Shown: positions 1-64,000 of the stretch, one piece after another
Numbering within the stretch: position 1 is the first letter of the stretch
How the letters are laid out: each line of letters starts with the position of its first letter
Source: Acholoe squamosa
Lineage: Eukaryota > Annelida > Polychaeta > Phyllodocida > Polynoidae
DNA length: 64,000 bases
Reading direction: 5' to 3'
Assembly (NCBI GenBank): GCA_949317995.1
Contig: OX439045.1
Location: forward strand, 5,079,674-5,143,673
Made by a program: the position numbers and the translations under genes
The notes under the pieces: generated by a model
Database searches by the model: none
Told to the model about the DNA's origin: nothing
The model's input: only the letters and a program-made list of their open reading frames with translations

Positions 1-1178
1 AATTGTTTGGTGTCAGATTCGCTCGAGTGGCGATAGACATCATCAGTGGAATTAAGACAACGCCCCGAGACAATACTTGCATGATGGTCATAACCGACTA
101 TTATACCAAGTACACTCGGGTGTTCCCTCTTCCTAATCACAAAGCCACCACATGCGCGGAGGCGTTTGTGAAAGGCTGGGTACTGCATTTGGGTGTTCCC
201 CTTATGATGCACAGCGACCAAGGAAGAGAGTTCGAGTCGGAGCTTTGGCAGGAAATGTGCCATTACCTAGCTATCTGTAAGACCCGAACAAACCCATAAA
301 GACCACAGTCAGATGGGCAGGTAGAGCGGTTCAACAGAACCCTGATACAAGTGCTAAAGCCCCTGGTCAATACCCACCAGGACGACTGGGATGAACAGTG
401 CGAGTTTGTAGTACATGCCTACAACAACACTGTCCATTCATCTACTAATTGCACTCCAAACATGCTAGTGTTCGGCGAGGACATCATAATGCCCGCCGAC
501 TTAGTGTATGGAGTGGTTGGGATAGACCCGGAGGCGCCCTGCACTGTGTTGTTTGTGGAGTCGTTAAGGGATAGGTTCAAACAGGCATACGAGGCCGTTC
601 GGAAAGAGCTGCTGAAGAGTGCGAAGTGGCAGAAGGTGGGTTATGACACCAATGCTAAACGAATTCGTTTTAATGTTGGGGACAAAGTACTAAGGTACTA
701 CGAGCCGCTAGAACGGCTGAAGCTCGTAACGCCTTGGGAAGGTCCGTTTAAAATTATCCGCGTCATCTCCGAGTCTACGGTGATGATGGAAGACTGCCTA
801 ACTGGTAGGAAATGGAAGACGAATGTCGGAAAACTTCGGCCCTGGAAGGGACGCGAAGAGGCGGAGAGGGAGTTCGGTTACAAACCACCAGCATCTGTCC
901 CTAGCGGACCGAGCGTGGTAGTGCCAATGAAGCGCCCTAGAGGCCGGCCGAGAAAGACGCCGGGAGATGAGGTTATGGTGAAAAAGAAGACGAAAGCCAG
1001 GAAACGACCTAATCGTAAGAAAAGGAAAAATGTCTCGCTGAGTGAAGGCATTACGTATGGGAAAGGTCCCGCAGTGGCTAAGCGGAACCCAGAAAAGGCC
1101 GTACGTAAAGCCGGGAAAAATAAGAGGCTAACCGAAGGTGTTAGACGCAGTCCCCGGTTGAGGTCTGCTGTAACCTAA
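1..1178 (+). pseudogene. Ty3/Gypsy integrase, C-terminal part of pol, nonsense mutation
   Basis: The frame gives a retroviral-type integrase core: the first catalytic Asp in VAIDIISG, the second in MHSDQGREFE, and the Glu in DGQVERFNRTL, spacing consistent with D,D35E. The conserved TTPYHPQSDGQ stretch reads TNP-stop-RPQSDGQ, so one TAA at 297-299 interrupts an otherwise open frame. Downstream is the integrase C-terminal module (VGDKVLRYYEP, then WEGPFKI, the GPY/F signature), followed by a basic tail with RPRGRPRKTPG, which looks like an AT-hook rather than a chromodomain. The protein would insert element cDNA into chromosomes. The copy cannot make a full integrase. The N-terminus is cut by the window edge. 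Confidence 0.85.
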
Positions 1179-1690
1179 CTCAGTACACAACGAGCTGCTG
1201 CGTGTTGTCCGCCGTAGGCGGGTAACATACGTTCCACGGCTGGAGATGCCGAATGCGCCCTCCCCGGGTAGCTGTATCCCGTGAGTGGCGGTCGGATTAA
1301 CCGGTACATTCGCTTCGAAGCGTTGTATACACCGCCAAGCTCCAGATGATAGCACTCGGGTAGTAGGCCGCGTCTCGCATGTCGAGTCGAATGTTAGTTC
1401 GGATCTAGTTCCCTAGGTGGCGCCGCGGGTGCGGCGGGAAAGCGCGGAACTAGGTCACCGGATAGCCACGGCGGGATCTCGCGTGACGAGAGGTCTGACG
1501 TCATACTGGTCATAACTAGGGCGGACTCGTGGTGGTTAGACGCCACCCGTTTTCGCTCTAGTTAGTGTTGGCGGTTTACAGCCTCTAGCTGTCGAGTTAG
1601 CTTGTTCTAACACACCCCTTTTGTTGGACGAATCCTTCGAGAGGAGTCCAACACATTTGCCAATTTTTATTGGAAGTCGCCCTCAGTGCC
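1179..1690 (+). other. spacer between integrase and third ORF
   Basis: About 510 bases, GC-richer than the host sequence, with no convincing ORF. It probably acts as the leader or splice region for the downstream ORF, but no splice acceptor could be singled out. The short reverse-strand reading here is an antisense shadow. Confidence 0.5.
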
Positions 1691-4600
1691 ATGGCACAGG
1701 GGACGATTGATGCTGCGCGTCAAACTGCCAACGTTCTGTTGGAGGAAGGCGAGGACCCGAAGGTCCCGTCTCGGGTCGAGGAGTCTATGGACTCTTCTAC
1801 TGAGGAGGCAGCCCGGACGCTCTCGGCGATGGCCGAGGCCACCGACCGGGAGAGGATGCCACCTCCACCACCACCGCGCCCGGAGCCCGCGTCTACGGCA
1901 GCAGCTTCGGGTGGCAGTATGGATGTCTTGGACATTCCCCTGTATCCTCCGGGATTCAAGACTCGTATCGAACGTATGGCACACGTCAATTGCGAGGCCG
2001 GTGTTGTATACACCTCCTGGGGGACTTATATCCCCATGCACGCCTCCATGTTCGGATACGGACCGCTGGCGGCGAAACCAGGCGTGCCCGAGGCCATACC
2101 AGACGACTTCAAGACTCTGGTTATGGACTCGTGCAGCGACGAGTTGGCTGACAGTATGCCAGTCTCTTGGCTCCGCAACTATCAAAGGTTGGGGGAGAAG
2201 ATGGTGGTCAACGAGAGCTTGGCCCGAGCAGTGCTGATCTCCGAAGGCATCACCCGAAAGGCCGCGGAGTTAAGAGAGTCTGAGTCTGACATGGAGACAG
2301 ACTCTACAGTAACCCTCTCTTCGTTGGAAACCGACCGGGTCAAGCGATTGACCCATAAACCTGCGCCAAAGGGTTCTCTCATCTCGCGTCAGCAGGCTGC
2401 TGTTGAAGCCAAGCGAGCCGAGCTCACCAAGCAGCAGAAGCAGCTCACCGCAGCTCGTCGGGCCCACCGCAAACAGCAGGCCCAAAGCAAAGCTAAGGTC
2501 TCTTCCGACTCTGACTCCCCGGTCAGCGGTAGGAGGAGCCCTTGTACGGAGGACAGGAATCCACGGGAGTCGGATTCCAGTCCTGAGGTGCCGGCGCAGC
2601 CACCCAAGGTTCAGCGCCGGAAAAAGAAAAATGGAGCGAAAGCGTCTCCGGCAGAGCCCACGCCCCCCACCAAGCCGAGGGGCAAGGGCAAACCGAAGGC
2701 GCCCGCCTCCACCACTTCAACCACCACGGTAGCCACCTCGGTTACTGCAGCTTCCACTGCCAGCACCAGCGGGACAAGCGCCAAGTCTTCTACCAAGGCT
2801 CCGTCTGGTACTACCACCACCAGCCGAGCCAGCCGTAGGGGAGCAGGCATCTACACGGACAGTGAGGGAAGCGAAAGCGACCCAGAGCTGCCCGAGTCAG
2901 CCAAATCTGATTTGGAGTCCGTGACAACGTGGGAAGAAATGACCACGGATGTCCCAAAGGACGACAATCAGAAGTGGATGTGGAAGAATGCAGCCGAGGG
3001 GTTCAAGGAACGGACTCCCCGCTGCTTCGCGGACTGTGCCTATGACACGGTCCACTACATGTGTCCGGGCGCCGTCAATAAGGACGGTGATAGCGATGAC
3101 GAGGAGTGGATGAAATCCGGCCCCTCGGATACGCCAGTAGGTAAATTCTACCTCATTTGGATCGACCAGCTGAAATCCAAATTGGGGTCTATCTACAGTT
3201 ATGAGGCCCGGACAAAAGTCCATTGGGCGATGACCCAATGGGGACCAACCGGCAACCGCCGAAGGTGCCCATTTGAGTCGTGCCAGCTGGCTCTCACGGG
3301 TGAAAAGGTGTTCGAGACGAAGCCCCGCTTCGCTCGGCACATAGTGGAGCATCACATGCACCACAAACCTGTGATGATGTGCGTGCTCGGAGACCGTCCG
3401 AGCAAGTTATGTGATGGCTCGTTCAACACTCACCGGCGCCGAGACATGGCTCTGCACTTGCAGAAAGCCCATGGTATTGGCCTGGAGAAGACGAGGAAGC
3501 GGGCCATCAAGTGCTTCAACGAGCTCCTAGCTAACTGGGCCTCGTTGAGCGTAAAGGACATAAAGGAGCAGGCATTCGAGACCGGATTCTGCTCGTGGAA
3601 GAGTGGCAACTTGTTGACCTTCTTCCAGATCAACTTCTCCTCCACAAAGTTCGGGATGCCCAGCGAGGTGCACCTGAAAGTGAAGAAGTGGAGAGGAGAT
3701 GATAAACGGGAGAAGGCCAAAGCCCGCTCTAAGGGTCCTAACGGAGGCACAGCCACGGCTACTGGTGCTTCCAAAAGGACCCGAGCAGACCGGTCCGTAA
3801 GCCCTTCGGGTAACAAGGACCAGCCCAGACCAGCCAACCCAGCTGATCATCGTGAGTCGGGACAACAAGTCTCGGCTCTGGATATGCCTAGCAACCAGGC
3901 CCATAGGACGGTTAGCCAGGCGGCCACCCCGGCCACAACTTCGACACCTGCACCCGCGGAACAACGCCCGGGCGAAGCCTCTGCCAGCCAGGATGATGGG
4001 GGCGAACTCTTCGCTCCCCCATCCGGGTATTCATCTTGGTGGGCTGGAGAGGGATCTTCCGGCAAGCGCCCCACGTATAGTGAGTACGCGGCGAAGTTCC
4101 CTGCTATGAGACAGGCTGGACCCGAGTCGCAGGTCCTAACCTCCCTGGGCCGGACCAAGCCCCGTGGTAGAGGCCGTGGTGGGCTGGAGTCCACCCGAGC
4201 TTCCCCGGGTGGTGGCCGAGGTCGAGGTGGTGTCACGGTTGAGGGCCCGTCTGCTCCTCCAGCAGGCACCCCGCCTGCCTCAGTGGAGGCCGCCGCGCCC
4301 CCACCAGTGATAGTTCCACCAACGGCCCCTCGGGTGCCCGTTATGGAGCTAATCTCCGGAACTCTGTCAGGTCTTCAGGATCCGAACACGTTTGTTGACC
4401 ACCGCGATGTCCAAACGGCTCAGATCCAGAATGACCTGATGGCGGAATGGCAGGCATTGCACCGCCAGAAGTCGGTCGACTACTGGCGTGTGATGACTGA
4501 AGCCACCTTCAATCTGGTTTACGAAATCCAGAGGAGGGAGGAAGAGAAGATCAGGCAGCTGGAAAGGAAGAAAGTCGAGGAGGCTCTCGAATCCTGCCGG

Positions 4601-5068
4601 CGTCAGCAGATGGAAGCTGAAAAGCTTAAGGAGTTCCACCGCGCTGAGAACGCCAGGTACATTCACAGGTACAAGGAGGCTGACCTCAAATTCTTCCTGG
4701 CATTCGGGAAACACCTAGAGAAGTGGGACGGCCTTCCGTCGTCCCTAATCTTCATCCCGGATGCTCCACCGGTCCCGGCTGCTCCACCGGTTCCGGCTGC
4801 TCCACCGGTCCCGGCTGCTCCGCCGGTTCCGGCAGCTCCCCCACTTCCGGCTGCTCTTTTCGCCCGGACTGCCCCAGCTGCCATGGTTGCTTTACCTGCA
4901 TCCGAGGCACTGGACAGTCCATCCGCGGTGATGAGCGCTTTGAGCCTGGGGAGCGACACGCCCAGCGAGGCTTCCACGCTGCTCTCTGTGAGCAGTTGCA
5001 GCAGCTCGGCCCCATCTGCCTCAGTGGAGTCGGCTGAGAAGATGGACACGGATCCGGAAGATCTCTAA
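1691..5068 (+). CDS. large third ORF of the Gypsy-class element, zinc-finger protein of unknown function
   Basis: An uninterrupted frame of 1125 codons in the env position, downstream of integrase. The ATG at 1691 sits in a good context (GCCATGG); an upstream in-frame TTG is less likely. Layout: an acidic, Ser-rich N-terminus; a folded-looking stretch around residues 75-190; a Lys/Ser/Thr-rich low-complexity linker; then a Cys/His region near residues 525-590 with two C2H2-like fingers (CPFESC followed by HIVEHHMHH, and CDGSFNTHRRR followed by HLQKAHG). After that come an RGRGRG-rich part, a charged helical segment likely to form a coiled coil (about residues 935-1010), and tandem PAAPPV repeats. 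No signal peptide or membrane segment is visible, so this is not an obvious envelope. The long open frame beside a broken integrase suggests a young copy. A nucleic-acid binding role is inferred from the fingers only. Confidence 0.75.
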   Translation: MAQGTIDAARQTANVLLEEGEDPKVPSRVEESMDSSTEEAARTLSAMAEATDRERMPPPPPPRPEPASTAAASGGSMDVLDIPLYPPGFKTRIERMAHVNCEAGVVYTSWGTYIPMHASMFGYGPLAAKPGVPEAIPDDFKTLVMDSCSDELADSMPVSWLRNYQRLGEKMVVNESLARAVLISEGITRKAAELRESESDMETDSTVTLSSLETDRVKRLTHKPAPKGSLISRQQAAVEAKRAELTKQQKQLTAARRAHRKQQAQSKAKVSSDSDSPVSGRRSPCTEDRNPRESDSSPEVPAQPPKVQRRKKKNGAKASPAEPTPPTKPRGKGKPKAPASTTSTTTVATSVTAASTASTSGTSAKSSTKAPSGTTTTSRASRRGAGIYTDSEGSESDPELPESAKSDLESVTTWEEMTTDVPKDDNQKWMWKNAAEGFKERTPRCFADCAYDTVHYMCPGAVNKDGDSDDEEWMKSGPSDTPVGKFYLIWIDQLKSKLGSIYSYEARTKVHWAMTQWGPTGNRRRCPFESCQLALTGEKVFETKPRFARHIVEHHMHHKPVMMCVLGDRPSKLCDGSFNTHRRRDMALHLQKAHGIGLEKTRKRAIKCFNELLANWASLSVKDIKEQAFETGFCSWKSGNLLTFFQINFSSTKFGMPSEVHLKVKKWRGDDKREKAKARSKGPNGGTATATGASKRTRADRSVSPSGNKDQPRPANPADHRESGQQVSALDMPSNQAHRTVSQAATPATTSTPAPAEQRPGEASASQDDGGELFAPPSGYSSWWAGEGSSGKRPTYSEYAAKFPAMRQAGPESQVLTSLGRTKPRGRGRGGLESTRASPGGGRGRGGVTVEGPSAPPAGTPPASVEAAAPPPVIVPPTAPRVPVMELISGTLSGLQDPNTFVDHRDVQTAQIQNDLMAEWQALHRQKSVDYWRVMTEATFNLVYEIQRREEEKIRQLERKKVEEALESCRRQQMEAEKLKEFHRAENARYIHRYKEADLKFFLAFGKHLEKWDGLPSSLIFIPDAPPVPAAPPVPAAPPVPAAPPVPAAPPLPAALFARTAPAAMVALPASEALDSPSAVMSALSLGSDTPSEASTLLSVSSCSSSAPSASVESAEKMDTDPEDL

Positions 5069-5830
5069 GTGTCCATCTGATGGTGTCTCTTTGTACCCGA
5101 GGGTAAAAGCATTTAATATGCCAGAGGCACTGATCCTTACGCTGGACTCATTAATCTGGGACGGAACCTGCAGTGAAGATGGACGCTAACCCGAAACACC
5201 AAAAGGATTACCACACCTAACCGGGGCTCCATCTTCCCATCTTCATCAGGGCACAACATAACAGCAACGTGGCTTGCCACCACACACATGTCGCCGGGTG
5301 GAGCTGCAGAAACCAGTCGTTCCAGATTCGCCAGAAGTCCGGTATATTGTAAGGGCGATCCTGCTACCCTGGTAGGACGCCTATACTTATCAGTATTACT
5401 ATTTTGTATAAATCTATTTTTATATCATATTTATATTCTTATAATTAAAACAAACAAAATTTTTCTCGGGTTATCTACCCCACCTCGGGTCGGTTAGTTA
5501 ATACTGTAAAATTTTATTCATATCATCTGACTACATGTCTACAACTTTTAATTGCGTCTCGTATACTAAAATAACATTGTAACATTGTTACTATCTACCA
5601 CCATAGGTCGATGGTGCATAAGGCACCACTTCCTAGTTGTTATTATTAGTTATTATTACTTCGGGTTATATGCGACGATGCCTCATTATGTACATATTAT
5701 TTATAATGCCCCTTAATGTTCTATATTCTATACGAACTGTATATATAGACTTACCTATTTATGTATAATATTACTGTATAAAATTAACAATAGGTATTTG
5801 GTAATTACACCCAACCCTAGGTATAGTCTA
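5069..5830 (+). other. 3' untranslated region of the Gypsy-class element
   Basis: AT-rich sequence between the stop codon of the large ORF and the polypurine tract. The 69-codon reading at 5288-5497 runs into AT-rich sequence with no domain and is probably not a gene. Confidence 0.55.
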
Positions 5831-5840
5831 GTGGGGGTGG
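5831..5840 (+). promoter_or_regulatory. polypurine tract
   Basis: GTGGGGGTGG lies directly against the TG of the 3' LTR, where plus-strand synthesis of an LTR element is primed. Confidence 0.7.
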
Positions 5841-6202
5841 TGTAGGGGCCGGTATCGTCGTATATATATTAGTGCCGTTCATCCGAGAGACGTGTTCGTG
5901 TGGTGCTTGTTCCTTCTATGCCAGCTAGGTGTCGCTTTGCTATACCTCGTTGGTACAAGAGGGGGCAGCACCATGCCTCGCATCCAGCTTCTACTAAGAA
6001 GCCGGGCGAGCGGCAGAAGGAGACTGGACCTGGTCCAGTCCAGACGCTCAACATAAGCTACTGACCAAGTTGAATAAAGTCCTACCCGAGAGGTAGGGGT
6101 TTCTGGGGCTTTGCCCAACCCGAACTACTCGTGTTGTGTTGGTATATCTAGTGGTAAGCGAGCCAAAGAGCCACCCAACATATAAGTCGATACGAACCAT
6201 TA
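5841..6202 (+). repeat. 3' LTR of the Gypsy-class element
   Basis: Starts TGTAGGGGCC and ends CATTA where the inverted copy at 40500-40864 ends CATTACA, so the last two bases have been lost or mutated. It contains a TATA-like run near 5859-5869 and an AATAAAG polyadenylation signal near 6072. A direct comparison with the LTR at 40500-40864 shows only scattered substitutions. Confidence 0.85.
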
Positions 6203-6427
6203 TGGCTTTCCATGCCAATTTTGTTTTCACAACCAAACTAGTTGTATATAATCTAAGCTGATATTCCAATGAACTGATTTTAATCAATAAAGGTCATTTC
6301 AACTATTTTCGTCTGTAATCTATTACAAATTTACTTAAATTGAGCACTCATAATATGTGCTTACAATAAGAGAGCACATTGTTTTTCTATCTTTTAGGGT
6401 CAATATATAATGTGTATTAAATCTTAC

Positions 6428-6541
6428 CTTCGCACAGATTGCCTTGATATCCTGTGTTACAAGTACAAGTGAAGTTGCTTCCCAGGTCATCACATCGTCC
6501 CTCATGTTTACATGGATTTGGGGAACATGCATAGATTTCAG
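6428..6541 (-). CDS. gene B EGF exon, pair of A 32826-32939
   Basis: Encodes [17 protein letters not shown] then [12 protein letters not shown]. Flanked by AG on entry and GTAAG on exit. It is the last EGF exon before the missing 3' end. Confidence 0.8.
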
Positions 6542-9500
6542 CTGAAGTTTAAAACCAAAATGTATAATGTGAATGCCGATTCAAAAAGAGAGTATAGGAA
6601 TTTCTATCCCAAGGCCTTGGACACTTTTTGTGATAACTAGAATGCAGGGCAAAATATCAGGTACTACTTATGAAAAAGGAGTTGTCTAGCTATAAAACGG
6701 TGCTTAACAAAAGTCAACCAAAATGACCCAGTGATGTGAATAGTTCCTTTGTATGGATCAGAATTGCACATTCACTATAAAAGCCTGTTAGATTGAAGAT
6801 TCTTGCTACGTTTCTTCTTTTTGTATAGTCAGACACTTCTCCTGATAAAAGTAACGATTTCCTTTAGCTAAAGCGGGTATTCATTCCACTGCCCTCCGTC
6901 CACCGATATTTTGCTAATCTGATCACTTTTGATTATGTAAAAGTATGGAAAAAATTGGTCGGATTAGCAAAATTTCGGTCGGCTGATGGCAGTGGAATAC
7001 CTGTTTAAGACACATTGAATCGAAATAGCATGGTACTAACCTTCACACTGCTTGCCTTCATATCCAGATGGACAAGAACATGTATAAAAACCAACTCCAT
7101 CCATACACGATCCTCCATTAACACACGGGGTTTGATTACACTCATTGAAATCATCTGTATCAATGTAGATCTAGTTTAAAAGTAATGTTAATGCAATTTA
7201 TTGAAAGCTTTAACGTAAAACAACAGATTGGTCCAGGGAAAGGTTTAGCTAAATACAACAGCAATGCAGGGGCGTAGGAAAAGGGGGGGCCAGGGGGGCC
7301 TGGGCCCCCCAATCATGAAGGAGGTGGGGCCTGAGTATGTCTGGGCCCACCCAAAATTTGCCAAGAATTCATAATAAATTGGACAAGAGCTAAAACTTTG
7401 CATCTCAAATAAGATTGATATAGTAATGATATAGGGAAAATGAGGGCCCGGGCCTCAAATAAGATCTAAAATTCATCAAAAATGTCTTTTCTATACAACT
7501 TTTATATAGCTATGTGTAGGCCCTATTGCGCTTGAGCTGAAGATTTAAGTTGGTCGAGGTGGGGCCCCCAATTGGCCCCCCCAATGACGATTTGCTTCCT
7601 ACGCCTCTGCAATGTTCCATCCCATAGTTGGCCAGATAAAACACTTAACCTTGAGTGGGGCTAACCATTGTCTCTTTGTCACTGCGGTTAGATAAGACTG
7701 TGCATCCCAGTGCACCACACCCTCCTCCTCCCTGGAGGGTCTTGCCAAAAGAAAAAGAGGAAGTGTATCTGTAAATGTTTTCAGAGAGTGCTGAGGAAAA
7801 CATGTATGGCCCAACTCATTTTAATAGTTTTGACAAAGAAAGTACAGCAGAAAGAATGGAAAACTCTTTTTCCAATGTAAAAAAAAAACGTGCATGTTTC
7901 ATCTAAATGATTATCCAAAGAATCTTTTAGCAACACAAGAACGTGCACATTTTCCTTTTGGATTCACGTTTGTTTTTTGGCAAGACCCTCCAGGCACCTT
8001 ACTGCAAGCTACGGTGATGTATACACCGGATTCGCTGCCATGCTGCCTGTATCGTAACAATGGCTGCCAATCCAGTAATTACTATTACATGGTCTCAACT
8101 GAGACAAAAACTCACATTTCAATAGCAGTGGGCCAAGAAATTGACTATCTTCATTGCCATGATGTTGTTTTACTCTGCACAGTACTGACCCAGCAGAAGC
8201 AGTTACATAACTGATGCTAAAAGTTACATATTCCTTTCACTCTCCTAGGAGAGTGAAAGGAATATCCGTATTGATCATCAATGCGCCAGTAGAAATATTA
8301 ACGTCTGTCTTTGCTGTTACATGAGTATTAGGGTTTGGCATCTCACTGTTTACCATGCAATGATAAGTAGCTAATAAGACTGAATGCAACAGGGTGATAT
8401 TTTACCCAATCTTCTATTGCACTACTAAAATGCAGACTTACTGGCACTTCATTGTTGCATTATAACCTAGTCACACATATAGAAATGCACAATGATACAA
8501 TTCATAAAGATTTTACTTTCACATTGATTTCCATAGGTGCCATCTGCACAGTCACATGTATATGAAGTAACCCCATCAGTACACACTCCTCCATGTTGGC
8601 AGGGATCGGACATGCACTCATCAACGTCATCTGTAGAAGGAAGAGAACAAGTGTGAGTAAAAGAGACGTGTGAGCCTCAATAATTCTAAATTAGCTATTC
8701 TAAGGGCTGGTGCCACTGTGTCGGTCAGGACCATTTTCTGCTACTCCAAAATTGTTTTTCCATACAATTGCTTTATAAAAATTGGTCGGATTAGCAGAAA
8801 ATAGACCCGAGATATATTTTTAGTCTATGTGTACACATATATCCCTATGATTGCTTACACTGATCAACAATCCACCAGTTCACTTTTATATACAATAAAC
8901 CTAGCCTTGATTGTCCGCCTTAACCCCTACCTACTTGTGATCACACATTGTAGCATATTCCAAAAAAAATATTACCATGATTAATTGTCTTACTTTGGCA
9001 TTGTGGTCCATCAAATCCTGTCATGCAGTTACATGTGTACAACGTACCAGAAACAACACATGTCCCACCATTCTTACAAGGGTTTGGGCTACAGGCCTCT
9101 ACATAAGCTGCAAAATGTTACACATTGAATAATGCAAATTCAAGTGTACAACAATTGCAAACTGATGAATATTGATAGAGAAGGTTTGATATTTGATCAC
9201 ATATATTCAAAAATCTTGCCAAGTCTAACTTATTGGATCCTCACAACTATTTCCAATAGGAATGATTGGATAGATTATATTTATATAATAATTTTGAAGC
9301 CATCACTTACTTTCGCATCTATCTCCACCATAACCATTTACACATGTACAAGTGTATGAAGCAGCACCATCTATGCATGCTCCTTCATTCTGGCATGGAT
9401 TAGAACTGCAGTCATCAATATCATCTGATACAAAACAAGTCAAACATGTATTAGATAGCAGTGTGCAAGGATTATGCAATAGAGGAAGAAAAACATACTT

Positions 9501-11319
9501 TCTTATTTCAAGGAACAAGTATGTGCTTGGCAATGGTGGCCTAGGAGAACAGCTTCTTACCTAGACAATCACGTCCCTCAAATCCAGTTTTACATGTACA
9601 TGAGTATGATGCAACACCATCTGCACATGATCCTGCATTATGACATGGATTGGGACTGCAATCATTGATATTACCTGTAACAAAATAAGTTTTCCCTTAG
9701 ACATATTTATTTATGGAAGACTAAGTAGGGGAGCCCAGTCAACGTAAAAAGTATTTTCAACATTTGCGAATGTTTGGATTAGGTTTGAGTAAATAAACCT
9801 CTTTTTCTTAATGTTGAAAGTAATTTCAATGTATTTTCATCATTTGGGGTTTTAATCATTTGTAAAAATGTTTTTAGTTACTTTTGTTCTATGTTAAATG
9901 ATCTTTTTTGTAACCAAAAATAAAATTGTTTTATGAAGTTAAAAATATATTTTTAGCATATGTAAATCTTAATGTTCTTTTAAAACAGATGTTACTTGCA
10001 AACCTAAAAAAACATATCATGGATAGGAGCCAAATAACCTCCAGTATGATAAGCCTTTACCTAGCTATTACATAAAGTTTTGTAGGGCAGTCATAGAGCT
10101 GCATATAATACATGACCATCACTAGTGGGCTGTCATGTCGCCAAGTTAAGGGTCTTCACTACGACTTGAAGGTGAGCAGTCGTAGTGTGTTAAGAAAAGG
10201 CCTTGAGATCAGCTTTCCATATGACTTACCAATACCAAATGGACCCATGTAATGATAATGTGATGGTCATTGCTCATTGATAATAAAAAGAATCTACAAA
10301 TTGTATAAAAAAAAGGATCTTACTTTCACAGTGAAGTCCAGTATATCCATTCACACATGCACATGTATATGATGCAATACCATCTCTGCATGACCCACCA
10401 TTATTGCAGGGATTAAAAACGCAGTCATCGATATCATCTGAAGATTATATGACAAAATATACCGTTGACCTGTAAATTCCTAGATTTCTAAAAATATTAT
10501 ACTTATTGTATGTCCACTACTTTATCAGAGCTTTAGGTTTATCTTGAAGAAAATGGGTCACAGACCTGTGTTATCGATCAAAGACCAAAATAAGGTATCG
10601 TACATAGATACAATGCCATATGACTAGAAAGAAGAACTATTCTTTTGGAAACTGCATTTGTCAATATTGAGGCCCACATTCAATAGACTCTGTGGGGATT
10701 ATATGTGATAGAGCAAAGGTGTCCTAATAAGTACTTTTCAGCAAGTTATTTTTTTACAAGTTCTCCACACCAGCATTGGCTAGTGCCTAAAATCAAATCA
10801 TATGTGAAAGATACCAATGACTTCATCAATAAAGTAGAGAAGGAAGTGAAAATCACACATGACACAATCATGGGTCCACTGGATGTAGGCTCATGATACA
10901 ACAACATCCCGAATGGAGAGGGGGTGGATACCATTAGACGCTAGCTAACGGAGAGCAGAAAACTGTATGTGAACCCTAAAAATAACACTCTGGTACAACT
11001 ACTTTAATTTGTTCTTAAAAAAAGACAACCTTGACTTCAATGGTCGAAAATACCTAAAAATCCAGGGAACTGATATGGGGACAAAATTGGTCCCATCATA
11101 TGCATGTCTCTTTATGGAGAAAATAGAGACAAACACATGGCTAAGGTATATAGATGATATCTTTTTCACATGGGACCATGGGCAAGAAGGACTAACCAAA
11201 TGGTTGGAATATCTCAACAGATTCCATCAGACAATTAAATTCACCATGGAAACCTCAAAGGATGAGATTAACTTTCTAGATACCAAAATATAGAGACATA
11301 AGGACAGACTCTATACAGA

Positions 11320-11387
<68 letters not shown>

Positions 11388-14300
11388 GTTGTGTGTGTAA
11401 AACCAACTGACACTAATACATATTTAAGATATGACTCAGCACATCCACCAGCGACAAAGAGGAGCCTTCCCTACTCACAGTTGCTGAGACTACGTCAATA
11501 TGCAAAAGGGAAGAATACTATGAATATCACAAGGAAATCAAGCTCCAGGAATTTACAGAAAAGGGATATCCAGAGAAACTCCTGGAAGACTGCTGTAAGA
11601 AGGTAGAAGAGAAGATCAGGGAAGATCTGCTGAAAAGGAAAAAGAAGAAAAAGAAACCGAAAGAAGCCTTCTTGGTTTCAACTTTCAACCATGGCCTCAA
11701 CCCTCTGAAAGAGACAGTGAGGAGGAACTGGCTGACTCTAGATAGATCAAGAACAACTAAGGAAATCTACAAGAATGATTTCATCAATGGCTTCAAAAGA
11801 CCAAAGGACCTCAAAGATCACTTGGTAAAATCTAAAACAGACTACTATCCAGAAAGGGATAAAGGGAAACAAAAGCGAAACACAAAGGATAGGAACCACT
11901 GTGATATCCCAGATTCTGAAGACTGTGCATTGATTAACAGATCAAGAAAAATTAAGTCCAACTTCACAGGCAAAACACATAATGCAAAATGGAACATGAC
12001 CTACAGGAGAGCAAATCTCACCTATTGTCTAAACTGCAAATGCTGTGGCAAGCAATATGTGGGACAAACTAAACGTGAAATAAGAGGGAGAATGGGAAAG
12101 CATTTTGGGTGTGCCAATGAAAAACTGGGTTTGCGAAGAGATGGGACACCCATCAGAAGGAAAAAGAGGAAAAATCCAGAAGCAAAAAGAAAGTTGAACC
12201 ACAATCAAGTACCAAATAACTTCAGCAAATGTGGAAACAGTGGTACAGGACACTTAGGTCAGAAATACATGGAATTCCATGTATAAGACTTTGTGGATAG
12301 ACATCCATTAAGCCAAAGAGCAAATGAAATTAGGCTTCTGATAGAATTCAATTGGATCCATAAGATGAAAAGTCAGACACCCCAAGGACTAAATACAATG
12401 GATAATAGATATGTGTGATAGGGTAAGAAACTAAAACCATCTCTACATGTGGCACCATTACAACATGGTTTTGAAAAGCACTCATTGATATTATCTGCAA
12501 AGAAACACCCAACAACAAGACACGTCGAATTGCTAAAATGCACAATAAAAACAGGAAACTAGAAAGAAAGTGAAAGAGAGAAACAACGTTTATTCTAAGG
12601 TATTTAATAGAGAGTGCAGCTAAAAATGTAATGTATCAAGGACAGTGATGTGACGAGCATTTGTTTATATCAACTGCTAAATCTGACACATTAACAGCAG
12701 ACTCCTGGCCAGCATTATTCCTTGGACAAAGATAGAAAGGCAGCAAATTTGGGGAAGACAGCGATAATACCTTCACAGTTGAATTTACACTATTGCCTAT
12801 GATCATACACAACTGGACTGTGTAATATCAAAATTATAGTAGTACCTCTCGTCTAAGCTACAACTATAAGGTGTACCCAGAGTTAAAGCAGTGCCATAAG
12901 TCACAGATTGAGCTTGATGATGAGGAGTTTAGTACAGTTTTATCCCAAGCTGTATAGGTTCATATCCTCACCTTTATGGCACACCTTTTATTCAATGAAT
13001 TTTAAAAATTCAAAGGTCTATGGTCATCTCAAAGATTCCCCTATTCTTTCCTAACACTAGCCAGAAATGGATGAGTCCAATATTCAATGTAGAATAGCTA
13101 TGAAGTACCTACTTTATTGCACCTGATGAGACCGAAAGGTCGAAACTGGCTTGACTGTGAAACATTTAGAATGAGTGTAAGCTTATTTAATGTCTTCATA
13201 TGAAGAAATTAATGTGGGTTCCATTGTTCAGAAATAGAACTACAGAAGAAAACACCCCTCAGAAAGTGGACCATTCCAACAGGAAGTTCCACTACACTGA
13301 TACCAATCAGTACTGGTGTTCACTCAACAGTAACATTGAACCTGTAGGCACCAGCATTTAGTACACTCAGGTGGTCTATAAAATGCAGGAGACAGCCTGT
13401 CTGGGGCCTCAGTCAATGCCAGTAGTGCCGTAAGTACACAAAGCCACGTGAACTCAACTATACTTTTCATCAAGTGTTATTTTTGTCATATCAGGATTCT
13501 TATTGGAAAGTTACGGATCAATCATCTTTATTATCTCACCTTGACAATAAGTTCCAGAAAATCCAGTTCTACAGTCACATGTGTAAGAGTTTACACCATC
13601 TCTACATGTGGCACCATTACGACATGGTTTTGAAAAGCACTCATTGATATTATCTGCAAAGAAACACCCAACAACAAGACATGTCGAATTCCTAAAATGC
13701 ACAATAAAAACAGGAAACTAGAAAGAAAGTGAAAGAGAGAAACAACGTTTATTTTAAGGTATTTAATAGAGAGTACACCTAAAAATGTAATGTATCAAGG
13801 ACAGTGATGTGACGAGCATTTGTTTATATCAACTGCTAAATCTGACACATTAACAGCAGACTCCTGGCCAGCATTAATCTTTGAACAAAGATAGAAAGGC
13901 AGCAAATTTGGGGAAGACAGCGATAATACCTTCACAGTTGAATTTACACTATTGCCTATGATCATACACAACTGGACTGTGTAATATCAAAATTATAGTA
14001 GTACCTCTCGTCTAAGCTAACTCTATAAGGTGTACCCAGAGTTAAAGCAGTGCCATAAGTCACAGATTGAGCTTGATGATGAGGAGCTTAGTACAGTTTT
14101 ATCCCAAGCTGTATAGGTTCATATCCTCACCTTTATGGCACACTTTTTATTCAATGGATTTTCAAAATTCAAAGGTCTATGGTCATCTCAAAGATTCCCC
14201 TATTCTTTCCTAACACTTTACAGGAACATCCAAATATATTAGGAACATGTTAGAGAATGACTTCCCTTAAAATATCCAATATTGTATAGTATCATATCCT

Positions 14301-17300
14301 AACCTATATGGCACACCCCTAACATTGGATGATCCTATAAGGTGCAGAAGAGCTCCATCCTTGTGGATAAGGCACACCTCAAACACTGGGTGTTACAATG
14401 TTTAGTGCAAGATTGGATAGACATGGTGATAGATCACAGTAAACAGGGTTGCACTCTGGTACTAGGTTACAAAATTACTAGGTTATATTTTGATTCTACT
14501 CTTTGATATCTTCAAGATCCACATTCTCTATACCACCTTTATTTTTTTATTTTGCATTCATTGCTTTTCTTGGGAATTGGAAAAATATTTTTCATCTCCA
14601 GCAGTCTGTTATAACTAACCATTATCTGGTCTCTTACCTTCGCACTGATACCCAGTATATCCAGGTTGACAGGAACATGTATATGAATTAACACCATCAT
14701 TACAGACACCACTGTGTTGACAAGGGTTGGAAGAGCATTCAGAGATATCAACTAAAAATGTAAACATGCACTGCAAAAATGGTGTTTAGATTTAAACATA
14801 TAGGTCAGTTAGTTGTCTCATCAACTACACATATAGGAAATTAACACTTTTATTCTAACTACATAAACATTTATACTAAACATGTTTAGATGTTTAGAGT
14901 TGAAACAGTTGAATAATAGGTGTTTAGATTTAAACACCAATATGTTTAGATACTTGGATGTTGAATCCACACCAGGTAGCAGCACTACCTTTGAATGGAC
15001 TATCTGCACACAGTTATAATTAATTGTTGTGACAAATGTCCCCAAATCCCATGTTTATCATGGTTTCATTTCATGGAATGTCATGTGAATAGAAAGGGCA
15101 ATAGAAAATTGACTAGATTCACCTTATGACACCACCATTAGCATAAAATAATCAATAAGCTACATGACTGACACCTATTTGATGTTATTCTAGAATAGAT
15201 AAGGCAATGCCCTTCCTGCCAAGCTGTTGTACTTTCTCAAGTCTCTCATTCTGATACAGTGTGTAATACATGTACACATATATAGCTGTGGCTGACATCT
15301 TTCGAGACTTTGACAAGTAAATACCTGCTGATGCCCCCCCCCCCAGTAAATGAGAAAACAAACAAAATATATCTCTTTTTTTTATGCATACACAAAAATT
15401 CATAGATATCTAAACACAAAGTTTTAACCTAAACAACTACATTTCTAAACACTTGAGCTAAGCACATTGTTTGGCTAAACATGTTTAGGAAATTAATGTG
15501 ATTACAAAAACGTTGCAAGAATATGTTTAGAAATGTGTTTAGAATCTAAACACCATTTTTGCAGTGTACATATATACACTATATGTCTCGGACAATAGTC
15601 ACCTCAAACCTTTACTTTTAAATTCTCAGAGGTTTCTCTAATAGCATACATGCAGGTGAGGAATCAAAATAACCCTTTTAAGGGTAATAATAACTGATTT
15701 TGGGGACAATCTGTCTCTCTATTCTATATATTATGGTGTCCTAAACCCAGTTCAAATTACAAGGTTAATGACTAGAATAGGTTTGCCTTTTATTTGTAGG
15801 ATAAAGTATGTTCTTATAAACCATTCATGTCATCATTTTCAAATATTCAGTGTTCATGCAAAGGTATTTTGTGGATAACATACTTTTTTACTTTACTTAA
15901 TTAGATTTCATCGTTTAAATTCTCTATGCCAAGATAGCTATGTAAGGGTTTAACAGACTCAAGAGTATGCTAGGGCACACCAGCCAATGTTCTTTGGGAT
16001 TGTGTTGTGGGTTTTAATGTTTCGAGGATTTAGAATTTGGCACAATGATCTTTCAGGACTAGCTTTGCTCATTTCTCTATTCATATTCAGGTAAATGCAT
16101 CAAACAACTGCAGAGCAGCAAGTGACACGTTTTACACCTCTCACACTCATTTACTTCTGGTGAGGAAATGCAGTCCATAAGCTATTTGATGGAAATAATT
16201 ATTGCATGGGTCCCTCAGAGATTAAGCTTATATAGTAGGTATGGGTAAGCATAACCTAGGGGTGTTGATATTTGTTCATTGGTAGTGGAAAAGTCCAAGA
16301 ATTCTATGATAAAGGATCTTATTTTCACAATGAATTCCAGTATATATCCATCCACACATGCACATGTTTATAATGCAATACCCTCTTTACATGACCCTCC
16401 ATTGTGGCAGGGATAAGGAATGCAGTCATCAATATCATCTGCAGATTATAATTATGTGACGAAACAGGGAAAATGATAACATTAAGGGAAATACACACAA
16501 AAGTACAATATTCAAAGAGATATGACCAAAAGAGTAAAAAATCAAGTGACAACAAGTCTAGGGTAACTTTTTCCGAGGAATATGATTATGCTATAGCCAA
16601 AGCTCTATTCTCTTTCTAAAATTACCTTATTTGGAATCCAAAAAGAATGTTTTTCCCTAAATTTAGCACATTTGTTGACATTTGGTTGCCATGGAAACAA
16701 TAATTTTGTTCTTTTTGAATGAAACGTTACGTTATGTAGCTGAAGACATGAATTTGAAAAAAGAGGATTTTCCCTTAATGTTACATTTTCCCAAGTTTTG
16801 TCACATAAATGAAAAAAAGTAGATCTGTAAATTCCTAGATTAATACATCTTCAATGTCCATTATATAAGTCGGCCTACTTTGTTTTTATCATAGCTATAG
16901 TTGTCATTTGATAAATGGATCACAGGCCTTTGTCATTAATCAAAGACCAAAAAACGGTAGTGTTTCATTAACATACAATGTCATATGACTAGAAAGAAGA
17001 ACCAGTTTTTTTTTACAAACTGCAGTTGTCAATTTTGAGGCCCATCACTAGATAGGGCAATCTGTGTGTTAAATAAAAGGTGTCATAATTGATACATTTT
17101 GTCAAGCAATAAATTTATCATGTCCATGATTGTTATAGGGAAGTTACTGATTAATAATCTTAATCATCTCACCCTGACATTGAGCGCCAGTAAATCCAGG
17201 TCTACAGTTACATGTGTAAGAGTTTACACCAGCTATACATGTGGCACCATTACGACATGGATTTGAAGAACAAATGATATTAACTGCAAAGAAGAACCAG

Positions 17301-20300
17301 TCAACAAGCCATGTCAAATGCAGAGAATGCATAGTAATGCAAGAAATGAGAAAGAGAGATGACATTGAACATGTTAATTGTTAGGTACTCAATTTAAAAA
17401 AAGGCCTACACAGAATGCAGTTAAAAATATACTGCACCAGGGAAAAGTATTCAAAGGGCATTCATTGATATCAGCTTTAAAATCTGACAGGTCCAGAGCA
17501 GACTTCCGGTCAGCTTTTAGGAAAAAGAGAGAAAGGCAGCATAATTGGTTAAGATGGCAATAATATCTCCGCAATTAAAATTACACTATGTCCATGATCA
17601 TACAAAAGTGGAATGTGTAATATCAACGTTATATTCTTGTATGAGGTGCACCCGGCATGTTTAGGCCACTTGAAAAAATATTTTGAGCTTTGCAGACACC
17701 GTCCGCACCATCTAAAAGGGGCCGCATTTCAGCTTTTTAATCTGGTTTTCCATGAAAATCAGTGTAAAAATCCCATATCCACTACATAACATTCTTTTCA
17801 AAACAAAAAAGTTCAAATCTCAGCTCTTCTTTTGAGTAGAAACATAATTAAAATAGTATGTTAATCCCCAAACTACAATGTGAATGTGTTATTTACATTA
17901 AGTTTCTGTTTGATTTATCGATAATCATACTTCAAAATAGTATCTCACAAAATTTTAGTAAATAAAAAGAAAAAAGGCCGTCCCTTGTCACCCTAAATCC
18001 AAAAAAATAAAAAGCTCCCCTCCCACACCACTTTTTACTAAAAAGTATCTGCAAAGCCGAAATTTTTTTTAAGCGGCCTTATAAGATGCACCTTGAGTTA
18101 AGGGCTGTGCCACAAGCTGGGGCTTCATTTCCAGTAGTTTAGTACTGTTCTATCCCATGTTGTATAGTTTCACATATCCTCACCTATATGGCACACCCCT
18201 AACTTTTCAATCAATGGATTTTCAAAATTCAAAGGTCTATGGCCATCTCAGAGATTCCCCTATTCTTTCTTTACAACATCCAAATATTAGGAACGTTTTA
18301 GAGAAAAAAACTCCCCTAAACTATTCTGCATCTATGAGGCAAACCAGGAGTCTATCCCTGTGTAAATGATGTACCTTATATGCAAGGTATTACATTACTT
18401 ATTGATTTCTTAAAGATCCATTATTATTCATACCATGATTGGTTTGCATTAATTCAATGCTTGTTTTGGAGTTATCTATTTTCAGTAGTCTTGTTAACTA
18501 ACCACTATCTAGTATCTCACCTTGGCACTATTTCCACGTATATCTGGGTTGGCAGGAACATTTTTAAGCATTGATACCATCATTACAGAAACTACGGTGT
18601 TGACAAGGGTTGGAGGAGCATTCATCAATATTAACTTCAGGTGAACAATGGTGACCACTGAAGTTTCAATTAAGGGCAGGGTTGGGAGGTTTTTTTCCAG
18701 AGGGCGGAAAAAAATGGTAAAAACCATGGAAAAAACCGTCAAGAAGAAATAGTGTTTTTCTGCTTCAAAGTGGAAGAAATGGAAGAAACTGGAAAAAACA
18801 GATGAACCGCCAGGTCAATATAGAGGTGGAGTAAACATAGTCAAGTAAAGTACTTAACTACAACCTAGTACAGACAGTAGCAGATAATAACTCGCTCTGA
18901 TTAACACAAAGTCAAATAATATTTCTGTAGATGAAGCTATATAGTTACTTCTTCTGTTATACACAGTAGATCGAGTCTCATTTTATACAGGTTAATTACT
19001 CTGGGTTAATTACCAGACTATACTTTCAATATCTGCTTGGCACATTTGTCTGAAATCATCTCTTAATTGTGTCTTTTTTTCCTTTTCTAAAAGCTGGATA
19101 ATCATTACATAAATGTCAAGATACTGAAAGTGAAAGATGAACAGCCAAAGAGATATTAAAAGTATAGTCTGGTAATTAACCCCGGGTAACTAACCTGTAT
19201 GGAACTTCTCCAGTGACCTAGTTTGGTGGGCAAACTAAGCCTTCTCCCCTAGGTTACCATTTTGACCAAAAATCGCCATATTCATACGCTGCTGGTGTTG
19301 GACCTACTTGACCCCAAAACTGGGTGCCTGTGGGAACCAGCATTTGCTGGTATCCAAATGCCAGCTTGACTCACCAAGAACCAGCTAAGAAAAATAGTAC
19401 CTCCCAGCATGCCTGTTTACCAGTGATATAATCGGTAGCAGGATACAACTTGTTACATCAGTCTATGCCCTGGGGGCATTCAGTGCCGCCCCTTGTGGTG
19501 ACGTGTATATTTTCGGGACTGCCGCGCAGAATTATGCATTCCCTGAGGGCATATTGCTGGCCTTCCAGAAATCACCAATTTACCCATGCTAGTCTATGCC
19601 CTCGGGGCATCGTGTATCGGCCCTCAGGGCATAGGCATACACAGGACCATTCCTGACCTCTAGATCTAGACGTTCTGCCATTGACCAGAAAAACATGCAC
19701 ATGCCCTCAGGGCAACATACCCTCAGGGCATATTTCTTGCTTCTTTAAAGCATGATTGACCAAAGCATGCCCTCCAGGCATGTAGTACAATTCCACAAGT
19801 TGTAGGCTAGCTACAAGAAGGACCTAAGTATGCATACCCCCCAGGGCATATATCTTCCTTCTCCTGGGTTCCTTCTACAGTCTACAAATGTTACTCCTCA
19901 GGGCATAAAGTTGATGATAAATGAAGCAGTATTAAACAAGGGTATGCCCTTGGGACATCCATGCATGCCCTCAGGGAATATTGGACTTTAAGCTAATCAG
20001 GGGGGAATTAGGAGCCTACTAGGCTGGGGCACTCTCCAACCTTCAACTCATATGACTATCAGTGCATTCCCTGGGGGCATCATCACACATCATCCATATT
20101 ATGGATGCCCCAGGGACATGGTACAGAGAACAATGGGGGACAATGCCCCCAGGGCATTTATAGTAAGGATAATCGTACATGCATAAAAAGAATTGACGAT
20201 GCCCTTGGGGCATCCATGTACTAAACGATGCCCCAAACTTGCCATGGGGAGTGTGGGAAAGGGCATGCCTCAGCCTGTGCTGTCCACGTAATTTTCGCGT

Positions 20301-23300
20301 CACTCCCACGCGGCAATCAGTATGTCCCTAGGGGCATAGTCTGATGTAATAAGTTGCATCCTGCTAATTGGTAGACTACGAGGTGGGGCCAGTGTGGTGT
20401 GATACCATTCTATAGCCAGGGCTCCACTACGTGGTATGGGGCGGCAGCATTACAGGCGGCACGCCAATTACAAAATTCATTGTTCTCAGCAACACATGTG
20501 AGCAAAAACAAAAAGAACAACACAGAGAAAATATTGATACTCACCGTGAGTCTGATGTTAGCCTCAGGCAAATGTCGCCAAAATGAGTATATTTTGATAC
20601 TCAGGGTGAGCCTAGGGTTTAGGCATACTCCAGCAATACCTGGCACTCTACTCTAGATTGTTTATGGCCTAGCTGTACCCTCTCTACTGCCCTACTCTCA
20701 CAGTGCAGGAGTCTCTTTACAGACAGGCTCAGGGACAACTGGAGTAACATAATAGAAGAGAATAGGACATTGCCTAAGTATCTCTATGAAGAGGGTCAGA
20801 CAATGCTGGATCCTACCTGAACAGGCTCCAACATTGCAGGAGTCTGTCTTACCAATGGTGTAATGCACTGCCAGAGTATCCCAATACATAGGATCACACT
20901 TTGCTGGATTCTACCTTCAGAGTGAGTCCAGCAACACAACCCAGTGGGCACAACTCCACTTAATGAGTTACTAATCAGCACTGCATTTAGGGCTTACGGA
21001 CAGTCTAAATAATAATGGTTATGTAGCCCTGCATTTGTAGCCCCTATTGAACTACTAAGCTGTAGGGTGTATTAAGCCAAACACATAAGTGGTTTATCAA
21101 ACACTATAAAGAAATATAGAAATTAAGGTCACTGTATGACAAAAGCCCATTATTTCATACACACAAGGATTTCAGATGGTCGAACATTCAACTTCCTAAG
21201 GCAGTCTAATTAATCGATGAATAGTTTGTGCATTCCTGGTTTCAGTGTCCTTATTGCTCCTTGGTGGGATTTGAACCGGGTACCTCCTTATTGTGACTCC
21301 TTTGTGCTCCTATCTGTGCTAGCGGGGCAGGTGTTGAAAGTGGCACTATCAATATGATATTTCAACCATAGACCTACTACAGTGAGATGTCATTGGTCAT
21401 ATGAGGGCCAGTAGACTAATAGGAAACACAGACTGGAGTGACCATAGTAAGGAAAAATGCCCATAGTAAGGTAACTGTCCACAATGTCCTCAGTATGTAT
21501 GGCACAGTCCTACTTATATGCCTATTGCAAGCTGGCTCACCAGTTGTAGAGGTGGCACAGCGGTAGGATTCCCGCTTTGCATGTGAGGGGTCTCAGGTTC
21601 AAGTCTCGATGGTGCTGAGAACCATTTTTTATTTTTTTCAGTTTAATAGGAAACATCTCATCTATTGCAGTGTATTTTTCTAAGACCTTACTTTGTAACT
21701 AATTGAAATAGATGCTTGCTTGAAAACTGACAAAATCTTCAACATCTGCCAAATTAGAAAAAAGCAAAAAAATAAATTGTTTGCATAACAAAAAATATTG
21801 GGTTGAAAACTTGCAGCTTTTGAAGAGCATCCCTGGGCTGGAATCGAACTCAAGACCTTCTCATATGAAGGTAAACATGTTACCAGTACACCATCTTGAC
21901 TGTGCTGAAAGATCTTCACTTGAAATCTCATATGATCTGCTCCCTCTGTGTGTTGAAAGCTCGTATTCTACTTTTTCCAAGCCCCAAAACATGAGAAATA
22001 TGCCTAGGACCATATGTCACTTTTACATTTACTGCAAAGATATGATCATACTCTAAATGTTTTAGTGATTAATTCCTATTATATTCCTATATAGATAAGA
22101 TTATATTCTTAGATATCATGGTTACAAGGACTAGAGGGTAATAGAAATGATATTGAGTATGTGCAAGTACGGTGAGGGGGGGAACAATTTCTCACAAACC
22201 CATTATGAATGCATATTAATGTGCATATTCATGCTCACATTGACTTACAGAGATTGACTTTACAAAAATTCTCAATGGGGCTTGAACTTACAACCTTCAG
22301 ATGAAGAGTTCAGTGCCATATCAACTGAGCTAATGAGGCACATGGTGTGGTTGGTGCTAGGATATGATATAATCTCAGACATCAGTGTAGGCGCTAGACC
22401 CCTGCTTTGCTGGAGTATTCATTTAGATTCAGACTGAGTATGGCACCATGCCTGAGCCTTGTGCCATACTCATGCTGAACCTTTTTCCCAATGTGTGGCA
22501 TTGAAGCAGGCTCAGCATGAGTATGGCATGTCAGGGGAGAGCCTCTAGCAGAGGCTCTCATGATACTCAGGCAGCGCCAGAGACTAGGTGAAACTCAGGC
22601 TGATGCTCTTTTTTCCGTCAGTGAAAGTAATACCTGTGCCACCTGTAATGCTGCCACCACATGGCGCCTATTGGAGCTGGGGCTTATGTTTTGATTGTGG
22701 ACATTTCCCTAGTTTTTTTGGCTTTGAGATGGATACAAACCATTTCTTTCACCTATTCTCCACCTTGTTTTTCTTGTAACACTGAACAAACTACAAAGTA
22801 GATGCCATTGCATACCAAATCATCACTTGATATCTAGAGTGTTAGAATTGGTGCTTTGGCTTGATATGGTCCGAGGGTAAGAATCGGTTCAACAGCGGCA
22901 CATTGTTATGTCATCTACTGAACCTGCAGCACATTTGATACACACTTATCTAAGCTAGAGCTAACACTTCAACACTATGGAAGTGGTCTTTTGAGAGGGG
23001 TGTTGTAGACACTAAATTGATCCAAATTTTGAAGGTAATTGAGTTACAATTGCAGGAAAACTAGTATTCTTATGTCAGGTCTTGTTTTCATAGATCCTCA
23101 TCAGTCTGTCTCTTCACCATAGCAGGTGAATTTAGCAAAAGTCATGACTTACAAACTTTTTCCAAGAGTGTTCTGAGATTCTTTCAGCTTCTTCCATTTC
23201 TTCCGGAAGAAACCTTGTAGAAACCGGACAAAATAGATTTCTTCCAGTTTTCTTCCACTGTCAAGGAAGAAATACCTTTCATCCGGGAAGAAATACGGCC

Positions 23301-25819
23301 CTGATCAAAGGGACTATTAAATGTAGAAATCATTGTTCTAAGAGATGATAGAACTTTTATAATGTAGTTATAGTCATAACCATTGCATAAAATGAATGGC
23401 CAGTTGATTCTGTTTGGTATAATTTTGGAAACTGATGTTTATGGGTAGCATAGAACAGGAATCATGATATCATCACCTTAGTGCAGCAAGGTTGTATCTG
23501 CATATTTCAGGTTTTGTAGGGGAGCCAAAAGAAGTTTTACAAATACTATAGCACCAAGTGGACACAACCTTATTGTACTCGAGCCTGTAGGCACACATGA
23601 CATAGGTAGAACTTTAGTGCTTTCATTACTATATATATAAAAAGGCATTAGTTCGTTGCTGGTCTCCACCCCATTAAAATAAGCTTGACTGCTTGCCAGT
23701 AACAGATAAACCAAAAGAGGCTAGATAAAACTGTGTATTTTTTTTCAAAGTTAATTTGATTTTTCTCCCAGAATTTACTAAAAGTAATATTTTCAGAGTG
23801 TTATAGACAATTTTATGGCTTACTGTCATCCTACTTTCTAAAGTTAAATTTCCTAAAGTTATTTTAGGAAAAAGAATCCTCTGTCCTCAAAAAAATCGTC
23901 ATTCAAGCTGTAATTTCCACCATCTTAGATCTCGATTAAAAATGTTCAGCACTTTTCCCTACAAGTAGCGATGACAGCCAAAAATCAGGACCTGAACGGA
24001 ACTCCACAATCTATATATCAAATGAAAGGTCTTAATATTTGTATTCAGATGCTTTTTGAATTAAGTTGATATTCCTATTAGAGACATTTTTATGGCAAGC
24101 TAAAAGATGAAAAATTGAATATCTTTCTGTTGAATAGTACCTTTACATTTTAAAAAATCACCAAAAATCGCAACTATAAATCTTTATAACACCAAATCAT
24201 TCTCAATCAAAAGTCCAAGGACAATTGCTCTGTATATTTGTCCTGCTTGGCAAAAAATTAATATATTTCAGTGAATTTGGGTCAATGTTGTACAAGTCTT
24301 GAAGATTGATAGACCCAACTTCCCTCTTTCTCAGTTGGCATTAAACTAGATACATAGATCAAAAAAACATTCCAGCAGGATAGAATAATATTTTCCCTTC
24401 AATTTGGTGTTGATTTGATGCAAATCTATCCAATAGAATCCTCAGAATCAAATTACCAGTACCAGGTGTTTAGCACTGTGACAGATACAGGGAGTATTTA
24501 GCTGTGTTTGGCTGACATAGCTACTACAAGATCGTGAGAGGAAACTTCTCAATCCCAGCTCATCTGCATTCTATATATCTGTAGCATCAATTTGATGGGT
24601 CGTACCCCAAAATCTGATGTATAGGTCCAGGAGTATTTAAACTTAAAACTCCGAGAGTATCTGCTCGGAGAGTGCAGACGTCATTTCACTCAGCAACGTC
24701 ACATCACTAGGCAAGGTCAGTAGCATCGTGAAACAAGCCACAGTTTCCCCTCAGAGTAGGCTCCAGTTTGCCGCAAGGATAGGCCCCAGTTTGCCGCGAG
24801 GATAGGCCCCAGTTTGTCGTGAGGATAGGCCCCAGTTTGTCGTGAGGATAGGCCCTAGTTTGCCATGAGGATAGGCCCGATTTTGCCACGAGGAAATACC
24901 CGATTTTGCAGTGAGGATAGGCCAATTTTGACGTGAGGATAGGCCCCAGTTTGCCGTGAGGATAGGCCCCAGTTTTTCATGAGGATAGGCCCCAGTTTGT
25001 CGTTAGGATAGGCCCCAGTTTGCCATGTGGATAGACCCAAGTTTGTCATGAGAATAATCCCGAGTTTGCCGAGAGGATAGTTTCCTGTAAAAAAAAAAAA
25101 AAGTTTTGCTAAACCCCCACTAGTGCCAAAGGCACTAGAAGTATAGGTAAAAAAGGGTCAATAGATATTAAAACAGAAGAAAACTGAATTTTGCCAAACT
25201 GTTACTTACAACCTTGTTGGACTGAGGTACCGATATAGATAAAAGGGTATCTTACTTTCACATCGCTCTCCAATATATCCAATTGCACATTCACAAATAA
25301 ATCGCCCACTGTCATCAATGCATCTCCCCTGATTGAAACATGGATTGGGACTGCACACTTGAACTGAAATCAATGTGTATCATGATACCGGATCTGACAT
25401 TATTGAATTCACATTGCGAAATAGAATAAATTACTAATATTTCAATTGGAGAAATTTTCCATGACAAGGTTCACTCATAAATTTGAAAAAAATATGATTT
25501 GATATTTTTCTCAAAAGGATTATGTCGTTTTCCATACAAAGGGTACCAGGCTTCTTTCTAATCAAACTTATAACTGGATTTCTGGAAGATTCACTCCATC
25601 ACCCATACCGCTCTTAGTAATTTACAAAATGAAAAATATATTAGTTACGACATTTAAGAAAGCAAATTTGGATAAGTTATCATTAGCTCTTCTCTTACAT
25701 TCACACTCTGGGTCTGTTTCTTCACATAGCTTTGGTAATGGAGCACCAGCTTGTTTGAAACAACTCAAGCAAATGAGTATTACTAGGACAACAAGGTCAC
25801 TCTCTGTACTTGTCGCCAT
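6428..25819 (-). CDS. EGF gene B: secreted or membrane protein with tandem EGF repeats, 3' end missing
   Basis: Reading right to left: a signal-peptide exon (25699-25819), then EGF exons 25256-25363, 17173-17283, 14638-14751, 13540-13653, 10324-10437, 9561-9674, 9311-9424, 8994-9107, 8517-8630, 7041-7154 and 6428-6541. Each has AG/GT borders and phase 1 at both ends, so any exon can be skipped without a frame change. The repeats have six cysteines; many have the D-[IV]-[DN]-[DE]-C start of calcium-binding EGFs, the C-x-N-G-G-[ST]-C O-fucose motif and the aromatic residue before the fifth cysteine, as in Notch and fibropellin-type proteins. Dead exons lie at 12423-12494, 16323-16438 and 18521-18634. 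No transmembrane exon is in the window; by analogy with paralogue A it should lie left of 6428. The product is probably an extracellular adhesion or receptor protein; the ligand is unknown. Confidence 0.8.
6880..7012. repeat. imperfect foldback element in intron
   Basis: Left arm ATTCCACTGCC with TTTGCTAATC is answered by GATTAGCAAAAT and GGCAGTGGAAT on the right. A relative with GGTCGGATTAGCA is seen near 8705-8815. Confidence 0.55.
7041..7154 (-). CDS. gene B EGF exon, pair of A 33276-33389
   Basis: Encodes [16 protein letters not shown] followed by [16 protein letters not shown]. It carries the O-fucose consensus CVNGGSC. The donor is GTTAGT. Confidence 0.8.
7267..7609. mobile_element. 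non-autonomous TIR element, hAT-like ends
   Basis: Terminal inverted repeats CAGGGGCGTAGGAA and TTCCTACGCCTCTG. CAATG is directly repeated on both sides (7262-7266 and 7610-7614). The interior is rich in GGGGCC runs and has no ORF. The superfamily call rests on the CAGGGGCG terminus only; a 5-bp duplication is short for hAT. Confidence 0.65.
8228..8265. repeat. perfect 38-bp palindrome
   Basis: Two 19-base arms beginning ATATTCCTTTCACTC and centred on CCTAGG, with no loop and no mismatch. It lies in an intron of gene B. Confidence 0.9.
8517..8630 (-). CDS. gene B EGF exon, pair of A 33667-33765
   Basis: Encodes [16 protein letters not shown] and [14 protein letters not shown]. All six cysteines are present, unlike its partner in gene A. 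The donor is GTAAAA, a weak form. Confidence 0.8.
8994..9107 (-). CDS. gene B EGF exon, pair of A 33934-34047
   Basis: Encodes [16 protein letters not shown] and [14 protein letters not shown]. The calcium-binding start is absent (YVEAC). Confidence 0.8.
9311..9424 (-). CDS. gene B EGF exon, pair of A 34281-34394
   Basis: Encodes [16 protein letters not shown] and [14 protein letters not shown], with a calcium-binding type start and six cysteines. Confidence 0.82.
9561..9674 (-). CDS. gene B EGF exon, pair of A 34573-34686
   Basis: Encodes [16 protein letters not shown] and [14 protein letters not shown]. This is the last exon of the six that match gene A in order. Confidence 0.82.
10324..10437 (-). 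CDS. gene B EGF exon
   Basis: Encodes [16 protein letters not shown] and [14 protein letters not shown]. It is the closest intact relative of the dead exon at 16323-16438. Confidence 0.8.
10740..12290 (+). mobile_element. decayed Penelope-like retroelement with GIY-YIG endonuclease
   Basis: Pieces in order: a reverse transcriptase segment with a stop after LDVGS and then [14 protein letters not shown]; an open segment at 11009-11293 with [18 protein letters not shown], the catalytic RYIDDIFF and NFLDTKI; a TA/GT microsatellite that splits the frame; a Lys-rich linker; and a GIY-YIG type domain at 11672-12286 with [20 protein letters not shown]. This is the order of endonuclease-bearing Penelope-like elements. 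Stops and the microsatellite make it inactive. It lies antisense in an intron of gene B, and its right flank abuts a truncated EGF exon. The left end is approximate. Confidence 0.75.
11322..11387. repeat. (TA)n then (GT)n microsatellite
   Basis: About 50 bases of TA followed by GT, inside the Penelope-like element between the reverse transcriptase and endonuclease parts. Confidence 0.95.
12423..12494 (-). pseudogene. truncated EGF exon, gene B
   Basis: The 5' part of an EGF exon ([19 protein letters not shown]) that loses similarity to its duplicate at 13540-13653 before the fourth cysteine, where flanking sequence of the Penelope-like element begins. No splice donor is seen at the expected place. 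It keeps a good acceptor, so it could still be spliced in by accident. Confidence 0.75.
12437..13061. repeat. segmental duplication, copy 1
   Basis: Near-identical to 13592-14217 (offset about 1155 bases), covering the 5' part of an EGF exon and the intron upstream of it. A third, older copy of the intron part is recognisable at about 17400-18270. Confidence 0.85.
13115..13150 (+). ncRNA. hammerhead ribozyme-like core
   Basis: CTGATGA at 13123-13129, then a 4-bp stem GACC/GGTC closed by GAAA, then GAAAC at 13142-13146. This matches the conserved core and stem II of a hammerhead. Stems I and III and the cleavage triplet could not be assigned by eye. Penelope-like elements are known to carry hammerheads in their terminal repeats, so a retroelement remnant is the likely source. 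Confidence 0.4.
13540..13653 (-). CDS. gene B EGF exon
   Basis: Encodes [16 protein letters not shown] and [14 protein letters not shown], with O-fucose consensus CRNGATC. The donor is GTGAGAT. It is the intact source or copy of 12423-12494. Confidence 0.82.
13592..14217. repeat. segmental duplication, copy 2
   Basis: Partner of 12437-13061. It includes most of the intact EGF exon at 13540-13653 and its upstream intron. Confidence 0.85.
14638..14751 (-). CDS. gene B EGF exon
   Basis: Encodes [17 protein letters not shown] and [14 protein letters not shown]. Its closest relatives are the dead exon 18521-18634 and gene A exon 36949-37062. Confidence 0.82.
14769..15566. mobile_element. 800-bp TIR element with internal GTTTAGA repeats
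   Basis: Ends CACTGCAAAAATGG and CCATTTTTGCAGTG in inverted orientation. Both subterminal regions carry many copies of TGTTTAGA or its complement TCTAAACA. No coding region was recognised. Dense subterminal motifs of this kind often bind a transposase. Confidence 0.7.
15567..16322. other. intron of gene B, nothing recognised
   Basis: AT-rich sequence with no EGF exon, no long ORF and no clear repeat structure on reading both strands. Confidence 0.5.
16323..16438 (-). pseudogene. dead EGF exon, gene B: donor lost and frameshift
   Basis: Aligns with the exon at 10324-10437, but the donor GT reads AT and two extra bases in the GTATATATCC stretch shift the frame. Length is 116 instead of 114. 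It cannot contribute a normal repeat. Confidence 0.8.
17173..17283 (-). CDS. gene B EGF exon, one codon short
   Basis: Encodes [16 protein letters not shown] and [14 protein letters not shown]. It is 111 bases long; one codon before the first cysteine is missing and the calcium-binding motif (NIDEC type) is lost, but the frame and six cysteines are kept. Confidence 0.78.
17664..18078. mobile_element. MITE with TTA target duplication, Harbinger-like
   Basis: Inverted ends GGCCACTTGAAAAAA and TTTTTTTAAGCGGCC, with GCTTTGCAGA further in on each arm, and TTA directly repeated on both sides. A 3-bp TWA duplication is typical of PIF/Harbinger elements. Confidence 0.65.
18521..18634 (-). pseudogene. 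dead EGF exon, gene B: two stops
   Basis: Related to 14638-14751 with intact borders and 114 bases, but reads GINA-stop-KCSC and TWK-stop-CQ. Inclusion would end translation. Confidence 0.8.
18985..19200. mobile_element. 216-bp MITE
   Basis: Terminal inverted repeats of about 50 bases. The left arm has ATACAGGTTAATTAC and CCAGACTATACTTT; the right arm has AAAGTATAGTCTGG and CTAACCTGTAT. There is no coding capacity. Confidence 0.75.
19460..20340. promoter_or_regulatory. cluster of ATGCCCTNNGGGCAT-like palindromes
   Basis: About 17 exact or near copies of a 15-base palindrome (for example at 19464, 19594, 19696, 19943, 20139, 20199) at irregular spacing in 880 bases, with single-base variation. 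The core GCCCTSAGGGC resembles the AP-2 type consensus GCCN3GGC. It lies inside the first intron of gene B. An enhancer, a satellite remnant or a transposon arm are all possible; function is not shown. Confidence 0.45.
21256..21328 (-). repeat. tRNA-like sequence 1
   Basis: Reverse strand carries box A-like TAGCACAGATAGGA and an exact box B, GGTTCAAATCC, at tRNA spacing. The acceptor stem is poor, so this is probably a tRNA pseudogene or SINE head. Confidence 0.5.
21546..21616 (+). repeat. tRNA-like sequence 2, Ala(TGC)-like
   Basis: Box A-like TGGCACAGCGGTAGG, an anticodon loop TTTGCAT and a box B-like GGTTCAAGTCT. Stem mismatches argue against a working tRNA. Confidence 0.5.
21828..21901 (-). 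repeat. tRNA-like sequence 3
   Basis: Reverse strand has TGGTGTACTGGTAACA and AGTTCGATTCC, box A- and B-like, with a CCTT/AAGG anticodon stem around CATATGAG. Confidence 0.45.
22268..22343 (-). repeat. tRNA-like sequence 4
   Basis: Reverse strand has TTAGCTCAGTTGATATGG and AGTTCAAGCCCC. It is the fourth tRNA-like unit within 1.1 kb. Confidence 0.45.
22430..22535. repeat. inverted repeat
   Basis: GTGCCATACTCATGCTGAACC is answered about 45 bases later by GGCTCAGCATGAGTATGGC. The arms could form a hairpin. Confidence 0.6.
24738..25080. repeat. 23-bp minisatellite
   Basis: About 14 units related to GGATAGGCCCCAGTTTGCCG with substitutions. Located just upstream of a coding exon of gene B (25256-25363), on the intron side away from its acceptor in transcript terms. 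Confidence 0.9.
25256..25363 (-). CDS. gene B first EGF exon
   Basis: Encodes [14 protein letters not shown] and [14 protein letters not shown]. It is 108 bases, without the calcium-binding start. It joins in phase 1 to the signal-peptide exon. Confidence 0.8.
25699..25819 (-). CDS. gene B signal-peptide exon with start codon
   Basis: ATG at 25819 opens [10 protein letters not shown] followed by the hydrophobic [11 protein letters not shown], a typical secretory signal, then a short Cys-containing linker ending ETDPECE. The GTAAGAG donor leaves phase 1, matching the EGF exons. This fixes the 5' coding end of gene B. Confidence 0.75.
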
Positions 25820-28293
25820 TTCTTAAAGTGTAAATACAAAGACACATAATCAGCTGCTTTCATTTATCATCATAGAAATTGTGTTAAACTCATAGAATTC
25901 TATAGTCCAGCCCACTGCATAGCAATATACACTGTAAATAGCTGTTGAATCTACCAAGGAAATCTTATAAAACTGAACAGTGAACTACCACCATTATACA
26001 GCATGTTGCCAGTGAAATAGGCCCCAGGTGGCAGTTCGGTGATACAGGGAATCTCTTTGAAAATGATTACATGTCTAAGAAAATTACAATGGAACTCTGG
26101 CAAATCTAGGCCTATACACATTTCAGTCTGTACTAGCTGTACATTGCAAATTATGAATGTGCCCTTTCTACTTCTATATATTCATATCCAGTAAATTCAT
26201 AAAAATTTTAAACATGAGCACTCTTCTCAGTTCTGAGGGTCTGGAGAGTTCAATTCCTAATAATTCTACAATAGATATGATAAATTATTAGCAAAAAGAT
26301 TAACAATTTAGTCACACTTAAGAATGTATACTGTCTGAAATGTAGTAAGGCCTTTTAAATTCTGACATTCATCAGATTTTCATTCTATGCCTGCTTAATT
26401 CTAACCTAGAGTGGGCCTAGAATCCTCGAGTTGGAAAGAGGATGAAAGAAAATGTTCTATCTGAAAGATAAGAGAAAACAGCAGGGGTAGAACCATATGT
26501 GATGCATCCTTACCTAACCAGACACATGTCGGGAAAATGGATTCCAGAGTTATTCTGTATTCAGAGAGAGTACATCAAGAGCTTCAGAATACTTTTTGTT
26601 TCATCAAAATATCTTTATTTGTCGATTTTTGCTGAATTTTCAAAATCATAAATTGGCCATCATTCGTTCTGAGAAATAGAGCTCCAAACATAGGCTTTTT
26701 AATCGTTGTATACTCCTACACAAAGTTGGGAGGCACCATTGTATCATTGTCTAATCTGTATGTACCAACTATTTGCCAAGTAAAGCTAGTACCTATGTAA
26801 AGAGAAAATGTTAAACTACATGTGGATGTCAATATATGTAGTCTTTCCTTGTTTGATACCATAGTTTCAAAAGATTCATTAAGATTATATTGTGGATATA
26901 TCAATTAAAATTGTCAGGGTGAAAATCAGCGATGATTAGCAATTCGGCCAATTTCCATCATTTCTAATAATTTTGTGTATCTATTCTCTTAGCACATTTG
27001 ACCTTTTGACCTCATTATCTGTGGTCTAGGAGGGCTGAGATCTGCCTGATTTGGTTATGATTAGAGCCAGTAATGGAATCTGGTGGCCATAAGACAAAAC
27101 CTGTTTCGTTGGCAAAAGAAAGAAGTAGATGTAAAATCAAAAATTGGGGGAAGGAACCTAGGCAACGAATTGAAGATCTGATGGACAAAAGACAGAAATA
27201 AAGGTAATCTGACGGGCTGGGGGATGAAACCAAGATTAGAAATTAGTGGGCATAGAATAAACTTGAATGTTGAAAAGCATTGAAATCCGAGAGAGATTAG
27301 AACCTATAGTGTGCATAGAATAGTCGTTGAAAAGTATAGAAATCTGATGGGGTTAGAATCTAGCAGGTGTCGAATAAAAATCTGAAGAAGGTGAGAATTT
27401 AGCGAGAATAGATTGAAAATGTATTGGTTTTACATGGGTTAATCATCACACATCTAGGCATTGTATCATGGCTGTATATTATCAACATTTCCTGCCCACT
27501 CTTAGTGTGAAACAGAGATCTATACTTACTTGGAATGATTTCCTTTATGGTAGTTTAACCGTCAATTGCTGATGGCAACTCTTCATCATCACATGTAGCT
27601 CTGATATAGTTTTCCTCTTTTAGTGGAAGCTATTCCTATGTGGCAGTGTTATAGTAATAACCTGTACACAGCAACAGTCGTACAATAGTCCAAGGTTTTG
27701 ACTACATAGCTGATATAACACTACCTTTGTTACAGAAACATCCTTAGCAACTCAACCACTATTATATAAATAGATTCTCCTCTTTCTATAGCTGAATACT
27801 TACAGTTGGGGACTCTAGAGTAACTAGGAAGTTTCCGGGATGGCATACTTTCTGCATTTAACGACAAGTTGGCACTACTGCTTGTTCAAGGATGACATAT
27901 GTCCTTCTGCTGTCAACTTGTCTCTATTAGCAGTACTTAGAAACCATAAAATCATGTCATGTTACTGATGCTAGTATAATCATTCAGCTCTCCCACTGCC
28001 AAAGTAGACCAGGAGGCCATTTCTTAACATACTACTACTGCTGTTCTTTAAATCGTAGTGAGAACCTAATAATTTGGCCTTAACAGCACCATGAACTAGT
28101 AGTCCCTAATGTCTGCACCACTACAACTGCCCTACTAAACATTATGTAATTACTGCATAGCTGCTAATCGTAGTGAGCAGTTGTAGGGCAGTTGCTAAGA
28201 TAGCCTGGCTTATTCTTGGCATTTTTAAATTGTAGTGGCTGTGTGTAGTCGTAGTACATGGCCTCCAGTACAGTATTTGTATGCACATTCCTT

Positions 28294-28294
<1 letters not shown>

Positions 28295-28328
<34 letters not shown>
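28295..28328. repeat. (TA)n microsatellite
   Basis: Simple TA repeat of about 34 bases. Confidence 0.95.
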
Positions 28329-28335
<7 letters not shown>

Positions 28336-28470
28336 GGGTGCTACTTTGTGTCCTAATTCGACTGCTTCCCGGCCACTTGAGCCAAAATTTATGTGACATG
28401 CTCTAGTTAACAGGTTGAACCGTACTATAATTACATGGGGTGGTTGTGGGGGTGTTAGATTCACTCCGCC

Positions 28471-28540
28471 GCCTACTGTCACCTATTGACACCTACTGAC
28501 ACCTACTGCCACCTATTGACACCTACTGACACCTACTGCC
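28471..28540. repeat. 10-bp tandem repeat
   Basis: Seven units of ACCTACTGAC and its variants. Confidence 0.9.
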
Positions 28541-29997
28541 TCATCCTTACCTTACCATCAGTCGAGGCGTTTGGAGTACAGCTGAGGGATCAATGCTAGT
28601 TTGTAAGGCCACCCCCTATTGGTCCTCCCCATGTGGGTCAATGTTGATCCCCAAGTCAACTTACTCTGCTCCCAAGCATAGTTAAGGACTGGTACCTAGC
28701 CAGACCAGGCTGGGGTGGAAGGGGGTTGAGGCTACCAGCTCAGGTGGTATAGTTAGCGTTCGAGGTCACCCCTAACCATAATGCACTGGGTATACCTAGA
28801 AAACCGTACCCCGAATGACCCTTACCCTTTGTGAGAGGGACATTTTGCCAAACTGACCCATGGTAAGGGGGATTTTTGCCAAAACTGACCCTTAGTGAGG
28901 GGGGTTTTCATCAAATGTGACCATTAAGCATGGAATTCTTCTTGAAAATTTCGAAATTTAGCACTCATTTTGCTGCGTCACATTGAAATTTCAGAAAAGT
29001 GACCCTTGGTGAGAGGGATTTTGGCCAAAAAATGGTCTTGCCGACCACACACCCATTGTCTACTATCCGCCACTACCAGCTACCCATGTCCATTAATATG
29101 TGATGTTATATTATATAAAAATGAATTATAACCACACAGATGGTAAACAGTCAGCAATAAGGACAAGTACACATTGTAACAAGAATGTAGTATTGATACT
29201 TATATATATTATGATTTATCATATGAAATATGTAACAGATGGAATATGGACTTTATTAATCCATCAATAATGATGGTACTGCCACACCAGCATAATTCTA
29301 AGAAAGCCAAAGGAGTATACCCTAATAAGACGACAAGCATTAAGCTCTATCTTTACCTTATTACCAAATATGGACATTATACATAACACTTTGGACCAAA
29401 AGGTGTGGCTGCTTTCACACCTCAGGCCCGCCAGGCAGCACCCCCTGAGGCTGGTGAAAGCTCCCGTTGCACCAATCAGCAGCTAGCTTCACTACCATGT
29501 GATACTCCCCACCAATAATATCCTTTGTTTACTATATGTACCGTCCGGTCACCATGGAGACCATGGCACTACCATGCCCACATTGTTTCCCCAATATATA
29601 GTAAGCGCCCCCCTCCAGGGGGATGCCCTGTAGCCCTAGGTTAGCAGGGTATTTCTACCCAATGTAATTTCCTGGTGGTAGCCCAGTCAGGCACAGCAAG
29701 TTCTGTTGATTATTCACTATTGCCTTTCCAAGCTTACCACAAGGGTTGTGGCAGTGAAATAATTCAAAAATGGCTCAGCTTATCACCAGTATAATCATTA
29801 GCACAGCCTGTGTCAATACATGTCATGTGTGATGCCTTCTCACTGAACCCTCATTGTATCTGTATATCAATGTGAATCAAATGTCTATAAAGTTATAGCT
29901 AACATAATGGCACATTCCTAGTCCAAAAGTTGCCAGAGATCCTTTATTATTTTCACAGAGGTTTCTTGTACATTTGTGTACCACAGTACTGCCAACT

Positions 29998-30050
29998 TTA
30001 CTGTTTTCCTTTCCGTAGATTCTCATACTTGAGATCACATCGTTCATCAT
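29998..30050 (-). CDS. gene A terminal cytoplasmic exon
   Basis: Encodes [16 protein letters not shown] and TAA. YENL fits a pYxN SH2 ligand. The acceptor is TTTCTCTGTAG. Phase 1 entry matches the G left by 30647-30736. Confidence 0.7.
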
Positions 30051-33000
30051 CTACAGAGAAACACCAGCATACAGTTTTTTTTGTGTGAAAAGGATGCAGT
30101 GGCAAACTTAAATGTTACTCAAATGTTACTTTCACATTTTAGTACTTTAGTGTATAAATGGCAGCTTAAAAGCAGATATCAACCATTATGTCTTTAGACA
30201 AAAATTAAAACATATTTATAGTGTAGGGGTTCGTTCCCCCGTCGGTTGCGCAGAGCCTTCAGAGGGACTGTTCACTTGATTGTGTCACTCACCCTATGTA
30301 TACCATACCGATCCAGGGTAGTTGGAAGGTGGAGAATATCAGGCCAGGGGAAGTAGCTCAGGGGTAGCGTCCCGGTTTCTCCATGACATTTTCCGCTGAC
30401 CACTACAGTGGTGGAGAAACTGGGACTCAAACCCGGGACCCCCCAACTTCAAAGCAGAAGCTCTACCCCTGAGCTACTTCCCCTGGGCTGACATTCTCTA
30501 CCTTCCAACTACCCTGGATCGGTATGGTATACATAGGGGGAGTGACACAATCAAGTGAACAGTCCCTCTGAAGGCTCTGCGCAACTGACGGGGGAATGAA
30601 CTCCTACAATAGTATTTAGAACTGAATGCTGAAAAATTGTACTGACCTCGGTCACCCAGTTCCTCATAGTAAGAATCTTTTGTATTGGGTAGTTCTAGGG
30701 CAGTAGCAGGAGGACGACCAGGTACCTTTTTGCTCTCTGTATAAATGTAAGGGAATGGTATTGGTCTACAAAAAATCTCTTTGGTCTTAGTAAATGAAGA
30801 TATATGAATATTTGGCCCAAACTGGTCCCAGAGTTAAGTACTAGCATCCTAGACTCTGGTCTTCTGCCCTATGTATGATGGGAAGGGAAAGGAAAGCAGT
30901 CCATGTAATGTATGGATGAAACTCAAGAGGGAGCTGTGGTCTGACTGATCAGCACGTGTTGTGAATGGTATATAACCTGTGCAGAATAGTGTAGTGGTTA
31001 GAAAACTGGACGGATAATGCAGGGTAAGGGAGTTGTAGGCTAGTCTGATGCTGGTGCTTTAAATCAATCAAAATAATTTTATGTACTGTCAATTTTTATA
31101 TTTTCATTTCATTTTGCACTGCACTGCTGCCTTCACCAAGCATGTAAATGGAAACCTTTTTCAGGACATTAGTTTGACATATTTTAAAAAATTACTATTA
31201 CAATTCATTTGAGTAAAAGATCCCACTTGTATGATGTGCATAACAGCACTGGGATTTGAACTCCTACCCTTCTGATTGTTAGTCCATAGCTCTAACCACT
31301 ACCCTATGATGTCCAGTTGAGGGCAGGTGGTTTAAAAGCAGAACTCATTCTCAAAGATAAGAAATAGAAACCAATCATTTGTGGCCATACATTGCAACCA
31401 CAGGAAAGGGAAATCTCATTGACCTCTACTCACTATGCATTCAATTGAATAACATCTGGAAAATGTTTTTAATTTAAGTGGTGATACCAATCAATCTCTT
31501 ACAGATACACCTTGCTCAATGATCTTGCATCTAATTATCCTGTACAGGCTCTATCCCACAATGCATGGTGCAGAGGACCCGGGGTTACTACAAGTGAGGT
31601 AGTGACACCTGGTATCAGGTTGTATTTGGCCATCACATGGTTCATCATTTACATAGTAATAATCATGAATAACCCTTCAATATGTGAAAATAAGACAATG
31701 GGAAACTGATGAAGTAAACATAGGCAGCTGAGTATCAACCTGGTACCTGTTCCCCAAATCCTAGCGAAGAGAATAGGAGTAGGCATTTCCAACTTAATGG
31801 AAACTGTAAGGATATTTGATGTTTGAAAACTGATCGAATAGCATGAAGATTAAGTGATTCTAAACTTTATAGCAGGTCATAGTCTGTAGAATTTCTTTTT
31901 ATATATGTGAGGTGTGTCTAATACAGAGGTTTCTTAACAACTGTGTGTAAGTAGAGATGAGGAGAGAGCTGCCTACCCATACAGACTATCTAGATCAGAG
32001 TGCATGGATGGTATACTCACCTGACTCACCTATTTCCTCATAATAAACATCTTTTCCATCAGCGAGTTCCAGAGCAGTAACGGGCATATGGTCATGTTCG
32101 TTTTTGTTATCTGTATAAATGTAATGCACACCATTTTATAGGAGGACATTAATTTTGGTAAAGGGAATGGGTGTAACAGTGCTTGCATACAGAATTAGAT
32201 ATTAGGGAACATTCACATTATTGCTGGGCCACTGCCTATACCTTTTCCAATGGAATTCACTTTGGAAAGCAAAAGATGTACACTTCTGTTCACATAAGTG
32301 AGATTACATTGATTATGTGAGTGGAACTCGGTTACTTTCCTTTCGACACAGTAGTGTTATTTCTCCTTCTCATACAGATGAATGAGATGACTGCAACACA
32401 GATGACAACAGCTAATCCTGCCAGTACACCACCAATAACAACTGCAGTGTTCAGTGCACTTTGGATTATGACATTGACTGTTACAGAAAAACAAATTTGC
32501 GATATGTAGAAATGAGTATTGTACACTTGTTGTCATTGAACTGGTTAAAAAAACATATTTGTCATTGGACAACTAAAATTCCATGTCAAGTCATCAATTT
32601 ATATGTAGTTGGAGAGTTCTTTTTTTCTCCATGAGACACTAGCATGAGGTATATGAACAAAACTACTTAGAATATACAAATTCTTTTTTCTGTGGCAATA
32701 TCAACCATAATACTGCAGATTGTTAGGTGAGGGGATGACTTATGTGTCGCATAGATATGGAGAGATCTTGCAGACTGTCATTTTGACATTTATTACAGTC
32801 ACATTGCAATCATTGCATATCTCACCTTCGCAAAGTGTGCCTTGATATCCTGTCTTACAAGTACAAGTAAAGTTGTTCCCCAAGTCATCACATCTTCCTC
32901 CGTGTTGACATGGATTCGAGGAACACTCATCATTCTCTTCTGAAGTTTCAGACCAAATCAAGGCATGATGCAGGTTGTAGATTGATTTCTTTTAACATTT

Positions 33001-34409
33001 AGTATGAACATTTACATTGTAAGGTTTTGGCCACTTTCTACATTACTGAGAAGTAGATTTGTCTTCCAATGAAATGAGTTAGCCAGGAACTAAGAATAAA
33101 GCACAGGTAGTGGTGTGAAAAGTGTCTTTGTACGGGACAGTAAGCAGGCAATTGGATAACCTGTCTGATTAAACATTTTGTTGTATAGCAAGAAATATTT
33201 CTCGTGGTAAGTTTTTTTTTTCTTTTTTTCTTTCTTTTCAGCTAAGACTAGTTGACCTAAAATCACTGTACTGACTTTGGCACTGCTTCCCTTCATATCC
33301 TGTTGGGCAGGAACATATATAAAAACCAGCTCCATCTGCGCATGATCCTCCATTGATACATGGGTTTTGACTGCACTCATCGATATCATCTGTATGAATG
33401 ACATTTTAGTTTGAAACTAATGTAATTATAATGTAGTAAAAACATGAATATTAAGAACCAGAAAATAGCAGTAAGGTTTATTGATAGGATATAAAATTTG
33501 CCTTTACACACAAAGTCCACTGTTTCTCATGATGCACACAAATAGAGGTGGTCATGATATAACAAAAAAAATGACTTGATTTCTTTACCTGGTGCATCAT
33601 AACATAGCCACAACTTTAGATGCACAGATAATAACACAAAATAATTATACTTAATTAATATTTTACTTTCACATAGATCTCCATAGGTGCCATCTGCACA
33701 TTCACATGTAAATGAAGCGAGTCCGTCATTACACACTCCTTCATGTTGGCAATCATTAACATTGTCTGCAGAATGGTAGAAAACAAGTCTTAGAATTCAA
33801 AGGTATGACTTTTGATAATTCTAAAGTTGTCATTTTATCTTCACACCAATAAATCATCATTTATTAGAAATATAGCCCTCAGACTATTCTTCTTCCTTTA
33901 TGGTTTACTTCAAAAGTCATCAACTAATCTTACTCTGGCATTGTGGTCTATCAAATCCTTTCATGCAGTTACATGTGTAGGATTGGGCAGAATTAACACA
34001 TGTTCCACCATTCAAACATGGGTTTGGTCCACAGGCCTTCACATAAGCTGCAATATGTTACACATAAGATAGTGCAGATCCAAGTGAAAGCAAAGTGTAC
34101 AAGGTTTAAAATGTGATCAGCCGTATTCAATTTTTTTTCACTTTTTATAACTTCACTAGATGGGGATGCTTACTTAAAAAATTCTTGACACAATGTTAAA
34201 AATAAAGGAAAATTCTTGAAACAAAGTTCAATGAATGCACTTCATTTCACATCATGTTTTCTAAACCTACAACAGCTTACTTTCACACCTATCACCACCA
34301 TAATCATTGACACAAGCACATGTGTATGAAGCAGCACCATCCATACATGATCCTCCATTCTGGCATGGATAAGAAACGCAGTCATCAATATTACCTGTTG
34401 ACGTAAACA

Positions 34410-34469
<60 letters not shown>

Positions 34470-36019
34470 AACCATTATCTGATTACGCATAGATAATTCC
34501 ATTGATAAATTTCTTTTTACAAGTAGTATCAGTATTTACATTGCTTTCAAATGTCTGGGAATAAGTTCTTACGTTGACAGCTATGTCCGTCAAATCCATT
34601 TCTACATTTACATGAGTAGGAAGCAACACCATCTGTACATGACCCTCCATTATGACATGGATTGGGACTGCAATCATTGATGTTAGCTGGAAGAGAAATC
34701 AACACAGTACTTTCTCACAAATGTATGACATGAAACAAGGGAAAGAGGGATGGGCATCAAAGAAACCATGCATTCTAAATTCTAGTTATGATTGTCACAT
34801 TAGATGAATTACAGTTAAACAGATTAAGTAGACATATGATATCATCTTTACGATGTAAGTAATAAGTATAGAGACATAGACAAAGGTGCACGAGAATTGG
34901 TCAGCACTGAGGGTTATCACACGAGGCGAAGCCGAGTGTGATAACCCTCAGTGCTGACCAATTCAAGTGCTCCTTTGTATTTATCTCAAGTTAATTTAGT
35001 CGGATATGTTCAAAATTCGATTTATTTGGCATAAGAAATGATTTTATCATCAGTTATTTGACTGTTTTGGATGTTTTCCCAGGGAGTGTGATACGGGTAG
35101 GGGTTATCACACTGTGGGGTGTGATACAGAGTTTCTTGGTTAAGCCTATGGGGCTCTCGTATTCAACTTGAGATAAAAATTATTATCAACCTCAGTATTA
35201 TCAAGGATATCTTACTCTGACATTGAGTTCCAGTAAATCCATTCCTACACCTACACATATATGATGCAACACCATCTGTGCATGTCCCTCCATTATGGCA
35301 TGGATTAGGATTGCAGTCACCAATGTCAACTGTAGATTGTACATAATTAGATCTATATGATTAAATTCCCCAATCTACACAGATATAGTATCATAGAAGA
35401 ATATCTTCATTCTGGAACATGTTACCACCATGAACAAAAGACATGTTCTCGTTGTTCATCAGAAAATGCTCAGTCACAATTCTTTATTGAAAGAAAATAA
35501 ATCTAAATGAAGGAAATAATGATCTATTTGTAAATATTGAGGTCTGTATTTATGCATGCAGTGATTATCTATACTATTGAAAGTATACTAAGTAACACTT
35601 CAAATCAGCTTTTATCTTTTCTAGAATAATATATAAAACTCTTAGATGAAAACTCTTATTCATTCACTTTTGACAATTTTATTTACCTTGACAATAAGTT
35701 CCAGTGAATCCAGTTCTACAGTTACATGTGTAAGGGTTTACACCATCTCTACATGTGGCACCATTACGACATGGAGTTGACGAACATTCGTTTATATTAA
35801 CTGCAACATGATACCCATTAATTAGACACTTTGACATATACTGTACCTAATAGGGCAAGAGGATTACAGGAATAAAGATAGCAATGAATACCTTCATACT
35901 GGAACTACTTGAATCAATAAATGTGGATGACTCACCTTGACATTGAGCCACAGTAGATCCAACCCACATAATTAATTCCTGATACTCAAAGAAAAAGAGA
36001 AAACAAAAAAGGGAGAGAA

Positions 36020-36091
<72 letters not shown>

Positions 36092-37442
36092 GCGGAGAGG
36101 AGAGATTGATCGGTGAGGCCAGTAAAGCCAAAAAGATGTGTATCTATAATCATATTTTAACTCTGTTACTGCTTTATACTTAATAAATAAAGAGCAGGAA
36201 CCATTCAGTAGGATTATGACTTGGATTGGGAAGGAAATCATTGATATTATCTGTAAATTGAACAATCTGACAATGTGATTGCTATAGGGATTCATGGATT
36301 TCACTGATACACATGCAGCATTCTAATTGCATCGTTTCTGTTGCAACGTCATGAATCACAATGCACCAGATACCTATGTGGAAGTTTTATTTTTGTATAG
36401 ACAGCAAGTGACAGTATTCTCATGAATGCACCTTTTTAGATGTTATAGGACGCTATCCTAACTATAAGGTTCTTGAACATTACTTTTTGTTGATCTGTGG
36501 TGCAGAGATGAACTTTGACTATTTTTGAAATTTCAATACCCAGGTCTACAGTTACACATGTAAGAGTTTACACCATCATTGCATGTGGCACCATTACGAC
36601 AGGGATTTGAACAACACTCAATGATATTATCTGCAAAATTGACAACAGACAAGAACAACACATTTTGATTCATACGGCAACTAGGAAAGAGAAAGATAAC
36701 AGACAGCACTGCTACTCAAAATTAATTTAATAAATGTGTATGATACAACTGCAATATGCCAATTCAATGCTTCATGGTTACAAATTATGGCTATTAGCTG
36801 CACTCTCATACTAGATTAGATTCCAGTCCCACTCGTTGGATCATTGAAGATATGGACACCTTATAATAAATTGGTTTTGATATGCATACTTATATACTAC
36901 GGTTTATAAAGTGAATTTTGTTTATCAACCATCAGCTTTTCATGTTACCTTGACAACGAACCCCAGTATACCCGGGTTGACAGTAACATGTGTAGGAATT
37001 GACACCATCCACACAGACTACACTGTGTTGGCAAGGGTTTGATGAGCATTCATCTATAACAGCTTCAGGGGTAAAAGCTACTTTTAAACTAACATATCAT
37101 TATGTCATTCTGAAAAGTAAATCTAGATGATTTATAGATGACAAATTCAAGATGAACGGATGAACACCCAGCGAGGTCACCTCCCTTAGAAATCAATGTC
37201 CTAACATTAGGAGAATACAGAACTTTAACTATTGTTTTTTTTTGTTGTTTTTTTTTATCTAAATCCACCTCCATAAGAGAAAGCTCTAGAAGCCCAACGT
37301 TTGCATAACACAGGATCATTAATCTTACTTTCACATTTCCGTCCAGTATAGCCAAAAACACAGGTACATGTGTATGAGGCCACACCATCTTTACATGAAC
37401 CTCCATGTTGACATGGATTGGTACTGCAGTCATTGATGTTAG
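29998..37442 (-). CDS. EGF gene A: type I membrane receptor with EGF repeats and tyrosine-motif tail
   Basis: EGF exons in transcript order: 37329-37442, 36949-37062, 35687-35800, 35216-35329, 34573-34686, 34281-34394, 33934-34047, 33667-33765, 33276-33389 and 32826-32939; then a transmembrane exon 32336-32477 and cytoplasmic exons 32021-32110, 30647-30736 and 29998-30050 with stop. EGF exons are phase 1 throughout. The transmembrane helix ([20 protein letters not shown]) is followed by the stop-transfer MRRR. The tail has YYEEIGE, YYEELGD and YENL: YEEI is the classical Src-type SH2 ligand and YxN the Grb2 type, so signalling through phosphotyrosine is inferred. Exons at 35936-36250 and 36517-36630 are broken. 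No signal-peptide exon was found to the right before the retroelement at 38170; it may lie beyond it or be lost. Confidence 0.78.
30222..30608. mobile_element. palindromic copy of the tRNA-bearing LTR element
   Basis: Flanked by a direct ATAG (30218-30221 and 30609-30612). Left part 30222-30407 is an LTR-like unit, TGTAGGGG to CACTACA, with an internal deletion in its tRNA-like part. One base later, 30409-30608 is the reverse complement of the same unit from its first base to the end of the complete tRNA-like part, with TGG (complement of CCA) at the junction in place of the LTR sequence that normally follows. Both outer ends are therefore the same LTR terminus. This is read directly; the mechanism is discussed in the findings. 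Confidence 0.85.
30412..30482 (-). repeat. tRNA-like domain, complete copy
   Basis: Reverse strand: GGGGAAG acceptor, TAGCTCAGGGGTAGAG (box A), a 7-base anticodon loop TTTGAAG, then CCGGGTTTGAGTCCCAG (box B close to consensus) and TTTCTCC, followed by A and then CCA. The anticodon stem is weak and the variable loop short, so decoding use is unlikely, but the fold and pol III boxes are recognisable. Confidence 0.7.
30647..30736 (-). CDS. gene A cytoplasmic exon with YEEL
   Basis: 90 bases, phase 1 in and out. It encodes [19 protein letters not shown] and is homologous to the neighbouring exon 32021-32110, so the tail grew by exon duplication. Confidence 0.72.
30737..32020. other. intron of gene A
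   Basis: Holds one clear tRNA-like sequence at 31247-31320 on the reverse strand (TAGTGGTTAGAGC and AGTTCAAATCCC) and a weaker one at about 30985-31060 on the plus strand. No exon was recognised. Confidence 0.5.
31247..31320 (-). repeat. tRNA-like sequence 5
   Basis: Box A-like TAGTGGTTAGAGC and box B-like AGTTCAAATCCC at tRNA spacing on the reverse strand. Probably a SINE head or pseudogene. Confidence 0.45.
32021..32110 (-). CDS. gene A cytoplasmic exon with YEEI
   Basis: 90 bases. It encodes [19 protein letters not shown], where YEEI equals the optimal Src-family SH2 site. Acceptor TTTATACAG, donor GTGAGTAT. It opens in phase 1, which does not match the phase 2 exit of the transmembrane exon as I read it. 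Confidence 0.7.
32336..32477 (-). CDS. gene A transmembrane exon
   Basis: Enters in phase 1 with [11 protein letters not shown], then a 20-odd residue hydrophobic helix and [12 protein letters not shown]. The only good donor, GTAACC, gives 142 bases and a phase 2 exit. Read through, the frame ends at TAA directly after, giving a short-tail form. Confidence 0.72.
32826..32939 (-). CDS. gene A EGF exon nearest the membrane
   Basis: Encodes [20 protein letters not shown] and [12 protein letters not shown]. Pair of B 6428-6541. Confidence 0.82.
33276..33389 (-). CDS. gene A EGF exon
   Basis: Encodes [16 protein letters not shown] and [15 protein letters not shown]. It has both the calcium-binding and O-fucose consensus. 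Pair of B 7041-7154. Confidence 0.82.
33667..33765 (-). CDS. gene A EGF exon lacking one cysteine
   Basis: 99 bases. It encodes [18 protein letters not shown] and [13 protein letters not shown]. Five codons that include the second cysteine are missing compared with B 8517-8630; the frame is kept. The fold would have an unpaired cysteine. Confidence 0.78.
33934..34047 (-). CDS. gene A EGF exon
   Basis: Encodes [16 protein letters not shown] and [14 protein letters not shown]. Pair of B 8994-9107. Confidence 0.82.
34281..34394 (-). CDS. gene A EGF exon
   Basis: Encodes [16 protein letters not shown] and [14 protein letters not shown]. Its acceptor side is only some 20 bases from a TA microsatellite. 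Pair of B 9311-9424. Confidence 0.82.
34412..34463. repeat. (TA)n microsatellite
   Basis: About 52 bases of TA in the short intron between two EGF exons of gene A. Confidence 0.95.
34573..34686 (-). CDS. gene A EGF exon
   Basis: Encodes [16 protein letters not shown] and [14 protein letters not shown]. Pair of B 9561-9674. Confidence 0.82.
34881..34977. mobile_element. foldback element
   Basis: Near-perfect 45-base arms: left CAAAGGTGCACGAGAATTGG and CACTGAGGGTTATCACAC, right GTGTGATAACCCTCAGTG and CAATTCAAGTGCTCCTTTG. Further copies of TTATCACAC near 35105 suggest the element extends to about 35178. Confidence 0.75.
35216..35329 (-). CDS. gene A EGF exon
   Basis: Encodes [16 protein letters not shown] and [14 protein letters not shown]. 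Confidence 0.82.
35687..35800 (-). CDS. gene A EGF exon
   Basis: Encodes [16 protein letters not shown] and [14 protein letters not shown]. Closest to B 13540-13653. Confidence 0.82.
35936..36250 (-). pseudogene. EGF exon split by an insertion, gene A
   Basis: The right piece (36208-36250) keeps the acceptor and reads [12 protein letters not shown], where both cysteines have changed to F and S. The left piece (35936 to about 35975) keeps VAQCQ and the GTGAG donor. About 230 bases including a GA microsatellite lie between. It cannot encode an EGF fold. Confidence 0.75.
36012..36097. repeat. (GA)n microsatellite
   Basis: AG-rich simple repeat within the split EGF exon. Confidence 0.95.
36517..36630 (-). 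pseudogene. dead EGF exon, gene A: stop and no donor
   Basis: Reads [16 protein letters not shown] and YMCNCRPGY then TGA. The last 25 bases have diverged and no GT donor is present at the expected end. Confidence 0.75.
36949..37062 (-). CDS. gene A EGF exon
   Basis: Encodes [16 protein letters not shown] and [14 protein letters not shown]. Closest to B 14638-14751. Confidence 0.8.
37329..37442 (-). CDS. gene A most 5' EGF exon seen
   Basis: Encodes [16 protein letters not shown] and [14 protein letters not shown]. No further exon of gene A was found to its right within the window. Confidence 0.8.
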
Positions 37443-38169
37443 CTGTAAAAGATATTGCATCCTATAGGAGAATATACCTATTATTTCATGTTAGAAATGT
37501 CAGTTCCTAGGGTAGACTATAATTATGGAAGCAGATAACCCTGTTAAACGGACCAAACAGAACGAAATACCCTCCGAATGTACCTAGGTTCAATCTATTA
37601 GTATTACCCTCTGCCAATGGTGCATTAGTGCATCTTGCCGATTTGTCATCACAATAAATATGTAATAAATAATTTCTTACAGAAAACCAGACAAGAAGCA
37701 CATTCAATTAAAACTTTTTATTGCTGATGGATAATATGTGGACAGGTGGATATCATTCAATTATGTATGGGCAACGTTTCGACTTTATTCAAAAGTCTTC
37801 ATTAGGCTTGTCAATATGTAGCTACTGAGGTAGGTTTTATGATAGCTTTTCCAGGAGGTCAAAGGTCAAGAATACAATCATGGCAACCAGTTTTATGCAG
37901 AGCTAGGCGTTATCTTTGTACCGGTAGTTTGGTAAATATATGGCGTATAGTTATTTTATGGCAGGAATTTTCTGTTGTTGTGGATGTAGTAATAATATAA
38001 CATTTACTAGTAACACATATTATGAATATGACAACATTCTTATAAATACCAATGAATAAATACAACAGTAAGTGAATAAATTAAACTTATTTACAGTTTG
38101 TGCGTATAGTGCGGGGTATACAGTATACCAATAGAACTTTGTAAAAATTTTTTACAAAATGCGAGCATG
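37443..38169. other. 5' flank or intron of gene A
   Basis: No exon was recognised. Around 37765-37810 the reverse strand carries CTAATGAAGACTTT, a loop and AAAGTCGAAACGTTG, a hammerhead-like core with one changed base in CTGATGA, as found in Penelope-type terminal repeats. Confidence 0.5.
37765..37810 (-). ncRNA. degenerate hammerhead-like motif
   Basis: CTAATGA (consensus CTGATGA) followed by a six-base stem II and GAAAC. The changed core G would be expected to abolish cleavage. Confidence 0.35.
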
Positions 38170-38421
38170 TGTAGGGGCCAGCTCTGGCTGTGAGTCCATG
38201 GCGGTATGTTATCTGTCCCCGTTCCCCGGTTGCACCAGCCCCCAGGGGCTGGTCAGCCAGTGAACACTGCCCCCTTGTGTCATACCGATCCAGATGTAGG
38301 TGGAAGGTAGAGAACGTCAGGTCTGGGGAAGTAGCTCAGAGGAAGAGCTTCCGCTTCGAAGTTGGAGGGTCCCGGGTTCGAGTCCCGGTTTCTCCAAAGA
38401 CGTTTTCCGCCGACCTCTACA
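38170..38421 (+). repeat. left LTR of the small element
   Basis: 252 bases, TG to CA. Its first ten bases equal those of the Gypsy-class LTR at 5841. It holds the tRNA-like domain at 38327-38396. Confidence 0.85.
38327..38396 (+). repeat. tRNA-like domain in the left LTR
   Basis: GGGGAAG acceptor 5' strand, TAGCTCAGAGGAAGAG (box A), anticodon loop TTCGAAG (CGA), CCGGGTTCGAGTCCCGG (T arm with exact box B GGTTCGAGTCC), TTTCTCC, then A. The acceptor pairs with G-T wobbles and the anticodon stem has a C-T mismatch. An internal pol III promoter is likely; a decoding role is not. Confidence 0.7.
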
Positions 38422-38422
38422 C

Positions 38423-38436
38423 TGGTGGAGAAACCG
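38423..38436 (+). promoter_or_regulatory. primer binding site matching the element's own tRNA-like domain
   Basis: TGGTGGAGAAACCG is the exact complement of CGGTTTCTCC-A-CCA, the 3' end of the LTR tRNA-like domain after CCA addition. The DNA following the domain in the LTR is AAGA, not CCA, so the match needs a matured RNA. Confidence 0.75.
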
Positions 38437-38583
38437 AGTTGGTCCTGACCCGTGGGGGGACTAGAGAACTCGGTACCTGGACTGGTATGACACAGTTAAC
38501 GCTTCAACCTGCTAGGGGTAAACTAGTCACCTGCTGGAGGTTGGGTTGGAGGAGTAGGGTTGGCTGAAGCTGGTGGGGAGGAG

Positions 38584-38835
38584 TGTAGGGGCCAGCTCTG
38601 GCTGTGAGTCCATGGCGGTATGTTATCTGTCCCCGTTCCCCGGTTGCACCAGCCCCCAGGGGCTGGTCAGCCAGTGAACACTGCCCCCTTGTGTCATACC
38701 GATCCAGATGTAGGTGGAAGGTAGAGAACGTCAGGTCTGGGGAAGTAGCTCAGAGGAAGAGCTTCCGCTTCGAAGTTGGAGGGTCCCGGGTTCGAGTCCC
38801 GGTTTCTCCAAAGACGTTTTCCGCCGACCTCTACA
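38584..38835 (+). repeat. right LTR of the small element
   Basis: Same sequence and length as 38170-38421 by reading. It is joined at its CTACA end to gag-like sequence of the inverted Gypsy-class element. Confidence 0.85.
38741..38810 (+). repeat. tRNA-like domain in the right LTR
   Basis: Same sequence as 38327-38396. Confidence 0.7.
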
Positions 38836-40483
38836 CTACTACTGTCAGAGGCTTCCCGTGGTATATAATCCGGGTCCAAATTGTGGACTATGGGGACTTC
38901 ACTTATCCGAACTCTACTAGTTCGGCCATGTTTATCTTGGGTTCTGATATAAACTCCCCCTTGATCTACGTTCCGCGTCGCATTATCATTAATGAAAGGA
39001 TTATACGGCGGATGCTTCGGCGTAGAACAGGAGACTGGGTCGCCCTGTTTAACGAAAGTCGAATTCGGGTTTGTGTCCTTACTCGCCGGAGGGGCATTCG
39101 CTTGCTCCTGCTCCTGTAAATAACTCTCCATGGCAGACTTATTTATTGTGAGGGTAGCTAGATCTGTGGTTAGGTTTCGCTGTTCCTCCCTCAGCTGTGC
39201 GTTTTCTGCTAAGATTTCGGATCGAATCTTTTCATTTTCCGCCACAGCTCGGTTTCGTTCTTCCTGAGCGGCTAAAGCCTCTCGCTTAAAAGTATCCTTT
39301 AATAAGCGGTACTTTTCACTTTTTTCTTTCTGAGACCTTTGATACTCGTTGGTCTCCTTCCTTATCTCGGCTTGTTCCGAGACCAATTTGGCCTCTGTCT
39401 CCGCCTTTCGGAGTTGAAGTTTCTTCAGCTTCTCCTCCATGGCATGCAACTCGGATTGTAATCTGTTTACATCCCGGGCCTTAGCAACTTCTTCGGCTCT
39501 AGCCTTTTCGATTGCTCTAAGTCTATTGGCTTCCTCGAGTTCCAACTCAGCCAATCTTTTCTCTTTCTCGAGTTCGTCTCTTTCTTTCCTTTCCAAACGA
39601 TGGGTTGCCGAAGTTAGACGATACTTTAGGTCAGATTCTTTTAGAATCGCCTCCTGCTCCTCGGAACGTAATTTTCCGATCCGAGACTTAGTTTCCTCTT
39701 CTATTTTTAATTGGGCCGCCATGAATTGTTCATGTTGCCGCTTAGCTTGTAACTCTACCTGTTCTTTGGCTTTCAAATAGGCCGGGGTAGTTTTATACCC
39801 GGGGCCCATCCGACGTCCGTATATAGACCTGCGACTGCCTCCAGGATTAAACATGGAGTCAGACAAGCCTTCGTCTAGCGATCGGCCTAAGTGATGCCTT
39901 TCCGAGCTTTTCGGTTCAGCACCCCTAGGCTTATTCTTCGCATTCATGCTTGGGACTATTGCGTCCCTTATGGCTTTGCCATCGTCGCTGTCATGGTCCG
40001 ACGATGTCATTAATGGGGGTACCTCGTTTGCACCATCCGGTACTGCTACTGGGGGGGGGTCGCAGTACATTTTCCAGGGCTTTGTGCCACTGGCATACCC
40101 AAGTTGCTAGCCGAGCCTGCTGGTACAATAGGACACAGCTGGCGTCTACTAGTTATAGCTTGGGACCAATCACTCAGGTCTAAAGTCGGGGGTTTTACTA
40201 TTCCCTTGAACAATCCCGTAGCCGGTACTCCCATTTGGGGTGTACCCGGATACAAGTTTACGATACCATCACCCGTGGCACCGTCTATCAGACCAGGTGT
40301 CGAGAAAACAGTTCGGACACCCGCCGGATTATACATTTGTTGTTGACTGGGTTTCCAGTCTAACAACAGATGCTGGGATGTAAAGTCATCCTCTTCGAAT
40401 CCCTCTAGCCCAGGGCTGGGGGGATCCGCTTCAGGTTTCCCGAGGCTTTCGGCCAATGTGGCCGCGCACCACCCCCGAACCAA
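38836..40483 (-). pseudogene. gag-like ORF of the Gypsy-class element, frameshifted and truncated
   Basis: Two overlapping frames (about 40483 to 40046, then 40070 onward) meet at a run of nine G at 40051-40059, so one gag frame seems split by a homopolymer slip. The first part is Pro-rich and acidic. The second has RRSIYGRRMGPGYK and then about 240 residues of strongly charged helix (EELEKEKRLAELELEEAN-type heptads), a long coiled coil, then HGRTSRVRISEVP. The end is replaced by the right LTR of the small element, whose reversed tRNA-like part reads RNRDSNPGPSNFEAEALPL, not a gag sequence. The structural protein role is inferred from its place after the primer binding site; no zinc knuckle is seen in this fragment. 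Confidence 0.65.
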
Positions 40484-40485
40484 CT

Positions 40486-40498
40486 GGTCACGGCACCA
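40486..40498 (-). promoter_or_regulatory. primer binding site, tRNA-His type
   Basis: Reverse strand TGGTGCCGTGACC, one base after the LTR end. It complements the 3' end of metazoan tRNA-His (GTCACGGCACCA), as I know that sequence. Confidence 0.7.
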
Positions 40499-40499
40499 G

Positions 40500-40864
40500 T
40501 GTAATGGTTCGTATTGACTTATATGTTGGGTGGCTCTTTGGCTCGCTTACCACTAGAAATACCAACACAACACGAGTAGTTCGGGTTGGGCAAAGCCCCA
40601 GAAACCCCTACCTCTCGGGTAGGACTTTATTCCACTCTAGTCTACAGGTTAGGCTGCGCGTCTGGACTGGACTAGATCCAGTCACCTTCTGCCGCTCGTC
40701 CGGCTCCTTAGTAGGAGCTGGACGCGAGGCATGGTGCCGCCCCCTCTTGTACCAACGGGGTATCACAAAGCGACACCTAGCTGGCATAGAAGGAACAGGC
40801 ACCACACGAACACGTCTCTCGGATGAACGGCACTAATATATATACGACGATACCGGCCCCTACA
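40500..40864 (-). repeat. 5' LTR of the inverted Gypsy-class element
   Basis: 365 bases on the reverse strand from TGTAGGGGCC to CATTACA, with AATAAAG. It is the same family as 5841-6202 and the fragment 46953-47196. Confidence 0.85.
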
Positions 40865-40924
40865 CATGTAATCAATTTACTAGTCCATGAGTTCATAACG
40901 ATACCCCTTATCTTTCTTTGAGGC

Positions 40925-42114
40925 CTAAGGCCATGGCTTGTGCGACATATTTATCCATGACATAGATGCATTTATGTAGGTGAGATAAGGCTTTCTTGTT
41001 CTGGTGATGACGGCTTGGTAGTTGGTGGTGGCGGGAGGTAGTGTGATTACTTGGTCTTGGTTGGTGTCGATAGTCATGGTGTTGATTGGTATCATGGTGA
41101 CGATGATCGTTGTTGTGATGTTTATGATGATGTTTGTGTGACCTACGGGACTTCCTTTTGGATTTGTCTCGGTGGTAGGCGCCCAGTGAGGATTTAGAGC
41201 TTGATTTGATTGGTTTATAGGTGTTTCAGGTGTGTCCGAGATGTTGTCATCAGTAGTGAGGAATAAATCGGCTTCAAGTTGTTTGGCTGGACTGAGGCGT
41301 TGTTTTTTCTTAGGTGGTGGCGTGGGTGTTTTTGTTTTTGGTGGCTTCTCGGCTGACTGGGTCTTCTTCATTTTTGGAGTTAGCTTCTTTGGTGATTGTT
41401 TTTGGGGGGTGATGTTGATTGAAGTGTCAGATATGAAGTGGAGTCAGAATTGGAGCTTGAGCTTGAACTACTTCTGGATTTTGGGCTCGGGCTTTTGTGG
41501 CGTGTTTTTTTGTCAGTAATATCGAGGATACCTGGTGAGACTGGTCTTGGTTTTGGATTCATGATTTTCTTCTTTTGAGTGGTTGAGACAGGTGCTGGAG
41601 TGGATTTTGACACATGCACAGGGATCAGAATCGGGTGGTGGTATGATGATGGGTGGTTTTCGGTCTCGGCTTCGGCTACGTCAGTTTTGAATTTGTTGAA
41701 TAGTTTCGTCTCCTTGTTGGTGTTAATGTAAAGCGCACTCCCCTCTGAGTTGGAATTTGAGTTGTTGGAGTTGGAGTTGGAATTGGTGGTGTTGGGTTTG
41801 GCGTTGACCTTGGGTCTTATAAACAACATGAAATTTCAAGTTAGCAGCTTTGTAGGGTGGGGGTGGGCACTTGGGAATTTTATAATTGTTGTTTTTGGCG
41901 TTATGAAGCCATGTATGTCACGTTGGTGGCGGTGGAGGTTCCCCCTTGTGTTGAATTTTGCATTCCCTGGGCAGCAGTACATACTGGAAGTAGTGGTGGT
42001 GGAAGTTGGGGATGTGGTGTTGCCTTCACGGAAGTCACGGAGGTGGCGTGCGATCGATGCATCAGTTTGTTTGACGAATTTGTTACAATAGATGCACTGT
42101 TTGTAGTTATCCAT
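40925..42114 (-). pseudogene. zinc-finger ORF pieces of a retroelement
   Basis: Reading right to left: MDNYKQCIYCNKFVKQT with further Cys/His (RGNLHRHQRDIH), a C2H2-like pair; an in-frame stop; then a long Asn/Ser/Thr/Pro-rich part to 41380; then a frameshift into PPKTKTPTPPPKKKQR. It lies directly downstream of the Penelope-like element on the same strand, so it may be the first ORF of a neighbouring tandem unit, or a separate element. No function is proven. Confidence 0.45.
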
Positions 42115-42300
42115 AATGTAGTAGAGAGGATAGGGCTTAGATGTTGATAGTAGGAGGTTAATTCATTAACTGACAACAGTTGCGTAACCGTTGGAGCTTT
42201 TATAGTGTCATTGGTTGTGTGGAGCTTACGGTTGCTAAGTGTGCTTGCCAGTGGAGATATTGTGTGCAGTTTGTGGTGATGTCACCGCTCTGTGCGGAGT

Positions 42301-45299
42301 CTACAACTTCCGGTTCATGCCGGCTGAGGATAATGTTTTGAAGAGTCGAATATAGGCATCTTCCAGGCGTTTTCGAACATTCGTGGTTGGTGGGCTGCTG
42401 TCAAGGATGGTAATTATAATGTCTTTTGATTTTACGTCATGGTCTTTGAAGTGTGTCGCCACCGGAGATGAGGGTACGCGTTTGTCAATGTCTTTTTTGT
42501 GGCATGCGAGACGGTCCACCGCTTGCAGGCCAGTTTCACCTATGTATTCTTCATGGCAGACTGGGCATTGGACTATGTATACAACACTGGTTGTTTGGCA
42601 GTTGTTGTTGGCTTTCACGGGATATTGAGTGTTCTGTGAGATGTAGAAGGTTGTAGTGTTGATGTTGTTACATATTGAGCAGCCATCTTTGCCACATGGG
42701 CGGCTGATGTTGACAGTGGGGGATCGAGGGAAGGCAGAGCGTGTGAGTAAATCACGTAAGTTTGGCAACTTTTTGTAGGTGATTGTGTTTTTCGTTTTCC
42801 TGAAGCAGTTGAGTTCAGGGTTGGAGGAGAGCATGTTCTTGGCCTGGGATACCAATAGGTTACATCTTTTGCTTTCTGGAGTGTGTTGGATGACGAAGGT
42901 AATGACATCTGATTGTTGTTTTGGTTTTGGTTTCAGGAGATCGCTTCTTGGGACTGCCCTGGCTTTCTGGATGGAGTCTTTCACCTTCTTGTGAGGGTGA
43001 CCACGGAGTGTCAAGTTCTTCAGTAGGTGTTGGCAACTTTTTTTGAATTCAGTTTCCTCTGAACATATCATTCTGTACCTAGTTTGGCTGTAAGCTATGG
43101 CGTCTTTCTGGTGGTTGGGGTGGTAGGAGGAGTAATGGAGGTAGTTGTTGGCGTCTGTGGGTTTTTTCTATACTTTGGTATGTAGTTTGCCATTGACGTG
43201 ATATACTGTAGTGTCTAGGTAGTTAATTGTTGTGGGGTTGAATTTGATGCTTTGGTGTAGGGTTCCAAAGTCTTGGTTTGACCTTTGAATTTTCCAATAT
43301 TTTAGTTTCGAGGGAGTGCATGAAGATATTGGTGTATGCTGGCACTACTTTGGTACCCATAGCTGTCCCTTGGATCTGGTGGAAGAATTTTCCATTGAAC
43401 TTGAAGGTGTTGTTGGTAAGTACTAGTTTTAGCGATTGTGTCGCAGTTCTGGTGGGTAGTTCCTTGTTGGGATAAAGGTCAAGGACTGTTTTAACAGCCT
43501 CAATGCCTTCATTGTGTGGTGTGATTGTATATAGTGCAGAGACATCAACTCTAACTAGTAGTTCATCTCGTTGTAAGGTGTCAAGTTCTTGGATGAGTGT
43601 GAGGAAGGATTTTGTGTCCATGGAGTAGTTTTGGTAGAATGGGTTGTAGGACGTTGTCCAGCATGGCCAATATTTTGTCAGTTGGGGAATTGATTCCCGA
43701 GACGATGGGTCTGCCTGGGTTGTTTGGTTTGTGGATTTTTGGTAGGCAGTAGAAGAGTGAAGGGTGTGGATTGGTTGGTACCAATTTTCTGTGAATGTCC
43801 TTTGGTAGGATTTTCTCCCTTTCTAGTTTCCTGATTTCACTTTTGAGATGATTGTTGATAAATGGTGTTCGGGCATACTGTGTTTTCATGATAGTATTTT
43901 TTGTCGGCTAGTTGGTCCATACACATTTGTATGTAGTCTTTGGTGTCCATGATGACTATAGCTCCCCCTTTATCAGCTGGTTTGATGACGGTATCATCAT
44001 CTTTCATGAGTTCCATTAAAGCTGGTATAAAAGCTAATACAGTGTTGTCTGATATGTATTTCAGAGGATTATATACCCCTTCCGAAGTCATAGGGTGCCA
44101 CTTATAATGCCACAATATGGCTCATTATGTGCACATCATTGGTTTCAGCTGGTCTATCCTCTTTAGTGGGAAGGGAAACCAATTGGTTAATTAGTTCTGG
44201 TCAAAGCCTCCTGGTGGCAGCAGTGAGTGGTGTCTGCTCTGCTGCCAGGCATCCAAATCTAATTTACCTCCATTATAGAATACTCTGCTTTATGGCTTCA
44301 GATGGCACCACTGTGCTGGTATAATCAAGACGTCTTGTTGACATGAATAAAATGCTGGAAACATTTTGTTTTTACACACATATATGCTTGAATTTGACAT
44401 AGTTAGAATGCATTGAATAGATTGAGAATTAGGGAGGACACTTTCACAAGTGGGGTGATGATAGATATGCAGAAATTGGAAAAACTATATATTTCAGATC
44501 TTGTCCCAGCTTTAAGGCAGTGGTTTGGTGGTCAGGTAAATTTGTGGGTCTTGGTGAGACTTTAGGGAACTTTAGCATGTTGTTGAGTAGAAATGAGTCT
44601 TCGTGGTATGGTGGTGGTGGTACCCATCCAGACTTGTTGTTGGGGAAGATTGTTTTAGCAGGTTTGTAATCTCCGCTGTAGCGGTGGAAATATTGTAGTG
44701 ACATCCTTCTGTTAAATAGCAATGTGTCTCGTACTGAATAAATGTGGTTGGTGAATTTTGGAGTTGGGATGAAGGTTAGGCCTTTGCTGAGGAGGTTGGT
44801 CTGTTCTACTGTGAGGTGCTTGGTTTTTGATTGTGGTGTCTGGTTCTGCTGAACCATCATACTTTTTGAGGTGTCGGTTTTTTTTGGACCTATATGTGGA
44901 CCTTTGTGTGGTTTTCTTTTTCTCCACTACTAGTTGTTTGATTAGTTTTTGGATTAGTTGGAACTCTTCTTCATTGCATTTTGCTTTGGCTTCTTCTAGG
45001 TTAGTGTTGTAAGCTTGTTGTAGTTTGGTTGATCTGTCGGTGTAGTAGTTTTTCAGTAGTGTTCATAGTTTCTTACCACATTCAAGTTGGGTTTGTTTCC
45101 ACTTGAGTTGGAGAGTCCAGTCATTTTCTGGCACTTGGGCAGTGATTTTGCTTTGTAGTCCCTTGGGGACGATGTTTTTGAGTATGCACTCGTTGAGGTA
45201 GGTTTGGTGTTGATTGGCTTTGCAGAGGTTGACTGCCATACAGAAAGTGAACTGCAGGTCTTCAGGAACAGACTCATGATGGCTGCCAAACTGTACCAT
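42301..45299 (-). pseudogene. decayed Penelope-like retroelement with GIY-YIG endonuclease
   Basis: Order on the reverse strand: an N-terminal segment with LLSKGLTFIPTPKF (44444-44860); an interruption; DDDTVIKPADKGGAIVIMD (43837-44115); LPKIHKPNNPGRPIVSG (43581-43889); LLVRVDVSALYTITPH and IQGTAMGTKVVPAY (43223-43621); then NYLDTTVYHVNGK; and the C-terminal domain 42301-43071 with VVYIVQCPVCHEEYIGETG, a GIY-YIG type nuclease. Stops and shifts separate the pieces, and the YxDD catalytic segment expected between MGTKVV and NYLD is missing. It is distinct in sequence from the copy at 10740-12290. Confidence 0.8.
44116..44443 (-). other. noncoding interruption in the Penelope-like ORF, shared by a second copy
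   Basis: About 330 bases separate the first two coding segments. The same sequence, flanked by the same element sequence on both sides, is present in the inverted fragment at 47388-47853. It is either a retained intron or an old insertion that was copied with the element. Confidence 0.5.
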
Positions 45300-45602
45300 A
45301 TCTTACACTAAACTGCTAGATTGCACCATATTTCTGATGGTTACTATCAAGAATAATGCATTCATTAAGAATAATTCATATTCTCATGAAATTCAGAGCT
45401 GAGTTCTTGATTTCTTCAGGTTTTTGAGAAAGAAGTGATCTAAATCCAAGATGGCTGCCCAAGAAAGTCTCAAAAATGGTCACATTCAATTCCATGACCC
45501 CAAAATGGGTAGAGTCGATGAGTTATACGGGTTGACTCCTGTATTAATTGTCAGAGGGCACCACTCTCTACCACCTGACTGACACACCTGACTGACACAC
45601 CT

Positions 45603-46349
45603 GGAGCTTAATCCAAAACATCCTGGGATCACGACCCCAGCAATCTTAGGAATAAATCAGCCTTATCCTATTAAGCTATCTTAAGAGTCGACTGGGTTCA
45701 CATATCCTAGCCAGCACTAAGATCGCATCGATCTTAGCCTCAGCCCTCCTACACTATTCCAAGAAGAACTGACAAGGCACAGGGGTAAGAGTCCCAAAAT
45801 AAAGGAATAGCTGTGGAGTCACTCTTCTTCACAAGAGTGCTTATACCATCGTTCCCCGTCCCCATATGGGCTAACAAAAGAGCACAGGGTGCAGTTGACC
45901 CCCGTACAGTATTCAAGAGTTGTTCCCATGAATGTATGATTTATGCTTGCCTATTAGAAGCATTGTGCCCTTCCCCCAGGACAAAGAGAGAGAAGGGAAG
46001 AATTACCTTACAGTGCACTAAACGCATGACTAGCCCTAAGAGCCCTCAAGGACACTCAGCAAACGTCCTCCCTCCCCTCTTTATGTATGCAGCAGGCTAT
46101 TCACTCTTTCGGTCAGGAGTGTTCCCTGTAAGTGCTCTTATACTCAGGTGAAACCACTATGCATTTCTTTCACTAAGATCGCAGTGATCTTAGTTGTGGA
46201 AATGGAATAGTGAAGTGATCCCAGGACTAGCTATTCTGGACAGGCCTGCAACCACTGCATTACATAGGGTAGACCAGCCAGGTCTTATGATATGTGCCTA
46301 CGCTAAGATCGCTGGGGTTGGGATCCCAGGATGTTTTGAATTAAGCTCC
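45603..46349. mobile_element. non-autonomous DNA transposon with about 45-base inverted ends
   Basis: Left end GGAGCTTAATCC, CATCCTGGGATC and CCCCAGCAATCTTAG; right end CTAAGATCGCTGGGG, GATCCCAGGATG and GAATTAAGCTCC. Extra ACTAAGATCG palindromes lie inside. The 112-codon reading at 45813-46151 has no recognisable domain. Confidence 0.7.
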
Positions 46350-46438
46350 TGAACTAGGTCACAGGTTACATACCTGGGCAGGCAGGCAGGCAGGCAGAAC
46401 AGACTGTTGTTTTTTCTTGGGATTTAATTTTTTCCATA

Positions 46439-46765
46439 ATGCCTGTTTGCAATGCATGTGGTAACCAGTACCAAGGCAACAAGAGGTTGTGCCAGGGCTG
46501 CACCTGTCCAAATCTGCACTGGAAACTGGGGGAGGAGATGATCGGCCACTCAGCACCGGTGACTGGGGAATCGGCCTGCAATGGCGGCCAGGAGGCCCCG
46601 CAGGGCGTCGAAGCACTCAGGCAGGAGGACAGTCAACAAAACCAAGGTACAGATATTACGGATTCGGATGCGGCTTTCCAAGCGGAAATGGACAAATTAG
46701 AAAACGATTTGTTCCTCCATCACATCAATAGTACTTCTAGCATTTTTATTTGTGTTTGTAAGTGA
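46439..46765 (+). CDS. small ORF with a C4-type zinc-binding motif, unrecognised
   Basis: ATG at 46439 opens MPVCNACGNQYQGNKRLC followed by QGCTCPNLHW, a CxxC-x(12)-CxxC arrangement, then an acidic Gln-rich part and an end at 46765. It may be a first exon or a transposon-derived peptide. A start in fair context and the paired cysteines are the only support. Confidence 0.35.
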   Translation: MPVCNACGNQYQGNKRLCQGCTCPNLHWKLGEEMIGHSAPVTGESACNGGQEAPQGVEALRQEDSQQNQGTDITDSDAAFQAEMDKLENDLFLHHINSTSSIFICVCK

Positions 46766-46952
46766 ATTAGATTAAAAAATACTTTTAGAAGATTTCGATA
46801 GTAGGCATATTGAAACAAGGCAGCCATATTGGGTACAGCTGTTGGACTAAAAGGCCCCAACTTTCATGATTCTCCTAATTATAAAGCATGCATCTGACAG
46901 GTTTCATTGATTTCTTCCCATAATTTCATATTTTTTTCAAAATTCATCATAA

Positions 46953-47196
46953 TGTAACGGTTCGTTTCGACTTATATGTTGGGTGGCTCTTTGGCTCGCT
47001 TATCACTAGAGATACCAACACAACACGAGTAGTTCGGGTTGGGCAAAGCCCCAGACTTCCTACCGCTCAGGTAGGCCTTTATTGTAGGTACAAAACACAC
47101 GTCTGGACTGGACTACGTCCAGTCCCCTTCTGCGGTTCATCCGGCTCCTTAGTAGGAGCTGGATGCGAAGTGTGGTGCTGCCCCCTCTTGTACCAA
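46953..47196 (-). repeat. truncated Gypsy-class LTR fragment
   Basis: Same family and orientation as 40500-40864; it begins at the CGTTACA end (minus) and breaks off at about 47196 before the U3 start. It is more diverged than the other two copies. Confidence 0.8.
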
Positions 47197-47387
47197 TCCA
47201 GCCAATCTTTCAGGTCTCTATCAGAATAGAGCACTGACCATTGTCTCATCACGGCTGCATTCATCCATCATGGCAACAATGGATATAGCTAGCTTTAACC
47301 CTTAACAGACCAATGATTGTCATAATGCAGTATGTCACCATGGCTGCATTTAATCAGACACTATATGGAAACCGACATAGTTAAAGC

Positions 47388-47853
47388 TGGGACAAAATCT
47401 GAAATATATAGATTTTCCAATTTCTGCATATCTATCATCACTGTACTTGTGAAAGTGTCCTGCCAAAATCTCAATCTATTCAGTGCATTCTTACTATGTC
47501 AAATTCAAGCATATATGTGTGTAAAAATAAAATGCTTCCAGCATTTTATTCATGTCAACAAGAAGTCTTGATTATACCAGCACAGTGGCGCCATCTGAAG
47601 CCATGAAGCAGAGTATTCTATAATGGTGGTGAATTTGATTTGGATGCCTGGCAGTAGAGCAGACACCACTCACTGCTGCCACCAGGAGGCTTTGACCAAA
47701 ACTAATTAACCAAGTGGTTTCCCATTTCACCAAAGAGGATAGACCAGCTGAAACTAAAGTCCAATGATGGGCACATAATGACCCATATCATGGCATAATA
47801 AGTGGCACCCTGTGACTTGGGAAGACAACACTATATTAGCTTTTATACCAGCA
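47388..47853 (+). mobile_element. Penelope-like fragment, inverted relative to 42301-45299
   Basis: Matches about 44030-44510 in reverse complement, including element coding sequence on both sides and the 330-base interruption between. No open frame remains. Confidence 0.7.
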
Positions 47854-48249
47854 TGGACTGCAAGAAGGGGTCTTAGGGCCCCCTCCACTAAGACCCCTTT
47901 TCGCAGATCGTGTCACAATTTTTCTGATTCTTTCTATTTTCCCTTGAGCCAGTTTTTTGCTTGTCAATTATTTTTGTGTGAATGCATCTAAATCCCTCTG
48001 AACACTTAGAAACCTGCCTCTGGCTTGCGAAATCACCTTCTTGGAGGCGTGTGATTTCGCAACTGATTTCTTGCTTGAGGGCAGTGGTGGAGAGCTGACT
48101 GACAGCCATCAGTCACTGACAGACAGGATAGGGTTGTATCCTTAGCCCTCCCTGGCTTTCTATATCTATTAGACGTTGGAGTATGATTATTTGGTTCACA
48201 ATTCATCCCTAATCTTTTAAATAACATTATCACTACATGTCTATAGACA

Positions 48250-48553
48250 CACTGAAAACCTAGAAGTTCTGAAACTAGTCAGCGGTGACCACTTTAGGTC
48301 CTCAAGTTGACGATACCTAAAACTACAGCTTTAGGTAGTCAAAATGACGACTTTAGGTCGTCATCCTGACGACCTGAGTCATCAGGATGACAATACTGAC
48401 AGTACAGAGTCGTCATATTGATGACTCAGGTCGTCAGGATGACGACCTAAAGTCGTCATTTTGACTACCTAAAGCTGTAGTTTTAGGTATCGTCAACTTG
48501 AGGACATAAAGTGGTCACCGCTGACTAGTTTCAGAACTTCTAGGTTTTCAGTG
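48250..48553. mobile_element. CACTG-end foldback MITE, copy 1
   Basis: CACTGAAAACC to GGTTTTCAGTG with CA on both sides. The arms pair almost fully (GTCAGCGGTGACCAC, AAGTTGACGATACC), with nested copies of GTCGTCATCCTGACGAC in the centre. Confidence 0.8.
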
Positions 48554-49028
48554 CAGCGCCATCGCCGCTGTGATATCATGACCTCCTGACCCAATTGCAC
48601 CAAGAGCGAGGCTCTCCAGCATCACTCTCCTCAAGCAGGAAAAGCAGTGCATCATCACACACTTCCAAAAGGTGATTTCTCATGATTTCGGGAGCCAGAG
48701 GCATGTGATTTGTGTCCAGATGGGTGGCGTCTCATATCTCATTGAGCATTGTATATTTTTGGCATAGCTCGTAAGAGCCAACCAAATGTGGCAACGAAGA
48801 ACGTTATTGACTGCACACTGATGCTGAAATGTGCATACACCCTCAGAATTTCATTGCTTTGTGGTTGGATGGTTGGCTCACAGAATGGCCCTGGGGGGAA
48901 TCAAGGATGCATATTTCAGTGAAGTCAAAACATCAAATGGCAAATCCTGTCCCTGTGTTTCCCAAATACAGTGCTATAGTATTGCATATATGCAGTACAG
49001 GGAGTTAAAGGGTTAAAGTTTGCATAGC

Positions 49029-49650
49029 GAATAAATGCAACATGTTCTTTGGTAATTATCATAACGCTCGACAACAGCCTTGGTGCATGACCTGTCAGAG
49101 CTGCATAAAAGTATCATGCCACTCATGTTGGTGGATACATTGCCAAACAGTTTGCATGATGCACAAATGCAGTGCTCATGAGTAAGCTGTACTTGTACAT
49201 CATGACAATGAAGGAGCATCACAAATAGGCATCATGCAGCCCCAGTACCCTTTAAGGGCCACAGATGCAGGAGTGCATCATGCCCATTGGTTGTCATGAT
49301 GCACCAATGAAGTGCGGGCGAGACTATTCACCAGCATTTCATCGGAGCATCATGCCGACCCTCTGTGAGCTTGCTGTAGGGTCGGCATGATGCACGAATG
49401 CAGCCCTGGTGAGTTACTTGCCAGGGCTGCATTCATGCATCAAGGCGACCAATGGGCATGAAACATGAATGCATTAGCAGCTTTAAGGGCTGCTGATGCA
49501 GGGGTGCATCATGCCCATTGGTCATCATGATGCACCAATGAAGTGGTCTTCCAATGAAATGGTACATCATACAGTAATTATGGTGATTGAATGTAGCCCA
49601 AGTGAATTACACGACAAGGCAGCATTCATGCATCATGCAGAACAATAAGC
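49029..49650. repeat. array of dispersed GCATCATGCCCATTGG repeats
   Basis: Several tandem, partly inverted copies of a sequence with TGATGCACCAATGAAGTG and GCATCATGCCCATTGG, often beside CCCTTTAAGGG. Related copies lie at 54020-54180, 54755-54960, 56330-56480, 56690-56880, 57200-57350 and 61480-61690. Confidence 0.75.
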
Positions 49651-50521
49651 ATAATGTATTAGTCCAATAGCAGCCCGTGAAGGTTTAAAAAGCCCCAGGT
49701 GATTGATTCCTGCTTTTGTGTGAAGCGCACACTTGTCAATGTTGTTCGCTATCCATTGCCATTGGATCTTTATCTAATTCAGCAATGTGTTTGGCTAAGG
49801 GTGATTGTACTATATTTGAGTCTGGGAACAAAAGGATGCCAGTGCGATTTAATGCATCTAAAGACTGTGTGGGTGTAGACGGGAATATGTCATTTTGTCA
49901 CTGTCACATCTAGCCATTTAAGGCCCATGCACCGAATAGGAGTTAAATGTAATTATTGTATTGGGGGGTCTAGATGGGGGTCCCCATGTCACTTGTCGAT
50001 TTCAAGAACCGCCCCCATCTCATGTCAGTCATTTAGTAGTTTCCCCCTAAGCTAATTGACTATATTTTTCTCCACTGTCTGTTTCGCTTTATGCCACACT
50101 GTCAATTTTAAGGGTCTAGACCCCTCGTAATCAAATACTACTACAGTTACCTTTTTTATTCCTGGTTAGCGGAATCCTTTGTGGGCTGACCCCTGTGTGA
50201 GCTGGTACCTTGCAAGATAATTAAGGACTGGTAACAGCCAGCATGATGGGTACCAGGTGTTATGTATTGCACCCTAAAAAGTCTGCACTGAATGAAAGAA
50301 ATGATCGCATTGGTCAATAGTGTTTCCTGCTATGTCGGAATATACACTGCTGGGAGCTTCCCACACTGCTTACCCATGGATACGAGCTCAGTATGGCCCT
50401 CTGGTGGAGGATCGATGAACTTTGCATGTGACTTAGTGCTGCCCCCTGCACAGCAGATACTTTGTACAGCTGTGGCACCACCTGGGTGTGTGTAGTAGAA
50501 CTATAAGTCTCCCTCTCTATA

Positions 50522-50983
50522 GGTTACATGGACGTAAATGCTGCCCTCTCGTGAGTCATACGGTATTCAGGCCTGCACTGAAGGTGATCTGGGTGCTGAT
50601 TGGCTTAGAAATCATATGCAAGAAATATTGGTAAAATTATGAAAAAAAAATCACAAGTGACCCCAAATAGTTCCTAAATGGAACAGTAGATGAGTTTTTA
50701 TATTATGCCAAGGTTTGGGGATTTTATCAGGTCTGCAAATGTTCATCTGGCCAATGGAGGTTTTGAGGCCCAAAATAGGGTAGAATGGCACTTGCTGTAC
50801 ATATCGCTCCACTTAGTTAAGATTTTCAGGGTTAAGCCTATCCTATATTCTAACACATTGTGTGTGAGAGATGGTTTAATCTTGCTACGGTCGAAAATAT
50901 TACCAACGAACATTACGGGGGGCTGTTTTTGTGTGTTATGCTATATAGAAACATAGAGGAAATGGAATTAGTTCCACGTAACC
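50522..50983. mobile_element. 462-bp element, copy 1
   Basis: Ends GGTTACATGGA and TTCCACGTAACC in inverted orientation, flanked by TATA on both sides. Nearly identical to 51889-52347. Confidence 0.7.
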
Positions 50984-51888
50984 TATAGGATGATTGGACA
51001 TTTGACCTGCCTATTTCAAATGCCCACTAAATGTCATTTTTCTGTTACAGCAAGGATGGTTTTACAGGAATCTGGCCAAATTAGTCACAGAAATGGTGTG
51101 TAAATAAAAAAAAAATAGGAAAACCTTGCTTGCGGAGGTAGGGTAATTCACTAAATATTGCAGTTTCTATGAATCTCCCAAAACATAACTTTTTCTGGAC
51201 ATAAACCACCTACAGGGTGAAATTCTCAGCACAAAATGACATTTTAGCCTCATTTTAATCTTCCTAGGGTTATTGATACACAGATATCCATGTAGGGCCT
51301 ACCATAGGGTCCATTGGAAGTTTGGTCGGGTTTGCGGTGTTTCATCAACTTTTCAGTGAGAGCGCAATTATCTAATTAACCAGTAGTAATTTATCCCCGC
51401 GTGCAAATATTAGTACAATATTGATAACAGGTATTCTTGATGCATGTAACAGAAAAGGCATGCCTTAAAAAATGATCCCCTGGTAAGATATGATCTGTAA
51501 AAAGTGGGATTAATTATAGGCCTAATATTAATCATTTTTCACCAGTTTTATCATGTTTTTCATGATTTTGTGAGTTTTTCTGGCAAAATCCTAACAATAT
51601 TTTGCAAAATCAATGCCCCCTTCATCATCAGGTGACTGAATTCAATGCAAATATGCAATTTGACAGCTCTAGAAGTGCAGTGCATAGATCTTTGATGATA
51701 AAAGTCGCTGCTCGGAAATCACATTGAAAACTGGTAGGAATTTCAGTGTGAATTGCACACATCAATCCCCTCATATCATAACATTGAGAAAGGCTGTTGC
51801 CACCAAACTTTAGGATTTTATAGGACAGACCCTAAGGTTTGATAGGAAAAACATTTTAGTTTTATCTGAAGACCCTACCCCTAATTAA

Positions 51889-52347
51889 GGTTACATGGAC
51901 GTAAATGCTGCCCTCTCGTGAGTCATATGGTATTCAGGCCTGCACTGAAGGTGATCTGCGTGCTGATTGGCTTAGAAATCATATGCAAGAAATATTGGTA
52001 AAATTATGAAAAAAATCACAAGTGACCCCAAATAGTTCCTAAATTGAACAGTAGATGAGTTTTTATATTATGCCAAGGTTTGGGGATTTTATCAGGTCTG
52101 CAAATGTTCATCTGGCCAATGGAGGTTTTGAGGCCCAAAATAGGGTAGAATGGCACTTGCTGTACATATCGCTCCCTTAGTTAAGATTTTCAGGGTTAAG
52201 CCTATCCTATATTCTAACACATTGTGTGTGAGAGATGGTTTAATCTTGCTACGGTCGAAAATATTACCAACGAACATTACGGGGGGCTGTTTTTGTGTGT
52301 TATGCTATATAGAAACATAGAGGAAATGGAATTAGTTCCACATAACC
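51889..52347. mobile_element. 459-bp element, copy 2
   Basis: Direct copy of 50522-50983 with a few differences, 905 bases to its right. No target duplication was seen here. Confidence 0.7.
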
Positions 52348-52368
52348 TATAGCAGGGACCCTTGTTAA

Positions 52369-52838
52369 GGGGGCATCCATTAATTATGTACGCATCTAGG
52401 GGAGTTGGGGGAGTTAGGCCAAATGCATACAGATGCATACAGGGTGGGGGAGGGGGGTCAAAGGGTATGAGTATGTACACATAGGGCCTAATGAATTAGG
52501 AAAAATTGAGGCATTTTTGTGGGGTGGAGGGAGGTTGATGGTAGGTCTCTTGGTACAAAATATGTTAATATATGGTGACTGTAGGAGAATAACCCCTTAT
52601 TCAAGTATTCAATAAGGCTACAAAAATAAGGAGAATACTTACAAAGTATGCATACCATTTTACATATACCAGAGGGTAAAGGAAATTTTCCTGCATGCAG
52701 GAAAGGGGGGGGGCTCCATGTGGCTTGAGTATGTAGGCATGGGGGGAGGGGGTAGGCCAAATGCGTACAGGGTGCAACATGGGGGGTGGGGGGTCAGTTT
52801 TCGGCAAATTTGTGCATACATAATTAATGGCAGCCCCC
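52369..52838. mobile_element. 470-bp MITE with TAA duplication, Harbinger-like
   Basis: Inverted ends GGGGGCATCCATTAATTATG and CATAATTAATGGCAGCCCCC, flanked by TAA. The interior is G-rich on the plus strand, with repeated GGCCAAATGCATACAG-type units. Confidence 0.75.
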
Positions 52839-53827
52839 TAATGTGTGTGTGCGGCCATATCAGTTCTGTCCACGGTTCCAATCTCTTGCGAGATTAAGTA
52901 GGTACCTTAAAACAATACAACAACATCTGCCCGAACCCAGCAAAATTGCGAGACCAGAGCTGGAAGGCGCTGATGTCAGTATGCACATGGTGACCATGGG
53001 AACCAGTCTGGTTCCGAGTTAACGCTATATAGCATCAATGTAAGTACTGTAATGGACTGGGTATACGGTGTGTCCAGACTTAGAGATGACAAAACTTATG
53101 TTTTTATCCATGGATTTCCAAAATTTGAAAAACCTTACAAATTCTTATGGGGATAGGGGGGCATAGGATTATTTTTTTGAGAAAACAATTCTCCCACCTA
53201 TAAGGCATACCAGAGGCCCATCCTTTTGTATAAGCCGCGCCTTATACATTTCTAACATTCAATAATGTAATATCTCATGTAAAAGACGCACATGGAAATG
53301 GGTTATTCATCCATTATTTATTAAGAATACAGAACACAAAGAAAATGTGTAATTCCTATTGGGCAATGTGGGTGAAGAATAAGCGAGAAACTACCAGGTA
53401 AACATCCACACAAATACCAGGAATATGGAGGTGCAATACCAGATCACAAAAACGTATATCTGAGAAGCACAATATTGTCAGAAGATTTATTTACAAAGAT
53501 TCGAAAACCTAGAGATCTATAATCAGAAAATGGGAAATCAATTTGGCCTTTGCAGCAAACACATGTATCCTTTTCTCACGGGTATAATTTCTAAGATATT
53601 TATGACACTTATTTATGATATTAAAGGCTATAGCCAGCATATACCAGACCAGCATTGACCCAGGAGTCATTCCATTGCCATGGGATATGAAACAATGCTC
53701 ACACAATAAAAGCAAAAACCCTGTGTATAAGCAGCACCGTTGCTGGCTCTGCTATTAGCCAAACTTTGGTTCTTAGAAGTAAACATTTCTAACATTCAGT
53801 AATGTAAAATCCCATGTTAAAGACGCA

Positions 53828-54006
53828 CACTGAAATTTTCTTTACTCACTTGAGTCTGGATCTAGACTCAAGCATCATCGCTAAAATGAGTATGATTCGA
53901 GACTCTGGGGTGATACTCAAAAAGCTGAGTCTCAAATCATACTCATTTTGGCGATTTTGCCTGAGTCTAGATCCAGACGCAAGTGAGTAAGATTTTTTTT
54001 TCAGTG
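53828..54006. mobile_element. CACTG-end foldback MITE, second subfamily
   Basis: CACTGAAATTTTC to TTTTCAGTG with CA on both sides; arms with TTACTCACTTGAGTCTGGAT pair across the centre. Related pieces (CAAAATGAGTAT) occur near 20570. Confidence 0.75.
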
Positions 54007-54420
54007 CACTCTGAGTTCAGAAGAATCTACAAGCCGCATCATCGGAGCATCGACAGAGGGTCGACGTGATTGTCAGATGAAGTGCTGGTGAGCAGTCTCA
54101 CCAGCACTTCATCCGGGCATCATGACAACCAATGGGCATGCTGCATTAATGCATCAGCGGCCCATAAAGGGTTGATAAGAACTACACACATGGCCTGTAC
54201 TGGTATACAGTGACAGTTTATATGAGGGAATTTACAGTGGATATGGGCATCTAACTGAGTGGGAAGGGAGGGATACATCAATAGACATGACCATTTATGT
54301 ATATAGGGGTGTGATGCACCCATATCTATCCATAAAACCCTATTGATGGGGTTCATGTAAACTGTGACCCTTTAAGGACCTCATGATGCCCCTCGGCTGC
54401 TCGTTTGGTATGATGCACCT

Positions 54421-54747
54421 CACTGAAAACATGGAAGATCCAAAACTAGTTAGCGGTGACCACTTTAGGTCCTCAAGTTGACTATAGCTAAAACTACAAC
54501 TTTAGGTGGTCAAAAGGACGACTTTAGGTCGTCATCCTGACGATTCAGGTCATCAGGATGACAACCTAAAGTCTTCATTTTTTTACAACACTGACAGTAC
54601 AGAGTTGTCATATTGATGACTCAGGTCATCAGGATGATAACCTAAAGTCGTCATTTGGACTACCTAAAGATGTAGTTTTAGGTATTGTCAACTTGAGGAC
54701 CTAAAGTGGTCACCGCTGACTAGTTTGGATCTTCCATGTGTTCAGTG
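54421..54747. mobile_element. CACTG-end foldback MITE, copy 2
   Basis: Same plan as 48250-48553 with more substitutions; ends CACTGAAAACATGG and CCATGTGTTCAGTG. Confidence 0.75.
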
Positions 54748-55631
54748 CAATGCAGCCCTGACCAAACTACTCATCAAGGATGCATTCATGCATCATTCCA
54801 AACCTAGATAAAACAGGTGGTCCCAAAGGGTAAGCATGATGCATGAATGTAGTCCTGGCGAGTGACTTACAAAGGTTACAGTCATGCACCGTGATGACCA
54901 ATAGAATTAATGAATAACTGTCCCTTAAAGGGTTCAAAGGTTAAATGCAGGTCATTCCTGTTTATGTACCCTCTATGTGGCCATGTGGGTGTTCCTTATT
55001 AAGGGGTGTCATGTGACCACTGAGGACTACTGAGGAATGTATAGTGTCATGTACTGATATAATTGGTCTACAGGGGTCATAGTTAGTTAACCTATATATC
55101 ATGTGGCATGACACAGGATAATCAGGCGTATGTCTTATATACTAGCAGGAGGGTTTTCGATTATCAAGATATTCTCATGTGTTAACAGAAGTAGCCATGG
55201 TTACTTCTGATATCAACATTTAACAATGTATCTATATGCTTACAGTTTTTGTTTGTGAATGTCAAATCATAAAAAATAGGTATTACAGTACATTTAAGTA
55301 TGAAGGCCAACCCTGTTGTTTCTGGTAATCTTGGAAGCGAATCTTATGAGTAACTCACTCGGTCTTCATAAATTTACTTATCGTCCCTAAACATGGGATA
55401 GATTTAATACGGAGGTGGTGGGCAACGCTCCATTGTGTGTCAGTTTATGCCTTTTACGGTGCCTTAGTGTGTTGGTGTTGACCTAATTCCAACCCTTTTT
55501 TTGAGCTGCCACAGAAAGTAGCAACTGCTGTTACCTATGTGCCAGATCATTCTTTACCAGAGACCAGCCAAGAACAATGCTTATAAGGCAGCGATGGATC
55601 TGGGTAACAGTGCAGGCAGGGCAGCATAACT

Positions 55632-55786
55632 CTGTGGCGGATTTAGAAGGGGGTATGGGGGTGCGCGCCCCCTCATTTTCCCCAGTACTTAAGAGTTTAA
55701 TTACATATTTTGAACGCCAGAATTTGCTCAAAAATTCTGGCGATCTCCTCCTTTTTGGGCTTTACCAGATCCTTGATCCGCCACTT
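55632..55786. mobile_element. hAT-like MITE
   Basis: Ends CTGTGGCGGATTTAG and GATCCTTGATCCGCCACT; internal AAATTCTGGCG inverted pair. Related to 58058-58224. Confidence 0.55.
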
Positions 55787-55977
55787 TATCTCATGGGCCT
55801 AGTTTTAGCACTGTGGGTCACATAATATAGGTCACAGGGTTCAAGTGCAAGAGTACACTGACACTCTCAACCCCCTCATCAGATCACATACCACCCTCCT
55901 CACTCACTCACTCACTCACTGAGCAGATCAAAGCAACTCATCAACCCTAACCCTGAGCTGCTTACTTGATCTTCACC

Positions 55978-56259
55978 ATGCACCACCTACATCTACTCAC
56001 CCTCCTGCTCTTATTAACCCTCCTGCCCATCTCCTCCAGGGCTGAGGAGTGCCCCTCCCTGGATGACAAACTTATACACAAGTTGAACACCCTGGAGAGG
56101 CAGCAGGAGGAGATTCTGCTGAGGCTAGGGAAGGCTAAGGGTAGAGGAGGAGTGTTGGGGAGCTGCTCAGATGCATCGGAGTCCGGGATTTATAGGGTTG
56201 ATATTGGAGGTAGAGCGACTCGAGTTTACTGCAAGATGGTCAACTACCAAATGTGGATG
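55978..56259 (+). CDS. fibrinogen-related gene exon 1
   Basis: Signal peptide, helix and domain start, ending VYCKMVNYQMWM before GTAGGT. An in-frame upstream TTG is not used as start here because the ATG gives a normal signal peptide. Confidence 0.82.
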
Positions 56260-59200
56260 GTAGGTATTTATATTGTGCCTTTTTTAACCCTTTTTGAACG
56301 GTAATTAATATATTGTTTCATTTTGTAATGATGATTCATGAATGCAATCCTTGCAGTAACTAGCCAAGGGTGCATTATTTTAATCCTTGACATATTCCTG
56401 AAGGGTTGGCATGATGCACCGATGAAGTACTGGTGAGCAGACTCGCCAGCACTTCATTGGTGCCCCGTGACGACCAAGGAATATGAGGCTAGGAAAGGCT
56501 AAGAGTAGAGAAGGAGTGCTGGGGAGCTGCTCAGATGCATCAGAATCAGGGATTTATAGGGTTAATATTGGTGGAAATGCGACTCGGGTTTACTGCAAGA
56601 TGGTCAGATGTGGATAGTAAGTATCTATAGATGTTGAACATTTTATCTCCTGATATTTTGCCATTTTGTCATAATCATTAATGCATCAAAATCCTTGGGA
56701 TAACTTATCATGGATGCAACAGGCTGACCCCTGATGGACACCCAACGGATGAACATGCTGCACAAATGAAGTGCTGGCAAGTAGACCAAGGGCAGGTTTT
56801 CAAGATGCACCAATGCAGTATTGGCACGTCAGGTAACCAACTCCTCACCGATGCATCATACCTTAAAATAATACATCCTTAGACATTCTAGATGATCTCT
56901 CCATGCCAAATGAATCCATAATATTAACAATAAAGAAGAATCCATTGATTTTTCCATCGTAAGCGAGTTGCGGTCCGGCCATTCCCACCCACCTCCTTGC
57001 TCGATGAAATGTGTCAGTGGCCCATATGTAGGTCAAAGGACGAACAAGGAGGCGGGTGCCTGGGGTGGGAATGGCCGGACCGCAACTCGCTTACGATAGA
57101 AAAATCATTGGATTGTTATTAATATTAAACAAAATGGAGAAAATTAGCATGCATTCCTCATCCATGGATCGAATACTTGTTGTTTAATATTATATGGCCA
57201 TCAAGATTCACCAGTTGGCGAGCAGTCTCACCAGCACTTCATCTTGTCGCCCCCCTCCCCTCATGGAGTGCTGGAGTGCATCAAACCCATGGCTGCATTC
57301 AAGTACCATGGCCATCAGTGGACATGATGTATGACTGCATTAGTGACCCTTAGAGGAAAAGGCAGCCCTATTTTCATGACGCCTTCTTTTGGTAGACATC
57401 TTCTATCACTATGGGAATAAGGAGGCTTCTCTGGAGGGTGTTGCTCCTTTTGTAAAAACAGCTGTGAGTATGTGCCCTCTTTTCTAAACAAGTCATGCAC
57501 TGATTCACCAAAGTACTTGCACTCACCACATCAGTCTGAAAAGTCACCTGCCTTGTTTAAAACAGAGAGAGCTGTACTATCAGATACCTACTCATAACAC
57601 ACACTCTATAGTATATTATACTGACTGACTTCTCCCAACTAGATACCTACTCAAATCCCCCTTTTTTAGCACCGTACTTGAATGACCACTTGTGAGCAAC
57701 AAAAGGGACAAGTTATAGCTACATAAAAAGAAAGGGCTGGAAACGAGGGCATATTTAGCCAGCTCTTCCTTTTACTATAGGAGCAACGCCCTCCTGATGT
57801 ATCAATTGCTGTATTATTCATGCATGAAGGAAGTTGTAAAACATGCTTATCCTTTATAGACTGAAGCGTGCGTTATTGATTTATGATGTGAGATAACTCA
57901 TTGGGGCTATGTAGTGCTTGAAATAACTAAAGCTAGATAGTACTTTGCAGTCAACAAACTACCTTTGATGTCCGAATCGGTTTATTCAATAGAAAGTCTA
58001 CAAAAAGAAGGCATCATAACAGTAGGGCTATATTTTCCTTTAAAGTTACTTCAATCACAGTGGCGGATCCAGGATTTGAAAAAGGCCCAATAGGAGGGGG
58101 CGCATCCCCTATTTTTGAGAAAACTCAGTGGTGCAAAATATGCAATTAAACTCTTAAATACTCTTAAATACTGACAAAAGGGAGGGAGCGCCTCCCCCGA
58201 GCCCCCCATCTATTTCTGCCACTGAATCACTATGTAGACAAGATCCTTAACCAATTGCTAAAATATCTGACGATTATATAAAACAGTTCTGCTCCAGAGC
58301 AAAGTAAACCTATGTCCTGTATTTGTTCCTATCCTAGTAATAAATCAGGTATGTCTGATTTCCTATAGAGGGAACCTGTGTGCTGTGGATGCAAAGCCAA
58401 GGTCTACTTAACACTACTAAAAGCCTGTCAGACTAAAGCCAACAGTCGGTACTGTGGTGAGCAGCAATGCCAAGGGCCATCCAGTGAAAAGTACTGTGTT
58501 GTGATTATTTTGAGCCACTATGGGCTAGCACTGATTGGAATAATATATATACATAACACAAGAGAGGAGCATTTTGAAATGAATCCATAAATGTTCAAAT
58601 CTGTCTTTTTAGCAGAAATGCCAACTTTAAGGTTACTGTTACACATATCCTTCCTTCCAGGTTATCCAACGTAGAATAGATGGTAGCCTGAATTTCACCA
58701 AATCCTGGATCCAGTACCAAAAAGGGTTCGGGCGGCCGGAGCGTGAATTCTGGATCGGTAACGAAAATCTCCACAAGCTGACCACCACAAAGACTGCCAT
58801 GAAGCTGAGGGTGGAGCTGACTACCAACTTCCAGCAGAGTAGTTTTGCTGAATATGATGAGTTCTGGGTGGAGAATGCCTATGAGCATTATGCAGTCCAT
58901 GTTGATGGATATAGTGGACCTGCAGGTACATATTTGTTTATTGTGTTTAACACTGCATGAAATACTCTTTTGATGCAATTTTAGGCAATATGACATATCG
59001 AATATTATGTATTGCCGACAACTTGAGGTAGATCCAGGCTATTCTGATTTTGTGAAAACAATTAATTTATATATTTTACCTACTACCTTTTGCTGAAATT
59101 ACTGAAATCGAAATTTTTGTGAAGCATAAACTAGATAGAATTGCCTTTAGAGAAAAGGTGGCACTGCCGATTTCGTCCTAAAAGCTTCTCAACTTTGTGC

Positions 59201-59570
59201 AGAAGTCCAGAATCGACCTTACCAAAACCAAGACCTTACACCAAGGCTTTAAGCCATACAGTTTATTACTTTCAACCTTTCTTTTCTTCTAGGTGATGCA
59301 ATGAGAGGAAACAATGACCACTCATTCAGTGCCTATGACCAGTCCCATGATGGCATTCCCCGTATGTACTGGTGCGACAAGGATGGACCCCAGGACAATG
59401 GGGCATGGTGGAACCGGCAATGTACCAAGGGTAACCTTAATGGTCAGTACGGTAACCGGTACCATGAGGGCATGTACTGGGAGGGCTTTGCCGGTATTTG
59501 GTACAAGAACCGGCAGCAGTCCACTGCTCGGTACATAGTGACAAGCGAAATGATGATTCGGCAACGATGA
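55978..59570 (+). CDS. secreted fibrinogen-related protein, three exons
   Basis: Exons 55978-56259, 58661-58925 and 59293-59570 (stop) join in phases 0 and 1 to give 274 residues. ATG at 55978 opens MHHLHLLTLLLLLTLLPISS, a signal peptide; a short helical stretch (DKLIHKLNTLERQQEEILLR) may form a coiled coil for oligomers; then a fibrinogen C-terminal domain: CSDASESGIYRV, VIQRRIDGSLNF, FWIGNENLHKLT, LRVELT, HSFSAYDQSHDG and NLNGQYGNRYHEGMYW. The GGGW-T before VIQRR is reduced to WM. Length fits ficolin- or FREP-like lectins, which bind acetylated sugars and act in innate immunity; that role is inferred. The calcium-site region (WCDKDGPQDNGAWW) departs from the usual NCA form. Confidence 0.85.
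56484..56622 (+). pseudogene. partial duplicate of exon 1
   Basis: Repeats the second half of exon 1 (RLGKAKSREGVLGSCSDASE to VYCKMV) in intron 1, then an 8-base loss shifts the frame to CG-stop. It lacks the signal peptide and acceptor. Confidence 0.75.
56942..57111. mobile_element. 170-bp foldback element
   Basis: About 50-base arms with CCATTGATTTTTCCATCGTA and GAGTTGCGGTCCGGCC, answered by GGCCGGACCGCAACTC and TACGATAGAAAAATCATTGG. It lies in intron 1 of the fibrinogen-related gene. Confidence 0.8.
58058..58224. mobile_element. hAT-like MITE with AATCA duplication
   Basis: CAGTGGCGGATCCAGG to TTTCTGCCACTG, with AATCA at 58053-58057 and 58225-58229. In intron 1 of the fibrinogen-related gene. 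Confidence 0.65.
58661..58925 (+). CDS. fibrinogen-related gene exon 2
   Basis: Starts after CCTTCCAG with VIQRRIDG and ends DGYSGPAG before GTACAT. 265 bases, phase 0 to 1. Confidence 0.88.
59293..59570 (+). CDS. fibrinogen-related gene exon 3
   Basis: Starts after TTCTTCTAG with DAMRGNNDHSFSAYDQ and ends EMMIRQR-stop. Contains the last two cysteines (YWCDKDG and NRQCTKG), expected to form a disulphide. Confidence 0.88.
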
Positions 59571-61703
59571 TGTTGGAGATTTTGACCATGATGCATGAGA
59601 ATTCAAGATTTCTACTATTTCTATATATAGAGATTTTGCCAGGAAGTGTTATTTTACAATAACTTCTTACTGAGTTTAGCTAACATCATATATCTAATTT
59701 AGATATCTGTTTGCATTGATACTCATTACGTACAATATACTCATTATACAAGGATGCAGTATTAACAATGTTATCTATAGATATGATATTGTGATGTACT
59801 ACGGTTGGACACCGGTAAGACCTCATTTTATGTGGAAAGGGAATTAAATGCATTTGTTTATAGCTTATGTCTCAGTTAATATTTTATCATAAGTTTCATG
59901 CACAAACCTGAAGTTTATTTTTGCATTCAATCACAATTAAAAAAATAACTTCCAATTGGACGCATTGAATACCGACCATTGAACCCTCAAGGAGTTGATC
60001 AACTCCCAAAACCCCAGTAAGTCCTGACAATGATACTACATTCTGACACTAGGTGGCACAATAGGCTCCATGTGGCTTGACACAGGCGTCTATTGATACA
60101 AAATGTATTCACCACCCTGCCATCTTTTGGTGAAAGAAGACATTAAAGAAACAGGTTGATGTGGTGAGACAATAGAGTATGCTGCAGTACATATAGGAAT
60201 TAAGACCAGCCCTGCAGCCAACTCTCGCCACCATGTGTAACCGTGCTAAAAGCCTCAACATTAAACATGCCCTGGACTATCTGTAATGAATAAACCATGC
60301 ATTATAGTATATCAGTAGTACAGGAGGGTTCTAAATCTTGATGACCATGTCGAATTTTAATTGTTTCATTTAGTTAAAAGGGTCACTTTAGACAGGGAAA
60401 AGATTACTAACACTCACATTTCTCTGTGACCTGGGACAGTTTTTCTGGTAGGATTAAGGTGTATCTAGCTAATTATTATAGACCACCCCCCTTGAACCAC
60501 CATCAATAGATAGGCCAACCACTCATCATCAACATATGACCTGCTACATAGCAATATGTATTGCCGGACTTTTGGGAGAGGGATATATTTGTAGTGGTCT
60601 TTGTCAAAATATTTATGTTCATGAAATATTGGTGGTACCAAAGAACTATAGCATTGGAAGATGATATGGGATATTAGTGGTACATATATGCAGTAGGGGT
60701 CAGCACCTCCTCGTTCCTGATCAAAAGGAGACAGGTGGTTACCTGTAATTGACTTGAGGATTTTTGGCAGGTATCACTGGCCCAGAAATTTATTTTGAAA
60801 AATAAATAAAATAATAAATCGACCATAAATAAAATAATAAATCAACCAAACAAGATAGGAATGAACGGATTGCAGATGTGGATTGCAATAGATTTCATCT
60901 ATCCCAAACTATTTCTACGGTATATTCAGTAAATCCCTCGGAAATATGTTATTCTATCTAATATATATTTGACTATTGCAAAGCTACATGTGCCAAGTTT
61001 TGTCAAGTTGAATTTGAAGCCATAACATTAACACATGAGTAAAAGGTCCCTTAGTAAGTTATATTTTTAGGAGTGAATAGCTTTGTTATTCAGGCATATG
61101 TTGGTTTACATACTCAAGAGTTGTTCTGGCAATTTACAAATGACTAACTTGACTTAGAAATATATAAAATAAATGTCTGGAATCTGTTATTTTATGTTAA
61201 TTCATCAAAAGTGAAGAATGAAATGCTGCGTCCACATTTCTTTGGCTGAGCTAGTTGTACAACTTGAAACACACCTTCCCATGTTTTTTCTTGTCTTGGC
61301 TCAGGTGTGGGTCAAGAACGTGTGAAGGTCAGTGAATCCTCAGGACACATTGCCCATTCCTCTGGGCTACCCATTCATACAACGTGCTAATGTTCACTCT
61401 ACACGTGTATTTATACCAGTAAATCACTCATGAAAGAAGAGAAACCAAAGGGATATAGCCATGCTTTAACCATGAGAGGGTTGCCAATGGCGTAATGCAT
61501 CATACCTATTGGTTACCATGGTAGCCCATTATTGCATCATGGCGACCCTGTGGAGTTGACTCAGTCCCAGAGGGTTGACATGATACACTGATAAAGTGCT
61601 GGTGAGCAGATTCACCAGCACTTCATTGGTGCATCATGATGGCCAATGGGCATGATGCATTAATGCATCAGCGGCCCTTAAAGGGTTAAGGTTCGTGGCT
61701 TAC

Positions 61704-61706
<3 letters not shown>

Positions 61707-61747
<41 letters not shown>
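61707..61747. repeat. (TA)n microsatellite
   Basis: Simple TA repeat of about 41 bases. Confidence 0.95.
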
Positions 61748-61751
<4 letters not shown>

Positions 61752-61970
61752 GAGTATATCACTTAATTTGTAAGCTCTTGTGTGGATTTTCTATGCTAAT
61801 TTTGCAATTCAAAATTTTTAAGTCATGTATCATTGAATTTGAGCGTTTATAAAAGAACTTCCTCGGGGTCATGTCCCGGTTTTACAAATTTAGGCACAGG
61901 GAAATCTAGGATGTGCAAGCCTGGATACGACACTGTAGAATACTAAAACTATCAAGTTAAGTGATTTTCT

Positions 61971-62095
61971 TGAATAAATACGACCGATAAAGTTTTGAAT
62001 AAATACAACCGATAGAGTTTTGAATAAATACGACCGATAGAGTTTTGAATAAATACGACCGATAGAGTTTTGAATAAATACGACCGATAGAGTTT
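61971..62095. repeat. 25-bp minisatellite, five units
   Basis: Units TGAATAAATACGACCGATAG plus AGTTT, nearly identical, suggesting recent expansion. Confidence 0.9.
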
Positions 62096-62632
62096 TGTTG
62101 AATTGAGTGCTAGGGCACTTTTAAGACGCGAGTCAAAAGCTGTTTGCGGAAAAGTGCCGTATTCGCCAAATTAAGCACTATAGCAATATTTAAATAAATG
62201 TCGGTCTCAAATAGTTGTGGCCCGGGCTAGGCATTTTATCCCTCATGTTAAGGTGAAGCTCAAATGAGAGCACTTTGCACCAAGAAAATTAGAACCGTTT
62301 TCAACATTCTCCTCAAACACACAGCATATTAGGGTAAATACACAAAGCACAAAGGAAGTATTCATATACTCATAGAATATACTGCATAGATACGCCAACT
62401 GAAAGATTTCCCACGGTATAGTTGTGATTTAATGACACCTGACATGCCCCAGGAGAGGTAAAGATTATCTATAGGTCATTTCTCAAGTTTGTACAAGTAG
62501 ACCTCTTCACATTGTATTGGGGTCCCTCCCCCTAATGCCAGTACAACCCTGTATCTAGTGTACTAGTGGTCACTCATAATTGCAACTGGTACGACTATAC
62601 CAAACCCTATGTAATTTTAATACACTGAAAAC

Positions 62633-62926
62633 CTGGAATATCTGAAACTAGTCAGTGGTGACCACTTTAGGTCCTCAAGTTGATGATCCCTAAAACTACA
62701 ACTTTAGGTAGTCAAAATGACAATTTTAGGTCATCATCCTGACAACCTAAGTCGTCAGTATGACGACTATGTACTGTCAGTATTGTCATACTGACGACTC
62801 AGGTCGTCAGGATGATGATCTAAAGTCATCATTTTGACTACCTAAAGTTGTAGTTTTAGGTATCGTCAACTTGAGGACCTAAAGTGGTCACCACTGACTA
62901 GTTTCGGATCTTCTAGGTTTTCAGTG
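62633..62926. mobile_element. CACTG-end foldback MITE, copy 3
   Basis: Same family as 48250-48553, flanked by TA on both sides. The central GTCGTCAGTATGACGAC part differs in order from copy 1. Confidence 0.8.
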
Positions 62927-64000
62927 TACTACATTAAGTGCTGATCGTACAGAGCATACATATATGGCATAACACATAATCACCCACACTAGTTTTGAGG
63001 ATTTCAAATCGTAGTGGCTGTGTTCAGTCGTACCCTCTTGAGAAATGCCTCCCGGGGCCCCTGCTGAGAATGACGTATATAACAGTAACCACGACTACTC
63101 CCGCTGGCTTTGATCACTTACTGTTAAACTTAAAGAGTAAACTACATCCGGTCATTAACCCTTTAAGGTCCAGATGATGGCTCGAGATTAATGTTATTTT
63201 GTTTTCAGGTTGCACCAATGAAGTGCTGGTGAATAGACACGTACACATAATTTCACCTGTTTTCAGTGGAAATCCCTGCATGTTACTATATGTTAAAAGG
63301 GCACATTCGCACACGATTTTCGTCCCTAACAGCTGGGTCAAAAATTTTGTATCCCCAGGGGTCAAACCACCAATCCCCCCCCCTGTTGTTAAAAAATGAT
63401 CACTCCTTTAGGGGTTTATCAAAGAGAAGTGAAACTCGGGAGAAGTGAATAATAAAGGAGAAACAAACCCGTGGAACAATTGAGTACTCACTTCGAGTCA
63501 CCATGTATCAATCTTGTCAACCAAAATGAATGATTCATTCACAAAAGAGGTGATTCCCAAAGAGTTCAATAGGAATACCATATTCCATTTCATGTTAGGC
63601 CACTCAAAAAAAACTGGTTTCTCATCACCAACCCCTCACAAATGTGACGAGGCCGATTTTTTAAAAAAAAATTCTTTACCCTGGGCATATCAGGGCGAAA
63701 ACTGCATGGGGCGAGACCGAAAATTTAGATTTTATTACTTAAGAGTTTACTGATTATAAAAAGGTGTGAAAATGCACTCAATCTCTAGTCCACCGCATTG
63801 CTGACACTGTTAGCTTTAATTTGATACCAAATATGCCCATGGTTGTCTATTTTTACCATGATTTTTGACTAAAATTATGTAAAAAAAAAATTCAATTCAA
63901 TTCCAAACACAATTTTATGATGAACGCGGTGATGAGAAACCAGTTTTAATATTTGAGTGGCCTTAGGTATGAGCCTTACTAGAGATTTGTCTATAAAGGA

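Follow-up and report, generated by a model that had tools for sequence, protein, structure and literature searches.

A Helenus-kind TRIM of Acholoe squamosa with a primer binding site complementary to the tRNA-like 3' end of its own LTR

Introduction

LTR retroelements normally need host tRNAs as primers. The primer of Tf1 is the 5' end of its own mRNA, without a CCA, and Lund et al. 1997, by title, reportedly complemented the impaired primer binding site (PBS) of a murine leukaemia virus vector with an engineered tRNA-like primer; that primer was man-made, whereas the tRNA-like domain described here is natural and encoded in an LTR.

The closest described elements are the Helenus TRIMs, which carry a tRNA-derived sequence in the LTR (Kojima 2024, PMC10886601). 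According to section 3.6 of that paper, the LTR tRNA was not found to be complementary to the PBS and plays no part in initiation; for animal Helenus elements the section gives Lys, Leu, Trp, Arg, His, Ile, Pro, Glu and Ser as primer types, a list from which Ala is absent. The same paper describes the plant TRIM Cassandra, with 5S rRNA in its LTR. Our element resembles Cassandra and Ajax in having a piece of a pol III gene within TRIM LTRs, but they carry 5S where it carries a tRNA, and the primer named for Ajax is tRNA-Leu (PMC10886601). In PMC6934838, Tf1 and its relatives are named as self-priming LTR elements, and the TRIMs described from bivalves are without a clear PBS.

Results

Anatomy of the element

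Positions 38170-38835 of the window, as we call the whole stretch of 64,000 nucleotides that was analysed, hold a 666-bp TRIM with paired LTRs, a PBS and a polypurine tract (PPT). It thus has what marks a TRIM, namely two LTRs, a length below 1000 bp, a PBS and a PPT and no mobilisation proteins: no open frame of at least 150 aa lies wholly within it, and two frames of that size cover part of its 3' LTR and continue beyond the element. The parts are as follows.

38170 to 38421, forward strand: 5' LTR, TGTAGGGG...CCTCTACA, 252 nt, from sequence
38325 to 38396, forward strand: tRNA-like domain of the 5' LTR, 72 nt, tRNA-Ala-like, from Rfam, ARAGORN and alignment with host tRNA-Ala
38403 to 38406, forward strand: candidate pol III terminator TTTT, from sequence, with a putative function
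38422, forward strand: single-base spacer between LTR and PBS, from sequence
38423 to 38436, forward strand: PBS TGGTGGAGAAACCG, a 14/14 complement of the tRNA-like 3' end plus CCA
38437 to 38571, forward strand: internal region, from sequence
38572 to 38583, forward strand: polypurine tract GGTGGGGAGGAG, its presumed role judged from its place
38584 to 38835, forward strand: 3' LTR, same sequence as the 5' LTR, from LTR comparison
38739 to 38810, forward strand: tRNA-like domain of the 3' LTR, from an Rfam match

The two LTRs (38170-38421 and 38584-38835) are 252 nt each with zero differences between them, and the Rfam tRNA model RF00005 matches the LTR domain at 50.1 bits, which bears out the first-pass annotation in its description of 252-base LTRs that each contain a tRNA-like domain. 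A tRNA-derived sequence in the LTR is also what characterises Helenus. Box B of the 5' LTR domain, GGTTCGAGTCC, lies at 38375-38385 and box A presumably at about 38332-38342; G3:U70 is present by eye, and TTTT starts 6 nt past the final base of the domain. ARAGORN labels the domain Ser-CGA (38324-38397). We rejected a true tRNA-Ser, as the domain is without a long variable arm and aligns with tRNA-Ala, the only isotype compared: in this comparison, which covered tRNA-Ala only, 55/73 and 56/73 positions agree with the host genes. The best fold of the window domain is not a cloverleaf (z -1.07, with 25/200 shuffles equally stable), and the domain of a related copy, of the B family described below, has a stability of z -0.18 against shuffles. 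In the RNA fold, a piece of U5, GTTTTCCGCC, can form base pairs with GGTGGAGAAAC in the PBS region (window 38402-38435).

The PBS and the un-encoded CCA

The PBS TGGTGGAGAAACCG, one base past the left LTR, complements the final 11 bases of the element's own tRNA-like domain, CGGTTTCTCCA, plus CCA at 14/14 positions. At the position after the domain, where CCA would stand, the window LTR has AAG, so that what the PBS matches is a CCA-tailed RNA. Both the complementarity and the missing CCA had been claimed in the first-pass annotation, and both stand; the extent of the match is to be corrected to 14 nt, against the 18 nt of a textbook PBS. A PBS that adjoins the LTR and is complementary to a CCA-ended tRNA is the arrangement of a tRNA-primed LTR element. 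Within the 64-kb window the 14-mer occurs exactly once; allowing one mismatch adds one further site, at 30409, within the palindromic copy of a relative, and at two mismatches there is one site in the window, also in this palindromic copy (30222-30608). We rejected a chance match, given that 14/14 bases agree at the expected place and that the match is retained in A, B and C, with tRNA end and PBS altered in concert in family D.

Copies and related families

Further copies, which the first-pass annotation had proposed looking for, were found: the same genome holds near-identical copies of the window family (A), along with families B, C and D. In the search of the genome (1.48 Gb, 63 contigs), 41 of the 46 listed matches reached 99-100% identity across bases 1-666 (1-660 in one case); 40 of 2737 candidates were scored, and copy counts are lower bounds. 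Exact 4-bp target site duplications (TSDs), the length given for Helenus families of animals, surround 17 of 19 flanked A copies (L001, L009-L026), and the LTR pair is identical in 13 of these 19; the window copy, a chimera, and the L027 and L028 arrays are not in the TSD count. Because the best-scoring copies were sampled, these figures show recent activity and not the age of the whole family. The arrays L027/L029 (C15:21331029-21332314) and L028 contain three or more LTRs. The outer LTR of L029 belongs to a different subfamily with the tRNA end CGGTGTTTCCA, and by eye the array has CACT flanks on both sides.

The four families A, B, C and D are related. Family B (LTR about 221 nt, L049-L060) was traced from the second window copy at 30222-30608, family C (LTR about 249 nt, L061-L067) from the odd LTR in array L029, and family D (L068) from the end of one B locus. 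By eye, A and B diverge strongly in U3 and in their internal regions, yet they have one and the same tRNA 3' end and PBS, which family C shares. In comparison with host tRNA-Ala, the LTR tRNAs of these three families share 55-58 of 73-74 aligned positions and that of D shares 62/73; the D anticodon reads, by eye, TGC (Ala). The LTR domains look, from these alignments, as if derived from tRNA-Ala.

We compared each tRNA end with its own PBS at 41 loci of families A, B and C, among which L060 and L065 have no PBS. The match was exact at 21 of 22 A junctions (13/14 at the remaining one), at 8 of 11 B junctions (13/14 at three, the palindromic L055 among them) and at 5 of 6 C junctions (13/14 in L064). 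The junction of the window palindrome, a B copy that is not in A's 22 and is additional to all these counts, matches its own tRNA end at 13/14. Three LTR ends had been dropped from an earlier PBS count, where flanking DNA or a rearrangement starting TGGT came next. Outside the pattern stands the variant LTR of L029, whose end CGGTGTTTCCA predicts a PBS TGGTGGAAACACCG and matches the PBS behind it at only 12/14; this array appears recombinant.

Host tRNA genes

A tRNA-Ala query against the genome gave 40 listed matches among 998 candidates, from which we read a 5.25-kb part of an array on C15 and ten single genes, 26 tRNA genes in all: 21 for Ala, with TGC or CGC anticodons and accounting for 21 of the 40 listed places, and 5 for Leu. 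A host tRNA gene sharing the 3' end of the LTR domain, another check proposed in the first-pass annotation, is absent from the 21/21 Ala genes (TGC, CGC) read, all of which end CGGCATCTCCA. They would give a PBS TGGTGGAGATGCCG that agrees with either element PBS at 12/14. Judged by their sequences, then, the Ala-TGC and Ala-CGC genes read do not explain the PBS. The tRNA-Ala gene array extends over C15:5088323-5126465, and the part read (L108, C15:5121300-5126550) has interleaved tRNA-Leu genes.

Covariation of tRNA end and PBS

The D-type tRNA end is GGTGTCTCCA where the B-type end is GGTTTCTCCA, with the matching PBS change GGAGACACC for GGAGAAACC. Covariation of the PBS with the LTR tRNA end, the remaining check proposed at first pass, was found in 40 aligned loci (L068 plus 39 places, from the best of 3966 candidates, with one 37-base match omitted). 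Opposite the D-type tRNA the PBS base is C in 28/31 loci and A in 3/31, and opposite the B-type tRNA in the same sample it is C in 0/9 and A in 9/9. The query contained the D tRNA together with the D PBS and the best 40 of 3966 were taken, so the ratio of 28/31 within D is a biased rate. Fisher's test of tRNA type against PBS base gives p = 8e-7 for copies that are not independent, a value that overstates the association because the LTR tRNA end and the PBS lie about 30 nt apart and are inherited together. The covariation rests on one base position, perhaps one event.

Across the 40 loci, the PBS matches the locus's own tRNA at 14 bases in 30, at 13 in 9 and at 12 in 1, with a mean match of 13.7 to the own tRNA and 12.8 to tRNAs of the other type. 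The pairing also holds in loci of mixed composition. D tRNA and D PBS occur together despite another internal type in L075, L076, L081, L087 and L090, and a B-type tRNA 3' end goes with a B PBS in L100, L101, L106 and L107, despite an internal region that begins D-like; L106 and L107 have a tRNA that is itself D-like in its 5' part and B-like in its 3' part, and the PBS agrees with the 3' part. The exceptions are L077, L082 and L089, with a D tRNA beside a B PBS. In L100 and L101 the T-arm of the LTR tRNA is partly duplicated, with 13 extra bases, and the PBS still matches.

Primer-like copies and palindromes

One C-family locus, L064, has after its 5' LTR a single C and a 33-base complement of a CCA-bearing tRNA 3' end, and then a second, normal PBS. 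Compared without gaps, the 33 bases match the tRNA of their own LTR plus CCA at 32/33, the A/B tRNA at 31, the D tRNA at 28 and host Ala tRNAs at 25 and 26. This stretch is primer-like: it is what would remain if synthesis ran beyond its usual stop into a tRNA primer of the LTR type; a template jump from the PBS to the LTR could be an alternative origin. A second structure is the window copy of family B:

30222 to 30608, no strand assigned: B-family palindrome, consisting of an LTR, G, TGG and the full reverse complement of the tRNA-like domain and U3, from sequence

The palindrome is flanked by the TSD ATAG (30218-30221 and 30609-30612), and its forward arm has a deletion within the tRNA domain. 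We rejected an origin by autointegration, since the changeover coincides exactly with the tRNA 3' end plus TGG, which is the layout of a PBS. It may have come from copying of the whole primer or from fold-back at the PBS. In L055, also palindromic, the junction tRNA-CCA-C-TGTAGTGG occurs twice. Together, L064, the window palindrome and L055 suggest that the PBS pairs with the LTR tRNA during replication, be it as primer or in fold-back.

A chimera with a Gypsy-like partner

At 38836 the window TRIM lacks a TSD of its own, and it forms one end of a larger unit, 38170-40864, which is probably a chimera that integrated as one:

38166 to 38169, forward strand: CATG flank, repeated at 40865-40868, the putative 4-bp TSD of the chimera 38170-40864
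38836 to 40864, reverse strand: Gypsy-like 5' part (LTR, PBS TGGTGCCGTGACC, open frame), inverted and joined to the TRIM 3' end, of presumed superfamily
40500 to 40864, reverse strand: partner 5' LTR, which starts TGTAGGGGCC as the TRIM LTR does, from sequence comparison

The partner PBS TGGTGCCGTGACC resembles one for tRNA-His. From its ends and the TSD, the partner would belong to the Gypsy superfamily. Mobilisation of the TRIM by Ty3/Gypsy was examined through its junctions with one Gypsy-like element, the common LTR start TGTAGGGGCC and Pfam, where none of the four window ORFs searched, the partner frame included, had a match (0/4). In C-family loci, the PPT of L067 abuts an inverted LTR end of the partner type, and L061 sits in sequence resembling the partner's open frame. 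Past the first ten LTR bases, comparison of LTRs and internal regions between TRIM and Gypsy-like elements gave no similarity above shuffles.

Elsewhere in the window, a second LTR of the Gypsy-like type (5840-6202) is 93% like 40502-40865 and is preceded by the purine tract AGTGGGGGTGG. An 1132-aa open frame at 1670-5068 (forward strand), with Pro/Ala repeats near its end, is without a Pfam match and had no homologues at E 0.001 among 7978 scored. A pattern scan of viral contigs gave 0 matches.

Discussion

By its features the window element belongs to a known class, the TRIMs of the Helenus kind, with which it shares the LTR tRNA, the PBS and PPT, the 4-bp TSD seen in animals and a suggested Gypsy-type partner (PMC10886601). 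The difference lies in the primer site. Helenus PBSs were matched to host tRNAs in that paper, whereas the PBS of the window element complements its own LTR tRNA over 14 nt, and PBS and LTR tRNA covary between the related families; the score is 14/14 for the LTR tRNA against 12/14 for host Ala-TGC/CGC, within the isotypes compared, and a match to a host tRNA is an observation in PMC10886601 and not part of its definition of Helenus. The first-pass annotation knew of no described element of this sort. That has to be divided, since TRIMs with tRNAs in their LTRs are published as Helenus, while the complementarity was not found according to section 3.6 of PMC10886601. In the open-access literature, searched by title and the start of the abstract (with most subscription papers outside this scope), we found no description of an element-encoded tRNA primer.

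On the best explanation, this is probably a Helenus-type TRIM whose LTR supplies the tRNA-like primer. The covariation, the 14/14 match with its un-encoded CCA and the mismatch of the host Ala genes speak for the proposal, made at first pass, of a pol III primer from the element's own LTR, and priming itself is likely. The chief competing view is that the primer is another host tRNA (Ala-AGC or another isotype) ending CGGTTTCTCCA or CGGTGTCTCCA and that the LTR domain, with its origin in a related tRNA gene, serves as no more than a pol III promoter, as might be expected where section 3.6 of PMC10886601 attributes Helenus PBSs to host tRNAs. We consider this rather unlikely: two such tRNAs would be needed, each in agreement with the LTR tRNA of the very family that it primes, all 21 of the host Ala genes read mismatch, and the 33-nt copy in L064 fits the T-arm of its own family best among the five tRNA ends compared.

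The complementarity might also be historical, left by ancestral copying of a primer or by fold-back at the PBS, so that the pair is now linked and the LTR tRNA is not the primer. The closeness of the LTR tRNA end to the PBS fits such a history, and the palindromes (30222-30608, L055) show that fold-back at the PBS and tRNA may occur, but the B and D states differ with a compensatory change, 30 of 40 loci keep all 14 matches, and a working PBS needs a matching primer, for which none better was seen among the tRNAs read; this reading is distinctly improbable. Most improbable of all is priming in cis, in which the PBS and the tRNA 3' end upstream of it would pair within one RNA molecule and a cleaved end would serve as primer, much as in Tf1. 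In the RNA, eleven bases at the tRNA 3' end do make an inverted repeat with the PBS, and self-priming of the Tf1 type exists (PMC6934838), but the PBS contains TGG, the complement of a CCA that is un-encoded there and that simple cleavage would not yield. What the window element would have in common with Tf1 is a primer from the element and not from a host tRNA gene, with the difference that the primer proposed here is CCA-tailed.

For a Helenus-type TRIM that encodes its own primer, the cycle might run as follows. Pol III would initiate at the tRNA promoter inside the LTR; a stop at the TTTT behind the domain would give a pre-tRNA to be trimmed and CCA-tailed by host enzymes, and readthrough would give a template RNA ending at the TTTT of the 3' LTR, with R corresponding roughly to the tRNA domain. 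The CCA-tailed LTR tRNA would then pair with the PBS and prime minus-strand synthesis, for which a Gypsy-like partner would supply the reverse transcriptase, and the plus-strand DNA would copy the 3' end of the primer into the new PBS, because of which the PBS and the LTR tRNA would change together. On balance we incline to see here a natural lineage whose primer is encoded by its own LTR and co-evolves with the PBS, with the host tRNA pool unneeded for priming.

The window element is a counter-example to the statement in section 3.6 of PMC10886601 that there is no complementarity, and so opposes a published negative on the same point; it probably also runs counter to the statement there that the LTR tRNA has no part in initiation. 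Mammalian LTR elements are described as vulnerable to small RNAs from tRNA 3' ends (PMC7472051). If our reading is true, a self-primed element would be free of the dependence on host tRNAs, the PBS and the primer gene travelling together would offer a route for primer switching, and the tRNA in Helenus LTRs would have a second job besides that of promoter.
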